Shown: positions 1 through 64,000 of the stretch, piece by piece
Position numbering within the stretch: position 1 is the first letter of the stretch
Layout: every line of letters begins with the position of its first letter
Assembly: GCF_001552255.1 (NCBI RefSeq)
Contig: NZ_BCQV01000007.1
Location: forward strand, 62,001 to 126,000
Length of the DNA: 64,000 bases
DNA from: Alicyclobacillus shizuokensis NBRC 103103
GTDB taxonomy: Bacteria; Bacillota; Bacilli; Alicyclobacillales; Alicyclobacillaceae
Direction of reading: 5' to 3'
The notes under the pieces: model-generated
Told to the model about the DNA's origin: nothing
Databases searched by the model: none
Seen by the model: only the letters and a program-made list of their open reading frames with translations
Program-made: the position numbers and the translations under genes

Positions 1-1
1 T

Positions 2-886
2 TATGCCGTGGATGGCATCACGTATTGGGATTTTGGCGTGGACGCACAGTGGCGAGAGGAAATCTACAAGTACAACAAGCAAGGTAACTCATGGGAATTC
101 GACGGCTATGTCTATCATGTCCGTGGGTATCTGTTTATCCCTGGGCTCGGTCATCGCGAACAGTATGGCTGCAAGATCGCGGTTGGGGGTAGGGACAATC
201 AAGACTCTGCCTACAAGGCTGCCGCATCAAACCTGTTGGTGAAATGCGCGTCACTGTTTGGCGTGGGCGAGTCCATTTACTCCAAGATCAAGGTCGAACT
301 CGACGACGAGCATCAATATGAGCAGATGCAACAGTCGGGTCAATATCAATTCGCACCGGATGGATACGGCCAACAATGGCAACAAGCCCAGCAACCCCAG
401 CAGTGGCAGGGACAGACAAATTGGCAACCCCAACAAGGCTGGAATGCGCAAGCCCAGCAGTGGCAACAGCCCCAGTCGTCCGACCTGGCGCCGCAAGAGC
501 AGTGGCAGATGCAACAACAGTTTGGCTCGGCCGCGGGATACCAAGCACAGCCTAATCCGCAACAGGCCCAGCCGCAGGCCCAAGCACAACCACAAGCACA
601 GGCTCAGCAACAGCAATATCAGGCGCAACCGATGACGTCCTATGGAGCGCCGGCCAACGCGCAACAGGAGCAAACGCAGTCAGCCTCCAGTGCGATTCCG
701 CAACAGTGGGACCCGAACGAGATTCAGCGAATCCACATGCACAAAGCGCGGTTAGGCATCCAAAACGATGAGCAGCTGTATCCGTACATTCGTGACTTTA
801 TGCGGGACGAAAACGCGACGTTGGCCAACATCAATCCCGATAACCTAAAAGCCTTCAATGACTACTTGGATCAAATCGCGGTGTGA
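2..886 (+). CDS. Rad52-like single-strand annealing protein (5' truncated by window)
   Basis: The reading frame is open from base 2, so the true start lies upstream. The N-terminal third contains GGRDNQDSAYKAAASNLL followed by KCASLFGVG, which matches the helical signature of Rad52/Sak-type annealing proteins (usually xKxAxTDALKRAxxxFGxG). About 110 residues of Q/P/A-rich low-complexity linker follow (roughly 350-700), then a short folded C-terminal tail of about 55 residues. It probably coats and anneals ssDNA for recombination-dependent replication. The glutamine-rich linker resembles the disordered tails of SSB-like proteins. A second, unrelated annealing protein (Erf) is at 46.7 kb. Family assignment rests on motif resemblance only. 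Confidence 0.6.
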   Translation, partial: YAVDGITYWDFGVDAQWREEIYKYNKQGNSWEFDGYVYHVRGYLFIPGLGHREQYGCKIAVGGRDNQDSAYKAAASNLLVKCASLFGVGESIYSKIKVELDDEHQYEQMQQSGQYQFAPDGYGQQWQQAQQPQQWQGQTNWQPQQGWNAQAQQWQQPQSSDLAPQEQWQMQQQFGSAAGYQAQPNPQQAQPQAQAQPQAQAQQQQYQAQPMTSYGAPANAQQEQTQSASSAIPQQWDPNEIQRIHMHKARLGIQNDEQLYPYIRDFMRDENATLANINPDNLKAFNDYLDQIAV

Positions 887-893
887 CGAGACG

Positions 894-1568
894 ATGAATC
901 GAGAAGAGCTTGCCCAGTATTTCGTCTATGAACTTGTTCAGCCCAGTGGCAATGCAGAACGGCGGGTATCCACCGCGATACTCGCCCTCGAACGTCTTGA
1001 AGAACTGGGATGGACGCTGGAAGAGATCAAGCAAGAACTCGACACCTTTGCCAAGTCGTACCCGCAGATCATTCGGAATGTGTATCATCTCGAAGAGATC
1101 TTTGGCCAGAAAGAACCTCCGGGAAACCTCATGGAGCCGGATGTGTTCTATTATCACAACGAATTACGCGAAGTGCCGCCACCAACTCGGATCGTCAAAG
1201 ATCCCGTGACCGGACAGTTCATCCGAACAGATTCCGAGTTCTATCTAGAGATGAAGCGCCGATTCACCATGAATGATCTTTTAGCGTACTGGTATCGATC
1301 CAATGGCACAGTAGACCCCAAAGAACACACGCGGCGGCAAGACGAAGCGCGCTTTCGGTATCTGCTTGGGATCTACAACCTGGATGAGATCTTGTTTGCC
1401 ATTGATTGCGCCAAGTCCCTTCGAGAAGAACGGCAACAGTCACCGCTTCGGAATGTCTTTGAGCTGGAGCGGTACATCGAGGATGCGAGGCAAATGTTGT
1501 TGGAGAAGATCAACGTCCACAAGCTGGCCGGCATCAATCAGATCATCCCAAAGAAGGTTCAAGCATGA
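894..1568 (+). CDS. hypothetical protein, 224 aa
   Basis: Starts eight bases after the annealing protein stop, with only a weak GACGAG ahead of the ATG, so translation is probably coupled. Largely helical and charged, with no recognised motif. It overlaps the primase start by four bases (ATGA), which ties it to the annealing protein/primase operon. An upstream in-frame ATG at 858 lies inside the previous gene and was not used. Confidence 0.7.
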   Translation: MNREELAQYFVYELVQPSGNAERRVSTAILALERLEELGWTLEEIKQELDTFAKSYPQIIRNVYHLEEIFGQKEPPGNLMEPDVFYYHNELREVPPPTRIVKDPVTGQFIRTDSEFYLEMKRRFTMNDLLAYWYRSNGTVDPKEHTRRQDEARFRYLLGIYNLDEILFAIDCAKSLREERQQSPLRNVFELERYIEDARQMLLEKINVHKLAGINQIIPKKVQA

Positions 1569-2629
1569 ACACGTTCCCAGACGTATGGGTTGAATGTGGG
1601 GCGGACCTAGACAATCCCAAGTTTCCGTTCACGCGAAAACATTATTATCCAGCCGGCCAGACGGATGAATTTCGCCAGCAATACGGAAACTGCGGCGTCT
1701 ATGAGACCGTGATGAAGTACGTTTCACCGGTATGGGTTCAAGACTCCAAGGGCCGGATGATCATCAATACGCGCGAGTCCCTGAAGTACGGTGACTTCTA
1801 TATGGACTTTGACACCAAACTCGAAAGCGATGAGGATTTCGAGAAGGTACGCGCGGATGTCAAAAGTGCGCTCCGGTATCTGAAGGTCATCCTGTCCATT
1901 GATCCCAGCCAGGTGTCTTTGTACTTCTCCGGCCATAAGGGGATTCATCTGACGGTGGACGCGCGCGTTTTGGGGATTCAGCCCCACTTGGCGCTCAACC
2001 AGATTTACAAGGAGATTGCCTCAGACATCGCGCAGTATTGCAAGAACAATACCTTGGATCTCAAAGTCTATGACGACAAGCGGATGTTCCGCATGGTCAA
2101 CTCTTTACACAAGAAGAGCGGGCGCTATAAGGTGCCGATTTCCCATGCCGAATTCGAGCGCTTGAGCCTCTCGCAAATTCGGGATTTGGCGATACAACCG
2201 AGATACGTGTTACCGCCGATGCCGCAAGTCAATCCAAGGGTCAAACATTCCATCCAGCGGGTCATCGACAAGTGGACACAGCGAATCAATCAACGCAAGG
2301 AATTTGAAGGTCGCTTTAAAAAGCTGGAGCAGCTCCCGGTTTGTATCCAAACGATGCTGAGTGAGAAGAACTTCCGGGAGACCGTGGATGAACGAAACAA
2401 CAGCGCCACAGCGCTCACGAGCTTCTTTATGCAACAGGGGATTGAACGCGAAGAAACCTTGGCACGGATGAAGCAGTGGAGCGAGGAACGCTGTCTGCCG
2501 CCGCTTCCAGCCCGCGACATCGAGATCATTGTCAACTCGGTCTACAACGGTGGATATCGCTACGGATGCGAGAGTTTCCGGCGTTTGAGTGGCGTATGTG
2601 ATCGAGACCACTGTCCTCTCTTTGCATGA
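1565..2629 (+). CDS. archaeo-eukaryotic primase (AEP/PrimPol-type) with PriCT-like tail
   Basis: Synthesises primers or gap-fills on ssDNA. Motif I is FYMDFD with D81 and D83. Motif II is SGHKGIH (122-128), the bacterial form of the PriS SGRRGVH element. Motif III is the RMFRMVNSLHKKSGRYKVPI stretch (173-192), strikingly like the PriS LLRxPFSVHPKTGRxSVPI segment, preceded by D170/D171. The C-terminal 90 residues look like a PriCT domain ending in a possible metal site C335, C345, C350. Length 354 aa fits phage and plasmid AEPs. The annealing protein upstream and the DnaB-like helicase downstream support a replication role. Unusual because a DnaG primase is also present at 47.5 kb. Confidence 0.85.
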   Translation: MNTFPDVWVECGADLDNPKFPFTRKHYYPAGQTDEFRQQYGNCGVYETVMKYVSPVWVQDSKGRMIINTRESLKYGDFYMDFDTKLESDEDFEKVRADVKSALRYLKVILSIDPSQVSLYFSGHKGIHLTVDARVLGIQPHLALNQIYKEIASDIAQYCKNNTLDLKVYDDKRMFRMVNSLHKKSGRYKVPISHAEFERLSLSQIRDLAIQPRYVLPPMPQVNPRVKHSIQRVIDKWTQRINQRKEFEGRFKKLEQLPVCIQTMLSEKNFRETVDERNNSATALTSFFMQQGIEREETLARMKQWSEERCLPPLPARDIEIIVNSVYNGGYRYGCESFRRLSGVCDRDHCPLFA

Positions 2630-2651
2630 GGAGAAAGGAGCCGACGAGTGC

Positions 2652-2939
2652 ATGTCATGGTTGTCTAAGATACTTTCGGCATTCCGTGGACCATCCAGTG
2701 AACCATCCAGGAGCCTTGTGATGGATGAAAAGCTGATTGAAGAGATTCGCAGCACTCCACCTCCGCCAATCAGGAGCGTGCCAATTGAGTTTTTTCAACG
2801 AGAGATCCGAATCGGCAATGACCGGTTTATCGCGCCCAAAGACGGTCAGGTTGTCGTGACATACGAAAACGGAGAAGTGCGCTCCGTTGAAACACGTGTA
2901 CGGGAGGTAGTATACAGATGGCCGTTAGTGAGAAGCTGA
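2652..2939 (+). CDS. hypothetical protein, 95 aa
   Basis: Start chosen at ATG 2652 because GGAGAAAGGAG (2630-2640) precedes it; the frame remains open further upstream inside the primase gene. The C-terminal half (FFQREIRIGNDRFIAPKDG onward) looks like a short beta-rich fold. Its last 22 bases overlap the ferritin gene, so the two are probably co-translated. No family recognised. Confidence 0.6.
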   Translation: MSWLSKILSAFRGPSSEPSRSLVMDEKLIEEIRSTPPPPIRSVPIEFFQREIRIGNDRFIAPKDGQVVVTYENGEVRSVETRVREVVYRWPLVRS

Positions 2940-3487
2940 TGGGCGAACTCATTCGCCAGATGAACGAGGAGTTTATGAACGAGAAGATCTATTTGGCGAT
3001 GTCCTGTTATGCAGCCAGCCAGCACCTTGAGGGCTTTACGAAGATGTTCATCTATCAAGCCAAGGAAGAACATAAGCACGCCATGCGCTTTTTCCACTAC
3101 ATCGTCATGCAAGGCGGACGGCCGCGGATCTACCCGACCGATGAGCCACAGAACTTCTTTGATAGCATCACCGATTGTCTCCGGACTGCTGTCACACATG
3201 AACAGCAGACCACCGAGCGCATTTATCATCTGACACAGCTTGCCGAAGAAGAAAAGGAGTATTCCACGCAGGAATTCTTATCCTGGTTCCATCGGGAACA
3301 AGTTGAAGAGGTACACACCTTCTCGGATCTGTTGGCCCAAGCCGCGGCATTGGATAGTGATCCCGCCACACTGATGGCGTGGGATCACCGGATCTTCCGT
3401 CAGTATGAAGATGAGCAGCGATTCGCTGATGACGATTTCATGGGATTCAAGGATTATGAGGGAAAACCGAAGAAACATCGAGATTAA
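2918..3487 (+). CDS. ferritin (bacterial non-haem FtnA type)
   Basis: A 189-residue four-helix ferritin that oxidises Fe(II) and stores Fe(III) in a 24-subunit cage. The ligands line up with E. coli FtnA: E18 (in RQMNEEF), Y25, E51 and H54 (AKEEHKHAM), E95 (THEQQTTERI), and E127/Q128/E130/E131 (FHREQVEEVHTF). All ferroxidase-centre residues are therefore present and the protein should be active. The C-terminal 30 residues extend past the usual fold and are charged. It lies between a primase and the DnaB-like helicase. Ferritins are rare on phage genomes; here it may protect replicating DNA from Fenton damage or supply iron to the Fe-S enzymes of the element, which is inference. Confidence 0.93.
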   Translation: MAVSEKLMGELIRQMNEEFMNEKIYLAMSCYAASQHLEGFTKMFIYQAKEEHKHAMRFFHYIVMQGGRPRIYPTDEPQNFFDSITDCLRTAVTHEQQTTERIYHLTQLAEEEKEYSTQEFLSWFHREQVEEVHTFSDLLAQAAALDSDPATLMAWDHRIFRQYEDEQRFADDDFMGFKDYEGKPKKHRD

Positions 3488-3505
3488 GAAAAACGGATCT
3501 TATTA

Positions 3506-3534
3506 TTGAAGTGTATTACAACATCGTTTATACT
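3506..3534 (+). promoter_or_regulatory. promoter with operator half-site for helicase operon
   Basis: TTGAAG (3506-3511), 17-base spacer, TATACT (3529-3534). The spacer holds GTGTATTACA (3511-3520), half of the GTGTAATGCATTACAC palindrome found at other promoters here. The position implies that translation starts downstream, not at the GTG at 3511. Confidence 0.7.
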
Positions 3535-3648
3535 CAGGGTGCGAGTGCGTTCCTCCTTTTTGTCGTGGCACGAGGGAATGCCGTCTCCCTTGTGCAAGAA
3601 TCGCTCAAGGCAGCGGCGCTTGCAGAATGGAGACAAGAGGTGAATTCA

Positions 3649-4755
3649 GTGGAAGGCCTCAGCTTTGAAGAAGCCTTGCGGCAAGTACAATGGATGGAGC
3701 AACCCGCTCAACCCCAGGTGCAACAAGAGCCGTTCTCGACGGATGATATAAATCCTCATCGTTTGCGCGTAACCAATCCGGATGGGCTGCTCGGCCGGCC
3801 GCTGAATAAGATTGAGGCCATGATGCTTCAGAACATCGAAGCGGTGGATGAATACGCGTGGTCGCGCGGATCCCGAGGCGGTCTGGATACCGGATGGGAG
3901 CTGTTCAATGACGCCATCGAAGGCGGCTTACAGCCCGGTCTGATTCTCTTTGCCGCGGCACCGAACGTCGGGAAATCGGCCATGATGTTGCAGATTGCAA
4001 AGACAGTCTCAGAGCGAAACGAAAACGTCTATGTATCCTATCACTCACTGGACGACAGTAACAACGAGCTGCTTCCGCGCTACATCGCCTGCGACCAACA
4101 GATCAAGATCGCACAGGCCAAGATGCCTGAAAAGTTCTCGGATCAACCGGAGATCATTGAGAAACGCAACGAAGGGCTTCGGAATCTGTACCGAAACATC
4201 TACCGCTTTGGCATGTATGACTCCGAGAATCTAGGCACCAGTGTGGAAGCGATTGAACAACACATCAAGGACATCCTGATGGAGTTGCCAGAAGGCGTCA
4301 AACTCGTCATCTGCATCGACAGTTTCAATGACCTGACCGTGGAGTCACAGAAGTTTAGCAACAACGATGCGCGCAACGAGTATGTCGCCAAGATGCTCAA
4401 AAGCTGGACGGTTCGATACAACGCCGTCGTCATGTGTACGGCACACCTTCGGAAGACCAATGGCAAACGGCCAACGGTCGACGATCTCAAAGACACGATT
4501 CGACTTCAATACGAAGCCAACCTGATTCTCCTTTTGTACAACGAGGTCGGCATCAAAGAAGAGAATGCCGCGGTGTACTGGATGGATGAAGAAGAAGAGA
4601 CGAAGATGCCCGTCATCGAGTGCAAATTTGCGAAGAACAAGTTCAGTTCCTTTAAGGGAACGCGATTCTATGAGTTCTTCCCAGACTTCTCGTTCATGAT
4701 TGAAGCGCCCATCGAGGCGTGCCGAAGATACGCTTCGCTGATTTATCAAGGCTAG
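3649..4755 (+). CDS. DnaB-like replicative helicase / RecA-fold ATPase
   Basis: Hexameric 5'-3' helicase core. Walker A is APNVGKSA and Walker B is LVICIDSFND, followed by a TAHLRK sensor-like segment and a C-terminal KNKFSSFKGTRFYEF stretch typical of DnaB motif H4. The GTG at 3649 is preferred because AAGAGGTG lies 7 bases upstream and because the promoter at 3506-3534 excludes the earlier GTG at 3511. This gives 368 aa, shorter than bacterial DnaB (about 450), with a reduced N-terminal domain. Phage helicases of this size often load through a dedicated partner; the small proteins that follow are candidates. Confidence 0.82.
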   Translation: MEGLSFEEALRQVQWMEQPAQPQVQQEPFSTDDINPHRLRVTNPDGLLGRPLNKIEAMMLQNIEAVDEYAWSRGSRGGLDTGWELFNDAIEGGLQPGLILFAAAPNVGKSAMMLQIAKTVSERNENVYVSYHSLDDSNNELLPRYIACDQQIKIAQAKMPEKFSDQPEIIEKRNEGLRNLYRNIYRFGMYDSENLGTSVEAIEQHIKDILMELPEGVKLVICIDSFNDLTVESQKFSNNDARNEYVAKMLKSWTVRYNAVVMCTAHLRKTNGKRPTVDDLKDTIRLQYEANLILLLYNEVGIKEENAAVYWMDEEEETKMPVIECKFAKNKFSSFKGTRFYEFFPDFSFMIEAPIEACRRYASLIYQG

Positions 4756-4766
4756 GAGGTGGTTTC

Positions 4767-5033
4767 ATGGAACTGCTAGACACCAAGAGTGCGCGGGTGG
4801 GATACATCCTTCAGACCTTTCCAGACGCGCGCAACAATGACAATCTGCTCTGCAAGCTCTATTGGGAACTCTTTGATGGCGCGACCGATTTGAATGACAT
4901 CATCTATGCGACGAAAGCCGAGGTCATTCGGCGCGCCCGACAGCTCTGGAATGCAAAAGGCATGTACATGCCCACCGACCAGAGAATCATCAACCGCCGG
5001 CTACGCGTCAAGCGGAGTCAGAAGACTACATAA
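4767..5033 (+). CDS. small helical protein, 88 aa
   Basis: Strong AGGAGGTGG at 4755-4763 before the ATG. Predicted all-helical, with a basic C-terminus (NRRLRVKRSQ). It begins MELLD but lacks the full MELI-x-AYL signature seen elsewhere. The central segment (DLNDIIYATKAEVIRRARQLW) could be a helix-turn-helix, which is only an impression. Directly follows the helicase, so a helicase-associated role is possible. Confidence 0.65.
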   Translation: MELLDTKSARVGYILQTFPDARNNDNLLCKLYWELFDGATDLNDIIYATKAEVIRRARQLWNAKGMYMPTDQRIINRRLRVKRSQKTT

Positions 5034-5045
5034 AGGAGGTTGACT

Positions 5046-5588
5046 ATGAGCGAGATGGTACATGTTGAATCCTCAGACAGCGCATTCGCCACGTTCCTAC
5101 AGGAGTATGTGCAGAGCAATATGACACAGCGAGTGCGCCTGGAAACCACGATTGAAGAGTACCAATCCCTTCGAGATTACGTGGCCGAGCGCATTGACGA
5201 TCAAATCAACCTGATTGAGCAGTGGCAAGAACAACTCAACACAGGGACAGGAATTGCCACGCCCGACATGCTCAACGTGGCCCAAGGTCGTCTCCAGCAA
5301 GACCGTGACTTGCAGGATGAGATCGACCGGATTCTTAACGATCTGAATGCCCACAAACATGAACTCAGCGATCGTGTCCACACCTATCTGATGGACCTAT
5401 CCAAGATTGAGATTCATAGTGGGGGATTCGTCGCACACATCTTTGGCTACAACCGGGATGTACAGTGGGATCCAGACAATTCGTCTTTGACGTTCACAGC
5501 CGCGGGAGCGCGCGCGGAAACCGCGGTTTCCGTCCCGCTGTCGAACTGGAGAGACTCCTCGAAGTTCACCATCATTCTCAAGAGTTAG
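5046..5588 (+). CDS. coiled-coil protein with beta C-terminal domain, 180 aa
   Basis: Starts at ATG 5046, seven bases after AAAGGAGG; a TTG six bases earlier abuts the ribosome site and is unlikely. Residues about 20-115 are long charged helices (coiled coil), and about 120-180 are beta-rich. No family recognised. Tightly linked to the next gene (13 bases), which may be a structural partner. Confidence 0.65.
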   Translation: MSEMVHVESSDSAFATFLQEYVQSNMTQRVRLETTIEEYQSLRDYVAERIDDQINLIEQWQEQLNTGTGIATPDMLNVAQGRLQQDRDLQDEIDRILNDLNAHKHELSDRVHTYLMDLSKIEIHSGGFVAHIFGYNRDVQWDPDNSSLTFTAAGARAETAVSVPLSNWRDSSKFTIILKS

Positions 5589-5601
5589 GAGGCCGCCACG
5601 G

Positions 5602-6600
5602 TTGATCTTTTCCTACTACTTGGACGTCGATAAGACCCATTTGATCAATATGAAGTTCAACGTCAAGCAGATCCTGGTCCAGAATTCCATGCTTCAAGTC
5701 ACGTTTGACGCAGTGGTCGAGGAAGTTCTGGATGGAACCGTGCTTCACTCGGAATCTCAAAGCGGTGCATTCACGCTCTCTTCCAGCCGCGTGGATGATC
5801 CCACATCTTCGGATGGATACGACATCAACTTCATCCGCACCCGATATGCGGATCAAAACAAGTGGATCTTTGAAATCCAGAACAACAGCCAACCCGATCA
5901 GGTTGTCCTCGTGGGGCTTTACAGCACAACGGCAACCGGAAACCCGCTGGGCGAGGACATCATTCAGGATGATGACTCCTACAACTTTATCCTGAAGGGC
6001 AACAACATCGGCCAACTCGAAGAAACGTATGTGCCGCCGGTGCTCACGCAGAATGTGGTCAACACGGACTTCTCACAGCTCGTGTTGCCGTACGGATTTA
6101 CCACGGTATCCGGCATATATGACTCTGCAGTGGGTAGGTTCTTGCTCAGTGACTTTTCGCATACGTTCCCGAACTCGATTGATCCGGATACAGCCTTTAC
6201 CCTGACGGCGAATCTCGCGCCGATGCAAACCGATTCCGTCAGTGACGAGATCTTTCATGTCACACTTCACGGCATTGGTCAGGTGACGTTGTACAAGACG
6301 TACTTGGCATACCTGCGGGAAGGTGACGACCCGAGCAACACGATAACGATCTTTTTCGGGGCATCGGCCGATCCAACTTGGTTCCTATCGCCTCCACCGT
6401 ACTTTACCGACAAATCAAAGTTCAGTGTCCAAGCGGACGGAGCCGGAGGCGTAACCGTCAAATACGCCGGAGTATCTTTGATTGGAAGTTATGACCCATC
6501 CAATCCATTTGCAGGCGTGGACCTGCAAGCCGCAGCGAGAGCAGACAAAAGTCTGGTGGTCTGCGCCTTTGACAACTACACCATTGAATTCTTCAAGTAA
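5602..6600 (+). CDS. beta-rich protein, possible virion or accessory structural protein, 332 aa
   Basis: TTG start at 5602, eight bases after AGGAGG (5588-5593). The sequence is almost entirely beta-prone, rich in T, S, D, N and aromatic residues, with no signal peptide and no cysteine cluster. Composition resembles phage tail or fibre adhesin domains (a SADPTWFLSPPPYFTDKSKF-like lectin impression), but no family is recognised. It sits between two coiled-coil genes, a common layout for virion assemblies. Confidence 0.55.
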   Translation: MIFSYYLDVDKTHLINMKFNVKQILVQNSMLQVTFDAVVEEVLDGTVLHSESQSGAFTLSSSRVDDPTSSDGYDINFIRTRYADQNKWIFEIQNNSQPDQVVLVGLYSTTATGNPLGEDIIQDDDSYNFILKGNNIGQLEETYVPPVLTQNVVNTDFSQLVLPYGFTTVSGIYDSAVGRFLLSDFSHTFPNSIDPDTAFTLTANLAPMQTDSVSDEIFHVTLHGIGQVTLYKTYLAYLREGDDPSNTITIFFGASADPTWFLSPPPYFTDKSKFSVQADGAGGVTVKYAGVSLIGSYDPSNPFAGVDLQAAARADKSLVVCAFDNYTIEFFK

Positions 6601-6612
6601 GGAGCGAGATTC

Positions 6613-6945
6613 ATGCTGATTGGCTACACCAAGACCGTTGCCGAACTCCGGACACACATCAACAACCGAATCAATGACATCAAGATGCAGATCAACGAGA
6701 TGGAAAAGGAATTGCGGGATCTGGAGGCGGATATCCGATACAATCCACCCGAACGTGGGGTGCCGGATGACCGACTGAAGGACCGTATTCGTTTGAGCAC
6801 CGAGATTGACGATCTGCAAAATGATCTCGCCTGGCTTCAGGCCAAACTCGAAGAGGCCGAGAACTCCCAGGATCAAAACCAGTCGGTGTACCTGTCTCTG
6901 AATGACTGCATCCGGCTAGGGGTTACGGAAGACGAGGAGGCATAA
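6613..6945 (+). CDS. coiled-coil protein, 110 aa
   Basis: AAGGAGCGAG precedes the ATG. Nearly continuous heptads from about residue 8 to 95 (NNRINDIKMQINEMEKELRD), broken by a short P/G loop near residue 55 (helical hairpin). The C-terminus is acidic. Unknown function; may oligomerise with the beta-rich protein upstream. Confidence 0.6.
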   Translation: MLIGYTKTVAELRTHINNRINDIKMQINEMEKELRDLEADIRYNPPERGVPDDRLKDRIRLSTEIDDLQNDLAWLQAKLEEAENSQDQNQSVYLSLNDCIRLGVTEDEEA

Positions 6946-6947
6946 GC

Positions 6948-7286
6948 ATGACAGAAGCCGAGCGCAGAGAACTGGTGGAGCGATACAAACAAGAACGAAT
7001 CCGGCAGGTCAACCTGACCGCCCCTAAGAGCGCCATCTATGGCAAGGAAGACATGCTGAATCTGCCGCGGCATCGCGTCTTGCATAAGTGTCACAACTTC
7101 GAGGAATGTCCGCTGTGCTACAAGTGCCGGGCCTACGACCCGAAATACGAATCCTGCCGGCGCTGTGTGCTGGCGAAAGAAGGTCTTTTGTGCGACACCT
7201 CCTATCATCGGACTGACATCATCAATCGCATGATCACCCGAGAAAGGATTGATCTGGATGCCAAAGAGCAACAGAGGGCCGTTTAA
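6948..7286 (+). CDS. cysteine-rich zinc-binding protein, 112 aa
   Basis: Eight cysteines cluster between residues about 49 and 86 in the pattern HKC..EECPLCYKC..SCRRCVL..LLCD, enough for two structural zinc sites. The flanks are basic and helical. Overlaps the next gene. No family recognised; nucleic-acid binding is a guess from composition. Confidence 0.6.
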   Translation: MTEAERRELVERYKQERIRQVNLTAPKSAIYGKEDMLNLPRHRVLHKCHNFEECPLCYKCRAYDPKYESCRRCVLAKEGLLCDTSYHRTDIINRMITRERIDLDAKEQQRAV

Positions 7287-7539
7287 CGGCATGACGTGGG
7301 ACCAGGTCGCCCTCATCATGGCGTCCCAAGCGGCTTCCCGGCCTGTCTATTGTCGGTACTGTGGAATGGATATCACACGTCCATCCAGCAAACAGCCCAG
7401 CGGACCGAATGGCGCGTGGCGTGCGCATCTGGATTGGGAGATTCAAAACGAGGCTCACCTGAGTTGCCACGAGAAGTACGTCATCGAGCAACGCAAGCAA
7501 GCCATGCAACAGTTCCATCGAGGAGGAGCTATGTCATGA
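7258..7539 (+). CDS. zinc-ribbon-like protein, 93 aa
   Basis: ATG 7258 is favoured because AAAGGA lies 8 bases upstream. CRYCGMD early and a later H...H..C.EK (HLDWEIQNEAHLSCHEKY) could bind one zinc ion. Overlaps the genes on both sides, so it is translationally coupled. Function unknown. Confidence 0.55.
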   Translation: MPKSNRGPFNGMTWDQVALIMASQAASRPVYCRYCGMDITRPSSKQPSGPNGAWRAHLDWEIQNEAHLSCHEKYVIEQRKQAMQQFHRGGAMS

Positions 7540-8024
7540 CAGACATGGAGAAGAAGTTGATGTTCCGCAGTGAAATTGAGAGCGTAGAAACCACGGAGAT
7601 TCGGGAATTCCTCATGGAGGCTATTGAGAAAGCACCCGACAGCTTCTTTGAAGATGAAGAACTGGTCTCCAAGGCCAAGAAAGCATTCCGTGTTGTCCAA
7701 CACCTGTTGGATGAGGAAAAGACCAAAGGCGGGGTACGGGATATCATTCTCGCCGGCACATTGCTCTGTGACACGCTCTACAACGAGATGCCCGAGCCGT
7801 TCAAGGCGTTGCATCCTTGTGCCCCACGCATTTACTTTGCCGATCTGAAACATGAAGTGCATCAGGCAATTTGGGATGGTATCTTCCAGATCATCGAGTC
7901 GCATGAACATGACGTCAACACATCGCCGTTGCTCGAAGCCAAAGCCGGCACGCCAGGGTACTTCGTATTCTTGGCGTACTCGTTCATGAAGCCTGACTTC
8001 GTAAATGTAACGATAGGCGAATAA
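7536..8024 (+). CDS. hypothetical protein, 162 aa
   Basis: ATG 7536 follows GAGGAGG. Helical, with FEDEELVSKAKKAF and GVRDIILAGTLLCDTL segments; no catalytic motif is certain. I considered an HD-domain fold but no HD dyad is present. Last gene before a GCCCCAA/TTGGGGC hairpin. Confidence 0.6.
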   Translation: MTDMEKKLMFRSEIESVETTEIREFLMEAIEKAPDSFFEDEELVSKAKKAFRVVQHLLDEEKTKGGVRDIILAGTLLCDTLYNEMPEPFKALHPCAPRIYFADLKHEVHQAIWDGIFQIIESHEHDVNTSPLLEAKAGTPGYFVFLAYSFMKPDFVNVTIGE

Positions 8025-8038
8025 TCGATATGCCGCCG

Positions 8039-8063
8039 GCCCCAATCCTAGGTTGGTTGGGGC
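8039..8063 (+). terminator. possible hairpin terminator
   Basis: GCCCCAA and TTGGGGC arms with an 11-base loop, 15 bases after the preceding stop. No U-run follows, so termination would be weak or factor-dependent. Confidence 0.4.
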
Positions 8064-8082
8064 TGTTCCATCTATCCAAGCG

Positions 8083-8159
8083 TTGCCCCATAGCGTCTTT
8101 CAAAAGTAAAATGCGAATACAACCGCTGTATGTAGTGCATTACATAATGTGCATTGCAT
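8083..8159 (+). promoter_or_regulatory. promoter and operator cluster upstream of nrdJ
   Basis: TTGCCC (8083) and TAAAAT (8107) with an 18-base spacer. Downstream, TGTAGTGCATTACA (8131-8144) matches the regulon palindrome at 13 of 14 positions, and a weaker copy AATGTGCATTGCAT (8146-8159) follows at once. Confidence 0.55.
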
Positions 8160-8195
8160 CGAGGTGACTATATACGACGTGGAGGCAAAGGAGCA

Positions 8196-10400
8196 ATGAG
8201 TGTACAGCTACGTGGTTTCCATAGGAAACTCTTTCAGACTCGATATGCTCAAAAGAGCCTGGATAAAGAAAGGTACATTGTACCGGGCGCCGATGTTGTG
8301 ACGTTGATTCGGGATGGGAAGTACCCGGTGCGTGAGACCGCCACCGTTACCCGTGTAGACGGCGAGACCGTTCACATGATCCTCACCAGCGGCGATATGG
8401 TAGGCCAAGAATTCAGCCAGAACATCGCTCATGTGGATGCGCTGGTGGAAACAGAATGGGAGCATGCATCGGAGCGCGTTTCAACCGCTGTGGCCGGGGT
8501 AGAGAAACCCGAAGTCCGCAAGTCCCATCAGAAGAAGTTCCATCATGCCATATCAAACTTTTTATTGATCCCAGCCGGCCGCATCCTCTCTGGCGCCGGA
8601 GATGACTCCTTCGTCACTCTGTTCAACTGCTATGTGACGGCAATCAAGCCACCAAAAGGCCAAGAACGGTATGGTCGCGACAGCCGTCAAGCGATCTTTC
8701 ACACGATGGGCTTCATCACGGAAATCATGGCGCGCGGTGGCGGGAATGGAACCTGTCTATCGGTTCTGCGACCGAAGTATGCGACGTTGTCTCAAACCAA
8801 GGGCAAGTCAGCGGGCGCGGTGCATACCGGCAACATGATCAGCTCCCTCACAGACTGGGTGGAGCAAGCCAACCGTCGTGGGGCCCAGATGCTGACCTTG
8901 CACGACTGGCACCCCGATGTATTCTATACCGCCGATGAAAACGACTCTCTCTATAATGAGGACTTCATTGGTGCCAAGAATAAGCCAGGCTTCATGGAAG
9001 GCAACAATTCCTCCGTTTTGGTGTCCGATGCCTTTATGCATGCGGTCGAACATGATTTGAATTGGGATCTTGTATTTCCGGACACCACGCATCCCGCCTA
9101 CAACCTTGAGTGGGATGGAGACCTCAACAAATGGAAAGCCAAGGGCTATCCGGTCAAAGTCTATCGCACGATCCGCGCGCGAGACATGTGGAAGAAGATC
9201 ATCCACTGCAATTGGCGTTCCGCCGAACCCGGCATCATCTTCATTGACACTTGCAATCGGATGCACAATGGCTGGTACCTCGGCACGATTATGGCCACGA
9301 ACCCATGCGGCGAGCAGCCGATTCTCGATGGCTCGACCTGCAACTTGGGCGCCATCAACTGGGGTCGCATGATTAAGCCGGTTGGAGAAGACGAGCTGGG
9401 AACCATCTATGACGTCGATTGGGATCTGCTGAAAAAGACCGTATGGGCAGGTGTCCGGTTCCTGGATAACGTCATTGACGTCAGCTTTTATTGGGACAAG
9501 GACCTTGAGCGTTGGCAAAAGGGGGAACGCCGTGTCGGCCTTGGCGGCATGGGCATCGCAGACTTCCTCATTGCCATGCGGAAGCGGTATGGCTCCAAAG
9601 AAGGCAACGAACTCATCGAGAAGGTCATGCGGTTCATTCGTGACGAGGCATACCGTTGCTCGATTGAATTGGCCAAGGAGAAAGGGCCATTCCCGTTCTT
9701 TGATCGCGACAAGTATCTGGAGAGTGGCTTCGTCAAGACCCTCCCCGAAGACATCCAGCAAGCGATCTATGAGCATGGCATTCGCAATTTGACCTTGCTG
9801 ACCTTTGCGCCGACCGGTACGACTGGCAGTGTCACGCCGTCCCTGCTCGATCCCGAAGGATCCGTGTCCACGGGTTGCGAACCCCACTTCGCCATGAAAT
9901 ATCACCGGCTTTCGCGGGTGGGTTCGACCATTCAATATGCAGGTGTCGCAAAAACATGGATAGATGAACATCCAGGACAGGAGCTTCCAGAGTGGTTTGT
10001 GGGTGCAATGGATCTCACCCCGGAAGAACACGTGGGTGTCCAAGCCGCGCTCCAGAAGTACGTCGACAGCTCCATTTCTAAGACCGTCAACTGTCCGGCC
10101 GATTACACGGAAGAACAAGTGGCCGAGGTCTACATGCTGTTATACAAGTCCGGCTGCAAAGGCGGGACCATCTATCGGGACGGTTCCCGTTATGAACAGA
10201 TCCTCAGCCTCACGGATGAAGAGGAAGCACCGGAGACGGCGGAAGAAAAGGCCGGGGAGACCAATGAGATGCCGGCGGTTCAAGACAAATATGCCAATTG
10301 GGAGTGCGTCGGTTGCGGCAGCAAATCCTTCGTACTTGTTGAGAATTGCCCGCAATGCACGGAGTGTGGTCTACAAGTGTGTTCCATTGGAGGACATTGA
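8196..10400 (+). CDS. nrdJ: class II (adenosylcobalamin-dependent) ribonucleotide reductase
   Basis: Reduces ribonucleotides to deoxyribonucleotides using B12. ATG 8196 follows AAAGGAG. Visible signatures: the first redox cysteine in LFNCYV (about residue 144), NPCGEQP (about 370-376) carrying the thiyl-radical cysteine and glutamate, CNLGAIN shortly after, and APTGTTG in the barrel. The C-terminus ends in a cysteine-rich swinging arm (CVGCG, CPQC, CGLQVC). At 734 aa it is a typical monomeric NrdJ with no activase or beta subunit nearby. The operator pair upstream suggests control by the element's own regulator. Confidence 0.95.
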   Translation: MSVQLRGFHRKLFQTRYAQKSLDKERYIVPGADVVTLIRDGKYPVRETATVTRVDGETVHMILTSGDMVGQEFSQNIAHVDALVETEWEHASERVSTAVAGVEKPEVRKSHQKKFHHAISNFLLIPAGRILSGAGDDSFVTLFNCYVTAIKPPKGQERYGRDSRQAIFHTMGFITEIMARGGGNGTCLSVLRPKYATLSQTKGKSAGAVHTGNMISSLTDWVEQANRRGAQMLTLHDWHPDVFYTADENDSLYNEDFIGAKNKPGFMEGNNSSVLVSDAFMHAVEHDLNWDLVFPDTTHPAYNLEWDGDLNKWKAKGYPVKVYRTIRARDMWKKIIHCNWRSAEPGIIFIDTCNRMHNGWYLGTIMATNPCGEQPILDGSTCNLGAINWGRMIKPVGEDELGTIYDVDWDLLKKTVWAGVRFLDNVIDVSFYWDKDLERWQKGERRVGLGGMGIADFLIAMRKRYGSKEGNELIEKVMRFIRDEAYRCSIELAKEKGPFPFFDRDKYLESGFVKTLPEDIQQAIYEHGIRNLTLLTFAPTGTTGSVTPSLLDPEGSVSTGCEPHFAMKYHRLSRVGSTIQYAGVAKTWIDEHPGQELPEWFVGAMDLTPEEHVGVQAALQKYVDSSISKTVNCPADYTEEQVAEVYMLLYKSGCKGGTIYRDGSRYEQILSLTDEEEAPETAEEKAGETNEMPAVQDKYANWECVGCGSKSFVLVENCPQCTECGLQVCSIGGH

Positions 10401-10448
10401 GTTTCATTGGAGGTGTGGCGAGCACCTCCGGTCCAGGAGGTGATGCTT

Positions 10449-10652
10449 GTGAAGGGACTCGGTCTACGAGATGGAATCCGCCTCCTTCTTATGTCCGTCC
10501 TCATTCTCGGCGTCATGCTTTATCTCTCTTGGACCGTCAGTTTGGCGTTTGGGCTCTTCGTCTTGGTCTTTGGTGTGGTTGAAATCGGCACCGAACTGTT
10601 TTGGATCTGGCTTGTGCAAGGAGGTGAGGAACATGGACATCCGACAAGCTGA
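10449..10652 (+). CDS. small membrane protein, 67 aa
   Basis: GTG 10449 gives correct spacing from AGGAGG (10436-10441); the ATG at 10443 is too close. Two hydrophobic helices (LLLMSVLILGVMLYLSW and LFVLVFGVVEIGTELFWIWL) make a membrane hairpin. Overlaps the papain-like hydrolase gene downstream. It could be holin-like given that partner, but this is inference only. Confidence 0.6.
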   Translation: MKGLGLRDGIRLLLMSVLILGVMLYLSWTVSLAFGLFVLVFGVVEIGTELFWIWLVQGGEEHGHPTS

Positions 10653-11109
10653 CCTCATTTTGGTGCGCGGCCATGGGCCAATTGAACGCATCATCGAACA
10701 CGTTACCGACAGCCCGTATTGTCATGTTGCAGGACTGGTCAAGGACAATGAACTCATTGAGGCCCAGGCTGGACACAAGATCGGATACCAAGCCCTGGAC
10801 TACTACGACGGTGTATCCGATGTCTTTACCTGCGACATGGCGACCGAGGAGCAACGGCAGCAGATCGTCGAATGGGTTGTCAACCGGCTGGGTGGTCATT
10901 ATGACTATCTGCTGATTGGTTGGGAGGCATTACACTACATTCTCCATGTCGACTTGCCTTACAACCCGGATCCGAACCGGTTTGACTGCTCCCAACTGTG
11001 GTCGGAAGCGTACCGCTCCGTCGGAATTGATTTGTGTCCAGGGATCAAGTTTCCCTCACCGGCAGACACCGCGAACTCTCCGGTACTCCGAAAGGTGGGC
11101 TCCTTTTAA
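10633..11109 (+). CDS. permuted papain-like (NlpC/P60, YiiX-type) hydrolase
   Basis: ATG 10633 is preceded by AAGGAGGTGAGG. The order of catalytic elements is permuted: histidine in SPYCHVAGLV (about residue 31) precedes the nucleophile cysteine in FDCSQLWSEAY (about 117), as in YiiX/LRAT-type amidases of the NlpC/P60 clan. 158 aa is normal for this family. Could cleave peptidoglycan peptides or a lipid/peptide amide; lacking a signal peptide, it would need the upstream membrane protein for export. Confidence 0.75.
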   Translation: MDIRQADLILVRGHGPIERIIEHVTDSPYCHVAGLVKDNELIEAQAGHKIGYQALDYYDGVSDVFTCDMATEEQRQQIVEWVVNRLGGHYDYLLIGWEALHYILHVDLPYNPDPNRFDCSQLWSEAYRSVGIDLCPGIKFPSPADTANSPVLRKVGSF

Positions 11110-11144
11110 GGAGTCACCATACATAGCAGGGGGGAGGGGCTATC

Positions 11145-11591
11145 ATGGAACTGCTATCCGAGTATGTCAAACGCCAACGTAACAGACGTCGATGGGTCGT
11201 ATCCATCGATGAACTTGAACCGGACAGCTACCGCACGCCACTGACAGAACGACTGCGAGACTTTATCGGCCAGCCAATTACGCCAGATTTCCAGAATCGG
11301 TTACAGCGAACGTTCGATGAGTATTTTCAGGAGATGCAATATATCAACCCACTGTACCAACCGGAATATCTCTATGAGGATCACTTTGTGATCGTGCCGG
11401 GCGAACGCGAATTCAGGCTCTCACACATCCCTGAACCTTCATCGGTTCTCGTATGGATCAACGAGACTCTAGCCCATTTGTTTGATGACTATACCTTAGT
11501 CGGAGACACCATTGTGTTTTCCGAATCACCGAATCGGGGAGATCTGCGAGTCCAATATCTGGTTCGAGCGCGGAGGCCCGTATGGAACTGA
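11145..11591 (+). CDS. MELI-tagged protein with phage structural-type beta domain, 148 aa
   Basis: Begins MELLSEYVKRQ, a member of the shared N-terminal peptide family. The C-terminal half reads FVIVPGEREFRLSHIPEPSS then VLVWINETL and DYTLVGDTIVFSESP, matching the recurring phage fibre/neck domain in which a loop G-x-x-x-F-x-L is followed by V-x-V-N-G, D-Y-x-x-x-G-x-x-I-x-F. This suggests a virion-associated protein. The stop is nested in the next start (GTATGGAACTGA). Confidence 0.65.
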   Translation: MELLSEYVKRQRNRRRWVVSIDELEPDSYRTPLTERLRDFIGQPITPDFQNRLQRTFDEYFQEMQYINPLYQPEYLYEDHFVIVPGEREFRLSHIPEPSSVLVWINETLAHLFDDYTLVGDTIVFSESPNRGDLRVQYLVRARRPVWN

Positions 11592-11881
11592 TTTCGGTCT
11601 ATATCGATCAACACCGGCCAACGGTTCACATTGACGATTTGGACATCGAGATTGACCTCGAAAAGTTGCAAATCACCGTGAGGTCGAGGGAATCCAGGAT
11701 GCTCTGTGTGGAGCAATTGCTCTATGAGCTTGGGATCTACAGCGCCGAGGAACTGCCGTGGATTGACATGCAACCGCCCGTCTATCTCGATGAAAAGACC
11801 ACGGTTCACATTGACGTGATGCCCAAGTACAGAAGACGTTTGTGGGAGGCCGTAAATTGGAACTCATTGCTGAATACATGA
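11582..11881 (+). CDS. MELI-tagged small protein, 99 aa
   Basis: Starts MELISVYIDQ at the ATG that overlaps the previous stop. The body is beta/alpha, with VHIDDLDIEIDLEKL and a C-terminal VHIDVMPKYRRRLWEA. No family recognised. Overlaps the next TTG-start gene by 25 bases. Confidence 0.65.
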   Translation: MELISVYIDQHRPTVHIDDLDIEIDLEKLQITVRSRESRMLCVEQLLYELGIYSAEELPWIDMQPPVYLDEKTTVHIDVMPKYRRRLWEAVNWNSLLNT

Positions 11882-12075
11882 AAGCACAGGAAGAGCGAGA
11901 GGAAGCCATTCAGGAAACCATCAATCGATTCATCGAGGAAGTATGTAACCAAATGCGTCAGGCCCTTGATTTCGATTTACATTCAAACGATGAAGTTCGC
12001 AACTACTTTGGTGAAACTCCATCTCCTACGTACCAAGTGCTTCTCCACTATGGGGGTGAAGATGTATGGAACTGA
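11857..12075 (+). CDS. MELI-tagged small protein, 72 aa
   Basis: The TTG at 11857, eight bases after GGGAGG, begins MELIAEYMKAQ; both the ribosome site and the family signature decide this start. Mostly helical and acidic afterwards. The gene ends in VWN because GTATGGAACTGA also provides the next start. Confidence 0.65.
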   Translation: MELIAEYMKAQEEREEAIQETINRFIEEVCNQMRQALDFDLHSNDEVRNYFGETPSPTYQVLLHYGGEDVWN

Positions 12076-12290
12076 TTTCTGCCTACCTTGAGAACCGTGA
12101 CAAGGCACGACTCGATGAGTTGACCGAAGCCTTCAACACGTTTCTAGACAGCTACAAGAAATTCATGGAGGACGCTGGAATCATTCCGTATTACGGGTTT
12201 CCCAATGACCAACCCACTTGGGTCACACCGATATGGCAAGAACCTCGAAGACCTGACTGGGAGGGCGCTGTACATTATGCAGCCTCTTGA
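12066..12290 (+). CDS. MELI-tagged small protein, 74 aa
   Basis: Begins MELISAYLENR, followed by a helical stretch (LDELTEAFNTFLDSYKKF) and an aromatic, proline-rich tail. No homologue recognised. Overlaps the following nuclease-like gene. Confidence 0.65.
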   Translation: MELISAYLENRDKARLDELTEAFNTFLDSYKKFMEDAGIIPYYGFPNDQPTWVTPIWQEPRRPDWEGAVHYAAS

Positions 12291-13020
12291 GCTGACCGTA
12301 AACGATCTGTACGAATTCAAGGCTTGTCCCCTGCGGTTTAAGTTCATGCGTTTGGACAAGCAGCCCGTCAAGATGACGGAGAATGATGGCCTGCGGGAAG
12401 CCGTGAAATCCACCATTAGCTACTTCTATTTCAACTTGGCACAAGGCAAGTTGGTGGGCATGGAAGATCTGAAGCAGAAGTTTGGTTCCATCTGGTATGA
12501 GCGCAACAAGATCTACAACATCATGTATGACGACAAAGTCAAGCAGCGAAAGCGGGAGCTAGAAGCCATCTCGATGTTGGCCTCATTTCATCGCCAACAA
12601 AAGTTCCACCCCGACAAAGTGGTGGCCGTAAATCTGGACTTTCGGATCCCATTTGGAGATGACCTCTATATCTCCGGTCAAATCCCCTTGATCCGGGAAA
12701 GTCCACGGGGTCTTGAGATCGCGCACTTCAAGGTCGGCAACCACAAGCCGGATGAGTTTTGGACCAAGACCGACATGGGGCTAACCATCGAAGCCATTGC
12801 CTTTGAGTCGATCTTTAAACAGCAGGTGCCAAGCATCTGTCTACACTATCTCAAGGCCGGCACAACGGTCTATACCAAGCGGACACGAAAAGACTACCAG
12901 CGTCTCTACAAGACGATCCGCATGATCAAAAAGACGATGGAGGAAGGCTGGTATTATCCTCGAGAGTCCTATCACTGTGACAAATGTCCAGCCAAACAAC
13001 CCTGTATGGAGTGGACTTGA
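12277..13020 (+). CDS. Cas4/RecB-like PD-(D/E)XK Fe-S protein, possibly inactive
   Basis: LTVNDLYEFKACPLRFKF at the N-terminus and CDKCPAKQPC at the C-terminus give the four cysteines (C plus CxxCx5C) that hold the [4Fe-4S] cluster in Cas4, AddB and Dna2 nucleases. The catalytic region is degenerate: where family members have G-x-I-D this protein has SGQIPLI, and the expected D-x-K strand is LEIAHFKVG. It may be a structural or DNA-binding pseudonuclease. Start at ATG 12277 with GGGAGGG about 12 bases upstream. A second, apparently intact relative is at 16850. 247 aa. Confidence 0.7.
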   Translation: MQPLELTVNDLYEFKACPLRFKFMRLDKQPVKMTENDGLREAVKSTISYFYFNLAQGKLVGMEDLKQKFGSIWYERNKIYNIMYDDKVKQRKRELEAISMLASFHRQQKFHPDKVVAVNLDFRIPFGDDLYISGQIPLIRESPRGLEIAHFKVGNHKPDEFWTKTDMGLTIEAIAFESIFKQQVPSICLHYLKAGTTVYTKRTRKDYQRLYKTIRMIKKTMEEGWYYPRESYHCDKCPAKQPCMEWT

Positions 13021-13403
13021 TGGAACTCATTCAAGCCTACCTAAGCCGCTGTCCGGAGCCAAAGAGCAAGCCGATCCAACATCACGCACCCTGGGCTCGT
13101 GATGTCACATCGTTGTCTCGTCGCGCGAATGCACTCGAAGACCTCTTCCTCGAGCACGGTGTGGCACTGGCTCAATATCGGGCCCTGGAATTCGCAACCC
13201 GTATAGAACGCGAGCACCTAAATGACATCCATAATGTTGAGCGAGAATGGGAACAGGCTCTGCAGGAACTTCTTGAGGAAGAACACCGAAAACGACAAAG
13301 ACAAAAGAGACGATGGCACACAGTACCGTTGATATGGACATGTCTGTGTCTTCTGTTGATAGGACTGGACCTGATCATAGCGATCCTACACCGCACTCAT
13401 TGA
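13020..13403 (+). CDS. MELI-tagged tail-anchored coiled-coil protein, 127 aa
   Basis: ATG overlaps the previous stop (TGATG). Begins MELIQAYLSRC. The middle is a coiled coil (about 45-105, EREWEQALQELLEEE), then a basic patch RKRQRQKRR and one C-terminal transmembrane helix (LIWTCLCLLLIGLDLIIAIL). This is a type II/tail-anchored topology with the tag on the cytoplasmic side. Confidence 0.65.
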   Translation: MELIQAYLSRCPEPKSKPIQHHAPWARDVTSLSRRANALEDLFLEHGVALAQYRALEFATRIEREHLNDIHNVEREWEQALQELLEEEHRKRQRQKRRWHTVPLIWTCLCLLLIGLDLIIAILHRTH

Positions 13404-13419
13404 AAGGAGGTGAGAGGAT

Positions 13420-13614
13420 ATGAAATCCTTCAATGAACTCCAAGTCATCGTGGCCAATGAGATTAAGCAACACGGCGCCGTGACACCCCAGACTGCCGTA
13501 ACCCTCATCGGCCATATTCAAGCCTTGGAAGACAAGGTTCGCAAACTCGAACAAAAGCTCCAAGCCACCAAGCCAAGGGACGAAGGTACCAAAGAGAGCA
13601 GTGGGGAAGAATGA
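13420..13614 (+). CDS. small coiled-coil protein, 64 aa
   Basis: AAAGGAGGTGAG precedes the ATG. A single helix with heptads (IQALEDKVRKLEQKLQA) follows an N-terminal helical segment. Could be a regulator or propeptide-like partner of the protease next door; nothing in the sequence proves this. Confidence 0.6.
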   Translation: MKSFNELQVIVANEIKQHGAVTPQTAVTLIGHIQALEDKVRKLEQKLQATKPRDEGTKESSGEE

Positions 13615-13656
13615 GCCAACATGGGACACAGGGGTGAAAAACCAAGGAGGATTCAT

Positions 13657-14565
13657 ATGCAAGAACGGTTTTTCACCACGGATGCACACGACTTGCAAAT
13701 GGTCAGGGCCGAACAGATCGGCGTGGACTATGTAGACTGGGGTCTACAGGTGATCATGGCACCCGAGGTCTGGAACAAAAGCATAGGCCAAGGCGTCAAA
13801 GTCGGCATCCTCGACACAGGCGTCGATTTCACGCACCCTGATCTCCGGGATAACATCGCCGCCTACATGGACTTCACGGGGTCTCCGGCCGGCCCACGAG
13901 ATGTAGAAGGACATGGCACGCATGTCGCCGGCATCATCGCCGCTGAATCGAACAATGTGGGCCTTGTCGGCGTCGCACCAGGAGCCAAGCTATATTGTGC
14001 CAAGGTCCTGGGCGATAACGGCAGTGGCGGGTTTGACGCCATCATCCGCGGCATTGATTGGTTGATTCAACAGGGCGTGGATGTCATCAATATGTCCCTG
14101 GGATGTTCCGTCGAGCCTCCGCAGGAAGTCCATCAAGCGATCCAACGCGCCGCGGCCGCCGGGATTGTCATCTGCGCAGCCTGTGGCAACGAGAATACCG
14201 ACGTCGGCTGGCCGGCCAAGTACGATGAAACGATTGCGGTATCCGCAATGGGTATGGACTACAACCGGGCGGAGTTTAGCAATCACGGCGTGAAAAACGA
14301 GATCATTGCGCCGGGTGTTGACATCCTATCTACATTCAAGGGAAGCACCTACGCACGTCTGTCCGGCACCAGTATGGCGACTCCAATTGTCACAGGTTCT
14401 GTCGCCTTGTACATCTCGATGATCAAGGCGCAGACCGGCAAACGTCCACCGGCGGAACAGATACATGCGGCGATTGACGCCTCCGCCGTTCACCTTGGCA
14501 AGGAAGGAAGAAACGAGGATTTCGGCGTAGGACTGATAAATCTCGTGAAACTCTTAGGAATTTGA
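13657..14565 (+). CDS. intracellular subtilisin-like serine protease (S8)
   Basis: Catalytic triad D53 (GILDTGVD), H86 (GHGTHVAG) and S239 (GTSMATP), with oxyanion N178 in ACGNEN. No signal peptide and only a short N-terminal extension containing APEVWN, as in Bacillus intracellular subtilisins (ISP), where this segment blocks the active site until cleaved. AAGGAGG lies before ATG 13657. 302 aa. On a phage-like element it could process virion proteins, cleave the MELI peptides or degrade host factors; the substrate is unknown. Confidence 0.93.
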   Translation: MQERFFTTDAHDLQMVRAEQIGVDYVDWGLQVIMAPEVWNKSIGQGVKVGILDTGVDFTHPDLRDNIAAYMDFTGSPAGPRDVEGHGTHVAGIIAAESNNVGLVGVAPGAKLYCAKVLGDNGSGGFDAIIRGIDWLIQQGVDVINMSLGCSVEPPQEVHQAIQRAAAAGIVICAACGNENTDVGWPAKYDETIAVSAMGMDYNRAEFSNHGVKNEIIAPGVDILSTFKGSTYARLSGTSMATPIVTGSVALYISMIKAQTGKRPPAEQIHAAIDASAVHLGKEGRNEDFGVGLINLVKLLGI

Positions 14566-14567
14566 AT

Positions 14568-14593
14568 AGGGGGCTATGTTCCCCCTGTTTTTT
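14568..14593 (+). terminator. intrinsic terminator
   Basis: AGGGGG/CCCCCT stem with a CTATGTT loop followed by a T-run; ends the operon that closes with the subtilisin gene. Confidence 0.85.
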
Positions 14594-14605
14594 CGCTTCA
14601 GCCTA

Positions 14606-14654
14606 TGCTATCATGTGTCTGTGCAATGCATTACACTGTTGCAACGCATTACAT
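14606..14654 (+). promoter_or_regulatory. extended -10 promoter with two tandem operators
   Basis: TGCTATCAT (14606-14614) is an extended -10. It is followed by GTGCAATGCATTACAC (14621-14636) and TTGCAACGCATTACAT (14639-14654), matching the regulon palindrome at 15 and 12 of 16 positions. Drives the block with RusA and the sigma-like factor. Confidence 0.65.
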
Positions 14655-14673
14655 CAAATCGAAGGAGAGGAAA

Positions 14674-14829
14674 ATGATGGGCCACAAAGTCCAGATCATC
14701 GAAGATCTTGGCAAGGGCGTCCTCCGAGAGCAATTGGCCAAGAAGGGAGAGAAGTCGGATGCTCATCGGGAGCAAACGCAAGAAGAACTTCGTCCTGGAG
14801 AGTCAAACGCACGAGCTGAAGACGAATGA
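14674..14829 (+). CDS. small hydrophilic protein, 51 aa
   Basis: ATG 14674 (or 14677) follows GAAGGAGAGG. Charged and probably disordered. Overlaps the next gene in another frame for 71 bases, an unusually long overlap for this window; it may chiefly serve to couple translation. Confidence 0.5.
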   Translation: MMGHKVQIIEDLGKGVLREQLAKKGEKSDAHREQTQEELRPGESNARAEDE

Positions 14830-15217
14830 TCAGGTGCTGATTGTCCAGCAGAAGTCCGATGGCGGAATCACCAACTATGACTTGATTCTCGAGCCGGACA
14901 AGTTTGATCAGCTTGGATCTGAGGTGCGCCTGTCTTTCGAGGAATACTGCGAAACCATCAACGATCTGGTCACGGAGGAAGAAGACGACTGGGATTCGCT
15001 CCGGATGAAAGACCAAATCAACATGACACGGGATGCGATCCTCGAGCGGACGATTCTCAAATACGCCAAGGAAAAGTACGGCCTCGATCCGGAGCAATTT
15101 AACGGACACGACATGAATTACATCAAGCGATATGGGTCGGACGGGAGTTTCCTCGGCGAAGCCGTCATCGTCACCTTGACGATGATCCCGACGATGAATG
15201 CGGCCGTGAAAGGGTGA
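14759..15217 (+). CDS. hypothetical protein, 152 aa
   Basis: ATG 14759 with AAGGGAGAG upstream. Acidic middle (LVTEEEDDWDSL) and a helical C-terminus; no family recognised. Immediately precedes RusA. Confidence 0.6.
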   Translation: MLIGSKRKKNFVLESQTHELKTNDQVLIVQQKSDGGITNYDLILEPDKFDQLGSEVRLSFEEYCETINDLVTEEEDDWDSLRMKDQINMTRDAILERTILKYAKEKYGLDPEQFNGHDMNYIKRYGSDGSFLGEAVIVTLTMIPTMNAAVKG

Positions 15218-15222
15218 GACAC

Positions 15223-15777
15223 ATGTTGGTCCCCCTGGAGCTGCCGATGATGATGTATGGCAAGTACAAAACCAGCTGGTATGTCAACGACCCGTCCGGT
15301 GCCACGGATCCAAGGACCGGGAAGCCGAAGAAAGTGAAGAAGACAAAGATCGTAGAGCACTTAGAGGAACGCGGCGATCCCGGGTTTTATCCAAGTGTCA
15401 ACCACATCTATCAGAACATCCGTGGCGGCGGCAAAAAACTGACAAAAGCTGCAGAGCAACTACTAGCAAAGTGGCGCAGTCTGGCGAAAGCATGGGCGGA
15501 GGAAGTCGGTTGGGAATGCACGCACGGTGAAAAGGTCATCGTCGAAGTTACGGCCTTCTTCCCAGACAACCAAAAGAGAGACACGTCCAACGTATACAAG
15601 CTGATGATGGATGCTTTGGAGGGTGTCATCTACGATGACGACTACTACGCCCTTCCGCGAACGATGGACTTTCAAGTCTTGCCCAAGGATAGCGCAAAGC
15701 GACCGTATTTTCGGCTCCACATCTACAAGAAAACCGACGAAGATCTGCATGGGCGTCAGGTTGCAGGAGGTTTTTGA
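15223..15777 (+). CDS. rusA: RusA-family Holliday junction resolvase
   Basis: Endonuclease that resolves four-way junctions. The diagnostic segment KRDTSNVYKLMMDALEGVIY followed by DDDYY corresponds to the RusA KPDxDNxxKxxxDALNGxxYxDD core with its essential aspartates. At 184 aa it is longer than E. coli RusA (120) because of an insert of about 60 residues after the N-terminal strand (GATDPRTGKPKKVKKTK). The ATG at 15223 is preferred over the GTG at 15214. Fits recombination-dependent replication with the annealing proteins here. Confidence 0.88.
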   Translation: MLVPLELPMMMYGKYKTSWYVNDPSGATDPRTGKPKKVKKTKIVEHLEERGDPGFYPSVNHIYQNIRGGGKKLTKAAEQLLAKWRSLAKAWAEEVGWECTHGEKVIVEVTAFFPDNQKRDTSNVYKLMMDALEGVIYDDDYYALPRTMDFQVLPKDSAKRPYFRLHIYKKTDEDLHGRQVAGGF

Positions 15778-16532
15778 TGTCGGACGAGTTGGTCCTGCGC
15801 TATCAGCAAACTGGAGACTGCGCCGGCCTCATCGAGGCATACCGGCCATACATCGAGAAGTTTCAGCGCATGTTTCTCACTGGAGACATTGACTTTGGAA
15901 ACTACGACATCCGACGGTTCCTCGCCTGTTACATATCGGACAAAGAGACGGTACGAAGTCTATGCCGTGGAAAATACCACAGCAAGCAGGCCATTCAGGA
16001 AGCCTATCGGGTGCTCGAGAAAATACGCCGGGTCTTTGACGGCTATGAGTCTGACGAACTCTTTCATGAGTTGTTGATCCCGTTTCTCACATGCGCAAGG
16101 TGTTACGAGCCTTCCGGCAAGACGTTCAGTCAATATCTGTACAGCTGCTTTCGATACCGACTCAAGCGGCTCATCGATGAACGACTGTTGGATACCAATG
16201 GGGAAATGGCCTATTGGGACATGCACGAGCCCGCCAGTGAAGCCTTAGAGGACGAGTTGGACCTCGACCGCCCTGAGTACATGGATCCCAGCGAGCCCGT
16301 GGATTTGCACAGTCTACTCTGGCTCAACGGCACCCTCTGCGGAGACACGTTCCGGGATCTCACGTACACCGAGCGATACATCCTCGTCAAGGCCTATGAA
16401 GATGGTCTGGATGAACGAGCCATCGCACAACTGACAGGGTTACACCATCGCTCTGTATACCGAATCCGCAAACGATTGATTGAGCATTTCCGCAACCTGC
16501 GGGATAAAGGAGAATTGAAATGGATCAGGTAG
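15777..16532 (+). CDS. RNA polymerase sigma factor-like protein
   Basis: AGGAGG lies 7 bases upstream of ATG 15777. The N-terminal segment LVLRYQQTGDCAGLIEAYRP and a central FSQYLYSCFRYRLKRLIDE resemble sigma-70 region 2. The C-terminus LTYTERYILVKAYEDGLDER then AIAQLTGLHHRSVYRIRKR is a clear region 4 helix-turn-helix. 251 aa. Phage sigma factors of this type redirect host polymerase to late promoters. No matching non-consensus promoter class was identified here. Confidence 0.8.
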   Translation: MSDELVLRYQQTGDCAGLIEAYRPYIEKFQRMFLTGDIDFGNYDIRRFLACYISDKETVRSLCRGKYHSKQAIQEAYRVLEKIRRVFDGYESDELFHELLIPFLTCARCYEPSGKTFSQYLYSCFRYRLKRLIDERLLDTNGEMAYWDMHEPASEALEDELDLDRPEYMDPSEPVDLHSLLWLNGTLCGDTFRDLTYTERYILVKAYEDGLDERAIAQLTGLHHRSVYRIRKRLIEHFRNLRDKGELKWIR

Positions 16533-16780
16533 CCATCATCAACCCCGATGCGAAGGTCGCTGGAATGGCTTGCAAGACGAAACAAGACGAACACACGTTA
16601 ATTCCACTGGACTGCTACGGCCGTGACATCGAATTCCTCGAGGACCGAATTGTCATCAAAAATCTCATCGTCCCGCACGCATGGTTTGAAGCCGTCCAGT
16701 TTTTCGACGAGAAGCACTGGAACGATATTGTCGAAGCGATTCGTCGGAAAGAAGCCCTCGATCTCTCGTATGCTCAATAA
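16520..16780 (+). CDS. hypothetical protein, 86 aa
   Basis: Overlaps the sigma-like gene by 13 bases with AAAGGAG upstream. Compact alpha/beta composition with PHAWFEAVQFFDEKHW; no family recognised. Confidence 0.6.
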   Translation: MDQVAIINPDAKVAGMACKTKQDEHTLIPLDCYGRDIEFLEDRIVIKNLIVPHAWFEAVQFFDEKHWNDIVEAIRRKEALDLSYAQ

Positions 16781-16785
16781 TTCTC

Positions 16786-16834
16786 TTGATTTCACACCTT
16801 CTTACGTTTATAATGATTGTGTAATGTATTACAC
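16786..16834 (+). promoter_or_regulatory. consensus promoter with palindromic operator
   Basis: TTGATT (16786-16791), 17-base spacer, TATAAT (16809-16814), then GTGTAATGTATTACAC (16819-16834), an operator with perfect 7-base arms covering the likely start site. Binding there would block transcription of the nuclease/RemA/polymerase operon. Confidence 0.85.
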
Positions 16835-16849
16835 GAAGGTTGTGAAGAC

Positions 16850-17707
16850 ATGCCTGTGCTGCAACCGATGATCGATCGGTTCCTTCAACAGAAGCAACAG
16901 CAAAACGACCGCCCGATGCGGAACAAGTTGCATCCATCGACGATCGGCATGTGTCAACGCAAGATCGTCTTTGAGATGATGGTTGTGCCTCGGGCGCTGG
17001 ATCCGCCGCGATTGGCTCGGGTGTTCGACAATGGACACAAGGTTCATGAACGATATGAGCAACTGTTCATGGACATGGGCATCGGAGTGGCACGAGAAGT
17101 TAAACTGGAGAAGGGAGACATCTCAGGTCACACCGATGCCTTGATCAAGCTGTATAGCTTTGCGGCGCCACAGGGCGAATACTGGCTTGTGGAACTCAAA
17201 AGCGCCTCCTCGAAATCCTTTGAGTGGATGGTCAAGAACAACCAACCCAAGAAGGAACACAAAGCGCAACTGACGTTCTACATGCACCTAAGCGGGATCC
17301 ATAAAGGCGTCATCCTGGTGGAGAACAAAGACAACCAGGAGATCTGGGAGTACGAGATGGAGTACGATCCAGTCTTCGGCCAACAGCTTGAACAAAAGGC
17401 ACTGTGGCTGATTGATTTAGCCAAGCACCGCATCCTACCGCCGATCCCAAGGGGTTTTTCGCCGTCTCATTACAAATGCGCCTACTGTCCATTTGCGATG
17501 TATTGCCACTATGGATCCCGAACCGAAGATGGGCAAGAGCGTTACCCGATTCCGTTCATGCCGGGGACGGAAGCGTATCGGGATATACTCAAGATCATCG
17601 AAGCGATGGAGCAAGGCAAGTCGATTCCCAACGTCATTGAAGGGGATACCATCGGGGAATTGATCCAAGAAATGACAAGAAAAAGCCAGACGTATGTCGA
17701 CGCTTAA
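16850..17707 (+). CDS. Cas4-like PD-(D/E)XK Fe-S exonuclease
   Basis: Complete set of Cas4/Dna2-type residues: N-terminal cysteine in HPSTIGMCQRKIVFE, GHTDALI (metal Asp), WLVELKSAS (E-x-K), AQLTFYMHL (Q-x3-Y), and C-terminal CAYCPFAMYC completing the [4Fe-4S] ligands. Expected to be an ssDNA-tail-generating exonuclease that feeds the annealing proteins. Start at ATG 16850 because the earlier in-frame GTG lies inside the operator. 285 aa. First gene of the operon leading to DNA polymerase III alpha. Confidence 0.87.
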   Translation: MPVLQPMIDRFLQQKQQQNDRPMRNKLHPSTIGMCQRKIVFEMMVVPRALDPPRLARVFDNGHKVHERYEQLFMDMGIGVAREVKLEKGDISGHTDALIKLYSFAAPQGEYWLVELKSASSKSFEWMVKNNQPKKEHKAQLTFYMHLSGIHKGVILVENKDNQEIWEYEMEYDPVFGQQLEQKALWLIDLAKHRILPPIPRGFSPSHYKCAYCPFAMYCHYGSRTEDGQERYPIPFMPGTEAYRDILKIIEAMEQGKSIPNVIEGDTIGELIQEMTRKSQTYVDA

Positions 17708-17730
17708 ATCCGATGGTAAGAGAGGTTGGG

Positions 17731-18051
17731 ATGAGCATGGTATTCGTCGATGTCGGTTTCAGCAACTTTATGGACGCGAGCAAGATCATTACGATCAGCC
17801 GGCCGGATTCGAGCCCGATCCGCCGGTTAGTCGGCCACGCCAAGGACAACAATCGGTACATCGACCTGACGCAAGGGAAGAAGACCCGTTCGATCATCGT
17901 GAGTGCCGGCGAACAAGGTCTGGTTGTCACCGCTTCTGCGGTCCAGACTTCCACGATTATCGGGCGGATTCGCAAGGCGTTCGAAGACTTGTTTGTCTCC
18001 CGCTTGGATCCCGCTGGCTTGGCGGTGATTGGAGAAGGTGGGTCCGAGTAA
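17731..18051 (+). CDS. RemA (DUF370) family DNA-binding regulator
   Basis: FVDVGFSNFMDASKIITISR, PDSSPIRRLVGHAKDNNRYI and DLTQGKKTRSIIV follow the RemA consensus (I.I.GFGN....R.I.I..P.S.PIKR....A......D.T.GR.TR...). Bacillus RemA is an octameric ring protein that bends DNA and activates biofilm genes. The conserved basic segment QGKKTR corresponds to the DNA-binding R residues. About 25 residues longer at the C-terminus than B. subtilis RemA. On a mobile element it may organise DNA or mimic the host regulator. ATG 17731 follows AGAGAGGT. Confidence 0.88.
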   Translation: MSMVFVDVGFSNFMDASKIITISRPDSSPIRRLVGHAKDNNRYIDLTQGKKTRSIIVSAGEQGLVVTASAVQTSTIIGRIRKAFEDLFVSRLDPAGLAVIGEGGSE

Positions 18052-18076
18052 TCCCCAACAAAGGAGCGATGGACGC

Positions 18077-21000
18077 ATGTGCAACCTGGTTCACCTGCAC
18101 GTTCACTCCGAGTTTAGTGAGTTGGACGGGCTCTCCAAGGTGCAAGACCTGGTGGCGCGTGCGAAAGAGATCGGGAGTACCGCCCTGGCCCTAACAGATC
18201 ATGGCGTCATGGGTGGTATTCCCGATTTTATCACCGCATGCGAACAAGCAGGAATCAAACCCATCCCGGGCGTCGAAGCGTATATGACGCGCAACCGGCT
18301 GCTCAAGGGCGAGTTTCTCAAGGAACGCCGGCTGGAGTTGTGCGAGAAATACAAGATCAAGGAGAAGGTCCTCAAGACCTTTATCCGCACCATCGAAAAG
18401 CAGCCGGCCAGCTTCATGGATGAAGCGACGGAACTACTCAAGGACTATCTCATGGCTCCGCCATCGGGCGACCTCTTTCATCTGACGTCGGGCGAGCTAT
18501 CCAAAGACGACGTTCTGAAAGAATTCCATCGGGAGGTCTATGACTATCTCTCGTATGACAACTATCACATCGTCCTGCTGGCGATGAACAATCAAGGGTT
18601 GGAGGATTTGTATGCCATCATCAGCGACGCTCATCTTCATGGATTCTATAGCGATCCTCGCACTGATCTTGCTTTTATTCGCGATCATGGGCTCGGGAAG
18701 AATCTCATTGCGACTTCGGCGTGCCTCGGCTCTTGGTTCGCTCGGCTGTGCCTTGCTGGGCTTATTGATGACGCTGTTGCTTTTATAGAAGAGTGCAAGG
18801 AGACGTTTCATGCGTTTTACCTGGAGAAACAAGCGACCCATCTGCCAGAGCAGATTCAGCTCAACCAGATCATCGACGATTTAGCGGCGCGGACAAACAC
18901 ACCGAAGATCATCACAACCGATGCGCATTATGCCCGCCAAGAGGACATCGACACGCATGACATCCTCATCTCGGTCAACTTCGGCAAGTGCGTCTTGGAT
19001 CCAGATCGCCTCCGTTACGCACCGGAATTCTGGATGAAATCCGAAGAGGAAGTGCGCAGCATTTGCGACGATGAGGAAGCCATTCTCAATACGAAGCGCA
19101 TTGCCGAGATGGTCAATGTCGCGCTTCCGAAGGAGCCGCTATTTCCAAAGTTCATTGTCGAAGAGGGAGACAGCCCGGAAGAGATTTTACGCAAGACAGC
19201 CTGGGATGCGCTGTTCCACTACGTCATCAAGAAGCCAGTGGACCTCGAGCGCTACTGTCAGCAGCTGGCCTATGAACTTGATGTCATTACAAGTCTTGGC
19301 TTTGCCGACTACTTTCTTGTGGTTTCGGACTACATACGCTGGGCGAAACAAAATGGGTATGAAGTCGGGCCTGGACGCGGGTCGGCCGCGGGTTCTCTGG
19401 TCGCATTCATGCTCGACATTACGACACTTGACCCCATCAAAAACAACCTGATGTTCGAGCGGTTCTTGAACCCCGAAAGAGCGGGGTATCCGGACATAGA
19501 TGCAGATTTCAGCTATGAGGCCGCCAAAGCGGTTCAACAGTATCTTAAAGACAAGTATGGCCAGGATCGGGTTGCACAGATTGGCACCTACGGCACCTTC
19601 GCCGCGCGGAAGGTCTGTCGTGCAGTGGGGAAGGCCCTTGGGTATAGCGATCAGGATCAGGACAAGTTTGCCAAGGCCATTCCGGCCAGACCCAACATCA
19701 CCCTCGAGGAAGCCTACAACGAAGAGCCGTTGGTCCAGGCCTACGCTCGCCAGCATCCTGACTGGTGGAACGCCATGAAGAAACTCGAAGGACACATCAG
19801 TCATCATGGTGTGCATGCTGGAGGCGTCGTCCTTTCTCCAGTCCCGTTAACGAAAGTGGTACCGCTTCGTCTGGATAGCGAAGGCCTTGCGACCACGCAA
19901 TACGATATGGAGTGGATTGAGAAGTTCCTGGTCAAGTTCGACATCTTGAAACTCGATACGCTGGATCTCATCAAGTACACCATGCAATACGCGGGCATCT
20001 ATGGGAAAGTCGATCTGAATGAAATTGATCTCAATGACCCGAAGGTGTACGAGGAGATCTACAACAAGCTGAATTTGGCCGGCATCTTTCAGTGCGAGTC
20101 GAAACTTTACCATGACATCATCTCCGCGATGAAGCCGAACTGCTTTGAGGATATCTCGGTCATCGTGGCGCTCGGCCGCCCAGGACCATTGGACCTCATC
20201 CCGGACTACATCGATCGGAAGTGGGGCCGAAAGAAAGTCGAGTACCCATTGCCTGAACTGGAGCCGATTCTCAAAGACACCTATGGAGTCTGGGTGTATC
20301 AAGAACAAATGATGCAGGCCAGCGTCATTCTCGGCGGACTCACACGCGGTCAGTCCGACATGATCCGAAAGGGTGTCGCCAAGAAAAAGCATGACCTCAT
20401 GCACAAGTGGATCGACCTGATGATCTACGGGTCTGAGCGGTACAAAGAGATGCGCCGCGAACACAATGCCATCGTCAATGCGATGAAAGCACGCGGGGAA
20501 GAGGTCCCGAAAGAGATGATGGACAAATACGATCCAGACCTGGATAAGGTTCCGTATGTGGAAGGTGCCATCAACCGGGGTTTTGATGAAGCCACCTTGC
20601 TCAAGATCAAAGAGGACTGGATCAAGTTCGGTAACTACTGCTTCAACCGCGCACACTCGGCTGCATACGCCAAGTTGTCGGTTCAAACGGCATGGCTCAA
20701 GACGTACTATCCTGTCGAGTTCATGGCGGCACTCCTGACCATTGCTGGTGACAAGAAGGCCAAGGATGGCACGCCAAAGACGGTCCTGTATATGCAGGAA
20801 TGCGAGAAGATGGGCATCAAGATTCTGCCGCCGGATATCAATGAATCCAACGCATCTTGGACACCCGTTGTCCATCCGGAAACGTACCAGAATCACCTCA
20901 AGGTCCACGTGGATCTGGGAACGAAGCCGGAAGAAGTGCAACTCAAGCCCGATGCCATTCGCTTTGGTCTGGGCGCCATTGCAGGGATCTCCAAAGAATC

Positions 21001-21547
21001 GGTCGATGAGATCATCAAATATCGTCCGTATACCTCGGTCGATGATGTCGTCGAACGGGTCAGCAGCCGCAAGATCAACAAGAGCAAGATTGTGGCTTTG
21101 ATCAAATCGGGCGCCTTTGACTCGATCAACCCAAACCGAAATCTCTTATGGCGCAATTACATCAAGAGTCGCGGGGAGGACTACGAGGCGATTCCAGCCC
21201 GCACCACCAAGAAAGACATCATGAGCTATGAGCGGGAGTATCTTGGCACCCTCATTACCGTACAGACCCGCTGGGACACGATTCCCAACGGGAAGGAAGA
21301 CGTACAGATCACGGGCTATGTCCTGAAGGTTGAGCCCTTTACGGCCAAGAAAACCGGTAAAGAACATTGCCGAGTCCTCGTGGAGACGCAAGAGGACGAG
21401 CGAAATGTCCTCGTATTCGGGACCAAATGGCAGCAACATAAAGGCCGCTTGGCACCCGGGCTGAAGGTCATTATCAAAGGCAAGAAGTCTGGCGAGGACC
21501 TTTTGGCAGATTCCATTCACTATGTCATGGCTGGGGTGAGCGCATGA
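18077..21547 (+). CDS. dnaE: DNA polymerase III alpha subunit (DnaE type)
   Basis: C-family replicative polymerase, 1156 aa. PHP domain at the N-terminus with HLHVHSEFS and ALTDHG intact. Palm catalytic pair in GYPDIDADFSYE (about 470-480) and third aspartate in KFDILKLDTLDL (about 620). Helix-hairpin-helix region near 1000 (YTSVDDVVERVSSRKINKSK), then an OB-fold (VQITGYVLKVEPFTAKKTG) at the C-terminus. No exonuclease insertion, so DnaE and not PolC. AAAGGAG lies 9 bases before ATG 18077. Partners here are the sliding clamp (36.6 kb) and the DnaB-like helicase. Confidence 0.95.
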   Translation: MCNLVHLHVHSEFSELDGLSKVQDLVARAKEIGSTALALTDHGVMGGIPDFITACEQAGIKPIPGVEAYMTRNRLLKGEFLKERRLELCEKYKIKEKVLKTFIRTIEKQPASFMDEATELLKDYLMAPPSGDLFHLTSGELSKDDVLKEFHREVYDYLSYDNYHIVLLAMNNQGLEDLYAIISDAHLHGFYSDPRTDLAFIRDHGLGKNLIATSACLGSWFARLCLAGLIDDAVAFIEECKETFHAFYLEKQATHLPEQIQLNQIIDDLAARTNTPKIITTDAHYARQEDIDTHDILISVNFGKCVLDPDRLRYAPEFWMKSEEEVRSICDDEEAILNTKRIAEMVNVALPKEPLFPKFIVEEGDSPEEILRKTAWDALFHYVIKKPVDLERYCQQLAYELDVITSLGFADYFLVVSDYIRWAKQNGYEVGPGRGSAAGSLVAFMLDITTLDPIKNNLMFERFLNPERAGYPDIDADFSYEAAKAVQQYLKDKYGQDRVAQIGTYGTFAARKVCRAVGKALGYSDQDQDKFAKAIPARPNITLEEAYNEEPLVQAYARQHPDWWNAMKKLEGHISHHGVHAGGVVLSPVPLTKVVPLRLDSEGLATTQYDMEWIEKFLVKFDILKLDTLDLIKYTMQYAGIYGKVDLNEIDLNDPKVYEEIYNKLNLAGIFQCESKLYHDIISAMKPNCFEDISVIVALGRPGPLDLIPDYIDRKWGRKKVEYPLPELEPILKDTYGVWVYQEQMMQASVILGGLTRGQSDMIRKGVAKKKHDLMHKWIDLMIYGSERYKEMRREHNAIVNAMKARGEEVPKEMMDKYDPDLDKVPYVEGAINRGFDEATLLKIKEDWIKFGNYCFNRAHSAAYAKLSVQTAWLKTYYPVEFMAALLTIAGDKKAKDGTPKTVLYMQECEKMGIKILPPDINESNASWTPVVHPETYQNHLKVHVDLGTKPEEVQLKPDAIRFGLGAIAGISKESVDEIIKYRPYTSVDDVVERVSSRKINKSKIVALIKSGAFDSINPNRNLLWRNYIKSRGEDYEAIPARTTKKDIMSYEREYLGTLITVQTRWDTIPNGKEDVQITGYVLKVEPFTAKKTGKEHCRVLVETQEDERNVLVFGTKWQQHKGRLAPGLKVIIKGKKSGEDLLADSIHYVMAGVSA

Positions 21548-21723
21548 TTCGACGATTCAAGTGCTGGCTCTTTGGACACGACTGGCGCTTCTCTCATTAT
21601 GGGAATCTGTATCATCGTTTCGAGCGGTGCGCGAGATGTGATACCATCCGCGATTTAGGGTGGGATGACGACTATGCAAGGTCTGTGGAGATGTGGGTAT
21701 GGAACTCATCGAGGCTTATCTGA
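21544..21723 (+). CDS. short zinc-finger-like protein, 59 aa
   Basis: ATGA overlap with the polymerase stop. Translation gives MIRRFKCWLFGHDWRF then RFERCARCDTIRD: the C-x3-GH...C-x2-C pattern of a common small phage protein group (DUF1660-like). Its 3' end runs 25 bases into the next gene in another frame, through VWNSSRLI. Function unknown. Confidence 0.6.
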   Translation: MIRRFKCWLFGHDWRFSHYGNLYHRFERCARCDTIRDLGWDDDYARSVEMWVWNSSRLI

Positions 21724-22061
21724 GAACAACCATTGATAGCTGTCAGTTTTGGATCTCGGATCGAAGCTATGCGCCTTGGGAAATTAACTGTGAATACATT
21801 GAAATCAACTACCATCCCACAGACCCACTTGATTGTTCCGGTATCATCTGCATCCAAAAAGACGTAATGCAAGAAGTAGTTCAATACGCAGAGGGATGGC
21901 AGGTGAGGCCTTCTACATTGATCCTGTGTTATGAAAACGGGGATATGGTGCCCTATGAAGTCATGTCCCTCAACATTGAAGAGTACCAAGGCGACTCTGT
22001 CCAGTTCCGGTTCACGGCCAAACGAGGAGAGGACACATGGAACTTATCACAAGATATCTGA
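21699..22061 (+). CDS. MELI-tagged protein, 120 aa
   Basis: ATG 21699 gives MELIEAYLRTT; an in-frame GTG six bases earlier is excluded by the family signature and ribosome-site spacing. Beta-rich body with several cysteines (SGIICIQKD, LILCYENGD). No recognised family. Overlaps the next tagged gene by 25 bases. Confidence 0.65.
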   Translation: MELIEAYLRTTIDSCQFWISDRSYAPWEINCEYIEINYHPTDPLDCSGIICIQKDVMQEVVQYAEGWQVRPSTLILCYENGDMVPYEVMSLNIEEYQGDSVQFRFTAKRGEDTWNLSQDI

Positions 22062-22489
22062 GGGCCCGCCAACCTCATTATCAACCATTCCTTGCTGCGG
22101 GATACCAGCGATGTGTGGCGCGAAGAGGCGACCATGCGATCGACGTATTCATCAATCCAGCTTCTTTTTTAGCCACGTGTGAAGAGAGGAGGCTTATGTT
22201 CGATCGAGAGGGTTATCGCATCCATCCCGGAACCCTCCTGGGAGGCAGCGCCTCCTTCTCGATGGGCTTTGAATCGCGCGAGGATCTAGACTTGTGGTTT
22301 GGCCTTATAAATGGTCATACCTTTGATCTGGAACTCTGGCACGCGACATTGACGGGATGCTACGTCATCAGCTATTCCACGAGTCACGAAGTCATCCCTC
22401 AAAATCACACCGACAATCGCGTGATGGAGTACCAGGTTTGCGTATGTTTTCAGCATCTCGCTTTGAAACCAAACAAATTTGTGTCATAA
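22037..22489 (+). CDS. MELI-tagged protein, 150 aa
   Basis: Begins MELITRYLRAR. The body is beta-rich with a histidine/aromatic-rich C-terminal half (LELWHATLTGCYVISYSTSH); virion-like in texture, but no domain can be named. Ends 39 bases before the MazG gene; the MazG promoter begins inside its last codons. Confidence 0.65.
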   Translation: MELITRYLRARQPHYQPFLAAGYQRCVARRGDHAIDVFINPASFLATCEERRLMFDREGYRIHPGTLLGGSASFSMGFESREDLDLWFGLINGHTFDLELWHATLTGCYVISYSTSHEVIPQNHTDNRVMEYQVCVCFQHLALKPNKFVS

Positions 22490-22508
22490 TGTATGCAATG
22501 TATTACAT
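22463..22508 (+). promoter_or_regulatory. promoter and operator for the MazG operon
   Basis: TTGAAA (22463-22468), 16-base spacer, CATAAT (22485-22490), then ATGCAATGTATTACAT (22493-22508), a variant of the regulon palindrome overlapping the start site. Confidence 0.7.
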
Positions 22509-22527
22509 GAAAGGGAGGCGTCCTTTT

Positions 22528-22854
22528 TTGGAACTGAATGAGTATCAAGAGCTGGCATCACGAACCGCGAGGACGGACCGCCCCTTCTTACAGACGGTGG
22601 CCAACTTTGCACTCGGCGTAGCCGGTGAAGCAGGAGAAGTGGTCGATGAGGTCAAGAAGCTCATCTATCATGGCCATCCTCTGGATAAAGACAAGATGAA
22701 GAAGGAACTGGGCGATGTCCTATGGTACACATCCCAACTGGCCCGAGCCTTCGGGATTGAGTTGGATGACATCGCCATCACAAACCTTGAAAAACTGAAA
22801 GCCCGATATCCAGACGGGTTCTCAGAGGAAAGGAGCCTTCATCGAACTGTATGA
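22528..22854 (+). CDS. mazG: MazG-type nucleotide pyrophosphohydrolase
   Basis: TTG 22528 lies 9 bases after AAAGGGAGG. GVAGEAGEVVDEVKKLIYHG and KKELGDVLWY give the EExxE...ExxD metal-binding signature of MazG. Single-domain 108-residue form common on phages, which hydrolyses (d)NTPs or lowers ppGpp. The MELNEYQ start resembles the MELI peptide only by chance, since MazG proteins often begin xLNEYQ. Confidence 0.9.
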   Translation: MELNEYQELASRTARTDRPFLQTVANFALGVAGEAGEVVDEVKKLIYHGHPLDKDKMKKELGDVLWYTSQLARAFGIELDDIAITNLEKLKARYPDGFSEERSLHRTV

Positions 22855-22936
22855 GCAAGCCAGGTTTTCGCTGTGGATAGAGCGAGGATGAAGATGGGAA
22901 GCGGGAGGACGACCAGGGATTTATGAGGTGAGACTC

Positions 22937-23248
22937 ATGAATCCAAAGGAACTGATCTGGTATGACAAAGGGGACACCGTGATCGTCATCGATCCACTCT
23001 CTCCTTATGATGGATGGATCGGGACCATTGAAGTCGCCAATCCCAAGAAGATGCGATATCTGGTTGCCTTTGAACACAAGAGGGTCAAGGACACCTTCTG
23101 GTATAACCAGATCCGACCCTACCGCTCTAAGGAAGATTTATTGGCCATGATTGATCTGGCCCTGGCTTTAGGGCCGGCTGCAGAATGGATGTTCCATGAC
23201 TGGGTAATCGAGTTGCACACCCGATTTCCAGAAACCCGAGGGAACTAG
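22937..23248 (+). CDS. hypothetical protein with SH3/KOW-like N-terminus, 103 aa
   Basis: ATG 22937 follows TGAGGTGAG. GDTVIVIDPLSPYDGWIGTI and KMRYLVAFEH look like an SH3-type beta barrel; the C-terminal half is helical. Function unknown. Confidence 0.55.
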   Translation: MNPKELIWYDKGDTVIVIDPLSPYDGWIGTIEVANPKKMRYLVAFEHKRVKDTFWYNQIRPYRSKEDLLAMIDLALALGPAAEWMFHDWVIELHTRFPETRGN

Positions 23249-23288
23249 CAAAGGGGATGCAGGGGTTGTGACTTCGGGAGGGTAATAG

Positions 23289-24548
23289 ATGAGCTGGACT
23301 TGGACATCAGAAGAAGGACGCAGGGCACTTCAAAAAGCCATTGAGCTACGCGAAGATGGACTTTCTTACAATCAGGTAGCCACCATCATCAACTCGAGTT
23401 TCGATGCTCGAGTCACAGGAGAAGCGGTACGGCGCGCACTTCACCGCCACGGACACTTGTTGGAGCCAAGCCTGAACCCAGAAGAAGATGACGAAGAAGC
23501 TATCCGACGCATGATTGAAGACGCCAAAGAAAAGGCACGGGAAGAGCGGGACAAGAAACTCGTCAGTCAGCTCTTGCGCGAAAGAGGACGAACCGAACTG
23601 ATTCTGGAGACGTTCCGAAACTGTATTGAAGCGTTCCCAAAGGTGAAACTTCAGCCGCCCAAACCTGTGGCGCTTCGCAAAGATCCGGAAGAAGCTCTGT
23701 TGCTATTCAGTGACGCGCAGATTGGCGAGAAGATCACCTTGGAAGAGACCAATGGTCTTGGCGCCTACAACATTGACATCTTCCAACACCGCATGCGTCA
23801 TCTCACAAATGAAGTCCGACGCATCGCCCGGGAACAGAGCCTGGCACACCCGATCCGGAAACTCAACATCGCGATGCTGGGCGATAACGTCGATGGAATC
23901 AACGTCTACCGCGGCCAGGTGCATCACCTCGATGTCATGATCGTCGACCAGTTCCTCATTGGAACCTGGGAAATCGCCAAGTCTTTGGTCGCCTTGCTCG
24001 ACACGTTTGACGAGATCGAGATCTGGGGCATCGTTGGGAATCACGGGCGCATCGGAAAGAAGGGTGAGAACCCGAGCCATATCAACTGGGACTACATCAT
24101 GTACAAGATTATGAAGAGGTTGCTCGATGAGAACTACGGAGACCGGATTAAGTGGAACATTCCCGTATCCAACTGGACCCTGGCCGAGATTAACGGGCAT
24201 AACTTCTTGTTCTTGCACGGCGATACGATCAAGGGATGGAATGGCCTTCCGTACTACGGCATCGACCGCGCAGACTCTCGGTTGACGAAGATGTTGGCGG
24301 CACATGGACGGTTCTTCCGGTACCTGTGCCTGGGCCATCACCATAACCCGGCGGAGATTGACAGCCCCGGCGGCGAGAAGATTCTCAATGGCACAATGGT
24401 CGGTGGCTCCGAGTTTTCCATCAACCAGCTTCATACCTCGAGTCTGCCGAGCCAGTGGTTCTTTGGCGTCAGCCAAGAGCAAGGCATTACGTGGCGCCAT
24501 AAGATTCTCCTGAATGTGTTTCCCGACGCCAGGGAGGAAAGTGCATGA
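23289..24548 (+). CDS. calcineurin-like metallophosphoesterase with N-terminal HTH
   Basis: Residues about 8-55 (LREDGLSYNQVATIINSSFD) form a helix-turn-helix, then a charged helical linker. The phosphoesterase domain starts near 135 with SDAQIGE, GDNVDG, IVGNHGR, FLHGD and GHHHNP, a full dimetal set of the Mre11/SbcD superfamily (first motif D-x-Q instead of D-x-H). Probably a DNA-end nuclease or phosphatase; the HTH suggests site-directed DNA binding. 419 aa. Confidence 0.85.
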   Translation: MSWTWTSEEGRRALQKAIELREDGLSYNQVATIINSSFDARVTGEAVRRALHRHGHLLEPSLNPEEDDEEAIRRMIEDAKEKAREERDKKLVSQLLRERGRTELILETFRNCIEAFPKVKLQPPKPVALRKDPEEALLLFSDAQIGEKITLEETNGLGAYNIDIFQHRMRHLTNEVRRIAREQSLAHPIRKLNIAMLGDNVDGINVYRGQVHHLDVMIVDQFLIGTWEIAKSLVALLDTFDEIEIWGIVGNHGRIGKKGENPSHINWDYIMYKIMKRLLDENYGDRIKWNIPVSNWTLAEINGHNFLFLHGDTIKGWNGLPYYGIDRADSRLTKMLAAHGRFFRYLCLGHHHNPAEIDSPGGEKILNGTMVGGSEFSINQLHTSSLPSQWFFGVSQEQGITWRHKILLNVFPDAREESA

Positions 24549-24766
24549 AGCGATATTTACCGACGCTCATCCGCCAAGGACGGATTCTGATTCTACTGGC
24601 CATCGCGATTTTCATTGCAAAGATGTGGGGACAGACCTATGCATTTCTGTTCCTGGCCTACTGGATCCTGTGTGATCTCTCGGATATTGAGACCGAGCTC
24701 ATCGAACAAAAAGAAAGGCGTGAACAGTTGTGGAACAATATCTTTCCTACTCGAAAGCCTTTTTAG
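24545..24766 (+). CDS. small membrane protein, 73 aa
   Basis: ATGA overlap with the phosphoesterase. Two hydrophobic segments (ILILLAIAIFIAKMW and YAFLFLAYWILCDL) and a charged C-terminal helix. Unknown. Confidence 0.6.
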   Translation: MKRYLPTLIRQGRILILLAIAIFIAKMWGQTYAFLFLAYWILCDLSDIETELIEQKERREQLWNNIFPTRKPF

Positions 24767-24966
24767 CCGCCTTGCAGTCCGCCATGACCAAAGAGGAACT
24801 CGACAACTGCATGGCCTGTGCAGAGGAGATTTATCAAGCGATAACGCCAATCATTGAGAAGCACAATCTCAATATCCGAGAGGCGCTGAACACCGTGGTG
24901 GCTGTCAACACAACCGTCGTGGAACTGGCAAAGGAACAGATGGAAGAACGGAGGAATGTCCAATGA
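24730..24966 (+). CDS. small helical protein, 78 aa
   Basis: GTG start at 24730 inside the previous gene, with AAAGGCGTG upstream. Helical throughout; no motif. Overlaps the next gene by four bases. Confidence 0.5.
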   Translation: MEQYLSYSKAFLAALQSAMTKEELDNCMACAEEIYQAITPIIEKHNLNIREALNTVVAVNTTVVELAKEQMEERRNVQ

Positions 24967-25259
24967 TGAAAGAACTGATTGTCGGAGAGATTCTCACGCA
25001 GTTGGCCGCGGCCAATGCTCAACTCACCGAGATCGCCAGGGCAATCGAACAAAACTGCGAGTCGATGCGGGATGTGATAGATGTCGTCTTGGCTGAAGAG
25101 GAAGACGAGGCTGACCTGTCTCCCGAAGACGAAGCTACAGAGAGTGTTCTCCATGAACTGTTTCAGTCCCTGCCTCCGGGAACTCAAGTGATCGCTGTCG
25201 ATCCAGATGACTTTCTGGATTTCATTCGGAAAAACAACTTCGACGTATCGGAGGATTGA
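24963..25259 (+). CDS. acidic helical protein, 98 aa
   Basis: GGAGG lies 7 bases before ATG 24963. Very acidic centre (LAEEEDEADLSPEDEATES); could be a DNA mimic, but composition alone supports that. Adjacent to thymidylate kinase. Confidence 0.55.
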   Translation: MMKELIVGEILTQLAAANAQLTEIARAIEQNCESMRDVIDVVLAEEEDEADLSPEDEATESVLHELFQSLPPGTQVIAVDPDDFLDFIRKNNFDVSED

Positions 25260-25261
25260 AT

Positions 25262-25864
25262 ATGTACCTGATTGCCTTAGAGGGACTGGACAAAAGCGGG
25301 AAGGCCACACAGGTACAGCTGCTTCAGGATCGACTCGAGAAGGGCGGCAAGAAGGTCACCACGATGGACTTTCATCGCTACGATACGCCAACCGGACAAC
25401 TCATCATGAAATGGCTCAGAAGGGAATGGGAGGTCTCCCAGGAGACCATTGAGTTAATCATGACGGCCGATAAGCAGGCCCAACAGGAGAACTTCCAGCG
25501 ACTCGAACAAGAAGGATATGACTTTCTCGTCTTAGACCGGTATACCCTGAGTCAAATCGTTTACTCTCAAGCCGCAGGCATTGAATGGCTATGGACACTG
25601 GCATTGCAAAGCCACCTACGTCAACCGGATCTCGACATCTATATCGACATCACACCCGAAGAGTCCATGCGGCGCAAGGGCAAATGGGGCGAGAATGACC
25701 GTTACGAAAGCGACTTAGCCTTCCTGAAGAGAGTACGCGAGAATTACCTGAGTTACGTCGATAAAATTCACTCTACCAGTGTCGCCATTGTCGATGGGAT
25801 GGCCAGTATCAAACAGGTCCATGAAGCCATTTGGTCCTATGTATCCAACGAATTCCTTCATTAA
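25262..25864 (+). CDS. tmk: thymidylate kinase
   Basis: Phosphorylates dTMP to dTDP. P-loop ALEGLDKSGKATQ, DRYTLSQIVYS (the DRY-x-x-S motif) and a lid-like GKWGENDRYE. 200 aa. Start ATG 25262 after CGGAGG. Works downstream of ThyX (56.6 kb) and NrdJ (8.2 kb) in dTTP supply. Confidence 0.93.
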   Translation: MYLIALEGLDKSGKATQVQLLQDRLEKGGKKVTTMDFHRYDTPTGQLIMKWLRREWEVSQETIELIMTADKQAQQENFQRLEQEGYDFLVLDRYTLSQIVYSQAAGIEWLWTLALQSHLRQPDLDIYIDITPEESMRRKGKWGENDRYESDLAFLKRVRENYLSYVDKIHSTSVAIVDGMASIKQVHEAIWSYVSNEFLH

Positions 25865-25877
25865 ATATCAAATATCG

Positions 25878-25899
25878 ACCCTCCTCGAGAGGGTTTTTT
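25878..25899 (+). terminator. intrinsic terminator
   Basis: ACCCTC/GAGGGT stem, CTCGA loop, then a T-run. Ends the MazG-to-tmk operon. Confidence 0.85.
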
Positions 25900-25952
25900 C
25901 TTGATTTTGTCGAAGAAGAAAAACATGGTGATCATTCCTCGGAGGTGCCAGT

Positions 25953-26708
25953 ATGAAGAAAGTTGTTGGGTATGGATTGGCCTTCATCCTTGGTCTCGTC
26001 ATGAGCGGTAGTACGGCTCTTGCCGCAACAAAGACGGCAAATGATACTTATCCTACAGTCGTCAAGTTGCCACCGAAGAACGTCAAATTCAACAAACCAC
26101 CCTATATAATTCCTTGGGGTCCCGACCATAACTCTAAGGGTGTCATCAACACGTTCTACTATAGGTCCTATTACGAAGTGATGGGGAATCCGACCTCAGC
26201 CATGATAAAGGCTGCTCAAACCGGCTTCACGTATGCTCGCACCCATGACAAGAGCCTCACGGTCGGAAAAGACACCATTAATTTTCACTGGGTGGGCGTC
26301 GGAGACTGGGACGGCTACCTTTGGGATGGTGATGGGTGGTGTACTTTCTATGTGAAGATCGACGACAATGACTGGGGACACTTAACCCATATGTTCAAGA
26401 CCTATAAGAAGAAACAGATCATTGCCGCATGGGACAAAATCTGTAAGGACGTGTACAACCATTCCGTGGCTATCAAGAACGGACTGGAGGGCGTCGGAGT
26501 CGAATTCGACTACAATGGCATCCTTCACTCCAACCCGACCCCGTACTTAAACCCAAATACCACGAGCGAGGGGAATCAGTATCACAAGTTCGCAAAAAAT
26601 AGCTGGCGCATGAACTTGAATGTGGTCAATTACATCGGAAGTCGGGATAGCAAACAATCCGAAGTGGCTCCTCCAGTCATTGTTGGGGACATCAGAAGTC
26701 ACAACTAA
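25953..26708 (+). CDS. secreted protein of unknown function, 251 aa
   Basis: Sec signal peptide: MKKVVGYGLAFILGLVMSG then STALAA, cleavage expected near residue 24. The mature part is aromatic- and lysine-rich (FHWVGVGDWDGYLWDGDGW) with only two cysteines. No domain recognised. Possibly a lysogenic-conversion (host cell-surface) factor. Confidence 0.75.
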   Translation: MKKVVGYGLAFILGLVMSGSTALAATKTANDTYPTVVKLPPKNVKFNKPPYIIPWGPDHNSKGVINTFYYRSYYEVMGNPTSAMIKAAQTGFTYARTHDKSLTVGKDTINFHWVGVGDWDGYLWDGDGWCTFYVKIDDNDWGHLTHMFKTYKKKQIIAAWDKICKDVYNHSVAIKNGLEGVGVEFDYNGILHSNPTPYLNPNTTSEGNQYHKFAKNSWRMNLNVVNYIGSRDSKQSEVAPPVIVGDIRSHN

Positions 26709-26774
26709 TCCGGCCAGGAAACATCCTCAGACGAAACCGAGGAGTAACCAAACCGGTTACGCGCTGATACTGTT

Positions 26775-26800
26775 GACCCGCTTCGGCGGGGTTTTCTTTT
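26775..26800 (+). terminator. intrinsic terminator
   Basis: CCCGC-TTCG-GCGGG hairpin with a stable UUCG loop followed by GTTTTCTTTT. Confidence 0.85.
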
Positions 26801-26962
26801 GTCGTAACGAAAAACCCGTCCATTAACGGTACTCGAACAAAATAAGTTTACATAAGCTTTCTTATCGGACGTTCAAAAAATGGAAAGGAGGAAGTGTTTC
26901 CACTCCCCATCGGATTGCAGTCCGAGCCCCAGACTCTCGGGGAACCGGATGCCGCATGATGA
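26801..26962 (-). other. intergenic region between convergent units
   Basis: Contains hairpins CGGA-N6-TCCG and CCCC-N8-GGGG, and on the minus strand a T-run (26875-26880) after a GGAGTG/CACTTCC stem that may terminate the leftward gene. An AAAGGAGG plus GTG (26894) could start a 21-codon plus-strand ORF, but the two-base spacing argues against it. Confidence 0.35.
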
Positions 26963-27808
26963 TTAGTACAGGTTGGTGCCACCCTCAACGGGCAACTCCT
27001 TTTTATCGCTGTCCTTCAAATTCTTCCACATGCCAGGATGGAAGTAGTAATAATCCGCGATCTGATACGCCTTCTTGAAGTCCATATCTACCATATCACG
27101 GAAATTATCCCAAGCGATCTTCTTGGCGGTCGCCCGGCTCCACTCAATCTTCACAGCCGGTTGCGTGGATTGTTTGCCATATTGATCCGTAAAGTCGGCC
27201 ATGCCCCACAAGCGGACCATGGTGACCTTCGGGTTCTCGAACAGCTTCTGCGACCACGCCGTCATGGTCTGAGCCAGGATCTGTGCATAGTCAGTCTCAT
27301 TCCAGACGGCATCTGGCTTCACTTTGACCCAGACAATCTTGTCGCCCTGGGTCTTTGTCCCGGCATTATCCAGCACCTGCACGCTGGTAATCTCCGAGGT
27401 AGATGCCGTTTTTGTCATCTTTTCTGCCTCACCGATGGCCAACTGCACGTTCTCCACCGATACTGTTTCGTTCTTCCATTCTGGTGCTGGTTTTGATGTG
27501 GCTGGCTTGGCTTCCGGCTTCTCGGTCTTGCTGTTCGTCGTTTTCGTGTTCGACGTATCTTTAGATGCGGTCTGTGTTTTCTTCCCGGCAGTCTGGGATG
27601 TTGCGCTGCCGTTGTCCCCGCTATTTCCGCCGAAATTGGTCGCCGGTCCGATTATGATCCAGGCAATCGCCCACGCCGTCACCAGCCAGCGGGCCGCTTT
27701 CGTGCCACGCTTTCCTGCCCACATCCAGATGGCGGCAATCGGTGGCACAAAGATCCCCAACACCCACAGATACCAACTCTTGCGCTTCTTCTCTTCGGTT
27801 TCCGACAC
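26963..27808 (-). CDS. membrane-anchored protein, 281 aa
   Basis: GTG 27808 chosen after AAGGGGGAGAAG. Two N-terminal membrane helices (WYLWVLGIFVPPIAAIWMW and WLVTAWAIAWIIIG), then a long T/S/K-rich disordered linker (about 50-115) and a C-terminal folded domain of about 165 residues. The topology suggests an extracellular domain on a flexible stalk. Unrecognised; may modify the host surface. Confidence 0.65.
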   Translation of the reverse strand: MSETEEKKRKSWYLWVLGIFVPPIAAIWMWAGKRGTKAARWLVTAWAIAWIIIGPATNFGGNSGDNGSATSQTAGKKTQTASKDTSNTKTTNSKTEKPEAKPATSKPAPEWKNETVSVENVQLAIGEAEKMTKTASTSEITSVQVLDNAGTKTQGDKIVWVKVKPDAVWNETDYAQILAQTMTAWSQKLFENPKVTMVRLWGMADFTDQYGKQSTQPAVKIEWSRATAKKIAWDNFRDMVDMDFKKAYQIADYYYFHPGMWKNLKDSDKKELPVEGGTNLY

Positions 27809-27843
27809 GAGCGCTTCTCCCCCTTGCAAGTGTTTATAAATCG

Positions 27844-27872
27844 ATTATACCTGACGAATTTTGTTTAGTCAG
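27844..27872 (-). promoter_or_regulatory. promoter of the membrane-anchored protein gene
   Basis: Minus-strand TATAAT (27844-27849) with a weak CTGACT 17 bases upstream, about 35 bases before the GTG start. Confidence 0.55.
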
Positions 27873-27931
27873 AAGCCTCCTTCTAATTTGTCCTCGAATT
27901 GCCGATGGATCACCTCCTTATAAGGTTGGGA

Positions 27932-27960
27932 TTGTCGAACCCCCATGATCGACGTATAAT
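27932..27960 (+). promoter_or_regulatory. promoter of a LexA-controlled gene
   Basis: TTGTCG (27932-27937), 17-base spacer, TATAAT (27955-27960), immediately upstream of the LexA box. Confidence 0.8.
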
Positions 27961-27972
27961 CAGATCATCAAT

Positions 27973-27986
27973 CGAACACATGTTCG
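27973..27986 (+). promoter_or_regulatory. LexA/DinR SOS box
   Basis: CGAACACATGTTCG is an exact match to the Firmicutes LexA consensus CGAAC-N4-GTTCG and lies 13 bases after the -10, where bound LexA would block transcription. Confidence 0.88.
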
Positions 27987-28003
27987 CATATGGGGGTAAG
28001 GAT

Positions 28004-28129
28004 ATGACACAGACAAAGACACCGATCGACGAGGCGATTCATCAGATTTGGCTTGAATTACGCAAGACACTCCAAGAGTTTGAGGAACTGTTGGAACAAG
28101 CAGAGGGTTCGTCGGATCAGCGTACATAA
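28004..28129 (+). CDS. SOS-controlled mini-protein, 41 aa
   Basis: ATG 28004, GGGGGTAAGG upstream. Single amphipathic helix (EAIHQIWLELRKTLQEFEEL) with an acidic tail. First gene after the LexA box, so expected to be DNA-damage induced. Small SOS proteins of Firmicutes often inhibit division or trigger prophage induction; no homology supports either here. Confidence 0.65.
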   Translation: MTQTKTPIDEAIHQIWLELRKTLQEFEELLEQAEGSSDQRT

Positions 28130-28230
28130 ATCTCCTTGGTGGGATGTTATCATTTTCCACGGCCAAGGAAATGATTGTTCTTGTATCATATAGAGGATGC
28201 CGATCTTCGCTGGACTGAGGTGGCGGAGTA

Positions 28231-28893
28231 ATGTGCGGACGCTTCACTCAAGCCTTTGAGAACTGGGGAGACGTCTTGAGAACCTTCGGGGTGGTGGACG
28301 ATGGATTCCGCGTGCCGCCCAGATACAACATTGCTCCCTCTCAAGACGTTCCCATCATTATCTCGGATGGGCAAGCCAGACGTATTGGACAGGTCCAATG
28401 GGGGCTGATCCATCCATGGTCTCAGTCATCCAGAAGTCGCATCCGTCCGATCAACACTCGGGCGGAGACACTGTTGGCCAATCGGTGGTTTCGATCCTTG
28501 GTTCCCAAAAAGAGATGCATCGTACCCGTGGACTCTTTCTACGAGTGGCGCCGAAACACCAAACAGCCCTTGCGCATCCAGCTCGAGCGCCGGCCCGTAT
28601 TTGCGCTGGCAGGTATTTATGACGTTTGGCACAGCAAAGACGGCCAAAAGGTCAGTTCCTTTGCCATTGTGACCTGTTCCCCCAATGTTTTTATGCTCGG
28701 GATCCATGACCGCATGCCCGTGATCCTAGATGAAGATGGCGTCAACTTGTGGCTGGATCGTTCCGTGACCGACCCGGAAGTCGTAACCTCCGTCCTCACC
28801 CCCACCACGGAACCTATGAAGGCTTATCCGGTCCACCCGAAAGTCGGAAATGTACGAAATGACGATCCTTCGTGCATCGAACCGTATGAGTGA
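28231..28893 (+). CDS. yedK: SRAP-domain (YedK/HMCES) abasic-site processing protein
   Basis: MCGRFTQ supplies Cys2, which crosslinks to abasic sites. Also visible: YNIAPSQ (Asn), RPINTRAET, SFYEWR (Glu) and IHDRMPVI (His), the complete active-site set. 220 aa, normal length. Shields abasic sites in ssDNA; pairs functionally with the uracil-DNA glycosylase at 30.6 kb and probably shares SOS induction with the mini-protein upstream. Confidence 0.95.
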   Translation: MCGRFTQAFENWGDVLRTFGVVDDGFRVPPRYNIAPSQDVPIIISDGQARRIGQVQWGLIHPWSQSSRSRIRPINTRAETLLANRWFRSLVPKKRCIVPVDSFYEWRRNTKQPLRIQLERRPVFALAGIYDVWHSKDGQKVSSFAIVTCSPNVFMLGIHDRMPVILDEDGVNLWLDRSVTDPEVVTSVLTPTTEPMKAYPVHPKVGNVRNDDPSCIEPYE

Positions 28894-28907
28894 TTTATGA
28901 TAGAATC

Positions 28908-29258
28908 CTACCGACCGAATGATTCACTTCCACCGTACTCTCCGATGGCACACAATGCCTCGGAGAGTCCTTTTTGTCTCGCCTGAACCCTGCGGATCAT
29001 AAAGACTAAATCTTCAATCACCTCTTGATACACTTGGGCTCGGATCGGATCTACATTTGGAAGACGTTCCGTGTAAGCATCAATGAGTTCTTGGAGATCG
29101 TTTTGCTCCTGAGTTGCAGCGTCGATCCACATTTGGACACGCTGACGATCCGCATGTCGTTGCCGTGCTTGTTCCGTCGTGACAACGATATGGCGGATTG
29201 TGTGTTCTTGTGGCAACGGAAATCCGGATGGAATCGAGGGAGAAATCAGAGCATCCAT
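28908..29258 (-). CDS. helical protein, 116 aa
   Basis: AAGGAGGGGAG precedes the start. Long charged helices (QARQRHADRQRVQMWIDAA); no motif. Its 3' end overlaps the SRAP terminator, so it is convergent with SRAP. Confidence 0.55.
   Translation of the reverse strand: MDALISPSIPSGFPLPQEHTIRHIVVTTEQARQRHADRQRVQMWIDAATQEQNDLQELIDAYTERLPNVDPIRAQVYQEVIEDLVFMIRRVQARQKGLSEALCAIGEYGGSESFGR
28937..28973 (+). terminator. intrinsic terminator after SRAP gene
   Basis: ACTCTCCGA/TCGGAGAGT 9-bp stem followed by CCTTTTTG. It lies within the 3' end of the opposing gene. Confidence 0.75.
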
Positions 29259-29294
29259 CCTACATCTCCCCTCCTTGCATTGTTTTCGAGAAAG

Positions 29295-29323
29295 ATAAAA
29301 AAGCCGCCCATACGAAGACGGCT
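29295..29323 (-). terminator. intrinsic terminator of the lipoprotein gene
   Basis: On the minus strand AGCCG/CGGCT arms followed by TTTTTT. Confidence 0.65.
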
Positions 29324-29331
29324 ATCGTTTA

Positions 29332-30219
29332 CTACTGCAGATTTTGAACCTCCTTACTTGCACGTTTGTAGAATTGAAGATATTGCCGTTCGTCCTCTTT
29401 CGTATTTTCACTGTTTCCTGTTCCGTCGATCCGTTCATTGTAATCTTGATAAAGCGAGGTCAAGAATACCCATGCTTGAGCAGTGTCGGAGCGTGCCTGA
29501 TAGACTTTAGGATCTTCTTCTGGTGAATATCGATACGAGATTTTGTGATAAACATTCCACCCTTCCCGATTGTGTTCTGAAACATAACTACTCCAATCAG
29601 TTGGATCGGGCACGCCTGCCATTTGTAGTTTCATCCACTGGTAATATTGATTCATGAAGGACAGATAACTTTTTAGATATGCTGCTGAAACACGGGACTT
29701 TATGGGATGAATGTTGAGTTTGAGATTGACCACCTTGCGAGCCTCTAGTTCTTTTTCTCCGTATTCTTTTTTCGCAAGTCGGCCTGTTAAACGCTCTCCA
29801 TTTTGTCCCACTAATTTTAGGATGCCTTTCGACTGGTTTTCGGAATTCGCAAAGAAATCTACGGTGATGACATAAGGCCCCTTCTGCAGTTCTTTCCAGT
29901 TATGCGGTGTGATGGATGCTTGATAATGTCCATTCTGTACCTGCACTGTCTGACTGCTACCGTAGTATTTTTGTGTATTGGCCAAATCAAAATCCACATC
30001 GACGTTTGCACCGTCCGGAAGGTCGGTACTGCCTCTCACGACAATATTACTGCCTTTCGTATAAACAGAATCGATGGTTAACATTGAATACGATTTGTGT
30101 GTAACGACAGTGTTTTTGTGTGTAACCACAGTGTTTTTGGTGGAACTCGATGGTTGGTTACACGCGGTAAGTAATAGCATCGGAATACAAGCCAGGACCC
30201 GATATGCGCGATGAGACAC
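29332..30219 (-). CDS. lipoprotein, 295 aa
   Basis: GTG start after GGGAGG. Lipobox LLLTAC (Cys20). The mature N-terminus holds a tandem repeat (KNTVVTH twice), encoded by a near-identical direct DNA repeat, then an Ig-like beta domain (IVVRGSTDLPDGANVDVDF) and a helical C-terminal domain. Anchored outside the cell. Possibly a superinfection-exclusion or lysogenic-conversion factor; no family identified. Confidence 0.72.
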   Translation of the reverse strand: MSHRAYRVLACIPMLLLTACNQPSSSTKNTVVTHKNTVVTHKSYSMLTIDSVYTKGSNIVVRGSTDLPDGANVDVDFDLANTQKYYGSSQTVQVQNGHYQASITPHNWKELQKGPYVITVDFFANSENQSKGILKLVGQNGERLTGRLAKKEYGEKELEARKVVNLKLNIHPIKSRVSAAYLKSYLSFMNQYYQWMKLQMAGVPDPTDWSSYVSEHNREGWNVYHKISYRYSPEEDPKVYQARSDTAQAWVFLTSLYQDYNERIDGTGNSENTKEDERQYLQFYKRASKEVQNLQ

Positions 30220-30260
30220 TTTTAATCCTCCCAGACAAAAATTCCATATTTGATGATATC

Positions 30261-30560
30261 CTAACCGATATGCCTTTGGAATACATATTGGATCTGAATC
30301 CCAATGGACTTGATCCCCTGAATCAATATGGGATCATGGGATAGACAACTCGGAGACACACAAACAATCGTCGATACGGTTCCATCCTGAATATCATTCA
30401 AGAGAGCTTGGAATCCTGGACAATCTAGAGTATCACCAGAAGCCCCACAGTCGACGTACTCTTGATAAACAGCGCGTCCGACATGGTCCCGACACGCCTT
30501 CAGTTGGCGTTCGATCTCTGCCATATCCATGAGATCGGTCCGGGCATAGATACCAATCAA
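30261..30560 (-). CDS. degenerate serine-recombinase (resolvase) N-terminal domain
   Basis: TTG start 8 bases after AGGAGG. The fold signature is clear: IYARTD, IERQLKACRDHV, CGASGDTLDCPGFQALLNDI and an IVCVSPSCLSHD equivalent of the V.kLDRLSRs strand. The catalytic serine (normally RVST) is missing, with ART-D in its place, and the key arginines of the DRLSR motif are gone. At 99 aa it lacks the DNA-binding domain. Likely an inactive remnant or a regulator of another recombinase. Confidence 0.7.
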   Translation of the reverse strand: MIGIYARTDLMDMAEIERQLKACRDHVGRAVYQEYVDCGASGDTLDCPGFQALLNDIQDGTVSTIVCVSPSCLSHDPILIQGIKSIGIQIQYVFQRHIG

Positions 30561-30578
30561 GCATCGAACCTCCTATGT

Positions 30579-31274
30579 TTAGGCTGGCACAGGAGCCTGG
30601 AGCATCCCGGCTTGGATGAATGCATTCTGCAAATCTACCATCATTTCCTGCATGGCCGGCCAGCCGTCCTGCTTCTTTCGCAACACATAGCTGGGGTGAT
30701 ACGTATGGAGCATCGGGATGCCATTGAACTCTCTCCAGATCCCACGCTCTCGGCTGATCTTCAACCGGCTCCCTTCGGATCGCATGGCCCACATGGCCGG
30801 ATTCCCCAGGGTCACTATGACCTTTGGCTGAACAATCGCGATCTCATTAAACAAGTGCGCGTTGGAACAGCACCGTATCTCATCCATCGTGGGTTGGCGA
30901 TTGTTCACATCCGTCCGGCACTTGACGACGTTCGTGATATACAACCGCCGCCGGTCCACGCCAAGTCTCAACAACGCCCAGGTCAGGAGCTGCCCCGCCG
31001 CGCCGATCAGCGGTAGATCATAGGCCTCCTCTTGTGCGGCCGGCGCCTCCCCAATCAACATGACATCCGCTTGCCAACTCCCTGTACCACGGACTGGGCC
31101 CTGACATCCCAACGCTAACGGACAACGCCGGCATTCACGGATATTAGTGTCCATATAAAATTGCTCATCCACCAGGTGCTGAGTATATTGGTTGACATAC
31201 TGGATCTCCTGGAGCGGATATCCCGCGTTGACCAATTGACGTTCAATCTCAGACCAGTCACGGACGTCCGCCAA
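30579..31274 (-). CDS. uracil-DNA glycosylase, family 4 type
   Basis: Excises uracil from DNA. CRRCPLALGC near residue 48 and later RCCSNAHL provide the cysteines of the [4Fe-4S] cluster. GEAPAAQEEAYDLPLIGAAG is the family GEAPG-x(E/D)E motif with a G-to-A change, and LHTYHPSYVLR is motif 2. 231 aa. TTG start after GGAGGTGGAGG. Acts before the SRAP protein in the abasic-site pathway. Confidence 0.85.
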   Translation of the reverse strand: MADVRDWSEIERQLVNAGYPLQEIQYVNQYTQHLVDEQFYMDTNIRECRRCPLALGCQGPVRGTGSWQADVMLIGEAPAAQEEAYDLPLIGAAGQLLTWALLRLGVDRRRLYITNVVKCRTDVNNRQPTMDEIRCCSNAHLFNEIAIVQPKVIVTLGNPAMWAMRSEGSRLKISRERGIWREFNGIPMLHTYHPSYVLRKKQDGWPAMQEMMVDLQNAFIQAGMLQAPVPA

Positions 31275-31297
31275 GATCCTCCACCTCCATGTTTAAC

Positions 31298-31326
31298 TTG
31301 TCAGCAACTTGTGTCAGACTTATAAT
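31298..31326 (+). promoter_or_regulatory. antisense promoter of RNA-peptide module 1
   Basis: TTGTCA (31298-31303), exactly 17 bases, TATAAT (31321-31326). Points right into the 3' end of the minus-strand peptide transcript; no plus-strand gene follows. Confidence 0.8.
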
Positions 31327-31332
31327 GAGTGT

Positions 31333-31478
31333 TGAAGACGGCAATCATAAAAAAAGGCCCCACCAGCAGCCACTGGTGAGGCCTGGCGGGCCGACAAGGC
31401 CTACCCATTGCGCCGAGAGCAAAGCAATCTGTCAGCGGATGGTCGACTGGCCCGAGTCGACCATCATTCATTTATGAT
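31333..31478 (+). ncRNA. putative antisense RNA of module 1
   Basis: About 145 nt from the strong promoter to the GATGGTCGACT/AGTCGACCATC hairpin (31438-31465) followed by ATTCATTTAT. Fully complementary to the 3' part of the minus-strand transcript, including its terminator and last codon. Limits inferred from promoter and hairpin. Confidence 0.55.
31349..31383 (-). terminator. terminator of module 1 peptide transcript
   Basis: On the minus strand GGCCTCACCAG, loop TGGCTG, CTGGTGGGGCC, then seven T: 11-bp stem with one G-U pair. Confidence 0.9.
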
Positions 31479-31559
31479 GAACTCAAAGCTGACAGCCAGG
31501 AGCCAGAGGTGTCCAGCTATAGGTACTGGGACGACTCTGATCCGAAGCACTCGCTTCAT
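31464..31559 (-). CDS. module 1 peptide, 31 aa (toxin-like)
   Basis: ATG 31559 lies 6 bases after GAGGAGGTGG. The peptide starts MKRVLRIRVVPVPIAGHLWL and ends LLAVSFEFIINE: basic N-terminus, then a hydrophobic stretch of about 20 residues. It is related to the peptide at 32134 (shared RIRV, P, GH, L, V, E). The ribosome site is locked in a long stem, and an antisense RNA overlaps the 3' end. Type I toxin by architecture; activity not demonstrated. Too short for usual gene callers. Confidence 0.65.
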   Translation of the reverse strand: MKRVLRIRVVPVPIAGHLWLLAVSFEFIINE

Positions 31560-31564
31560 CGGCA

Positions 31565-31639
31565 CCACCTCCTCGGCTCACACCTAACGCAACAGGTAGA
31601 GCCGAGTCGGCCCACATCTGTGTGAGCCATAGGAGGTGG
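31565..31639 (-). promoter_or_regulatory. SD-sequestering switch of module 1
   Basis: CCACCTCC and GGCTCACAC (31639-31620) pair with GTGTGAGCC and GGAGGTGG (31583-31565), burying the Shine-Dalgarno sequence in a 17-bp interrupted stem. A competing hairpin CTCGGCTC (31606-31599) with GAGCCGAG (31579-31572) uses the same bases, so the two folds exclude each other. Confidence 0.75.
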
Positions 31640-31657
31640 CTGGGCCTACAACGGATA

Positions 31658-31697
31658 GATTCATCTTACGATGAGTCCCGCCACTTCAAGTATAGCA
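31658..31697 (-). promoter_or_regulatory. promoter and 5' hairpin of module 1
   Basis: Extended -10 TGCTATACT (31697-31689, minus). The expected start near 31682 is followed at once by GACTCATC-GTAA-GATGAATC (31677-31658), a 5' hairpin with a GNRA loop that would stabilise the RNA. Confidence 0.7.
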
Positions 31698-31733
31698 TCT
31701 ATATAACCCCATTTCCTAGAAGGAATTCTCAAT

Positions 31734-31979
31734 ATGAGCCGGATTGTCGAACGACCCATTCAATCCATCCAAACCAATGACCGAGGCGAACCGGTGGCAT
31801 GGCTGGATCGCGGTGTGACCCACCGAGTTGTTGAGATTCTCGATGCCTGGAGAGAGGCTGGAAATTGGTGGGAAGACGAACCGAATCGAGCCATGTATCG
31901 TGTGCTTACATCGGAGAACTACGTGTATGATCTCGAAGAATCCGAAGGCAAATGGAAGGTCTATAAAGTGTGGGATTAG
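31734..31979 (+). CDS. DUF6504-like protein, 81 aa
   Basis: GAAGGA before the ATG. WLDRGVTHRVVEILDAWREA and NWWEDEPNRAMYRVLTSEN followed by W-K-V-Y-K-V-W-D matches the DUF6504 pattern (VREVLDRWREAGRWWEGE...WRVxT...YELxxD...WxLxRVYD), small proteins often found near mutagenesis polymerases in Gram-positives. Biochemical role unknown. Lies between the two RNA-peptide modules. Confidence 0.65.
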   Translation: MSRIVERPIQSIQTNDRGEPVAWLDRGVTHRVVEILDAWREAGNWWEDEPNRAMYRVLTSENYVYDLEESEGKWKVYKVWD

Positions 31980-32014
31980 GCCGCCCATTTGATTTCTATT
32001 CTAGATCATGGGCG

Positions 32015-32048
32015 TGCTATACTAGAAATGACCCATCTCTATAGATGG
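32015..32048 (+). promoter_or_regulatory. promoter and 5' hairpin of module 2
   Basis: Extended -10 TGCTATACT (32015-32023), identical to that of module 1. CCATCT-CTAT-AGATGG (32033-32048) forms a hairpin at the predicted 5' end; a second hairpin GCCAAC/GTTGGC spans 32048-32067. Confidence 0.7.
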
Positions 32049-32070
32049 CCAACGTCTTGTTGTTGGCTGA

Positions 32071-32126
32071 CACCCCCTCGGCTGCTGTGGGACGGTGCGG
32101 CGCCTTGTCGGAGGGCCGAGGGGGTG
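32071..32126 (+). promoter_or_regulatory. SD-sequestering stem of module 2
   Basis: CACCCCCTCGGC (32071-32082) pairs perfectly over 12 bp with GCCGAGGGGGTG (32115-32126), which contains the ribosome-binding site of the peptide. Confidence 0.8.
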
Positions 32127-32133
32127 AGAGTTG

Positions 32134-32226
32134 ATGCGGTGGTTTCGCATTCGCGTGACGCTTTTACCGACCGGCCATGCGTTTCTGCCTTGGATCGTTC
32201 GTGTAGAGCTTACCATAAAGAAGTGA
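32134..32226 (+). CDS. module 2 peptide, 30 aa (toxin-like)
   Basis: ATG 32134 follows GGGGGTGAG by 7 bases. The peptide starts MRWFRIRVTLLPTGHAFLPW and ends IVRVELTIKK. It aligns with the 31-residue peptide of module 1 at RIRV, P, GH, L, V and E. Cationic, moderately hydrophobic. The stop codon forms the base of an 11-bp hairpin (32225-32253). Same inferred type I toxin-like role. Confidence 0.65.
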   Translation: MRWFRIRVTLLPTGHAFLPWIVRVELTIKK

Positions 32227-32331
32227 CGACCGGTTCTCAGCCAACCGGTCGTCGTTAGCGACTCACCATCAACTCCGACAAGCGTTGCACCGTCCGTCGG
32301 GACCCTGCCAGTCAGCCTCTGGCGGGGTCTC
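32215..32331 (-). ncRNA. putative antisense RNA of module 2
   Basis: About 115 nt transcribed leftward from the promoter at 32338-32367, ending at GACGACCGGTT/AACCGGTCGTC followed on the minus strand by ACTTCTTTA. Complementary to the 3' end of the peptide mRNA, as in module 1. Confidence 0.5.
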
Positions 32332-32336
32332 ATTCT
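32301..32336 (+). terminator. terminator of module 2 peptide transcript
   Basis: GACCCTGCCAG, 7-base loop, CTGGCGGGGTC (11 bp, one G-U), then TCATTCTT. Confidence 0.8.
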
Positions 32337-32337
32337 T

Positions 32338-32367
32338 ATTATAGTCAATGTGCGTCTCATGTAACAA
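32338..32367 (-). promoter_or_regulatory. antisense promoter of module 2
   Basis: Minus-strand TTGTTA (32367-32362), 18-base spacer, TATAAT (32343-32338). Convergent with the peptide promoter. Confidence 0.7.
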
Positions 32368-32452
32368 CATGCTGAAACGAATCCAAAGGTCAATGAACTT
32401 ACTCTCCCAGAGGTCGACCTCTCTAAAAAGCATGATTCATAAAATCATGATT

Positions 32453-33067
32453 CTATGAAATCGCTTCTCCCTCCCGCTCGGGATGCGGACGCAGATCTAC
32501 CTGGGGCGGCTCCTGTGCCTTGCAGTAGAGTTCAATCGGCATGCCCTGGCTCAGCCACTGCGTGAGCTCTTCGATATAGCGGCCGCGCTCAATATATTGT
32601 GCCGCCTGTTTTCGGATCGCAGCTCTGGCCAGTTCTTCTGTCTCCCCAAATGCCTTAAACAAGCAATTCCCGTTAGGTAGCCGCAGCATATAGACGTCGC
32701 CTTTTGGCCACTCGTCGATGGCAATGGCATCATGCCAGCCTTCGTGATAGGCGGCTTGGACAAACTTCAGAGTTCGTAGGCCACTCAAAATCTGCTCTGG
32801 GGTACTTCCCCAATGGGTTTGGAGCTTTTTCAGAAGCTGAGAAGCCCATTGAAAATGAGTATACCGATCCGCCTGGACTTCCGCATGGAACCCATACCAC
32901 TCGTCATACTCCGGGTCCGTTTGCCATTCAAACCGTACTCTATAGTCCGAATACCCTTTGTGTTCCCGGACGACAACCGACAAGTGTTCGTACCGATTAC
33001 CATAGGAATGGCTCGGCGGCAGACGATAAATCAAGAAGTATTTATTGGGACGACGAATCTGCGTCAT
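32453..33067 (-). CDS. hypothetical protein, 204 aa
   Basis: GAAAGGATGATCCTTC precedes the ATG. Aromatic-rich alpha/beta protein (YFLIYRLPPSHSYGNRYEHL) without recognised motif. Its leader carries a hairpin (33098-33127) and an operator-like palindrome in its promoter. Confidence 0.6.
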   Translation of the reverse strand: MTQIRRPNKYFLIYRLPPSHSYGNRYEHLSVVVREHKGYSDYRVRFEWQTDPEYDEWYGFHAEVQADRYTHFQWASQLLKKLQTHWGSTPEQILSGLRTLKFVQAAYHEGWHDAIAIDEWPKGDVYMLRLPNGNCLFKAFGETEELARAAIRKQAAQYIERGRYIEELTQWLSQGMPIELYCKAQEPPQVDLRPHPEREGEAIS

Positions 33068-33097
33068 GAAGGATCATCCTTTCTTGGCATAAAAGGA

Positions 33098-33127
33098 AGA
33101 CCCCTGTGATTGACTCACAGGGGTCTT
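33098..33127 (-). terminator. leader hairpin or attenuator
   Basis: AAGACCC(C)TGTG pairs with CACAGGGTCTT (one bulged C). On the minus strand it lies between the promoter and the start of the 204-aa gene, followed by CCTTTTA, so it may attenuate that gene; on the plus strand it has no T-run. Confidence 0.5.
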
Positions 33128-33272
33128 GCGCTAAACGGAACTATGAAGTTTGTCACCGACATAATAGCATAGAAGTCATAGCTATGACAACTGAAAAATA
33201 TCGACTTGGTTCGGCAGGAAATCTTTTCGCCTTAGCGAATATATGCTATGATTCTGTTGCGCTAAACGGAAC
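33126..33272. repeat. 16-bp direct repeats flanking divergent promoters
   Basis: TTGCGCTAAACGGAAC occurs exactly at 33126-33141 and 33257-33272. The second copy starts 5 bases after the TATGAT (33247-33252) of the Rep-like gene promoter; the first lies downstream of the leftward promoter. Probable operators or iterons for the Rep-like protein. Confidence 0.75.
33153..33189 (-). promoter_or_regulatory. leftward promoter with perfect palindrome
   Basis: Minus-strand TTGTCA, 18 bases, TATTAT. The -35/spacer contains GTCATAGCTATGAC (33175-33188), a perfect 14-bp palindrome, probably a repressor site distinct from the main regulon operator. Confidence 0.65.
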
Positions 33273-33369
33273 AGGATGCCTGTACCCTATACAGGTTATC
33301 TACGTCTGTTTTGGCGCACCCATTAACGGTGCGCCTCGATTTTTATAGAGAAAGGAGTGCGGGGATCGA

Positions 33370-33996
33370 GTGCTCGACCACAAAGACACGGGCAAGTATA
33401 CATACTGGATGAAGCACTTTGAGAACGGAGAACTGATCGAGGTCCCTGAGTCGAAGATAGAAAACATCTCCCTTGACACGCTCGACAACGGACCGGTCAT
33501 CCCCTTGCATCAGGGTGGATTCGCACAGATCCCTGCCTATTGGCTCTACTTCTGGTGTCCCTTTCTCTCGGTTCACGCTCAGTCTATATTTACGCACTTG
33601 ATCGCCCATACATACATAGACAAGAACTGGTGCCAGATCAAGCGTGAAACGCTCGCTGCAGAATGCAACATGAGCCTGTCCGCCTTCAACAAACACTTCG
33701 AGCAACTTGAACGATACAAGCTGGCTTGGCGCATCGAGGTGAGAACCCCGGATGGAAGCAACCTGCCGAACATTTACATCACGAGGAGGCAAATGCCCCT
33801 CATCCCGCAGGAACTTTACGATCAATTATCGGACCGGCTCAAGGACATGCATGATCAGTACATCGAGCGCATGGCCAAAAGCGGCATGCTGTACCTGGAT
33901 GTGGAGTATGAACGTCCACTTCCCGAACCCAGCCCACCGCCGAAAAGACGCGGCAGACCAAAAGGCTCAAAGAACAAACCCAAGGCGTCTGAATAG
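33370..33996 (+). CDS. Rep-like winged-helix protein with AT-hook, 208 aa
   Basis: A winged helix-turn-helix (IKRETLAAECNMSLSAFNKH then FEQLERYKLAWR) resembling RepA/DnaD-type initiators of Firmicutes plasmids and phages. It is followed by a linker and a C-terminal AT-hook PKRRGRPKGSKNKPK (RGRP core). The start at 33370 is GTG/ATG-ambiguous; AGAAAGGAG lies upstream. Flanked by repeats on both sides, as expected for an origin-binding initiator or autorepressor. Confidence 0.65.
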   Translation: MLDHKDTGKYTYWMKHFENGELIEVPESKIENISLDTLDNGPVIPLHQGGFAQIPAYWLYFWCPFLSVHAQSIFTHLIAHTYIDKNWCQIKRETLAAECNMSLSAFNKHFEQLERYKLAWRIEVRTPDGSNLPNIYITRRQMPLIPQELYDQLSDRLKDMHDQYIERMAKSGMLYLDVEYERPLPEPSPPPKRRGRPKGSKNKPKASE

Positions 33997-34009
33997 GCGC
34001 CTTTTTTTA
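33982..34009 (+). terminator. intrinsic terminator of the Rep-like gene
   Basis: AAGGCG/CGCCTT stem overlapping the stop codon, followed by seven T. Confidence 0.75.
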
Positions 34010-34047
34010 TGCCCAGAAAAACACCTTCCACGAGAAAAAATACCCCC

Positions 34048-34272
34048 TCCGTAATACGGACCCTCTATTTTTTCTGGTGTAACCCGTATCTCTTCTGGAG
34101 GAACCCCTATTCCGTATCACATAAGGTCCATTTCACCGTGCGGAAGGTAGATTCTTTCTCACAGACGGTGGAATCCGTGAAACGGAAGCATTGGTTCCTT
34201 GATGCGGAAGGGCACATTCCACCACAAAGAAACCCACCTTCCGTCACAAGGAAAGCAGGCTTACATACGGCG
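34048..34272. repeat. iteron-like CGG repeats, possible origin
   Basis: Two 13-bp palindromes of identical form TCCGT-N3-ACGGA (34048-34060 and 34174-34186), plus several half sites (TTCCGTATCAC, GTGCGGAAGG, GATGCGGAAG, CTTCCGTCAC, TACGGCGGA) in 225 bp with no convincing gene. The AAACGGAA core also occurs in the direct repeats upstream of the Rep-like gene. Confidence 0.45.
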
Positions 34273-34330
34273 GAGACAAAAGAATAGATCTTTGAATCAG
34301 ATCCAATAAACAATTCTCCTCCTACTCCTA

Positions 34331-34660
34331 CTATATAGGGGAGACGGAGCTTTGAACCTGCACATTCTCAGGAAACTCCATCGCGAGGTTCTCGAGTCCA
34401 TGAAGAAGACATCGAAGCAGGAGCTGAACCTGATCCGACTGAAGGAGCGGAGGAAGGTCCACCTGAAGATACCCAGGTCTGGACTTCACTCTGATGTCGA
34501 CGCCGAGCAATTCCCGGATGGAACTCACCGTGTTCCTCGACAGTACAGACACCGCAGCACACACGATGTCCGTTCCCGGATCGCCAAAATTGGCGTGCCC
34601 GTGGATCTCTACCCTTTCGATCTTCCCTGTAAAATCTCTACCCACCACCACCCTAATCAT
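34331..34660 (-). CDS. prp: Prp-like cysteine protease
   Basis: Homologue of the ribosomal-processing cysteine protease of Firmicutes, which removes the N-terminal extension of ribosomal protein L27. EIHGHANFG supplies the catalytic H22 and DIVCAAVSVLS the nucleophile C34, at the same positions as in S. aureus Prp. 109 aa, full length. Host Prp is known to process capsid and scaffold of some staphylococcal phages, so an element-borne copy may cleave its own virion proteins. Last gene of a leftward operon. Confidence 0.9.
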   Translation of the reverse strand: MIRVVVGRDFTGKIERVEIHGHANFGDPGTDIVCAAVSVLSRNTVSSIRELLGVDIRVKSRPGYLQVDLPPLLQSDQVQLLLRCLLHGLENLAMEFPENVQVQSSVSPI

Positions 34661-35325
34661 TGGGCTTTCACCAAGTTGCCGTTTTGCTCTGCCTTTAAGG
34701 TCACCGGTTCAGCCACCATTTCCGAGTTGGCCATCTGGAACGCTTTCACCATCAGGTCATACTTTTCCTTGAGTTCGCGATAATCCTTGACGAGCGATTG
34801 ATACAAAGGATGATCTTTCACTCCCTCATCGGAAATCTCGCGAGCCTCTGTCTCTAATTCATAGATCCGCTGTGCCTGTGCCTTGATCGTCTCTTCAAGC
34901 ACACGCTGCTGTTCAAAGAGTGCCTTTACGTGACGCTCGGATGCCTTATACATTCCCTCGAGCTTTTGATTGCGTTGCTGCAATTTCTTGGTGTCCTGGT
35001 CCACCTGTCGCAGGGCACGAATAATACCGGCCAGATCCATAAACGGGGTTTGTGAAAGATCCTCCGTGGTCTCCTTAGAATCATTCACGACATGGATGGG
35101 CATGACTTCAGCCATCTCGGTCTCTCTGCGCTTCCGACGGCGCCGCATTTGATTGAAGTGCTGACGAATAGAAACCGGTGTGCGCTTGAGCCGCTCACTC
35201 GCCTCCGAGAAGATTTCGGCATCATCGATGCCTAGCAAGCTCTGCTCCTGGACAAACTCCTCCAACCAGCGCTCCTCATCTTCCGTCCAGCGCGCATTCT
35301 TGTTGATGGGATACACGTTCGCCAT
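34657..35325 (-). CDS. RsfA-like Myb/SANT regulator with coiled coil
   Basis: The N-terminal 60 residues (RWTEDEERWLEEFVQEQSLL and RLKRTPVSIRQHFNQMRRRR) follow the RsfA pattern WxxEDDxxLxxxVLxxIxxGxxQxxAFxExxxxLxRTxxAxxxRWN. RsfA is a prespore-specific regulator in Bacillus; here the C-terminal 110 residues form a long coiled coil (LQQRNQKLEGMYKASERHVK). Could interact with sporulation timing or chromosome capture; inference only. Overlaps prp by four bases. Confidence 0.75.
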   Translation of the reverse strand: MANVYPINKNARWTEDEERWLEEFVQEQSLLGIDDAEIFSEASERLKRTPVSIRQHFNQMRRRRKRRETEMAEVMPIHVVNDSKETTEDLSQTPFMDLAGIIRALRQVDQDTKKLQQRNQKLEGMYKASERHVKALFEQQRVLEETIKAQAQRIYELETEAREISDEGVKDHPLYQSLVKDYRELKEKYDLMVKAFQMANSEMVAEPVTLKAEQNGNLVKAQ

Positions 35326-35665
35326 GCCTCAATCTCTCCTCTTCTTGCTGAAGATATGAAATCGCAGCATCGAGCCCGCGTTTGTCCGTTTGGGTTTGCC
35401 ACCAGGTGTACAGAGGCATCCAGTCTTCCAAATCCCAGACCAACACCAAATGCTGATAGTGATACAGACTCAACACAGGCTGACTGAGGTATCGGCCAGG
35501 TAACGCCTTCCATTTGCGTTTACGCGGCTCGAACCCTTTGAAGAATCGGTCAATCGCTTCATGCAGCTGTTGCAGTTTTTTCACCGCGGAACACCCCGCA
35601 CAGGTTCCCTCGATTTGACCCTTGCCTCCTGTGCTTTTCACACCCAAGAGCGATGCCCCAAGCAC
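35276..35665 (-). CDS. hypothetical protein, up to 129 aa
   Basis: The start is uncertain: the first GTG (35665) has no good ribosome site, and internal GTGs at about 35641 or in CSAVKKLQQL are alternatives. Helical, with a WDLEDWMPLYTWW aromatic patch. Overlaps the RsfA-like gene by 50 bases. Confidence 0.5.
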   Translation of the reverse strand: MLGASLLGVKSTGGKGQIEGTCAGCSAVKKLQQLHEAIDRFFKGFEPRKRKWKALPGRYLSQPVLSLYHYQHLVLVWDLEDWMPLYTWWQTQTDKRGLDAAISYLQQEEERLRHGERVSHQQECALDGR

Positions 35666-35688
35666 AGGAGACAGAGGCCTTCTGTGAG

Positions 35689-35910
35689 TTACCTTGCATC
35701 CACATGCTCCTGGATGAAACGTCGAAAGAGCGGATTTTGAGTCTGAATCAGCCAGCGCACGTACGCAACATTCTCCCGTCCGTAGGCGCCTTTTCGTTCC
35801 CGTGCGGGAACTTCTTGTTCAAATTGCGCCCACAGTTTCCGGTGTTCATCGGGATACGCATCGGCAAAGGCGTTCGTAGCAAAGATGGCCCGTTGGAACT
35901 CTAAATTCAT
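35689..35910 (-). CDS. hypothetical protein, 73 aa
   Basis: GAGGAGACAG before ATG 35910, which overlaps the upstream stop. Helical with many aromatics; unknown. Confidence 0.55.
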   Translation of the reverse strand: MNLEFQRAIFATNAFADAYPDEHRKLWAQFEQEVPARERKGAYGRENVAYVRWLIQTQNPLFRRFIQEHVDAR

Positions 35911-36338
35911 GCTGCTGTCTCCTCGCTGTTCGGATCAAAAAGCCAAAGCTGACTCTCGGTTACAGTCGTATTCCATCGGTAAGCCAGCCGGCCGTTTTCC
36001 ACGACGTAGAGCATCGATCCGATCCGGTACTGGCCATCCTCCAATGCCACTTCATCACCAATGAAACACCCCTCAAAATCCACCGGATTGCCGTCCAACC
36101 CCATCGGGGGTTCGTACAAGGGAGTCACCTTCACCTCGTCGACGTCCACCTCGACCCACACAGAAACCCCAATGGTCAACTCGTACGTCTGACCACATCG
36201 AGGGCATTCGTAGCGACGAGAGTCTTTCAAGCTCTCCACGTTGAACTCAGCTTCTTCCACCAGTTCGGACTCAAGATCCGTTTCAATTTCCTCTCCGCAT
36301 GTGCAGACGATCCGCTTCCTATGGTACTGTGCCTCCAT
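35907..36338 (-). CDS. zinc-ribbon protein, 143 aa
   Basis: CTCGEE near residue 12 and YECPRCGQTYELT near 43 give a C-x-C/C-x2-C zinc ribbon. The remainder is an acidic beta-rich domain. No further assignment. Confidence 0.6.
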   Translation of the reverse strand: MEAQYHRKRIVCTCGEEIETDLESELVEEAEFNVESLKDSRRYECPRCGQTYELTIGVSVWVEVDVDEVKVTPLYEPPMGLDGNPVDFEGCFIGDEVALEDGQYRIGSMLYVVENGRLAYRWNTTVTESQLWLFDPNSEETAA

Positions 36339-36349
36339 GTTTAGTCCTC

Positions 36350-36517
36350 CTAGCCAACGGCAATGACATCAAACGCATCACCGAGTTTCTCTCGAATCTC
36401 ATCAGGAGTCGCTTCGACGACCGCCATCAAATGGTCATTGACCGAGATGACCTCAACCTTTTGTTTCAACGCATCGACCTGAGATGTATCCTCTAACTGA
36501 ATGAAATAGACAGCCAC
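36350..36517 (-). CDS. small protein, 55 aa
   Basis: GTG 36517 lies 8 bases after AAGGAGG. First gene of the operon driven from the strong operator-controlled promoter at 36548-36597. Ferredoxin-like alternation (VEVISVNDHLMAVVEATPDE) but no named family. Confidence 0.6.
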   Translation of the reverse strand: MAVYFIQLEDTSQVDALKQKVEVISVNDHLMAVVEATPDEIREKLGDAFDVIAVG

Positions 36518-36547
36518 AACATCGACCTCCTTCAAGGATCATAGGCC

Positions 36548-36597
36548 GTGTAATGCATTACACAATCAAGTATAATACACAAAACACGGCCTCTCAA
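36548..36597 (-). promoter_or_regulatory. leftward promoter with perfect palindromic operator
   Basis: Minus-strand TTGAGA (36597-36592), 17 bases, TATACT (36574-36569), then the perfect 16-bp palindrome GTGTAATGCATTACAC (36563-36548). Best copy of the regulon operator. Confidence 0.88.
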
Positions 36598-36612
36598 TGG
36601 AAAAGCTGTGCG

Positions 36613-37971
36613 TTATGCGTTCGTTTCGCCTTCAACCGCTTCAGATTCGCCCGAACCGTTCTCCTGCGCCTGTTCCGCCGCGGCAGCTACATCCTCGGCA
36701 AACGGGTCTACTTCGGCTTCCGGTGGATTGAAGTCCTCGATCACGACACTATCCTTCATGTACGTGGTACGGATCGGGGTCACCAAGTCCAGATCCGACG
36801 AGCTGGTACCGGACACCCGAATCACAAACGGCGTCTTCGGAGACGTGAAGCAAAGCACAACCTGTTCCTCCGGAGAGATGGCGCCAAGCATGTCGAGGAG
36901 ATACGCAACGTTAAAGCTCGTTCCGATGTCCTTGCCCTCGGAAGACAGAGGCCGAATGTCTTCCTGGAACTTGCCATACTGGGTCGGATCGGACAGGAAC
37001 CGAACTTGGCCGTTCTTCGCGTCGACCAAGATATGAGCTGTTGTCACGCCCACATCATTCGCATACAAGGTCGCGCGACTCAGCAACTCCCTCAGCTCGC
37101 CGGCGCGAAACTGAATCTTAGTGCTGAAGTCAGGTGGAATGATCCGGTCGGTATCCGGGTATTGATCGTGCAACGTGCGAGTATAGATCGTGGTGTCGTC
37201 CAACTCATACAACACATAGCTCTTATCGAACCGGATTGTCACCATATCAACGTCCTTCAGGTGTTTCACTACTTCGTTAATGGAATCGGCCGGAATCACA
37301 TGGTTGCCATCCTCCACCTCACCGGTCAGTTGATACGACTGCTGCGCAAGACGGTGAGAATCGCATCCAATGGTCCGGAATATGCCGTCCTTGACGATGT
37401 GGTTCACGCCCGTCAGAACCGGCCGCGTCTCCGATTTGGATGTCGCATAGACAGTGCGGCGATACATCGTTGCCAGAACCGCGGACGGAACGGAGAACGA
37501 TAGCTGTCCATTGACCGACGGCAGCTTGGGATACTGGTCAAGGTGCAGACCCGCCAGAGACATCTTGGCGCCCTTGAACTTGATGAGCGTCTGAAGTTTG
37601 TTGAACTCGATGGTCACATGCTTTCCAGTAACACGGTTCACCAGGTCGACGAACTTACGACCCGGGAAGATAAGGCCGCCACCCTCTCCCTGAACGCGGA
37701 ACGACTCCATATCCGTGATGACGGTCTTCGTATAGAAGTTGCTGTTTCCGCCGATCAGCGTGATCTTGTTGTCCTCAACCTGAAAGTAAATGCCCTGGAG
37801 CGCCTGGGAGGGCGAGTTCTTTGACACCGAGTTTCCGACCTTACGAACCGCCTCACGTAACACTTCGCTCTTGATGGTCAGTGTGAACACCTGATTGGTC
37901 GTAAAGACCTGCTTCTCGGCCTCCTTCTCCAGTTCAACCGCCTTCTTCAGGTCAGCTTCTGCAAGCGCCAT
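36613..37971 (-). CDS. dnaN: DNA polymerase III beta subunit (sliding clamp)
   Basis: Three repeated clamp folds across 452 aa; typical segments are LREAVRKVGNSVSKNSPSQA near the start, GRKFVDLVNRV, ATSKSETRPVLTGVNHIV and DSHRLAQQSYQL. Longer than host DnaN (about 375) through a charged N-terminal extension and a disordered acidic tail of about 40 residues (EDVAAAAEQAQENGSGESEA). The tail replaces the usual PMRL end, although VTPIRTTY occupies the equivalent position. Partner of DnaE at 18 kb. GAGGAGG precedes the ATG. Confidence 0.93.
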   Translation of the reverse strand: MALAEADLKKAVELEKEAEKQVFTTNQVFTLTIKSEVLREAVRKVGNSVSKNSPSQALQGIYFQVEDNKITLIGGNSNFYTKTVITDMESFRVQGEGGGLIFPGRKFVDLVNRVTGKHVTIEFNKLQTLIKFKGAKMSLAGLHLDQYPKLPSVNGQLSFSVPSAVLATMYRRTVYATSKSETRPVLTGVNHIVKDGIFRTIGCDSHRLAQQSYQLTGEVEDGNHVIPADSINEVVKHLKDVDMVTIRFDKSYVLYELDDTTIYTRTLHDQYPDTDRIIPPDFSTKIQFRAGELRELLSRATLYANDVGVTTAHILVDAKNGQVRFLSDPTQYGKFQEDIRPLSSEGKDIGTSFNVAYLLDMLGAISPEEQVVLCFTSPKTPFVIRVSGTSSSDLDLVTPIRTTYMKDSVVIEDFNPPEAEVDPFAEDVAAAAEQAQENGSGESEAVEGETNA

Positions 37972-38020
37972 GATACATTCCTCCTCTTTTTAATTCCCTA
38001 AAATTCGGCGACAGCCGGCT

Positions 38021-38383
38021 TTAAGCCGTAACGGATTTGCGTTCGAGTTTCTGGATGGCGATGACTAACTGGACATCGAGTTCCTCCATCGTCTCCTCAT
38101 CGTAGATGGGCATACCCAACTTGGAGGCCACAAGGATCTCGAGTCTTGCGCCTTTTGAATCAAGCCAGTTCGGAAGGACCACCACTGCATCGGCATCCAA
38201 CATGGCCTTGATATCCCTACGCAGGTAATCCTCCCACGACCAACCCTCGACATAACCGAGCCGCGCGGGATTGATGACCTCATATCCCTTCTCATTCAGC
38301 CGTTCCTCAGCGGCGAAAAAGGCCTCATAGTTGTAGTTCTCCATTCCAGACATCGGGCCGCTGATGTAAATCTTCGTTGCCAT
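38021..38383 (-). CDS. DUF4406 / nucleoside deoxyribosyltransferase-like protein
   Basis: KIYISGPMSGMENYNYEAFF, then VINPARL, YLRRDIKAMLDADAVVVLPN and GARLEILVASKLGMPIY, the standard DUF4406 pattern. Related to nucleoside 2-deoxyribosyltransferases, which exchange bases on deoxynucleosides. 120 aa. Fits the nucleotide-metabolism theme of the element, though DUF4406 activity is not established. Confidence 0.85.
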   Translation of the reverse strand: MATKIYISGPMSGMENYNYEAFFAAEERLNEKGYEVINPARLGYVEGWSWEDYLRRDIKAMLDADAVVVLPNWLDSKGARLEILVASKLGMPIYDEETMEELDVQLVIAIQKLERKSVTA

Positions 38384-38409
38384 ACAAATACCCCTCAAGC
38401 AGAAGTTTT

Positions 38410-38688
38410 TTATCTCCAGGGGAGCGCGCCTGAAAGCAAGACGCTTGTCTCCACCTGTCCATCCCATTCTTTCGGGATCGTGACTTGGCCAGACTTCACA
38501 TCCACGATGATCGGATACTGATTGTCGGTGGAGTATGCAAATGTGCGAAGCCGACCTGTCTGCGGATCGTACTCCATCGAGGCCAACATCATGCCATCGA
38601 CCATGATCGCCACACCCGGACAAGGATCATCTGGGTATCTCATGACTTCAATCGTCCCAAGCGGAGTCTTCACCGGCTCCAACATCAT
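38410..38688 (-). CDS. hypothetical protein, about 92 aa
   Basis: Start among ATG 38688, ATG 38685 or TTG 38682 after GGGAGGG. Beta-rich (VAIMVDGMMLASMEYDPQTG); unknown. Confidence 0.5.
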   Translation of the reverse strand: MMLEPVKTPLGTIEVMRYPDDPCPGVAIMVDGMMLASMEYDPQTGRLRTFAYSTDNQYPIIVDVKSGQVTIPKEWDGQVETSVLLSGALPWR

Positions 38689-38700
38689 CCCTCCCATCCG

Positions 38701-39570
38701 TCAGCTCAAGATCAGCTCAAGCTGGCCTTGGGCTACTTTACGACTGTTGTCCGCAATCTTCATCGGAGGGTCATATGGATCGAACCCACCGAGGCCATCC
38801 GGCATCAAGGCGTACCAGGGCGCATACCAGAACATCTGGATCTTGCAAAGTTTGACCGCGACCAGATTCATGTCCACCGCATAGGCCCGAAGGATGTAAT
38901 TACTCTGCGGAAGAAGCATGGCACCGCACCCTACACTTGGTTCACAGGTAGTCTTTCTCTTGAGTGCCTCCGGGTCTTCCCCGCCCACCAACATCTTTGT
39001 CATCATCACGCACAGATGAAATGGAGTGGGAAAGTACCCGAGGGCGCCCCGGTATCCCCGACCCATTTCGTCACACAAGATTTGACTCATGTAGTCGGTC
39101 GGGTTATCCAGAACCAGAAACAGATCAAACATCCGGTAGTAATGCTCATTCAGTTCAGATGAGATGTCCGGCGGAGAGTTTCTGGCACCAAAACCCCAAA
39201 GCAACCAATCTGCAAACTTCTCAATATTGGACTCCCATCGATAATCCTCTAAGCACTTGGTAAGCATCTTATGGGTGGCGGCCACGCCCGAACTCCCTCG
39301 ATCTGCCCACTGGATTTGAGGAATCGGGCCGCTATCCGCAATCGTGCCTTTGGCTACGATGTCGAGCCACCAATTCCACCGACCCCAGAGCAGCTGGTCA
39401 TACGCAAGCAGGAATGGGAGCAACCAACCCTTCTTCTCGAAGACCTCGTTGGCGTTTTTCGGCGCGCCACCCATTGCGCTGGCACATTCGAAGAACGTGC
39501 TGTGCATCTCCAAGAGCTTTTCAGGATCGAATCGCTCAACGCGGTATAAGCTCGTTGATTTCTTCTTCAT
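38701..39570 (-). CDS. N6-adenine methyltransferase-like protein lacking the catalytic motif
   Basis: GALGYFPTPFHLCVMMTKML, CEPSVGCGAMLLP and YAVDMNLVAVKLCKIQM reproduce the TPxxL, motif I (DPxxGxGxML) and motif II (xxDxxxxAVxLxKxxL) segments of HsdM-type methylases. No NPPY tetrapeptide follows; the nearest is GFDPYDPP. Probably a SAM-binding pseudo-methylase. Start ATG 39570 inside the upstream gene. Sits downstream of the SNF2-type helicase cluster. Confidence 0.65.
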   Translation of the reverse strand: MKKKSTSLYRVERFDPEKLLEMHSTFFECASAMGGAPKNANEVFEKKGWLLPFLLAYDQLLWGRWNWWLDIVAKGTIADSGPIPQIQWADRGSSGVAATHKMLTKCLEDYRWESNIEKFADWLLWGFGARNSPPDISSELNEHYYRMFDLFLVLDNPTDYMSQILCDEMGRGYRGALGYFPTPFHLCVMMTKMLVGGEDPEALKRKTTCEPSVGCGAMLLPQSNYILRAYAVDMNLVAVKLCKIQMFWYAPWYALMPDGLGGFDPYDPPMKIADNSRKVAQGQLELILS

Positions 39571-40006
39571 CGTCTTCGTCCTCACCACAATGCACAATGA
39601 ACGAGTCAGGGACATACTCTCCATCGGGAAGCGCGCTCCACTTATACGCCTTCAGAACGGCTTCCTCCAGGCATTCAGCCTCAACCTTAACAACCCCGGA
39701 CATCGTCCAGCTTACAGGCAATCGATATGTCTTAGTGGTCCGATTCCCACGAAAGACCAGGCTCGGAGCGTCCTCTGAACTGCCGGGACGTTCCTCGAAG
39801 TCGGCTTCATTGAAGCTGTAGACTTGAGTGCCGATCCCATCATCCAAGATTTCAAATACGCGCGCGTCGTCCGTCTCGGGATCAAAATCTTTCCAAACCA
39901 CTTGAGCCAATGAGAGTCTTGCTTCCTCAAGGGTCGGCTTGGACCACAAATCCTCCACAATTCCACCGTTGGACACGATGCACACATACCTGGAAACAAT
40001 GTTCAT
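39536..40006 (-). CDS. hypothetical protein, 156 aa
   Basis: AAAGGAG before ATG 40006. Alpha/beta, very acidic C-terminus (CGEDEDDEEEINELIP). No motif. Confidence 0.6.
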   Translation of the reverse strand: MNIVSRYVCIVSNGGIVEDLWSKPTLEEARLSLAQVVWKDFDPETDDARVFEILDDGIGTQVYSFNEADFEERPGSSEDAPSLVFRGNRTTKTYRLPVSWTMSGVVKVEAECLEEAVLKAYKWSALPDGEYVPDSFIVHCGEDEDDEEEINELIPR

Positions 40007-40131
40007 CGATAAACTCCTTTCCAATAGATCGGATTGGCCAACAGATTCTGTAGGCATGTCGTAAATCCCGTGAAAATAAGTAGCTTTGGAAGAAAATCCA
40101 GTTCATCGAGGTCATACCAATCAAGAACCAT
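40003..40131 (-). CDS. small protein, 42 aa
   Basis: GGGAGAGGAG precedes ATG 40131. Hydrophobic, aromatic (FLPKLLIFTGFTTCLQNLL), possibly membrane-associated. ATGA overlap with the next gene. Confidence 0.5.
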   Translation of the reverse strand: MVLDWYDLDELDFLPKLLIFTGFTTCLQNLLANPIYWKGVYR

Positions 40132-40402
40132 CGGAAATACTCCTCTCCCCTCCGTCGATGCGGCGTTTGAGCCAAGAAAACGTGATTTTGAGGCGGCGGA
40201 ACACAAACGCAATCCCTTGAGTGGCCTCACCCCGATGATGAATGATCCCAAACCAATGGATGGCTCGGCCGGTATTGGTACGCCAAGAGTCGCCCTTGTG
40301 TTTCGCCCACGCCACGTATACCCCGTATCCCGCGAAGGCCAATCCACGCGCGGAGTAATCAGGGTCATCATGACGAATCCGAATCAACCATCTCACCACC
40401 AA
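40121..40402 (-). CDS. hypothetical protein, about 93 aa
   Basis: TTG/GTG starts at 40402-40396 with a weak ribosome site; arginine-, glycine- and tryptophan-rich (GYGVYVAWAKHKGDSWRTNT). Kept because it fills the gap between the helicase stop and the next gene in the same strand and order. Confidence 0.45.
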   Translation of the reverse strand: MVVRWLIRIRHDDPDYSARGLAFAGYGVYVAWAKHKGDSWRTNTGRAIHWFGIIHHRGEATQGIAFVFRRLKITFSWLKRRIDGGERSISDGS

Positions 40403-40413
40403 ACCGCCGGCGC

Positions 40414-43400
40414 TCAGAAGAGCGCCAGCTCGTATTGGCCTTCGGCGACAAGCTCTTTCTTGCGCTTGCCCTTGTTGTAAGACGCTGCGTCTTGCACCAG
40501 CGTGAACATCTCCTCGACATGGGCCAGATAATCGGCCAAGTCGAGGGCAGATATCCGGCCGGCGGCCACATCCTCTTGCATCTGCTTGACGATGCCTTGC
40601 TGGATGCGACGGACTTCCTCGATACCCAGCGGGTTCATATCGTACCCGTCATAGCCTTCAAACGTCGCATTCTGCAGCTCCTCATACGTCGCATTGATTC
40701 GCTGCCAGCGGCTCTCGATGGAACTGACATCATCCAGCGTGCCTTCGTTGACGAGTTTCTTGGCCAACGCGGTGATGCCCTCACCACTATCCGCCATCGC
40801 CCGCAAGCCTTCCTCAGAGAACTTGCCTTGCAGCGCCAATGCGGCGTCAATCTTGCGAGCAATGTGTTCCAAAACATTGGCCTGGATAGTATCTCGATAA
40901 ACCATCGTGTAGACCTCGACCGGTTGCGTCTGCTTGATCCGCCAGGAGCGGCGGCTGGACTGCATGTAGTTATAGGTGGAGTAATCCATCTGGTAGTAGA
41001 TGATGGTCGGGAACATGAGCAAGTCGAGACCCACGGACACCAGGCGCGGGTTGGTAATCAGAACATCCCAATCATGCTTCTCCATCATCTCATGCAGCCA
41101 GGCTTCCCGGTCCTCTTGCTTCGGCATCTGGATACCGTCATAGACACCAGAGGCCTTTAGGATCCCGACATTGTATCCATCCGCCTTGAGTTTCTCGTAC
41201 AGGTACGTGTCGACGCCATTGGATCCTGTGAACCGGCAATACACCAACACCTTTCGACCGCGACGGTGAATCTCATCGTCGAGCTTCAAGGTCAACTCAT
41301 GGTACTTGGTCGGAATAAACGTGGACGGATCGAAGTTCGTAGGCACCGTGATCACATGCGTGAGTCCTTCATTATCCTCATACGTGATGGGACCCCAATT
41401 CCACGGTGTATCCGAGTATTGATACAACGTGTTGATGTACGTCGACACATGCCGCATGCCACCGGTCAGGAACAGACTCTGACGCATGATGCTACCGATC
41501 TCGTCTTCCACTTGCTTGTAAGCGGCGAAATGCCTTTCATCCATCTCGACGAAGATGGGCTCTTCTCGATACGGCGGCAAGGCATATCCGAGGTCGGCCA
41601 GTTCCACAAAGGCACAGTTGCTAATCAAGTATCGGGAGAACACATGCGGTGAGACACCCGCACGCTCCCTCATGCCGGACTTCTTTCGGTTCGACAACGG
41701 TCTCCCGTTCCCCAGGTGCTGTTTGTACGAGTGTTCATAGACCCCGTACCGCTCGATGAACAGGGACAAGTCGTTGTAGCTGATGCTCTCCCGAAGCAAA
41801 CGCTTAGGATCCAGACGCGCCAAAAGGTAGAAGATGTCGGACGCCATGCCACCGAGCAACGTCCCGGTCAGCAGGATCTGCTTCTCGGTATGATTGATCA
41901 GCTGGCCAAACGCCTTGGCGCGGTCGGTCTCGCCGCTCTTGTATTCATGAACTTCGTCGGCGATGAGATACTTGAAGAACCCGCGCCGAAGACGCTTATT
42001 GATCATCCATGCCGGAGACACCTTCCGATTCAGGGAGTCTTTCTTGAGGAGCGCAGGCCGCCACAAGACAAACCCACATTCCTGCTCATGTTTCGACGGA
42101 TCCTTGACCATGTGCTTAGGTAAGTCCGCCGTGCGAACCCGATTGCGGCACACATAGTTCTCGGCCTTCATCGTGTTCATCCACTTGCCGTTGCGCTTGG
42201 TTTGGAAGAAGTGCTCATCGGCCGGCTCCTTCTTCCGAGCCATGAGCAGGCCGCCACACTGCGGGCAATGAAACCCGGTATCGGTCGTCACGACGGTCTC
42301 TTCTTCCCGACCGGTATTGATGTTGAAATACGGTTCTCTCCGGAACCGAATCCGAGCCTTTTCCCCATTGGCTTTCCGTTCCTTGGCGTCCGCCGCGTTA
42401 TACCGCCAATCTTGAATCGGCTCCATCGGATACGTCGCCTTTGCCACATCGGAGGACATGACCCAATACTCAATCTCACTGGGCCGATAGGGCATCTTCT
42501 CCATCTTCAAGACGTTTCGCCATGAGGTGATTTCATATACCTTGGCGCCAGGGACACGCTCTTTGATCTCCCGCTTCCACTTCTCGACCATAATACCGGG
42601 AACGAACACCAGCGCCCGGTACGGATCCACCTTGCCCTTTGACATATGCTCGGTGATATAGGGAATGACCGCACCCATCGCGGTCTTGCCTGTCAGTTGT
42701 GTTACCGTATGGGCTTTTTATCCCATACTTCTAACGGTTCATATTCCCGTTAGCTCAGCATACCTTTTCACCCTCGACTCAACGTTAGGGTGGCGCGGCC
42801 TCGTGGGAGCATTATTCCTGTTACCGGTCAGCTCCTATGCGTTGCCCCTGACTGGGATTTGCCCAGCCTTCGGTTCGGGTCAGCATCTCAGCCTTCCCGC
42901 TTAATTCCGCGCTATTGCCCACTACATTTCTGCAGTGGCGGGCATCATCTACCCATCTCGCCCACGACGAAGCAATACTTCTCGTCCTTGAGCGTCTTGG
43001 CAACCCCCATCACCACGTCGGCCTGTGGCGGAAAGAGACCCGTGACCCCATTCTTGTTGGCGTGCAGGTTCACGTCATAGAACGCCGGCGAGTGTTTCTC
43101 CTTGGTCGGATCAAATCGAATCTGGCTATTCTCCTGAATCCGATCGCCCAGCGCGCTGGCAAAGTGGCTCAGGTACGTATCGAGAGAGTCGCAATCCTTG
43201 AGAACCGACTGTTCATCAGTCCGGCCATCATCAAGAAGTGCAAAGTCCAGATCCAGAGACTGAATCCCCTCGGTGATGATGTTCTCCAAGTCGCGTTCCG
43301 TAATCTGAAGCAGACCGGCCTTGAGCGGATACTCATTGCCATAGCAATGAACCGTCAGCTTTCGGAAGTAGCCGAGGTCGATGCACTGTTGAACAATGTA

Positions 43401-43925
43401 ATCCGCCCACTCTTCCAGCATGGGGGTGTTGTAACGATCATTGAGGATGCGGAAGATCTGCTTCTCAATATCCCCATCCCACGCCAGAATGAGTTCTTCG
43501 GGTGGCCGGCGCGGTTCAAGACCCTGTGCCAATCGCTCATCCTCTTCTCGCTGCCAATCCTGTCGAGCCTTAATGTTCGGCTTGGCACACTTGGCAACGA
43601 CCAACATGTGGGTCAAATCCTCGACCCGAGTTTCAAACACGTCAAACGCATTGCGGTCGGGCATGACGACATCGAAGCAGGTATGGCCCTTTTCGTAGGA
43701 ATTGCCTTCCGCGCGCCGAATTTGGCCGGTCTTAAAGTCGTTCATGAATTCGACGACTTGATGCACCTTGCTGTCGGCACCAATCACGTTGGCTAGATAC
43801 ACAGTGCGATGACGCCGCTGATAATCTACCACGAGCAGATCAATATACGCCTGCGCGCGCTGGTGCCGAGCATACATTTCGAGCAAATAGATCTCGTTGC
43901 TCTGAAAATCCGCCACTTTGAACAC
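40414..43925 (-). CDS. SNF2-type superfamily 2 helicase, interrupted by a group I intron
   Basis: Join of exon 1 (43925-42951, 325 codons) and exon 2 (42693-40414, 759 codons): 1084 aa. Exon 1 ends in VVGEMG and exon 2 begins TGKTAMG, rebuilding a perfect Walker A GEMGTGKT; neither piece alone has it. Exon 2 then has LVFVPGIMVEKWKREI (motif Ia), a zinc-ribbon insertion (CPQCGG...C...ECGF), IADEVHEYKSG (motif II), LLTGTLLGG (III), LITNPRLVSVGLDL (V) and QSSRRSWRIKQTQPV (VI). Adjacent to a DUF6094-like methylase fold, so a remodelling or anti-restriction complex is plausible. Confidence 0.88.
42694..42950 (-). ncRNA. group I intron, 257 nt, no internal ORF
   Basis: The 5' splice site after GGGT forms P1 with GCCC (U-G pair at the junction). 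P2 is a TGCCC...GGGCA hairpin. P3 is GCGCGG (42912-42907) with CCGCGC (42798-42793). J3/4-P4 reads AATTAAGCGGGAA, matching the conserved P element, and a Q-like GGCAACGC follows. P7 is GCTC/GAGC, P8 CACCCT/AGGGTG, P9 CTAACGG/CCGTTAG and P9.1 GTATGGG/CCCATAC. The last intron base is G. Splicing restores the helicase frame exactly. Confidence 0.85.
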
Positions 43926-43928
43926 CTC

Positions 43929-45179
43929 TTACATGAGTTTGTGAAATTGCCCGTGACGATCTAAGAACTTCACACCGATGTGGTAATACTCTCGTTCCTT
44001 GATGCGCGTTACACCTTCTTCATCTTCTTCCGTCGTCTCTTGCGACATCTTGACGACGCTCCCCTTGACCAGATGCTGGTCGGGGCCCGTTCCGATGTAT
44101 CCATTCAGATACCCAGACGCCAACATCAAGGCAACGTGACCTTTATGAAGCTGTGTTGGTGGTTTGGGAACCTCGTTATCCAGAACCTGCGAGTACGTCT
44201 GCTGATACGAAGAAACCAGGCTCGACCTGCGGATGAACGACAGCGCTTCTTCCGCGGTTACCGGACCAACTCGAAAGTGCAAAACGTCTTCTTGTCGTTT
44301 CGAAGGAACCTGATACAGCGGTTGCGCTTGAATCGAGATCACCGGAATTTCTTTGTAGGGACGATACTTATACTGCATCAGCTCATACGCATACTCGGGA
44401 TCCCGAATCGCCTTGGGCCGCTTCCGCGCAAAGATAATGCACTTTCTCTGTTCCTCATACTCTGCGTCATCTTGCCGATAGACCCGGATATCGTCGTACT
44501 GATTGGCCAGCTTGAAGCAAATCTGGCTGTCGATGAACTCCTTGGGCGTGACGAAGATGAGGATGCCATTCGGGGCCAGCTTATCCGAAACCAGATTCAG
44601 CAAGAACTTGTCCCAACGGTAGGTCACCATCCGGCGTTCTTGCTCCCGCTGCATCCGGCGGAAGGCAATTTCCCGTTCCTCGATGGTCTTTCTCACCTTG
44701 GCCTCAAACTTCTCCCGACGCTTTTGGATCTCTTCTTCGGTCAACCCCTCGTCACCAAAGTCAATGACGTCCTCATCTTGTGCCTCTTGTGCTTCCAGCA
44801 GCCGGCGGACTTCCGCTTCAAAGTCTGGAATCGTGAAGGGGTCATAGTCCCGGAAGATCTCATCAATCAATCGGCTGTCCACATCCGGGTTCATGACCAC
44901 CAGCGAGAAGGCTTCCGGCGTCACCTTGGACTCATTTTTATACGAGGACGTGCAGACCTTCGTGAACCTTTCCCGCGCGCGATTGGCTTGCCATTGATTT
45001 TCCGTGACCCCATACCGATAGGTCTCCGGGTGCATCCTTGTAATCTCATACAGCACTTCCCCATCGCCGCACCGATAATCCAGAGCGGTGACGGCCTGGC
45101 CCTCTGGGAACTTCAAATACGTGCGAATCACTTGGCACGTAAACTTGCTCAGTGGCTCATTCATCCACCGTGCGTACAT
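43929..45179 (-). CDS. DUF6094-like methyltransferase-fold protein
   Basis: TALDYRCGDGEVLYEI is motif I, YGVTENQWQANRARERF the following SAM-pocket segment, and FSLVVMNPDVDS the position of the NPPY motif, here NPDV. A coiled-coil insertion (about 150-195) and a methylase-like LAPNGILIFVTPKEF strand follow. 416 aa. DUF6094 proteins accompany SNF2-like helicases on mobile elements; the genes are 3 bases apart here. The altered NPPY suggests changed chemistry or loss of activity. Confidence 0.72.
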   Translation of the reverse strand: MYARWMNEPLSKFTCQVIRTYLKFPEGQAVTALDYRCGDGEVLYEITRMHPETYRYGVTENQWQANRARERFTKVCTSSYKNESKVTPEAFSLVVMNPDVDSRLIDEIFRDYDPFTIPDFEAEVRRLLEAQEAQDEDVIDFGDEGLTEEEIQKRREKFEAKVRKTIEEREIAFRRMQREQERRMVTYRWDKFLLNLVSDKLAPNGILIFVTPKEFIDSQICFKLANQYDDIRVYRQDDAEYEEQRKCIIFARKRPKAIRDPEYAYELMQYKYRPYKEIPVISIQAQPLYQVPSKRQEDVLHFRVGPVTAEEALSFIRRSSLVSSYQQTYSQVLDNEVPKPPTQLHKGHVALMLASGYLNGYIGTGPDQHLVKGSVVKMSQETTEEDEEGVTRIKEREYYHIGVKFLDRHGQFHKLM

Positions 45180-45193
45180 GGCCTCTCTCCTCC

Positions 45194-45688
45194 TCAGATC
45201 GTTTCATCCAAACTGTAAACGTCAAAATCAATGAAATCCTCGTCATCCAACGAGAAAGGATTGCGAACCCGGCGTGTGGACCTTGAGTCTGCATAGTCGA
45301 TACATGCCGTTAAGTCATGAATGACGGCATCGATCAACTCAATGGGGATCCCTCGCTGTAAATACCCAACCGTGCTTCCAACTTGCCGACCATGATGGGC
45401 TGTCTTATCGCGGAAGATCCCACCCTCTGCGAATGTGGTCTCAATGATGGCAAAGGGAACGGGGGATTCGAGTTCGAAGGTGTGATCATCGGTCGCTTTG
45501 AATCGAACCATCACACGATACCATTTGTCCTTGACCTGGAATCGCTTCGAAAACACCTTGACCTTGGCGGTGAAGCGATCCAACAGCCACCCTCTTGCTT
45601 CTGAGGTCATGACGTCAAACGTATCCGGGTGGATGCCGCTCATGCGAATCGGAGTGACATTGTACATGTAAGCCTGAATCAATTCCAT
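45194..45688 (-). CDS. MELI-tagged protein, 164 aa
   Basis: Begins MELIQAYMYNV, the only minus-strand member of the peptide family. The body is a mixed fold with RFQVKDKWYRVMVRFKATDD beta segments and a helical LIDAVIHDLTACIDYAD. GAAGGTGAAC lies before the ATG. Its location away from the main cluster shows that the tag is spread over the element. Confidence 0.68.
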   Translation of the reverse strand: MELIQAYMYNVTPIRMSGIHPDTFDVMTSEARGWLLDRFTAKVKVFSKRFQVKDKWYRVMVRFKATDDHTFELESPVPFAIIETTFAEGGIFRDKTAHHGRQVGSTVGYLQRGIPIELIDAVIHDLTACIDYADSRSTRRVRNPFSLDDEDFIDFDVYSLDETI

Positions 45689-45721
45689 GTTTGATGTTCA
45701 CCTTCTTTAACTGACGCGGGT

Positions 45722-45730
45722 ATTATACCA
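45722..45730 (-). promoter_or_regulatory. extended -10 promoter
   Basis: TGGTATAAT on the minus strand (45730-45722), about 35 bases before the MELI-tagged gene; the -35 is weak. Confidence 0.55.
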
Positions 45731-45740
45731 TAGTTTATGA

Positions 45741-45767
45741 AAATAGGGCACTACTTGTGTAGTGCCC
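45741..45767 (-). terminator. intrinsic terminator
   Basis: GGGCACTAC-ACAA-GTAGTGCCC (9 bp) followed by TATTTTC on the minus strand; ends the dnaG-erf operon. Confidence 0.8.
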
Positions 45768-45783
45768 TTCATGATTCTCGATC

Positions 45784-46323
45784 TTACTTCAATTTGCTTT
45801 GCAAATACTCACGAAGCGCCTGTGTCGATGGGAATCCAATCGGCTCCAGGCCCATATCGTACTTTACAACGTCGAGGATAATTTCGATGAGTGTGCTTTG
45901 TGTAATCGCGCAGCCGCCATTGAACTGATTCTCTTCGGAAAAATCGCTCGTCCACTTGTAGATCTCCCGGTTGTAGATACCTACCTGTTTCATGACCGGT
46001 TTGTTCGGGCTGTAGAGCTTCGGATCGAGCCCTGGACGATATACATGTCGAGCTTTCCTTGGGACCTCTGGATATTCGGTGTCCGTTTTGGAATCCGGCG
46101 GTGCAGATGGTGATGGAGCAGAAGGTTCTTCTTGGATCGATTTTTGCCGGGTCACGGCAACTTCATCCACAGTTCGAACCGAGGTAGGAGCAGAGGCCGG
46201 CGCGCGACGAACCATCGAAGCCATCGAGAAGGAAGGCTCTTCCCATTCGTCTTCCTGTGCGGCTTGACGGTGCTTACTTTCGCTGGCCAGCCTCTTGAGT
46301 CGGCTCATTGTATCTTCTGCCAT
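45784..46323 (-). CDS. hypothetical protein with disordered N-terminus, 179 aa
   Basis: ATG 46323 after AAGGGAAGAG. The first 100 residues are P/S/A/E-rich and disordered. A folded C-terminal domain of about 80 residues (ITQSTLIEIILDVVKYDMGL) resembles a small DNA-binding or adaptor domain without clear family. Confidence 0.55.
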   Translation of the reverse strand: MAEDTMSRLKRLASESKHRQAAQEDEWEEPSFSMASMVRRAPASAPTSVRTVDEVAVTRQKSIQEEPSAPSPSAPPDSKTDTEYPEVPRKARHVYRPGLDPKLYSPNKPVMKQVGIYNREIYKWTSDFSEENQFNGGCAITQSTLIEIILDVVKYDMGLEPIGFPSTQALREYLQSKLK

Positions 46324-46402
46324 GAAACTCTCTTCCCTTCTCAAGACCTCCACATTTCAAGTCCCATTATAGGAAAGAGAGAATTTCTTGGCAAATATTT
46401 TG

Positions 46403-46666
46403 TTAGGATTTTTGCACCACTTTCGGTTCCTTCTCTTCAATCGAATTCACAAGTTCCTGTACTGCATTGTAGATGTGCTCATCACCCCAATATTGCTCGG
46501 CTTCAATCACATAGATCTCACCAGTTTTAGAATCCGTAACCAAAACTCGAAGTGGCGACCCAATATTAGGGGAATCCCAATAGGAGATCAGCTTGGTATT
46601 TTGATCAAAGTCCACAGACTGATACGCCTCAGATACTACATCCACAGAGTATCGATCCCTAAACAC
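46403..46666 (-). CDS. hypothetical protein, 87 aa
   Basis: GTG start after GAAGGGGAGA. Beta-rich then helical (ISYWDSPNIGSPLRVLVTDS); unknown. Confidence 0.55.
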   Translation of the reverse strand: MFRDRYSVDVVSEAYQSVDFDQNTKLISYWDSPNIGSPLRVLVTDSKTGEIYVIEAEQYWGDEHIYNAVQELVNSIEEKEPKVVQKS

Positions 46667-46685
46667 GGCAATCTCCCCTTCTTCC

Positions 46686-47336
46686 TTACGCGGCTTTCAC
46701 AATCTCATAGACACGACGCAATTCTTCATCGGTCAGTTCGTTAAAGAACTGGAATGGCTTTACTGCCTTCATACACTCATGGTGCAACAGGTTAATGTCC
46801 ACTCCACGCATCGACAGGTCCATGAGCATCGCATTGATCTCGTTTTCGAGACGTACACGCTCCGGATTTGGCGTCTGCGGCTGGTTGACACCCATCTCAT
46901 CCAGTTCATCACTGCAAATATGATCCGGATCATCGCCCGTTGGAATGGCAAATGCCTGCCGTTGCATGTACTTGTACGCCATCGTCATGGCTTTCGCGAT
47001 GCCCTTATCCTGTGAATCCGAACCCTGACCACCAACATTGATAACCTCGTATTCTCCAGTCTGCACGTCGATGATCTTGTACTTCATGTTCACGGTGGTG
47101 ACCTGGTTGTTGATCTGAAAGTCCATATTCACAGGGAGGATGATCAGGCCAAGATCCAGCAGATGCCGCCGGATTTCTTGGGTCATCTTCTCCTCAGATA
47201 GGTAGCTGTACCGAGTGGATTTGAAGCTGATAAATCCGTCCTTCTTGAGATACTTGACACGACGCATAACCTCAGAGATTTTCTGATACAGATTCAACGT
47301 CTTCTCAGCTTGCGGATCCACCTGATTCTGTTCCAC
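46686..47336 (-). CDS. erf: Erf-family single-strand annealing protein
   Basis: KISEVMRRVKYLKKDGFISF, YSYLSEEKMTQEIRRHLLDL and GGQGSDSQDKGIAKAMTMAY, KYMQRQAFAIPTGDDPD match the ERF domain (G.G.D..DKA..KA.T.A.KY.L...F.I.TGDD). GTG 47336 lies 9 bases after GGAGG. 216 aa. Anneals complementary ssDNA; second annealing protein of the element besides the Rad52-like one at the left edge. Confidence 0.9.
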   Translation of the reverse strand: MEQNQVDPQAEKTLNLYQKISEVMRRVKYLKKDGFISFKSTRYSYLSEEKMTQEIRRHLLDLGLIILPVNMDFQINNQVTTVNMKYKIIDVQTGEYEVINVGGQGSDSQDKGIAKAMTMAYKYMQRQAFAIPTGDDPDHICSDELDEMGVNQPQTPNPERVRLENEINAMLMDLSMRGVDINLLHHECMKAVKPFQFFNELTDEELRRVYEIVKAA

Positions 47337-47517
47337 TGTCCTCGACCTCCAACAGTTGATTGGGATGCATGGAAGTATGCGGACGGAATACCGCGACCTG
47401 ATCCAAAGACTGAAGTTCACGTTTGAGCCGCCGGAGCAACTCAATCACCTCCGGCTTGGTCAGATCACGCTGTGCCTGATGCCTCCCCTGGTTGTCAGTC
47501 CACACGACCGTCCACAT
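47305..47517 (-). CDS. hypothetical protein, 70 aa
   Basis: ATG 47517, GAGGTGA upstream. Basic helical centre (EVIELLRRLKRELQSLDQ); overlaps the erf start by 32 bases. Confidence 0.5.
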   Translation of the reverse strand: MWTVVWTDNQGRHQAQRDLTKPEVIELLRRLKRELQSLDQVAVFRPHTSMHPNQLLEVEDSGTESGGSAS

Positions 47518-47543
47518 GGATGAAATCACCTCATGGTCTCGTT

Positions 47544-48911
47544 TCAGCCTGCAATCAAATGACGCTGGTTGTGCTTGTACGTATCCACCCGCGCCTTGAT
47601 CGACTCATAGCTCACCTCAAAGAGTTCGGATGCTTGCCGGATGTATATGTCCAGTTCAACCGGATCTTCAACCTGGCTCAGAACCTCGATGACTTTTCGC
47701 ATCCGTTCTTGTTGCAATTGTGCAATCTCGGATTGATGATAAAAGATCTGGTCATAGGTCTCACGATGAATCCGTTCCAACCGCCACTGACTTATGGTAC
47801 GCCGATGCTTCTCCATCCAGCGAAGCAGCTGATCAGGTTCATCTTCGAAGTTGTCACAAAGATCACAGGGATCTAGACCCTCTGGCATTGGGATGATAAA
47901 CGTCTGGATACCGTGAGACGTCAGCATCTTGGCATCCCGCTCGATGGCCTTCATGCCGGCTTCATCCCCATCTCGCATCGAGACGACCCGCTTCGCGCCG
48001 GCGCGCACCAAGAGTTTCGTCTGGGCTTCGGTGAGCGCGGTTCCCATCGTGCAGACGGCATTCTGGACACCATATTTGTGGAGCTTGATGACATCCGTCC
48101 AGCCCTCGACAATCACAGCTTCGCCCCACTGGCGAATGAACTCTTTTGCGATGTGCATGCCAAAGAGGTGATTGCCCTTGTCAAACTCCGGATACGGATG
48201 GTCCTTGTAATACGGGTCATCCGGCTTGATAGAGATTCGGTCCAGATACTTCACAATCGGCATCTTGCCTTCGGCCTGCAGTTTCTTGTTCGCCTCGGCC
48301 AACACGTTGGGAGGAAGCATCGTCCGGCCGGTAAAGCTGATGATGTTCCCGTGAAAGTCAAACAGGGTAAAGACGATGCGATCCTTGGTATTCCGAAAAT
48401 CATAGTCCACGTCATCACCAAAGCCGAGCTTCCAAAGCAAAATGTCTTGCATCGTGAACCCGCGCTGATAGAGGTATGCCAGAGCCTCTTTGTTGTTCAT
48501 GAGGTTCTGTTGAAACCGCTCAGCAGCTCGCTCACAATACTCAATCCACTTGGCGCGAAGATCCTGTTTTCGCTTGGCTTCAGGATCCAGAACCGGCAGT
48601 GGCTCACCTAGGAAGTTGGCCAACCACTCAATCGCTTCGCCAAGATTGCATCGTAAAATGCCCTTCAAGAAACCATACACATCACAAGACTGAACGGTGC
48701 TATGGTTTCTGGAACCAGCGCCACAGGCATAACAGCCAAAGGTCTGTTTGTCCGTCCGAACATGGAAACTCGGATTCTTTTCTTCATGAAACGGACAACA
48801 CGCCACATAGTCGCGGCCCATCTTCTTCAGCGGCACAAACTGAGAGATGACCGCCACAATGTCGGCCTTCGACTTCAGATACTCCTTGAATTCATCTGGA
48901 TAGTACGGCAC
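47544..48911 (-). CDS. dnaG: DnaG-type primase
   Basis: CHC2 zinc finger CCPFHEEKNPSF...CYACGAG (about 35-65), a TOPRIM domain with AVIVEGWTDVIKLH and VVSMRDGDE, and a C-terminal helical domain. GTG 48911 lies 8 bases after GAGGAGGG. 455 aa, shorter than E. coli DnaG. A truncated copy of its first codons lies upstream at 49383-49418. Confidence 0.93.
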   Translation of the reverse strand: MPYYPDEFKEYLKSKADIVAVISQFVPLKKMGRDYVACCPFHEEKNPSFHVRTDKQTFGCYACGAGSRNHSTVQSCDVYGFLKGILRCNLGEAIEWLANFLGEPLPVLDPEAKRKQDLRAKWIEYCERAAERFQQNLMNNKEALAYLYQRGFTMQDILLWKLGFGDDVDYDFRNTKDRIVFTLFDFHGNIISFTGRTMLPPNVLAEANKKLQAEGKMPIVKYLDRISIKPDDPYYKDHPYPEFDKGNHLFGMHIAKEFIRQWGEAVIVEGWTDVIKLHKYGVQNAVCTMGTALTEAQTKLLVRAGAKRVVSMRDGDEAGMKAIERDAKMLTSHGIQTFIIPMPEGLDPCDLCDNFEDEPDQLLRWMEKHRRTISQWRLERIHRETYDQIFYHQSEIAQLQQERMRKVIEVLSQVEDPVELDIYIRQASELFEVSYESIKARVDTYKHNQRHLIAG

Positions 48912-48931
48912 ATCGACCCTCCTCTCCTTGA

Positions 48932-49381
48932 TCAAACTCCAAAAAGACGCGATAGCGACGATATCTCGACCTCGAAATCAACCTTCTTCACGCGCTTCGG
49001 AATGTAGCAACTGCCGTCTGGATTGTACTTGGCCGGAGATTGCTCCGGGAGGTCAAAAGTCCCATCAAGAGGTGTATGAAAAACATCGGATATAAGCCTT
49101 AGCATTCCAAACGAAGTTACATTCACGAAGCGGATCCGGGTGGCAGAGGGAAAATACTCGTGACAACGACTCTTCAACTCATTGAGCATCCTTCGGGCGA
49201 TCCCTTGTCTTTGATGCGACTTCTTGACCATGACCCAGGTACAGCGGACCACAGAAGGATCGGTGAGGTCTTTGAACACATGTATCTCGCCGATGTCTTT
49301 CCCATATTCAATCTTGAATCCGTAGCCGTCAGGCGCTATCGTAGACCAGGAAAGCGGTCGGGAATCCCTTTCCCGGTTCAT
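48932..49381 (-). CDS. GNAT-family N-acetyltransferase
   Basis: VMVKKSHQRQGIARRMLNEL is the acetyl-CoA motif A (Q/R-x2-G-x-G/A) of GNAT enzymes; VRCTWVMV is the preceding strand. 149 aa; substrate unknown. Flanked by an imperfect direct repeat of about 80 bp that includes the dnaG 5' end. Its last codons (SLSRLFGV) and its ribosome site (AAAGAGG) both come from repeat sequence, showing that it was inserted. Confidence 0.8.
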   Translation of the reverse strand: MNRERDSRPLSWSTIAPDGYGFKIEYGKDIGEIHVFKDLTDPSVVRCTWVMVKKSHQRQGIARRMLNELKSRCHEYFPSATRIRFVNVTSFGMLRLISDVFHTPLDGTFDLPEQSPAKYNPDGSCYIPKRVKKVDFEVEISSLSRLFGV

Positions 49382-49382
49382 C

Positions 49383-49418
49383 TCATTCCTCTTTGAATTC
49401 GTCCGGATAGTACGCCAC
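49383..49418 (-). pseudogene. remnant of the dnaG start
   Basis: GTG start then AYYPDEFKEE and a stop: 11 codons matching the first 10 of DnaG (PYYPDEFKE). Five base differences in 30, most synonymous. Preceded by CCAAGGAGGG. Marks the other end of the GNAT insertion. Confidence 0.75.
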
Positions 49419-49468
49419 AAACGATCATCCCTCCTTGGATCAATCCCCTAAATGGAGCGATAGCGACT
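49390..49468. repeat. imperfect direct repeat flanking the GNAT gene (outer copy)
   Basis: Shares GTCGCTATCGC, TTGATC-(C)AAGGAG and the dnaG start region with 48880-48959 (inner copy). Similarity extends about 80 bp at roughly three quarters identity by eye. Confidence 0.7.
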
Positions 49469-49764
49469 CAGTCATCGTCTTTCATAGTTGGCAGGATGCC
49501 CCGTTCAACATACTTTACGGCGTCCACTTCCTCGCAGACTTCACGGGCATGATCGCGAGCTGGCGCCTCACTGGCGTAGATGTACAGCTCACCCTCGACG
49601 GCCAATTTATCCCCGTCTTTATAGACGTCGAAAAGGCGTTCTCCGTACCAACCACGAAACGGCTCAAGGACAATCCAGTGATTCGGGAAATCCGGATGAT
49701 CCACTGGCCTTACAAACACCTTCTGGTTCGGATCGATACTTTCGACGTAAATGGTCCCCTTCAT
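49468..49764 (-). CDS. hypothetical protein, 98 aa
   Basis: GGAGGAGAATCG before the ATG. Beta-rich (FRGWYGERLFDVYKDGDKLA), possibly SH3-like; stop directly abuts the repeat. Confidence 0.55.
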   Translation of the reverse strand: MKGTIYVESIDPNQKVFVRPVDHPDFPNHWIVLEPFRGWYGERLFDVYKDGDKLAVEGELYIYASEAPARDHAREVCEEVDAVKYVERGILPTMKDDD

Positions 49765-49997
49765 CGATTCTCCTCCTTGAGTTTCTCACGTTCCTGTCGC
49801 GCCCACTCAATCCATGCCTTGAGGGCTGGGTTTGTGACTTCAATCGTTGTTCCTCGCAGTTCAAGAACGTGATGCGCGGCTTCAAGTTCCCGGGCCAACA
49901 TCTCGATGGTTCGTAGTTTCTGGAGGTCCCAGCAAGTACCACAGAGACAAAACGCCTCTTGAATCTCATCGGGAGTTAACGGCTGAGCTTCAATCAT
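49761..49997 (-). CDS. hypothetical protein, 78 aa
   Basis: ATG 49997 gives better spacing from GGGAGG than ATG 50006. Helical, one FCLCGTC cluster; overlaps its neighbours by a few bases. Confidence 0.5.
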   Translation of the reverse strand: MIEAQPLTPDEIQEAFCLCGTCWDLQKLRTIEMLARELEAAHHVLELRGTTIEVTNPALKAWIEWARQEREKLKEENR

Positions 49998-50265
49998 CTT
50001 GTTCATCCTCCCAATCAATCCATGCTTTCACGTCTTCAGGAATCGAGTCTAGAGCAGCCTGCGCGATATCAACCGATGCCTTCCCATCGCTGTTAGCGAC
50101 TGTAGACAACGCACCCGCCATGTTCCGCACTGTGTTCGCCAAGACATAAATCGTGTTCATGGCTTCCACATGTTCCGCAGGTCGAACATACATGAGTTCA
50201 GTACCTTCACCGCTCATCTGCCGGAGCAGATCATAGGTCATGTAAAACAATTCAGGTGAAAACAT
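49990..50265 (-). CDS. hypothetical protein, 91 aa
   Basis: AGGAGG lies 7 bases before ATG 50265. Helical; C-terminal KAWIDWEDE echoes KAWIEWARQ of the next protein, suggesting distant paralogy. Confidence 0.55.
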   Translation of the reverse strand: MFSPELFYMTYDLLRQMSGEGTELMYVRPAEHVEAMNTIYVLANTVRNMAGALSTVANSDGKASVDIAQAALDSIPEDVKAWIDWEDEQDD

Positions 50266-50292
50266 GTTCGAACCTCCTATGGACTGGTGATC

Positions 50293-50496
50293 TCAAAGAT
50301 GCCTCGAAATCCCTTCGGAAAGCTCGTGATACCTTCGCTCTCTCTCGACACGGCGCGACAATCGCCGATAGGCTCGCTGGACTTTCCGTTCCAAAGGGAT
50401 GCCCAATAGACGTTCCCACCAGTTGTAGTGGATGACCTGATACTTGTTCCCGCACTCTACTACGAACTCATTCCCTCGAATATGTCGAACTCCCAT
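50293..50496 (-). CDS. basic small protein, 67 aa
   Basis: CGGAGGA before ATG 50496. A beta N-terminus followed by an arginine-rich helix (RKVQRAYRRLSRRVERERR) that could bind nucleic acid. Confidence 0.5.
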   Translation of the reverse strand: MGVRHIRGNEFVVECGNKYQVIHYNWWERLLGIPLERKVQRAYRRLSRRVERERRYHELSEGISRHL

Positions 50497-50541
50497 GATA
50501 ACGTCCTCCGTTCCCTTGGCCTTTTTGTAAATCATCGGTCC

Positions 50542-50721
50542 CTACACAAGAAGTACACCGAGAACAACCAACGGCCACAAGAGACACGCCAGGGTCCACT
50601 CGGTACGGGTCATACGGCGTGGCGCAAGATCCCCATGCATCTGGGAAGCAATAAATGCGACTGCTACACTAGTGATGAGATACAATCCAATAAACGCGAG
50701 GATTTGCTCAGCAGACGTCAA
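50542..50721 (-). CDS. small membrane protein, 59 aa
   Basis: TTG 50721, 12 bases after AAAGGAGG. Two transmembrane helices (ILAFIGLYLITSVAVAFIA and LACLLWPLVVLGVLLV). Overlaps the upstream coiled-coil gene end by 14 bases. Shorter than most callers accept. Confidence 0.5.
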   Translation of the reverse strand: MTSAEQILAFIGLYLITSVAVAFIASQMHGDLAPRRMTRTEWTLACLLWPLVVLGVLLV

Positions 50722-51442
50722 TGTTCATAGCGCCTCCTTTTCCGCGCACCTTGTCATAGGCTTCACGGGCTATTTGAACAAAGAAGTCGCCTTGCATCGA
50801 CTGTTTCTCTCTGAAATTGTTGAATACAATCCGCGCCAATGCATCCAGCATGATGGCGTTTTGATTTTCTAACTCAGACAACCCCTTGACCATCTTTTCG
50901 TTGCATTCATGCGCCCGCTTCACTTCCTCATGCAGACGCTTGTTGCGCTCCCGCAACTCCTCAATTTGTTCTCCCCGAACCTTGGCGAGAACCTCACCCG
51001 ACATCGTGTGGACCTCTTGCGCCTCATCACAGAATTCGGTGAGCCTGTGTATCTCCTCCAATTTATCCCGCATGATGGCGTTCTGTTGTTCTAATTCCTT
51101 GATATAGTCCATCATGTGTTGCTTTTGCGCACGAAGAGATGTCACTAAGTCAAAGGCTCCGATCGGACACTCACTATCTATGATTGATTGTAACTTTACG
51201 ATCTTTTGGTCGCGCTCGTCGATTTGTTCAAGGAGGAATCCGATACTTGTGCACCCTGACTTCGGGGAACTAACCGACCACGGATTCTCCAACGCTTCTT
51301 CGTAGCTTCGAGTCTCGGTGTGTCCATCAATAAACGTTGCTACAAACTGCGTGCCGTTTTCGTCTGACCTCACCGTAACAGGATGCTTCATGTCGTGTTC
51401 CCAGGCATCCCTTATCGCCTGTATGCGCTCGTTATCGTCCAT
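50708..51442 (-). CDS. coiled-coil protein with QNAIM repeats, 244 aa
   Basis: ATG 51442 after AAGGGGGACGAG. Long coiled coil containing ELEQQNAIMRDKLEEI and ELENQNAIMLDALARI, a repeated motif also in the 60-aa protein at 55.8 kb. The ends are globular. May be a scaffold. Confidence 0.6.
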   Translation of the reverse strand: MDDNERIQAIRDAWEHDMKHPVTVRSDENGTQFVATFIDGHTETRSYEEALENPWSVSSPKSGCTSIGFLLEQIDERDQKIVKLQSIIDSECPIGAFDLVTSLRAQKQHMMDYIKELEQQNAIMRDKLEEIHRLTEFCDEAQEVHTMSGEVLAKVRGEQIEELRERNKRLHEEVKRAHECNEKMVKGLSELENQNAIMLDALARIVFNNFREKQSMQGDFFVQIAREAYDKVRGKGGAMNIDVC

Positions 51443-51705
51443 CACTCGTCCCCTTCTCCAAACTCGCCGCTCTGGAGTTGGGCTAGTGCTTTGTCGGCAA
51501 TATGTTGACAATCAGCTAAGGCATCAAATGGGCTATACACAGGTACATCTATCCATCCTCCAGCGGATTGCTTGGAGATGTCCTTTAACGCCTTCTGCGT
51601 CACCTTCACCGCCGCAATCAGTTTTGGCCCTACCTCGTATCGCCATCCTGCTTCTGTGATCCGTCCATCTTTCATCGCTTGCTCAATCTCGTTCAGCCAT
51701 TGCAT
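51442..51705 (-). CDS. helical protein, 87 aa
   Basis: One-base overlap with both neighbours. AWRYEV/IAAVKVTQKALKDI helices; unknown. Confidence 0.5.
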   Translation of the reverse strand: MQWLNEIEQAMKDGRITEAGWRYEVGPKLIAAVKVTQKALKDISKQSAGGWIDVPVYSPFDALADCQHIADKALAQLQSGEFGEGDE

Positions 51706-51917
51706 TAGGCTTCACCCCGCTTTCTCCAGAGCGCTACCGGAGATGCTACCATACTGCGGGGCAACTTCCGCTCAATGCGTTCAGCCAATGCCTTTCGCTG
51801 ATTGCAGACCTCACATTCCTCCACTTTGCACTCCATGTAGGACGTCTCAAGCGCTCCCAACAGTAATACCAACTCTGTCTGCGTGAAGTCCATCCGACGG
51901 ACCTTGTTCTCGTCCAC
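51705..51917 (-). CDS. hypothetical protein, 70 aa
   Basis: GTG 51917 after GAAGG. Helical with a CKVEECEVC cluster that could bind metal. Confidence 0.5.
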   Translation of the reverse strand: MDENKVRRMDFTQTELVLLLGALETSYMECKVEECEVCNQRKALAERIERKLPRSMVASPVALWRKRGEA

Positions 51918-51941
51918 TACCAACCTTCACACACCCCTTCC

Positions 51942-52118
51942 TCACTCGGTATGATCCGCATGGCAAAACGGACATCCATCCTTATTCGTCGCCTCAAACC
52001 GGAACAAGTCTGACTCAGAGAGAACAATGTCGCGGACTTTATCGGCATAGCGTCCGCCAATACATCCGCATGGCTCGTTAATGTCCGTAGCAATCACGGT
52101 GTAGTGCTTAGTCGCCAC
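51942..52118 (-). CDS. short zinc-binding protein, 58 aa
   Basis: GTG 52118 follows AAAGGAGGGTTCAATTC. EPCGCIGG and later CPFCHADH supply two CxC/CxxC pairs. Overlaps the next gene by 11 bases. Confidence 0.6.
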   Translation of the reverse strand: MATKHYTVIATDINEPCGCIGGRYADKVRDIVLSESDLFRFEATNKDGCPFCHADHTE

Positions 52119-52428
52119 GAATTGAACCCTCCTTTTCGGTTGCTATTTGCAACTCACCGGCCGCTTGGCAAATACGCCGGGTCAAATACTCATCCAATCC
52201 TTTGCACGCACGATCGGGATGATGATGGCAGTACCAAGTCTTACGAACTCTCTCCACGACGTCTTGCGGCTGTCGAAGGAGCCTTTCCGCAGAATCTCTA
52301 TAGTATCCTGTGACCATCGCACAGTCGTGACATGGCTTTGGGAGGAGTTCAAGCGGAGGTTGTTCAGCCCACCAGCGCCAATACTCACTTTCATGAACGA
52401 CAACTCGCGGGCGGCGAATTCTAGGCAT
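52108..52428 (-). CDS. conserved phage-type CHDC zinc protein, 106 aa
   Basis: PCHDCAMVTGYY then WYCHHHPDRACKG: a C-x2-C...C-H-x2-P-x3-C pattern I associate with a widespread hypothetical family of actinophages and Firmicutes phages. ATG 52428 with GAGGGACGAG upstream. Function not known. Confidence 0.65.
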   Translation of the reverse strand: MPRIRRPRVVVHESEYWRWWAEQPPLELLPKPCHDCAMVTGYYRDSAERLLRQPQDVVERVRKTWYCHHHPDRACKGLDEYLTRRICQAAGELQIATEKEGSIRGD

Positions 52429-52681
52429 CCAACTCGTCCCTCTGGACCTGGTGAACTTCAATCACGACATGCTTTTCATCTTTGACCGGCAGACGAATAA
52501 TCCCTTTTGCAAAGAAGGCCGCCCCAATCAGAAAAGCCACGATCGAGAAGTTATCACAGGCTGCTTCTTGAGCGGATTTCGCCCACAAATGCCACCCGAA
52601 ATACCACGTTTCCAGTGTGTTAAACACCAAGGCCAGTGTGATCAATACAAGACCAATCGCCGTGAATGATTTTGCGGTCAT
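52421..52681 (-). CDS. membrane protein, 86 aa
   Basis: Two membrane helices (AIGLVLITLALVFNTLETW and IVAFLIGAAFFAKGII) and a charged tail. Unknown. Confidence 0.6.
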   Translation of the reverse strand: MTAKSFTAIGLVLITLALVFNTLETWYFGWHLWAKSAQEAACDNFSIVAFLIGAAFFAKGIIRLPVKDEKHVVIEVHQVQRDELDA

Positions 52682-52696
52682 GATGGTTCCCTCCGG

Positions 52697-52727
52697 AAAA
52701 AACGAGGGATGAACGCATCATCCCTCG
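52697..52727 (-). terminator. intrinsic terminator
   Basis: Minus strand CGAGGGATGA, loop TGCGT, TCATCCCTCG (10 bp), then six T; overlaps the last codons of the wHTH protein. Confidence 0.9.
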
Positions 52728-53704
52728 AGGTTTAGGATGTACCGAACCAGGTCGGTGATTTGCTCGCTCATGTCTTTCCTAAACTCGCGGACGCTCAGCG
52801 CGAGAGCTTGTGGCTTCTGTTCGCAATATCGATCCAGTGTAGCCAGTATATTCTGGTGCATCTTACGGACAACGTCCACGTCGATGGCGAATTTATTTTC
52901 CGCCTGCTCGCTCCGCAAGATCTGCAGTTCCTGGCGAAGCATCTCCAGTTCTTCGCGCATCGATTCCGCCGCTTGAATCTGGCGGTTGCGGTCGTCAATC
53001 ACCTCTTGAACCAGCTTCAGATTCTGAACGGTCGAGAGCTGATCGGACAAAGAACGGAGATAGGACATCGCCTGATGGATCGATTCCGTCAAGACCGCCA
53101 TGATCTCACGGTCATCTTTCTTGAGAATCTCTTGTGCGGTCGGAATCGACTCCATCTGTTCCAGAAACTCGCGGACTCGCTCATCCAGATTGACTGGCCG
53201 CTCTGTTACACCCGAAGTCTGGCCAAAGACGGTTTCATCCGCCAACGCCGTCACAGGCGCTGTAGTCTCCACTTCCTTGGCCGGTTCCGGCGTAGGTTGT
53301 GCAGCTTGAACCGGTACAGACGATTCTTTGGGAACAGACTCTGTCTTTGGCTCCAGTGTCACCAAATCTTTTTGAGGTCGAACGCCGAGCTTTGCAAACA
53401 AATCCGCCAGAGCAGCGTCATCTTCAGGACCAGAAATCTTGATCGATTTCTTCACAAATGGGCTGTTCTCAGGTAGCTTATAGATCTTGCGGTTGTACTG
53501 ACCGCGGCGATCCAACTGAATCAATTCTCCAGCCTCGACCAGCTTCTTGAGATGATAGTCCATCGTCGGCCCTTGAACCCCAAACATGTCTGCCAGTTCC
53601 GTGGACGCAATCTCAATGGTTCCATCCGGAGATTGCTCAATTAAATCAGCCATGTATTGTAAAACTTTATGTCGGTCAACTTTTCGAGCCGTCTGTGCGC
53701 TCAT
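52718..53704 (-). CDS. winged-helix regulator with coiled coil, 328 aa
   Basis: Residues 10-70 form an ArsR/MarR-like winged helix (TELADMFGVQGPTMDYHLKK then LVEAGELIQL). A proline/glutamate-rich linker and a coiled coil (about 225-285) follow. Its own promoter overlaps an inverted repeat, so autoregulation is likely. Could be the regulator of one of the operator classes here; not testable from sequence alone. Confidence 0.7.
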   Translation of the reverse strand: MSAQTARKVDRHKVLQYMADLIEQSPDGTIEIASTELADMFGVQGPTMDYHLKKLVEAGELIQLDRRGQYNRKIYKLPENSPFVKKSIKISGPEDDAALADLFAKLGVRPQKDLVTLEPKTESVPKESSVPVQAAQPTPEPAKEVETTAPVTALADETVFGQTSGVTERPVNLDERVREFLEQMESIPTAQEILKKDDREIMAVLTESIHQAMSYLRSLSDQLSTVQNLKLVQEVIDDRNRQIQAAESMREELEMLRQELQILRSEQAENKFAIDVDVVRKMHQNILATLDRYCEQKPQALALSVREFRKDMSEQITDLVRYILNLEG

Positions 53705-53737
53705 GAGAAAGCCCCTCTCACTTTGGCCTTATACGCT

Positions 53738-53764
53738 TATAATCGTCTTCTTGAGACCATTATA
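53738..53764 (-). promoter_or_regulatory. promoter with inverted-repeat operator
   Basis: TATAATCGTCT and AGACCATTATA (10 of 11 complementary, 5-base loop) include the minus-strand -10 TATAAT (53764-53759). Confidence 0.6.
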
Positions 53765-53796
53765 AACGATAAGTTCAAGAAAAGTACAGACGGCGA

Positions 53797-55746
53797 TCAA
53801 GATAGCTTCACTTTTTGCAGAATTTCTTCGGGAAGTTCGTCCAAGAACCGAGATGGCTTGACAGAAATCAGGCCGCGAGGCCCTTGCCGCATCGTAGTGT
53901 ATGTCAAGAAAAGACGTTTTTCTGCTCGGGTAATGCCGACATACGCAAGCCGACGTTCTTCCTCCAACTCATGCGCTTCCTTGCTACGCCAAGACGGAAA
54001 GACGCCTTCATTCATGCCGATGATAAAGACCACCGGAAACTCCAGGCCTTTACTGGAGTGCATGGTCATCAGCCGTACCGCGTTTTGGCCCTTTTCCTCC
54101 ACATCCGTGAGCAGCGAGATTTCCTGCAGAAAGTCTCCGAGTGTCTTGTCTGGATGGTCTTCTTGATACTGATGTACCAGTCGAAGAAACTCCTCCAGGT
54201 TATCCAGCTTGTCCTGGGCTTCTTTATTCTTGGTGTTCTGCCACATGGCCACGTAGCCCGTCTTATCTAAGACATACTTCACGAACTTCTCGAGATCGCG
54301 AGTCTGGTGGGCGCGCAGATCTTCCAGCAAAGACAAGAACACTTTTACCTTACCGTTGGTCGCTTTCTTGATCTGTTTGATGTCGTCAATGCTCCGCAAC
54401 GCCCGATGAATGCTGACTTTGTAGTCATTGGCGTACTTAATGATATGTTCTTCAGACGACTTCCCTATGCCGCGCGCGGGCTTATTCAGAATGCGAAGCA
54501 TCGCGGCATCATCCTTGGGGTTATGGATCACGCGAAGATACGAAACCGTGTCCTTGATCTCCTCCCGTTCAAAGAACGCAGACCCACCCACGACCTTATA
54601 CGGAATGAAGTTCGGCACAAAGAGTTGCTCTAGGGCCAGAGATTGTGCATTGTTCCGGTAGAGCACGGCGAAGTCTGACCACGCATACCCTTCTTCCATG
54701 ACCATCTTCTTGATCTTTGAAGCCACGTATGCCGATTCCTTGCGCTCATCGGACAGCTCGATGACCTGGATGGCATGGCCGCCTTTCTTGTCCGTGAAGA
54801 GGTTCTTCTCTTTCTGGTTTGGATTGTGTTTCATGATCATGTTTCCGGCATGGACAATGACCTCGGTGGACCGGTAGTTCTGGTCCAGATAAATCGTCGT
54901 GCAAGGGAAGAACTTGCGCTCGAAGGACAGAATGTTCGAGATGTCGGATCCGCGGAAACCATAGATGGACTGATAGTCATCGCCCACGACAAATAGATTG
55001 TTCTGTGGCCAAGCCAGGTACGACAGAAGCATGAACTGCGCATGATTGACGTCCTGATACTCGTCCGCAAAGACGAACTTAAAACGGTTCTGCCAATACT
55101 CGCGGGCACCTGGAAAGTCGTTCAGGATCTGAACGGTGTTCATGATAAGGTCGCCAAAATCCATCGCATTGGCTTCCTTCATGAACTCTTGATACTTGGC
55201 ATAGACCTGGGCCATGACCTCATATGTGGGCGAATCCGCGAGATTATACAGACACCAATCGGGAGTATGCAGAAGGTTCTTGGCTTGATCAATGTAATGC
55301 AATGCCAGACCTTCTTTATAGTCCTCCTCAATGCCCATCATCTTGTAGATGCGTTCAAGAAGTTTGAGCTGGTCGCTAGTGTCATAGATGACAAAATTGC
55401 GTTCATAGCCGAGAAGATGTGCGTATTTGCGGAGAATGCGGACACAAAGGGAGTGAAAGGTCCCCATCCAGATTTGCGCCGCCTTCTCTTCACCGATCAC
55501 CTTCGTGATGCGCTCTTTCATCTCGCGCGCGGCCTTGTTGGTGAAGGTGGCGACAAACATCTCACTGGGCTGAACGCCATGATTCGCAATCATGTTGGCG
55601 ATGCGAACGGTCATCGTGCGCGTCTTACCCGAACCGGCGCCAGCCAACACGAGGACGGGCCCATAAATCGTTTCGGCCGCCTGCCGTTGATTCGGATTGA
55701 GTTCGGACAGCATCTGCTCAATTGGGGTGGTTGTTATTGTGGTCAT
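53797..55746 (-). CDS. UvrD/PcrA-type superfamily 1 helicase
   Basis: LAGAGSGKTRTMTVRI (motif I), FVATFTNKAAREMKERI (Ia), FADEYQDVNHAQ (II, DEYQD), VVGDDYQSIYGFRG (III), LDQNYRST (IV), TMHSSKGLEFPVVF (V) and RLAYVGITRAEKRL (VI) are all present. 649 aa, lacking the C-terminal Tudor-like part of PcrA. Probably repair or rolling-circle unwinding. Confidence 0.94.
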   Translation of the reverse strand: MTTITTTPIEQMLSELNPNQRQAAETIYGPVLVLAGAGSGKTRTMTVRIANMIANHGVQPSEMFVATFTNKAAREMKERITKVIGEEKAAQIWMGTFHSLCVRILRKYAHLLGYERNFVIYDTSDQLKLLERIYKMMGIEEDYKEGLALHYIDQAKNLLHTPDWCLYNLADSPTYEVMAQVYAKYQEFMKEANAMDFGDLIMNTVQILNDFPGAREYWQNRFKFVFADEYQDVNHAQFMLLSYLAWPQNNLFVVGDDYQSIYGFRGSDISNILSFERKFFPCTTIYLDQNYRSTEVIVHAGNMIMKHNPNQKEKNLFTDKKGGHAIQVIELSDERKESAYVASKIKKMVMEEGYAWSDFAVLYRNNAQSLALEQLFVPNFIPYKVVGGSAFFEREEIKDTVSYLRVIHNPKDDAAMLRILNKPARGIGKSSEEHIIKYANDYKVSIHRALRSIDDIKQIKKATNGKVKVFLSLLEDLRAHQTRDLEKFVKYVLDKTGYVAMWQNTKNKEAQDKLDNLEEFLRLVHQYQEDHPDKTLGDFLQEISLLTDVEEKGQNAVRLMTMHSSKGLEFPVVFIIGMNEGVFPSWRSKEAHELEEERRLAYVGITRAEKRLFLTYTTMRQGPRGLISVKPSRFLDELPEEILQKVKLS

Positions 55747-55783
55747 GATTCGCCTCCACAGTGAATCTCATTCAGGCCGTGAC

Positions 55784-55966
55784 TCATTGATCACGATGAT
55801 CCTTGTTCAACTCCTCGCATTTGACCATCGCTCTGCGAGCAATCTCAGCCAATTCGGTCGCAAACCCGCCAATGCCTATACCCACTAAACGCCAAGAACG
55901 TTCCGCATAATCGATACGCTTTAAGGCGTCCCACATGATGGCGTTTTGTTGTTGCAACGTATCCAT
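55784..55966 (-). CDS. QNAIM-motif small protein, 60 aa
   Basis: ATG 55966 after AAAGGAGTG. LQQQNAIMWDALKRIDY is the same motif as in the 244-aa coiled-coil protein; the C-terminal AEIARRAMVKCEEL also matches that protein's end. A compact paralogue. Confidence 0.55.
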   Translation of the reverse strand: MDTLQQQNAIMWDALKRIDYAERSWRLVGIGIGGFATELAEIARRAMVKCEELNKDHRDQ

Positions 55967-56003
55967 CGCAATCACTCCTTTCTACAAAATGGAGCGATAG
56001 CTC

Positions 56004-56519
56004 TTATCCAACCTGAATATCCTGATAAAGCTCACGCAGGCGCTTGATCCCGTTTTGATAATGGTACTGGACGGTTCCTGGATGAACACCACACAACTTG
56101 GCGATGTCGGTGAACATCCAACCCTCCACGTCATGAAAGAAGATGGCTTCCGCCTGTGCCTTGGTCAGCACGTTGGTTCGAATCCAGTAACGCAATGCGC
56201 GTAACACACGGTCATACGTTTTGTCCTCTTGGTAGACGGGAGCGGGAATGCGCACAATGAATTCCCGAATCTCTGGGTCCGGCGAGGTATCGATGCTCAT
56301 CTTGTTGTTCACGCGTTGGTAGTTGATGCGCTTTGCCAAACGCGACTTGGCGTGGGTCCCTTGAATCCGCCACAGTGCGTACTCTTGGAGAACATCATCC
56401 TTGGTCATGCCGCGCTTTCTAGCCAGCGCCGCCAGCGATTTCGGGCTGACCTGAAGGTGAGGGTTGATGCCTTCCAGCGCACGCTCAATGTCCTTATAGT
56501 CCAGAATAAGTGCAGTCAT
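56004..56519 (-). CDS. sigma-70 region 4-like protein
   Basis: The C-terminus LTKAQAEAIFFHDVEGWMFT then DIAKLCGVHPGTVQYHYQNG is a sigma region 4 helix-turn-helix; the N-terminal 60 residues are helical. Lacks a recognisable region 2, so it may be a late-gene activator rather than a full sigma factor. 171 aa. Confidence 0.7.
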   Translation of the reverse strand: MTALILDYKDIERALEGINPHLQVSPKSLAALARKRGMTKDDVLQEYALWRIQGTHAKSRLAKRINYQRVNNKMSIDTSPDPEIREFIVRIPAPVYQEDKTYDRVLRALRYWIRTNVLTKAQAEAIFFHDVEGWMFTDIAKLCGVHPGTVQYHYQNGIKRLRELYQDIQVG

Positions 56520-56565
56520 ACCAACCAGACTCCTTATGTAACCAAAGGGGCCAAGGGCCCCCGTT

Positions 56566-58092
56566 TCATCGTCTCTTGGCGAGGGAAATCAGGGTCGGGT
56601 GAACCTCAAGCAACTGTTGATACAACGACTCAAAGGTCTCGCGAATATCCCACTGCGCTTGTTCGCTCGTGCGCAGATTGATGAGATGATACGCTTCCCA
56701 CAAGTTAAAGTGGGCCACGATTCTGCGCCGATGACAGTTGAGAACGCAATACTCGCGATAGCCGAGCTCTAATATATCGTATAGGGCTTTGGCTTTCTCT
56801 GCGACCTCATAGACGATATCCTCAAGTCCTGCTTCCTGAATGCGCGGTGGTACGGTAATGCCAAGGTTTGCGCTCGGCCGGCTGAACACAAAGTTCGTTT
56901 TCCGGTTGTGACGAAGCAGCTGGTGCCAACTGGCTTCCGAAATCAGCAGTTCCGCTTGGTAATCCACCTGCTTGAACATCTCGGGCGGAACATCATGCGT
57001 CCCCATTTCCCACAAGAGATCTTGGATGGACTCAACCAGATACGATTCACTCATCGTCCGCGCGCGGGCCAGCGCCTCCCGGAATCGAAGGCCCTGCTCC
57101 TGAACCAGGACTTGCGCGATGATGTTCACCATTGCGTGACGTTCCGAAGGTGCCTTCTGAAGGCCCACGTAACTTACTTCGGGAAAATCGGGGAAGTATT
57201 CCGTCGTAAACCGATGTTTGATCCGTGCCTTACTCTTCGCCATATATTCAGAAGGCTCGGCATGCTTGAGCAGTGTCGGCAAGATCTTGGAGATCTCCTG
57301 CTTGAGATTGTCGGCGAGCTGATGAACCTCGGCAAAGTCTGAGTTGTACAGTTTGACAATGCCATCTCGCCAGGCGCGGCCGTTGGCTGTCATGCCAAGA
57401 TTCGTGAACATGGCCAGTGGCAACACGTAGCGCGCGTCTTCAAAGGCGAGCTTACGCAAAGCGACATCTCGCTTGGTTGATTCGCTAAGACTTGCCGGCA
57501 ACAGTGCGTCCTTGTCTTTGTCCTTCAGATGGTTGTACACGCCCTCAATCAACTGTTCAAAGGCGTCGTAGCACTCGTTCATCAGCAATTCAAAGCGCTC
57601 GTGGCGCGGATCGTCTTTCGGAATCGGGTTGTACCAGTCGCCGCGCTTTGGCTGCTGATACCGCTGGCTGTACTCGGTGATCGAGAGAAACTCATTCGAG
57701 AGTTCCAATTCGGCCGAAGCGAGTCGAGACACCTTTTCAATTCCCACATGCGCTACGGCGTGTTCGGCCACGGAACTGTGCCCGTAATTCACGGTCCATT
57801 TTTCATGGAACTGGGCAGCTCGCTCGGACAAAGGCTTGAGATCCAGTGTCCGTCCATCGACTTCAACATGCCCCTTCTCCAGGGCTTCACGGAGGAGTTC
57901 CTTAAAGGACTTGGGGCTTCGAGAAACCCATGCAAACAAAACCGCAACGAATTCTTCGGGCAAGTTGGTTACGCCATAGACATTCCCATCCAGATTCGTG
58001 ATGAACGGAGATAAGTCCACGGCTTCACGGGGCTTTTCCGTCGGCCGGGAAGCTCGGCTCTTGTTCTTCTTTTGCTCCTGGGTGTGTGCCAA
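56566..58092 (-). CDS. thyX: tandem-domain ThyX-like flavin-dependent thymidylate synthase
   Basis: TTG 58092 lies 7 bases after GGAGGTG. Two ThyX-like halves in 508 aa. The first carries FHEKWTVNYGHSSVAEHAVA and FLSITEYSQRYQ; the second carries ISEASWHQLLRHNRKTNFVF and a C-terminal HRRRIVAHFNLWEAYHLI. Single ThyX subunits are about 220 aa, so this is a fused pair in which active sites may form within one chain. Makes dTMP for the thymidylate kinase. Confidence 0.85.
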   Translation of the reverse strand: MAHTQEQKKNKSRASRPTEKPREAVDLSPFITNLDGNVYGVTNLPEEFVAVLFAWVSRSPKSFKELLREALEKGHVEVDGRTLDLKPLSERAAQFHEKWTVNYGHSSVAEHAVAHVGIEKVSRLASAELELSNEFLSITEYSQRYQQPKRGDWYNPIPKDDPRHERFELLMNECYDAFEQLIEGVYNHLKDKDKDALLPASLSESTKRDVALRKLAFEDARYVLPLAMFTNLGMTANGRAWRDGIVKLYNSDFAEVHQLADNLKQEISKILPTLLKHAEPSEYMAKSKARIKHRFTTEYFPDFPEVSYVGLQKAPSERHAMVNIIAQVLVQEQGLRFREALARARTMSESYLVESIQDLLWEMGTHDVPPEMFKQVDYQAELLISEASWHQLLRHNRKTNFVFSRPSANLGITVPPRIQEAGLEDIVYEVAEKAKALYDILELGYREYCVLNCHRRRIVAHFNLWEAYHLINLRTSEQAQWDIRETFESLYQQLLEVHPTLISLAKRR

Positions 58093-58155
58093 CCATCGCA
58101 CCTCCAAAAAGATGAGGAGAACGTCTGTCCTCCTCATTGGGTCTCAGTCTGCTCT

Positions 58156-58455
58156 TTAGGTCACGATGCGGACAGGGATCGGAATGAAGTTGTATCCGCC
58201 AAGACCCAGGCTCCTTGCAATGGAACTCGCATGCTCCATCTGACCCAACGCAACCTTGCTCTGGATCCCCAGATCCCGCGGCAGGCCTTTGAGCAGCGAG
58301 GCCTCCGATTGAAACTTCATGGGTTTGACCCCGGTTTTGATGTGCCCCTTGGACGCTGGTCGCGACGCAGTCATTCCGTTCATCTGACGAAACCGACCTT
58401 CGGAGATGAATTGAATGGCCTCTCTCGCATCGGCTCCATAGTGAAACAACGCCAC
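58156..58455 (-). CDS. hypothetical protein, 99 aa
   Basis: GTG 58455, 8 bases after AAAGGAGG. Basic, loosely structured (SEGRFRQMNGMTASRPASKG); follows DUF2997 in the Ycf-type operon. Confidence 0.5.
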   Translation of the reverse strand: MALFHYGADAREAIQFISEGRFRQMNGMTASRPASKGHIKTGVKPMKFQSEASLLKGLPRDLGIQSKVALGQMEHASSIARSLGLGGYNFIPIPVRIVT

Positions 58456-58480
58456 AACCATCACCTCCTTTCAGGAGGCG

Positions 58481-58690
58481 TTAGTTCAAGTCGTTAAACA
58501 CCGAAACGCTCGGGCCATCATCGTAATACTCCGGTTTCTTACCGGCCTCGACGAGCTGGCCGCCAGCCTGAGACAGGTGCAGTTCAATGTCCCGAGTCAC
58601 TTCTGTACAACTCGTGCCCTGTCCACCAATGACTTCGAACTTCACGCCGCCGCCTTTCGGAATCGTAAACTTCACCTTGTGCTCCTGCAT
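58481..58690 (-). CDS. DUF2997 protein
   Basis: VKFTIPKGGGVKFEVIGGQG, SCTEVTRDIELHLSQAG and KKPEYYDD match DUF2997 (single conserved Cys in G-x-x-C-T-x-x-T, PEYY end). Members occur beside Ycf35/DUF1257 and AAA ATPases in bacteria, as here. Confidence 0.75.
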   Translation of the reverse strand: MQEHKVKFTIPKGGGVKFEVIGGQGTSCTEVTRDIELHLSQAGGQLVEAGKKPEYYDDGPSVSVFNDLN

Positions 58691-58717
58691 GATCATGATC
58701 CTCCTCTATAGCTCCAT

Positions 58718-58915
58718 TCATGCTACGGCCACACGCAGCCGGTATCCTTGACTACGAAGCGCAGACACGGTTTTGACAACGTCCTGAAGGAAGCTGCATT
58801 CAATCACGGCATCCAGAGAACCGTCGAGATACGTGGCCACACGATAGCCCGAGAGAAACGGACTCCCGTGTGGCGTAATCACGCAGTATTCCTTGAGTTC
58901 TTCAAAGGCGAGCAT
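58718..58915 (-). CDS. small protein, 65 aa
   Basis: TAAATG overlap with the DUF1257 gene. Compact alpha/beta (FLSGYRVATYLDGSLDAVIE); unknown but locked in the module. Confidence 0.55.
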   Translation of the reverse strand: MLAFEELKEYCVITPHGSPFLSGYRVATYLDGSLDAVIECSFLQDVVKTVSALRSQGYRLRVAVA

Positions 58916-59302
58916 TTATGCCCACTGCGTAGCTAGAATTTCAATCTCGCCGTTCTCGTTGACCGTGATGTCTTCCTCCCGTACGTTCCAACGGTTCTGT
59001 TCGCAAATGTCCAAGACTCGATACTTGTCATGAAGCTGAGCGACCGTGCCGGTGAACGCCTTCTCACCCCACGGCATCCGGAACCAGTCGGCAATCAGTT
59101 CATACTCCCCGGATTCTTTCTTGTTGAACCCAATGGGAAGCAGTTTTCCGTTACGAACAACGGCCAGTTCTACACGCCGACGGTCGCCATACCCGGTATC
59201 GATGACCTGATCCTTTCTGAGTCCCAGACCCATCTCTTCCAGCGCTTTGGTCAGATACGCCTCATTGTTCACCGGACAGGCATAGGTCGCAAAATGACTC
59301 AT
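58916..59302 (-). CDS. Ycf35 / DUF1257 family protein
   Basis: Starts MSHFATYACPVNNEAYLTKA; later LPIGFNKKESGEYELIADWF and KYRVLDICEQNRW, the DUF1257 signature (MSHF.T....I.......AL..LG, .IGF.....G.YELVADWW, Y....). Named Ycf35 in plastids and cyanobacteria. 128 aa. Partner of the Ycf46-like ATPase. Confidence 0.85.
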   Translation of the reverse strand: MSHFATYACPVNNEAYLTKALEEMGLGLRKDQVIDTGYGDRRRVELAVVRNGKLLPIGFNKKESGEYELIADWFRMPWGEKAFTGTVAQLHDKYRVLDICEQNRWNVREEDITVNENGEIEILATQWA

Positions 59303-59364
59303 AGAAAACCCCTCTTTTCATGTATGGATTTTGCCCCACGAGATCGAAAAGAACTGCTGGGTTT

Positions 59365-59393
59365 ATTGTAGGGCATTACAATCGGCCTGTAAA
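59365..59393 (-). promoter_or_regulatory. promoter with regulon operator in the spacer
   Basis: Minus-strand TTTACA (59393-59388), 17 bases, TACAAT (59370-59365). ATTGTAATGCCCTACAAT (59382-59365) is a palindrome with 6-base arms close to the regulon consensus. Confidence 0.65.
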
Positions 59394-59762
59394 GTACGTT
59401 TTTGCAATGTTTCTGAGTAATTCCACGCGTTTTTTCTGGATTTCAACGACTTGGTTATAGACACTCTCGGGCATCTGATCGAGTTCCTCTTGGGTATAGT
59501 TCTTCTCGATCAAGGTCCGGAGACTCTTGAGACTGTGCTGCATGAACTCTTCAAAGTGCGGCGCCAAGATGAGGCGATACACATGAAGATGTCCCACGCG
59601 TTTCTTGAAGTCCTCCAGCAGTTGCTCAAACTCAGCCACCTCATCCATCGCGAAGTCGATGGCTCGCTGGAACTTTTGCTTCTTGTCCAGATCCTCCTCG
59701 AGTTGAAGGTTCTTGGACACAAAGGCATAGGCTTTTTGTCGCTCGACCTCTTTGTCGTACAT
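59376..59762 (-). CDS. helical protein, 128 aa
   Basis: AGGAGGTAAC before the start. All-helical, charged (AFVSKNLQLEEDLDKKQKFQ); conserved motif not recognised. Lies between the ATPase and Ycf35 genes, whose promoter begins in its last codons. Confidence 0.6.
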   Translation of the reverse strand: MYDKEVERQKAYAFVSKNLQLEEDLDKKQKFQRAIDFAMDEVAEFEQLLEDFKKRVGHLHVYRLILAPHFEEFMQHSLKSLRTLIEKNYTQEELDQMPESVYNQVVEIQKKRVELLRNIAKTYFTGRL

Positions 59763-59772
59763 GAGTTACCTC

Positions 59773-61395
59773 CTAGTCTGCGATGTCCAAATCTCCCAGG
59801 TCGATCACGCGCAGCCGCGGCTTGCTCCCTCCCTTGTACTCTCCATGAAGGAGTCGATGTTCATGACTGGAAGCGCACTTGGCGCTCGTCTTGGCCCATT
59901 CACGAAGATCCGACAAGAGCTGCGGATTGCGCTTGGCCAGCGGAACGGTCTTCTGGATTTGTTCGCGGATGTCCTCTATGAGGATGTGGTGAGATGGGCG
60001 TTCTCCCTTTCGGAAAGACGCATAGGCCCTTCGGCCGGCTTCGGAGACTACCGATTCAATTTCAGCACCGGAGAAGTCCTCCATTTCCTTCGCCAGCTTG
60101 TCGATGGTTTCCTCATCGAATACACCCGGCTCCGCCGTATCACCGACCTGATAACCTCGCTTGATCAAATGAATCTTGAGGATCTCCTTGCGTTCATCCA
60201 GATGTGGCAAGGATACAAAGAAGACCTCATCAAATCGGCCGGCACGGGTGAGTTCCGGCGGCAGCTTTGTGACGTCATTCGCAGTGGCGATGACAAAGAC
60301 GGGCGCCGTCTTTTCCGAGAGCCAAGTCAAGATGGACTGAACCACGCGGGAAAGTGTACCGGAGTCGGAACGATCCGAGCTTCCCATACCGGCCAATCCC
60401 TTTTCCATCTCGTCAATCCAAAGCACACATGGGCTGACATCCTCCGCCAGCTTCAAGGCACGGTCAATGTTCTTTTCAGACTGACCGACGCGAGAATCCA
60501 TGATGGAACCCATGTTCATCTTCAAGAGAGGCAAGTTCCACATGTGTGCGACGGAACGAGCGGCCAGCGATTTACCGGTACCCGGAAAGCCGACCATGAT
60601 GCAGCCACGAACCGGATCCACGTTGTAGTTGCGGGCTTCGGGATCAAACGAATAGTACGCGTCCCGGAACCAATCCTTGACGATGTCCATCCCACCCACT
60701 TGATCCATATCGCCGAGCTTGGTGATGTATTCAAGCAAACCCGTCTTGCGGATGACCTGTTCCTTTTCGGCCACGATCTCCGAGAGGACAATCCGCTTAT
60801 TCTTCGCAACGGACTTCTTCAAGACATTCGTGATCTCCATCTCGGTCATCCCGACCAAGGAGTGAATCAGCGCTTCCCGTTCACGCCCTTCTGGTACCGG
60901 AAGCTCGCGCATCCGGAGATAATTCTCCATCGCTTCCAGTTGCTCAATCACTTGCTCTCGGGTCGGCAACTCGTATTTGACTACCGTCACCAGTTTCTCC
61001 AACTCCATTGGGATGTTATAGGAGTTGGGAGCGGTCACGATGATGGGCTTGTACACTTTATCGGGCAACTCCAGAACGTCTCGAAACTTGCGTTTGACCT
61101 GTGGATTGCTCCACAGATCATGAAAGTCCTTGAGGATATAAACGGCTTGCTCGGTAGAATTTTGAATCCGGTCCAGGATCAGAACGGGGTCAAACATCTT
61201 TTCGGCTTGCTCCCCGGTAATCAGATCCACAAGGCCTGCGGTTATCGTCCAGTAGTACCCTTGATAGGACTTGAGTTCGATGAGCGACTTCATATCCTGC
61301 TGAAACCGATCTTCCTCATAAGTCGTCACCAGGATCATGCGGCGCCGGCTGTTCATCAGCATACTGATTTCCTGCATCCCTGTCAGTTGACTCAT
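59773..61395 (-). CDS. Ycf46-like AAA+ ATPase
   Basis: An N-terminal domain with LVTTYEEDRFQQDM and VYILKDFHDLW, the Ycf46 hallmark, then an AAA+ module: Walker A GFPGTGKS (269-276), Walker B CVLWIDEME with D328/E329, sensor FVIATANDV, arginine-finger GRFDEVFFV. 540 aa. Plastid and cyanobacterial Ycf46 act in stress and CO2 responses; the role on this element is unknown, perhaps a chaperone or remodeller with Ycf35 and DUF2997. Confidence 0.88.
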   Translation of the reverse strand: MSQLTGMQEISMLMNSRRRMILVTTYEEDRFQQDMKSLIELKSYQGYYWTITAGLVDLITGEQAEKMFDPVLILDRIQNSTEQAVYILKDFHDLWSNPQVKRKFRDVLELPDKVYKPIIVTAPNSYNIPMELEKLVTVVKYELPTREQVIEQLEAMENYLRMRELPVPEGREREALIHSLVGMTEMEITNVLKKSVAKNKRIVLSEIVAEKEQVIRKTGLLEYITKLGDMDQVGGMDIVKDWFRDAYYSFDPEARNYNVDPVRGCIMVGFPGTGKSLAARSVAHMWNLPLLKMNMGSIMDSRVGQSEKNIDRALKLAEDVSPCVLWIDEMEKGLAGMGSSDRSDSGTLSRVVQSILTWLSEKTAPVFVIATANDVTKLPPELTRAGRFDEVFFVSLPHLDERKEILKIHLIKRGYQVGDTAEPGVFDEETIDKLAKEMEDFSGAEIESVVSEAGRRAYASFRKGERPSHHILIEDIREQIQKTVPLAKRNPQLLSDLREWAKTSAKCASSHEHRLLHGEYKGGSKPRLRVIDLGDLDIAD

Positions 61396-61682
61396 CCGTT
61401 TCTACGCCCCCAGTCGTACGTAATGTTGGTCGCGCCAATGGCTGCAAGTTTGTCGCGGATTTCCCGGACAAACGGCTCCCAAGAACCACAACCCGGCCAG
61501 CGGCTTAATGGCGGCATGGCATACCACACGCCTTTATACTGAAAGACAAACTTCGCACCCGTTACATAAGCGCCTACGTCGCCATACGCATTGGCTTTTC
61601 GGGCCCACTCACTCTGGATGGCCTTCAGTTCAACCGGCACATCGGCGTGTGGACCCATGTAGATCGCGTTGACAGTTGGCAT
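61392..61682 (-). CDS. hypothetical protein, 96 aa
   Basis: ATGA overlap with the ATPase gene. Mixed fold with many W/Y (VWYAMPPLSRWPGCGSWEPF); unknown. Confidence 0.55.
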   Translation of the reverse strand: MPTVNAIYMGPHADVPVELKAIQSEWARKANAYGDVGAYVTGAKFVFQYKGVWYAMPPLSRWPGCGSWEPFVREIRDKLAAIGATNITYDWGRRNG

Positions 61683-61703
61683 CGTACCCCTCCATGAAGC
61701 CAG

Positions 61704-62606
61704 TCACAGATCCAAATCGATGTCGGCAAACTTGCTGACCAGCGCCGCCTTCTTGGCTTGCTCGGCACTCTCCTTGAGGATATCCTGGCGGCTCGCTGTA
61801 AACCGAGTGAGATATTCACTGTACATGAAATCATTTTTCGACACGGAGAGCAATTCGGACTTAATGTTGTCCGCCTGAACCGCAACCGAATAGCGGTCAT
61901 GATTCTCGTCCCACGGTTCCGGCTTGATGGTGAACTGTTCCATCCGTAAATGGGTCAATCCCAAATCCGATGTGCTTGTCTTCGCATTCTCCATTAACTC
62001 CATGCGATAAATCATCATGTCCTCCAACGAGTAGAACACAAATTCAAAGCGTTGTGGCTTCAACAGGTCGGAGACCGAACGAACCGTGAGGTTGATGTCG
62101 AGTATATCCAGATAAGTGTTCGATTTCACCACCCAGTCTATGTGGTACTCAAGACCCTCAAAGGTACCGACATTCTGGTTGGCCTTCATGTCCGTAATGA
62201 TGCCGATTCCCTTTGTTCTCCGATACGTCACCCCGACTCGAGCCGGGTACCGGCCCTGTTGCCAGCAGTTCGACACATAGGTGTCCAGAAGAGTATCGAC
62301 CGCTTGACGGTACTCCGACGTGGATTCCAGGCGCTCATTCTTACCCTCATAGTGAAGGCGCGCCATAATCTGTTCGAACTCTTCCAGTTCAAACGTATGG
62401 TCAAGCACGTCATCCTGGACCTTCGCGCGGAGAACCACAGTCTGCTCATCATACTTCTCGGGATCCGTGAGAAGCTGCATCGGAATCGAGAGATACTCAA
62501 TGGGATTTAAGATCACCAGTGACTCATTCTCCAGCTTGATCTTCGGTAACAACGACAGGTCAACATAGTCCATCTCGCCTGGATTCGTCGGGTTCGGGAT
62601 GGGCAT
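61704..62606 (-). CDS. hypothetical protein, 300 aa
   Basis: ATG 62606 after AAGGAGG. Beta-rich centre (LEYHIDWVVKSNTYLDILDI) and helical C-terminus; no family recognised. Same operon as the Ycf46-like ATPase, perhaps its substrate or adaptor. Confidence 0.6.
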   Translation of the reverse strand: MPIPNPTNPGEMDYVDLSLLPKIKLENESLVILNPIEYLSIPMQLLTDPEKYDEQTVVLRAKVQDDVLDHTFELEEFEQIMARLHYEGKNERLESTSEYRQAVDTLLDTYVSNCWQQGRYPARVGVTYRRTKGIGIITDMKANQNVGTFEGLEYHIDWVVKSNTYLDILDINLTVRSVSDLLKPQRFEFVFYSLEDMMIYRMELMENAKTSTSDLGLTHLRMEQFTIKPEPWDENHDRYSVAVQADNIKSELLSVSKNDFMYSEYLTRFTASRQDILKESAEQAKKAALVSKFADIDLDL

Positions 62607-62644
62607 CTCACTCAAGCCTCCTTGTGTCAAAGTCAAGATGAGCG

Positions 62645-62881
62645 TCATTCGTTGATCGTTGCGAGCATTTCCTTGAGCCGATGGATGTACGCCTCAAGGG
62701 CATCGATGCACTCAAGCGGAATGGTGATCCCAGTGCCCTGGTATCCGCCTCGGGGACCAATCTTCTCGATTTCGAGCCAAAGACCTTCCCCCTCATCAAA
62801 CTGCATGACGAAACGCTCCGAGTTTGCGGCACCGGGTGAACCTTTGAGCTGGACGCATTCCCGATACGACAGAAAAGACAT
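62645..62881 (-). CDS. hypothetical protein, 78 aa
   Basis: One-base overlap with the radical SAM gene. A beta sheet plus one helix (DALEAYIHRLKEMLATINE); unknown. Confidence 0.55.
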   Translation of the reverse strand: MSFLSYRECVQLKGSPGAANSERFVMQFDEGEGLWLEIEKIGPRGGYQGTGITIPLECIDALEAYIHRLKEMLATINE

Positions 62882-63693
62882 TATGCACCTCCAAAGATCT
62901 TCATGTACTCGTCTCGTTCCACAAAGCGCTGTTCACAATCCTCATCACAAAAGTGCATAGAGTCATCCAGAAGCGCATGGCCACAACAACGGCACGTCTT
63001 TTGGCAGGCCATCCTGCGGTTGTATTCATCGGCATAGAGCATCTCAAAGTGCTGACCGCTTGGGTCACGACGCAGGCTCTCGGCCGCATAGATGACTCGC
63101 TGATTGGCGGAGCCAATGAACATGCCTTCATCCATCGTCGGGGACACCGGAAGGCGCTTGTCATGTTGATAGTCCCCATCCACCAGCATGTCTACGTACT
63201 TGAGCAGTTCAAGAATCTCATCAGGTGTGGCGATTTGATACCGCGATCTGTCCTCTGTCCAACTGCTGCTGTACACCTGGAGTGCTTCATGAACCTCTGG
63301 TCCGTCACACGCGCGAGGAACGAAGACAATGCCATTGCGCAAGAGATTCTCCAGCACATACGCGGTATAGATGACGATATGAAACTTCGGATCAAGTTCC
63401 TTCAGCCGCCTGCAGACCTTGATGAGATTGCGCGTCTGAAGCAGGGGCTCTCCACCGCAGAACGTCACCTGACGATTCCATGCATCCCGAACGATGAAGT
63501 CCACTACTTCATCCACCGTCATTTCGCGTCTCGGGCCGCCAAACTCCCACGTGGTCGGGTTAAAGCAGCCTTGGCACGGATTGACGATGCCCCGGATGCA
63601 GCCTTTCAGGAAAAGCTCCAGACGCTTGCCTGGGCCCGCGGTCCTTGCATCTTTGGTGATGCCAATGAACCACAATCGATCACGGTCTGTCAT
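62881..63693 (-). CDS. radical SAM activase-like protein with treble-clef tail
   Basis: GCIRGIVNPCQGCFNPTTWE carries the cluster-binding cysteines in the spacing C-x7-C-x2-C instead of C-x3-C-x2-C, followed by FCGGEPLLQ (the GGEP SAM motif). Resembles NrdG/PflA-type activases. The C-terminal 50 residues add a zinc site CRCCGHALLDDSMHFC. The start is among the ATGs at 63699 and 63693. No glycyl-radical enzyme is visible in the window, and the reductase here is class II. Confidence 0.75.
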   Translation of the reverse strand: MTDRDRLWFIGITKDARTAGPGKRLELFLKGCIRGIVNPCQGCFNPTTWEFGGPRREMTVDEVVDFIVRDAWNRQVTFCGGEPLLQTRNLIKVCRRLKELDPKFHIVIYTAYVLENLLRNGIVFVPRACDGPEVHEALQVYSSSWTEDRSRYQIATPDEILELLKYVDMLVDGDYQHDKRLPVSPTMDEGMFIGSANQRVIYAAESLRRDPSGQHFEMLYADEYNRRMACQKTCRCCGHALLDDSMHFCDEDCEQRFVERDEYMKIFGGA

Positions 63694-63704
63694 GCACATC
63701 ACCA

Positions 63705-64000
63705 CTAGGCATTCTTTTTCCACTCCAACAGGTCGGTTCTGTAATCAACACTGTTGCACAAGATCAAGCACACCATACGCAACTGATCCTGAAGGTGCCT
63801 CACATCATTTGTCGCGTCTATGATTTCCGCCTGGATCAGATCCCTCTTGTGCCTGAGCATATCAAGCTGGCGTTCGAGGATAACAATCTGTTCATCAAGC
63901 GTCGACATTTGGGTCTTCAGACGGTCCACGGTTATCTTGGACTTGGCTTCGGCGCGTTCCAACTGGGCGTTGAGCTTGTCTACCTCGCGCAACAGTCCCT
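63705..64000 (-). CDS. coiled-coil protein, 5' end outside window
   Basis: Open to the window edge; a TTG at 63992 is the first possible internal start. Continuous heptads (LKTQMSTLDEQIVILERQLD). Cannot be assigned. Confidence 0.5.
   Translation of the reverse strand, partial: GLLREVDKLNAQLERAEAKSKITVDRLKTQMSTLDEQIVILERQLDMLRHKRDLIQAEIIDATNDVRHLQDQLRMVCLILCNSVDYRTDLLEWKKNA

What the first reader, a model, noticed from the sequence alone, without database searches (positions are those of the whole stretch)
42694..42950. Minimal group I intron inside the Walker A codons of a helicase
The helicase frame breaks after VVGEMG and resumes at TGKTAMG, and removing 257 nt restores GEMGTGKT. The insert has P1 with the U-G splice-site pair, P3 GCGCGG/CCGCGC, a P element AATTAAGCGGGAA, P7-P8-P9 order and a terminal G. 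It lacks a homing endonuclease. Insertion into the most conserved motif of an ATPase is typical for phage group I introns, and automatic annotation would report two broken genes.
Basis: partly seen in the sequence, partly recalled or inferred. Interest (0 to 1): 0.75.

Follow-up and report, generated by a model that had tools for sequence, protein, structure and literature searches.

The report
Small self-splicing intron in phage helicase
A 257-letter self-cutting RNA (group I intron) interrupts a large bacterial virus's helicase gene exactly inside its ATP-binding motif; it is a new, endonuclease-free member of a well-known kind, from a phage lineage that the standard RNA database search does not detect.

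Summary
On the minus strand, 42950..42694 (257 nt) is a group I intron in an SNF2-type phage helicase, between GGT and ACA of the Walker A codons (GEMG|TGKT). Joining the exons gives one 1084-aa frame, and helicase relatives with empty sites read straight through that point. Rfam's group I model finds nothing, but a covariance model built from 11 other introns, without this one, scores it 230.9 bits. P1 to P9.1 fold with strong covariation, including the pseudoknotted P7 with its bulged base. It belongs to an IA-type phage lineage (P7.1 hairpin), distantly matched by Twort introns. No match to four homing-endonuclease families lies on the phage contig. One homologous helicase (L250) carries a very different group I intron, with a LAGLIDADG gene, at the same nucleotide; another appears cut in Walker A by a group II intron. 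Members of the lineage also sit in the Walker A of one terminase family and of a DnaB-like helicase. Walker A is thus a recurrent target. New member of a known kind; splicing is inferred, not shown.

The parts
42951..43925 (-). exon 1 of the helicase gene (325 codons from the GTG at 43925, ending VVGEMG)
   Evidence: matches by eye the continuous N-terminal parts of L243-L249 and L251 just before Walker A
42694..42950 (-). group I intron, IA type, 257 nt, no ORF of 60 aa or more wholly inside
   Evidence: R2 230.9 bits; pair counts; only R1 match at E<=1 in the assembly; ORFs
40414..42693 (-). exon 2 of the helicase gene (759 codons plus stop, starting TGKTAMG)
   Evidence: Pfam SNF2-rel_dom 1.3e-6 and Helicase_C 4.6e-6, both over the cut-off
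42951..42955 (-). P1 5' strand in exon 1 (UGGGU); U at 42951 pairs with G at 42943
42939..42943 (-). P1 3' strand / internal guide sequence GCCCG
42919..42938 (-). P2 hairpin, 7 bp
42907..42912 (-). P3 5' strand GCGCGG
42876..42899 (-). P4 (4 bp) with P5 (3 bp)
42847..42873 (-). P6 (2 bp) and P6a (7 bp)
42836..42842 (-). P7 5' strand A[C]GCAUA with bulged C, the guanosine-binding helix
   Evidence: all 6 pairs form in 7 of 7 sequences, 2 of them with changes on both sides
42806..42835 (-). P7.1-type hairpin between P7 5' and P3 3' (IA feature)
   Evidence: 100% of cells paired, 4 of 5 pairs with changes on both sides
42793..42798 (-). P3 3' strand CCGCGC
42769..42792 (-). P8 hairpin, 5 bp
42757..42762 (-). 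P7 3' strand UAUGCU
42731..42753 (-). P9 hairpin, 7 bp
42707..42728 (-). P9.1 hairpin, 7 bp, with the near-invariant GAUAAAAAGC
42694..42694 (-). terminal G of the intron (omega-G)
   Evidence: the L009 and L010 introns also end in G at the corresponding place, by eye

Best explanation
An IA-type group I intron of 257 nt interrupts the Walker A codons of an SNF2-type helicase gene of a large tailed phage. The transcript folds into the usual P4-P6/P3-P9 core. Free guanosine binds P7 and attacks at the U-G pair that ends exon 1 (GGU). The freed exon 1 then attacks after the terminal G, joining GGU to ACA and restoring GEMGTGKT in phase 0. Without splicing, translation reads one intron codon (Arg) and stops, so no whole ATPase is made; splicing is needed for a functional helicase. 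The element has no endonuclease gene; it probably reached this site by endonuclease-driven gene conversion in trans, or lost its own gene, and is held there because imprecise loss would destroy the ATPase. Shown by computation: boundaries, core fold, covariation, empty sites, lineage. Inferred: self-splicing, its need for helicase function, and the route of arrival.
For: Exact join restores a 1084-aa frame. Empty sites: of 93 helicase loci, 89 have a Walker A motif with at least 25 open codons before it, and L229 also has it intact in a gene broken elsewhere; the ten closest loci other than L250 and the window's own (49-62% identity: L162, L163, L243-L249, L251, of which L246/L247 repeat L162/L163) are continuous. 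R2 without the window: 230.9 bits. Pair counts: A3 90.5% of 412 cells paired, 43 of 64 pairs with changes on both sides, 0 of 500 shuffles as high on any measure; A5, whose structure lacks P7, 94.3%, 50 of 58 pairs. P7 changes together with its bulge: A[C]GCAUA/UAUGCU versus G[A]GCGUA/UACGCC. By eye, introns of the same type sit in frame in polC, RNA polymerase, NrdA-like and terminase genes. R2 also finds Twort introns at 50.2, 32.7 and 19.4 bits and the intron of LL-H terL, a gene annotated in two pieces, at 33.2 bits.
Against: No RNA data. Rfam RF00028 gives no match. R1/R2 do not match the T4 nrdD or SPO1 polymerase introns in the stretches fetched; R2's only hit there is 7.1 bits, E 1.2, outside nrdD. 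P1 pairs weakly (50.0% of cells in A3, 67.3% in A5), as expected if guide sequences follow different exons but also from misalignment. No convincing P10 was found by eye. The A3 structure was drawn on the window row and R1 includes the window; R2 does not, but its rows were aligned with R1.
Confidence: 0.95

Rival explanations
1. A degenerate, no longer splicing group I intron: the helicase is dead or made as two pieces.
For: No splicing data; none of four endonuclease families on the contig to keep it mobile; exon 2 has its own ATG at 42678.
Against: The window matches R2 over its full length with no non-standard pair marked; exon 2 keeps 49-62% identity to intact helicases and exon 1 ends in the same motif. 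A product started at 42678 would lack Walker A.
Confidence: 0.04
2. Not a ribozyme: an insertion or other structured element that happens to keep the flanks readable.
For: No Rfam match.
Against: Pseudoknotted P3/P7 core with covariation; removal between U and the last G exactly gives the empty site; similar elements in many other genes; model match to the Twort introns.
Confidence: 0.01
3. The intron in L250 and the window intron are one lineage inherited at this site from a common ancestor, with the endonuclease lost in the window's phage.
For: Same nucleotide position GGT|ACA.
Against: The two cores are 51% identical over 211 columns, while L114 in another gene is 75% identical to the window; L250 is the most distant of 109 leaves from the window in a FastTree tree on a model-fitted alignment; L250 scores 29.2 with R2 but 97.5 with RF00028.
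Confidence: 0.08

Closest known systems
Group I introns of Staphylococcus phage Twort (gene orf142, self-splicing and a solved ribozyme crystal structure are recalled, not from a call)
   Same: R2 matches three successive places at 16612-17542 of the Twort record (19.4, 50.2, 32.7 bits); C-bulged P7 by eye; no CDS is annotated in the best match
   Different: P7 is GACUA/UAGUC there and GCAUA/UAUGC here; the best Twort score lies below 116 of the 121 R2 matches listed (64 bits or more)
Intron in the DNA polymerase gene of Alicyclobacillus phage MMB025 (PV686781)
   Same: 79% identical DNA over 150 nt up to the 3' intron end; flanks join in frame by eye
   Different: other gene; carries a LAGLIDADG_3 endonuclease gene
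Intron in the DnaB-like helicase of Bacillus phage KLEB27-3 (OM634661)
   Same: same lineage (R2 132.9 bits), also inside Walker A after a GGT codon, GGQSNVG|KSG
   Different: other ATPase family; longer, with an inserted ORF
Rfam RF00028 Intron_gpI
   Same: same architecture by helix order
   Different: no match to the window, nor at E<=1 to the place of this lineage's introns in 18 of 18 relatives' loci
Group I introns of Bastillevirinae phages (PMC11878797, passages only)
   Same: mostly linked to IA subgroups, some nuclease-free; the paper says that database models may fail to recognise phage variants
   Different: the passages I saw do not mention this helicase or Walker A; its lineages were not compared with this one here

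Membership tests
Group I intron | P1 with U-G at the 5' splice site | tested here: met
   UGGGU/GCCCG, U at 42951 with G at 42943
Group I intron | P3-P8 and P4-P6 domains with pseudoknotted P7 | tested here: met
   with P7; without P7
Group I intron | G-C guanosine-binding pair and bulged base in P7 | tested here: met
   G-C pair in 7 of 7, bulge C or A changing with the closing pair; meaning of these positions recalled
Group I intron | terminal G of the intron | tested here: met
   42694
Group I intron | match to the curated Rfam model RF00028 (a detection tool, not a defining feature) | tested here: not met
   none at gathering or E<=10; it also misses this lineage in 18 of 18 relatives' loci and finds T4 nrdD but not the annotated SPO1 polymerase intron
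Group I intron | GTP-dependent self-splicing | not testable with these tools
   needs RNA work
Subgroup IA (IA1/IA2/IA3 not resolved) | extra hairpin(s) P7.1/P7.2 between P7 5' and P3 3' | tested here: met
   one hairpin at 42835..42806, 100% of cells paired; that such elements serve for classing is stated in PMC3984707, that they mark IA is recalled
Mobile (homing) group I intron | internal homing endonuclease gene | tested here: not met
   no ORF of 60 aa or more lies wholly within the 257 nt; PF13392, PF01541, PF01844 and PF14528 have no match at E<=0.001 on contig C7 (matches elsewhere in the assembly on C34, C13, C10, C22)
Group II intron | RF00029 match | tested here: not met
   no match

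The most novel reading that the evidence does not exclude
The GGT|ACA bond in the Walker A codons of this phage helicase family is a mobility hot spot shared by unrelated introns. The endonuclease-free window intron is moved in trans by endonucleases of other phages, such as the LAGLIDADG protein encoded in the different group I intron that sits at the same bond in L250: collaborative homing caught with both partners at one site.
Probability: 0.25. Interest if true: 0.55.

Novelty: new member of a known kind. Interest (0 to 1): 0.35.

Why it matters
It shows a phage intron lineage that Rfam annotation misses, so that intact phage genes can be reported as two broken ORFs. The pair window/L250 gives a testable case of two different introns, one with and one without an endonuclease, occupying the same bond of a conserved ATP-binding motif.

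Tried and rejected
Rfam at lenient threshold: only a chance snoRNA hit on the window stretch. A second copy elsewhere: none with R1 at E<=1 in the own genome. A free-standing endonuclease on the phage contig: none of four families at E<=0.001; other families not tried. Link to T4 nrdD and SPO1 polymerase introns: no R1 match in the fetched stretches, and R2 gave only a 7.1-bit match, E 1.2, outside nrdD; T4 td and nrdB were not searched. Lactococcus phage r1t: no R2 match. The automatic junction search chooses splice sites that favour open frames, so it is no unbiased test of splicing; I use it only as illustration. Its 70 rows hold 6 duplicates and 3 without a result; some of its picks are plainly wrong, e.g. 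L010 and L011, whose exon 1 lies elsewhere or in another frame. The idea that the guide sequence (GCC) steers these introns to GGT glycine codons fits 7 of 8 Walker A cases (window, L010, L022, L061, L075, L124, L143; not L087; exon ends read by eye, L022 ambiguous), but the models' P1 columns lean to GGU and L012 has a different guide (by eye), so it stays a lead.

Paper searches listed no title or abstract that I recognised as a report of this intron or of group I introns in the Walker A of this helicase; the library holds open-access papers only, and I saw passages only of PMC3984707, PMC11878797, PMC6125680 and PMC2988022.

Full report
What is there. On the minus strand the helicase frame reads GEMG, one more codon (Arg) and a stop; it resumes with TGKTAMG after 257 nt. 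Taking out 42950..42694 gives one frame of 1084 aa. Exon 2 matches Pfam SNF2-rel_dom and Helicase_C over their cut-offs; exon 1 has no Pfam match at E<=0.01.

Empty sites. An alignment of the exon-2 protein with two distant phage homologues (A6) was used to find relatives: 80 loci kept of 261 in GTDB genomes and 13 in IMG/VR, one being the window itself. Of these 93 loci, 89 have a Walker A motif with at least 25 open codons before it. The four others are the window's own copy (L242), L250, L178 and L229; in L229 the Walker A is intact and the frame breaks elsewhere. The close relatives L243-L249 and L251, plus Oceanobacillus profundus L162 and Paenibacillus TCA20 L163 (49-62% identical), read straight through, e.g. 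GEMG|AGKT, CEMG|TGKT. L162/L246 and L163/L247 are the same contigs in two collections, going by length and range.

Fold and covariation. The stretch folds with z -4.05; 1 of 200 shuffles does as well. With seven introns aligned (A3) and the structure drawn on the window row, 90.5% of 412 cells pair, 43 of 64 pairs have a change on both sides and no shuffle of 500 reaches any of the five observed measures; slid versions pair 33-41%. P7, which crosses P3, pairs in 100% of cells. P1 is weakest at 50.0%, P2 next at 66.7%. The structure was derived from one of the seven rows, which favours it somewhat. A second alignment of 11 introns without the window (A5) pairs at 94.3% with 50 of 58 pairs changing on both sides, on an alignment fitted to R1.

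Models. R2, built from those 11, scores the window 230.9 bits and nothing else on the contig at E<=10. R1 finds no second copy at E<=1 in the 3.6-Mb assembly.

Lineage. blastn at E<=1e-5 with flanks found 9 phage records; with the intron alone at E<=1, 38 phage and 5 plasmid records. R1 gave 129 matches at E<=0.01 over 99 sources searched, the window and training loci included. Rfam found five group I introns in 18 relatives' loci, all at other places than the intron of this lineage, and no more at E<=1. PMC6125680 (passages) calls it unlikely that one alignment such as Rfam's captures all group I diversity, and PMC11878797 (passages) calls the Rfam model incomplete. R2 matches three successive places in Twort (best 50.2 bits) and the intron in LL-H terL (33.2 bits), but not r1t, nor the T4 nrdD and SPO1 polymerase regions; RF00028 finds nrdD but not the SPO1 intron. 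From memory, Twort orf142 introns self-splice and one has a crystal structure, and LL-H terL is spliced; no call shows this.

Recurrent targeting of Walker A. In L250 (50% identical helicase) exon 1 also ends GEMG with GGT and exon 2 begins ACA: an intron at 2905-4000, 1096 nt, at the same nucleotide, with RF00028 at 97.5 bits and a LAGLIDADG_3 ORF. Its core is 51% identical to the window's over 211 columns and it is the most distant of 109 leaves in the tree (FastTree, supports along the window's path 0.59 to 1.0). It does share the P7.1-like hairpin place by eye, so it is a distant relative within group IA rather than unrelated. In L178 (Colidextribacter) the homologue appears cut in Walker A by a group II intron, RF00029 52.1 bits; exon 1 was not found on that contig, so only the 3' boundary is seen. 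Within the window's own lineage, by eye among the 70 rows and 6 further loci, Walker A introns occur in L022, L061, L075, L087, L124 and L143, whose exon 2 pieces all match terminase large-subunit PHROGs, and in L010, which matches DnaB-like helicase, besides the window: at least 8. The six terminase pieces share one family (phrog_15503), so they need not be six separate invasions. PMC2988022 (passages) describes that homing elements often target codons of active sites, and the collaborative-homing idea.

Host element. The 197,999-bp contig carries terminase, portal, head protease, tail sheath and partition protein families, so it is a large contractile-tailed phage, perhaps a phage-plasmid; it equals IMGVR_UViG_2731957577_000001.

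Verdict. A real, ordinary-in-kind group I intron in a telling place. What lifts it slightly is the lineage's invisibility to Rfam and the second, different intron at the same bond. Inferred, not shown: splicing, its need for helicase activity, and the route of arrival.

Noticed in passing
L250 2905-4000: A different group I intron with a LAGLIDADG_3 ORF sits at the same nucleotide of the homologous helicase's Walker A codons.
   Followed up: yes
L178 1880-3917: A group II intron match (RF00029 52.1 bits at 3833-3917, long ORF upstream) breaks Walker A of a homologous helicase in Colidextribacter sp. OB.20; exon 1 is not found upstream on the contig, perhaps an assembly join at a repeat.
   Followed up: partly
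L021 700-1278: Two RF00028 introns with equal scores (89.4 bits) follow each other closely on a Priestia megaterium plasmid, beside introns of the present lineage.
   Followed up: no
L011 and L026 1074-1756: In a Raoultella and a Klebsiella phage of about 250 kb an RF00028 intron and an intron of the present lineage lie within 60 nt of each other, the second after a DFDG codon run that looks like the RNA polymerase active-site motif.
   Followed up: no
L255 33255-34079: The SPO1 DNA helicase gene is annotated with an intein.
   Followed up: no
L035 6584-7960 (G000:C7): A phage partition protein family match on a contig with virion genes suggests a phage-plasmid.
   Followed up: no
L255 17242-20901: The annotated SPO1 polymerase intron is found neither by RF00028 at gathering score nor by R1/R2.
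   Followed up: no
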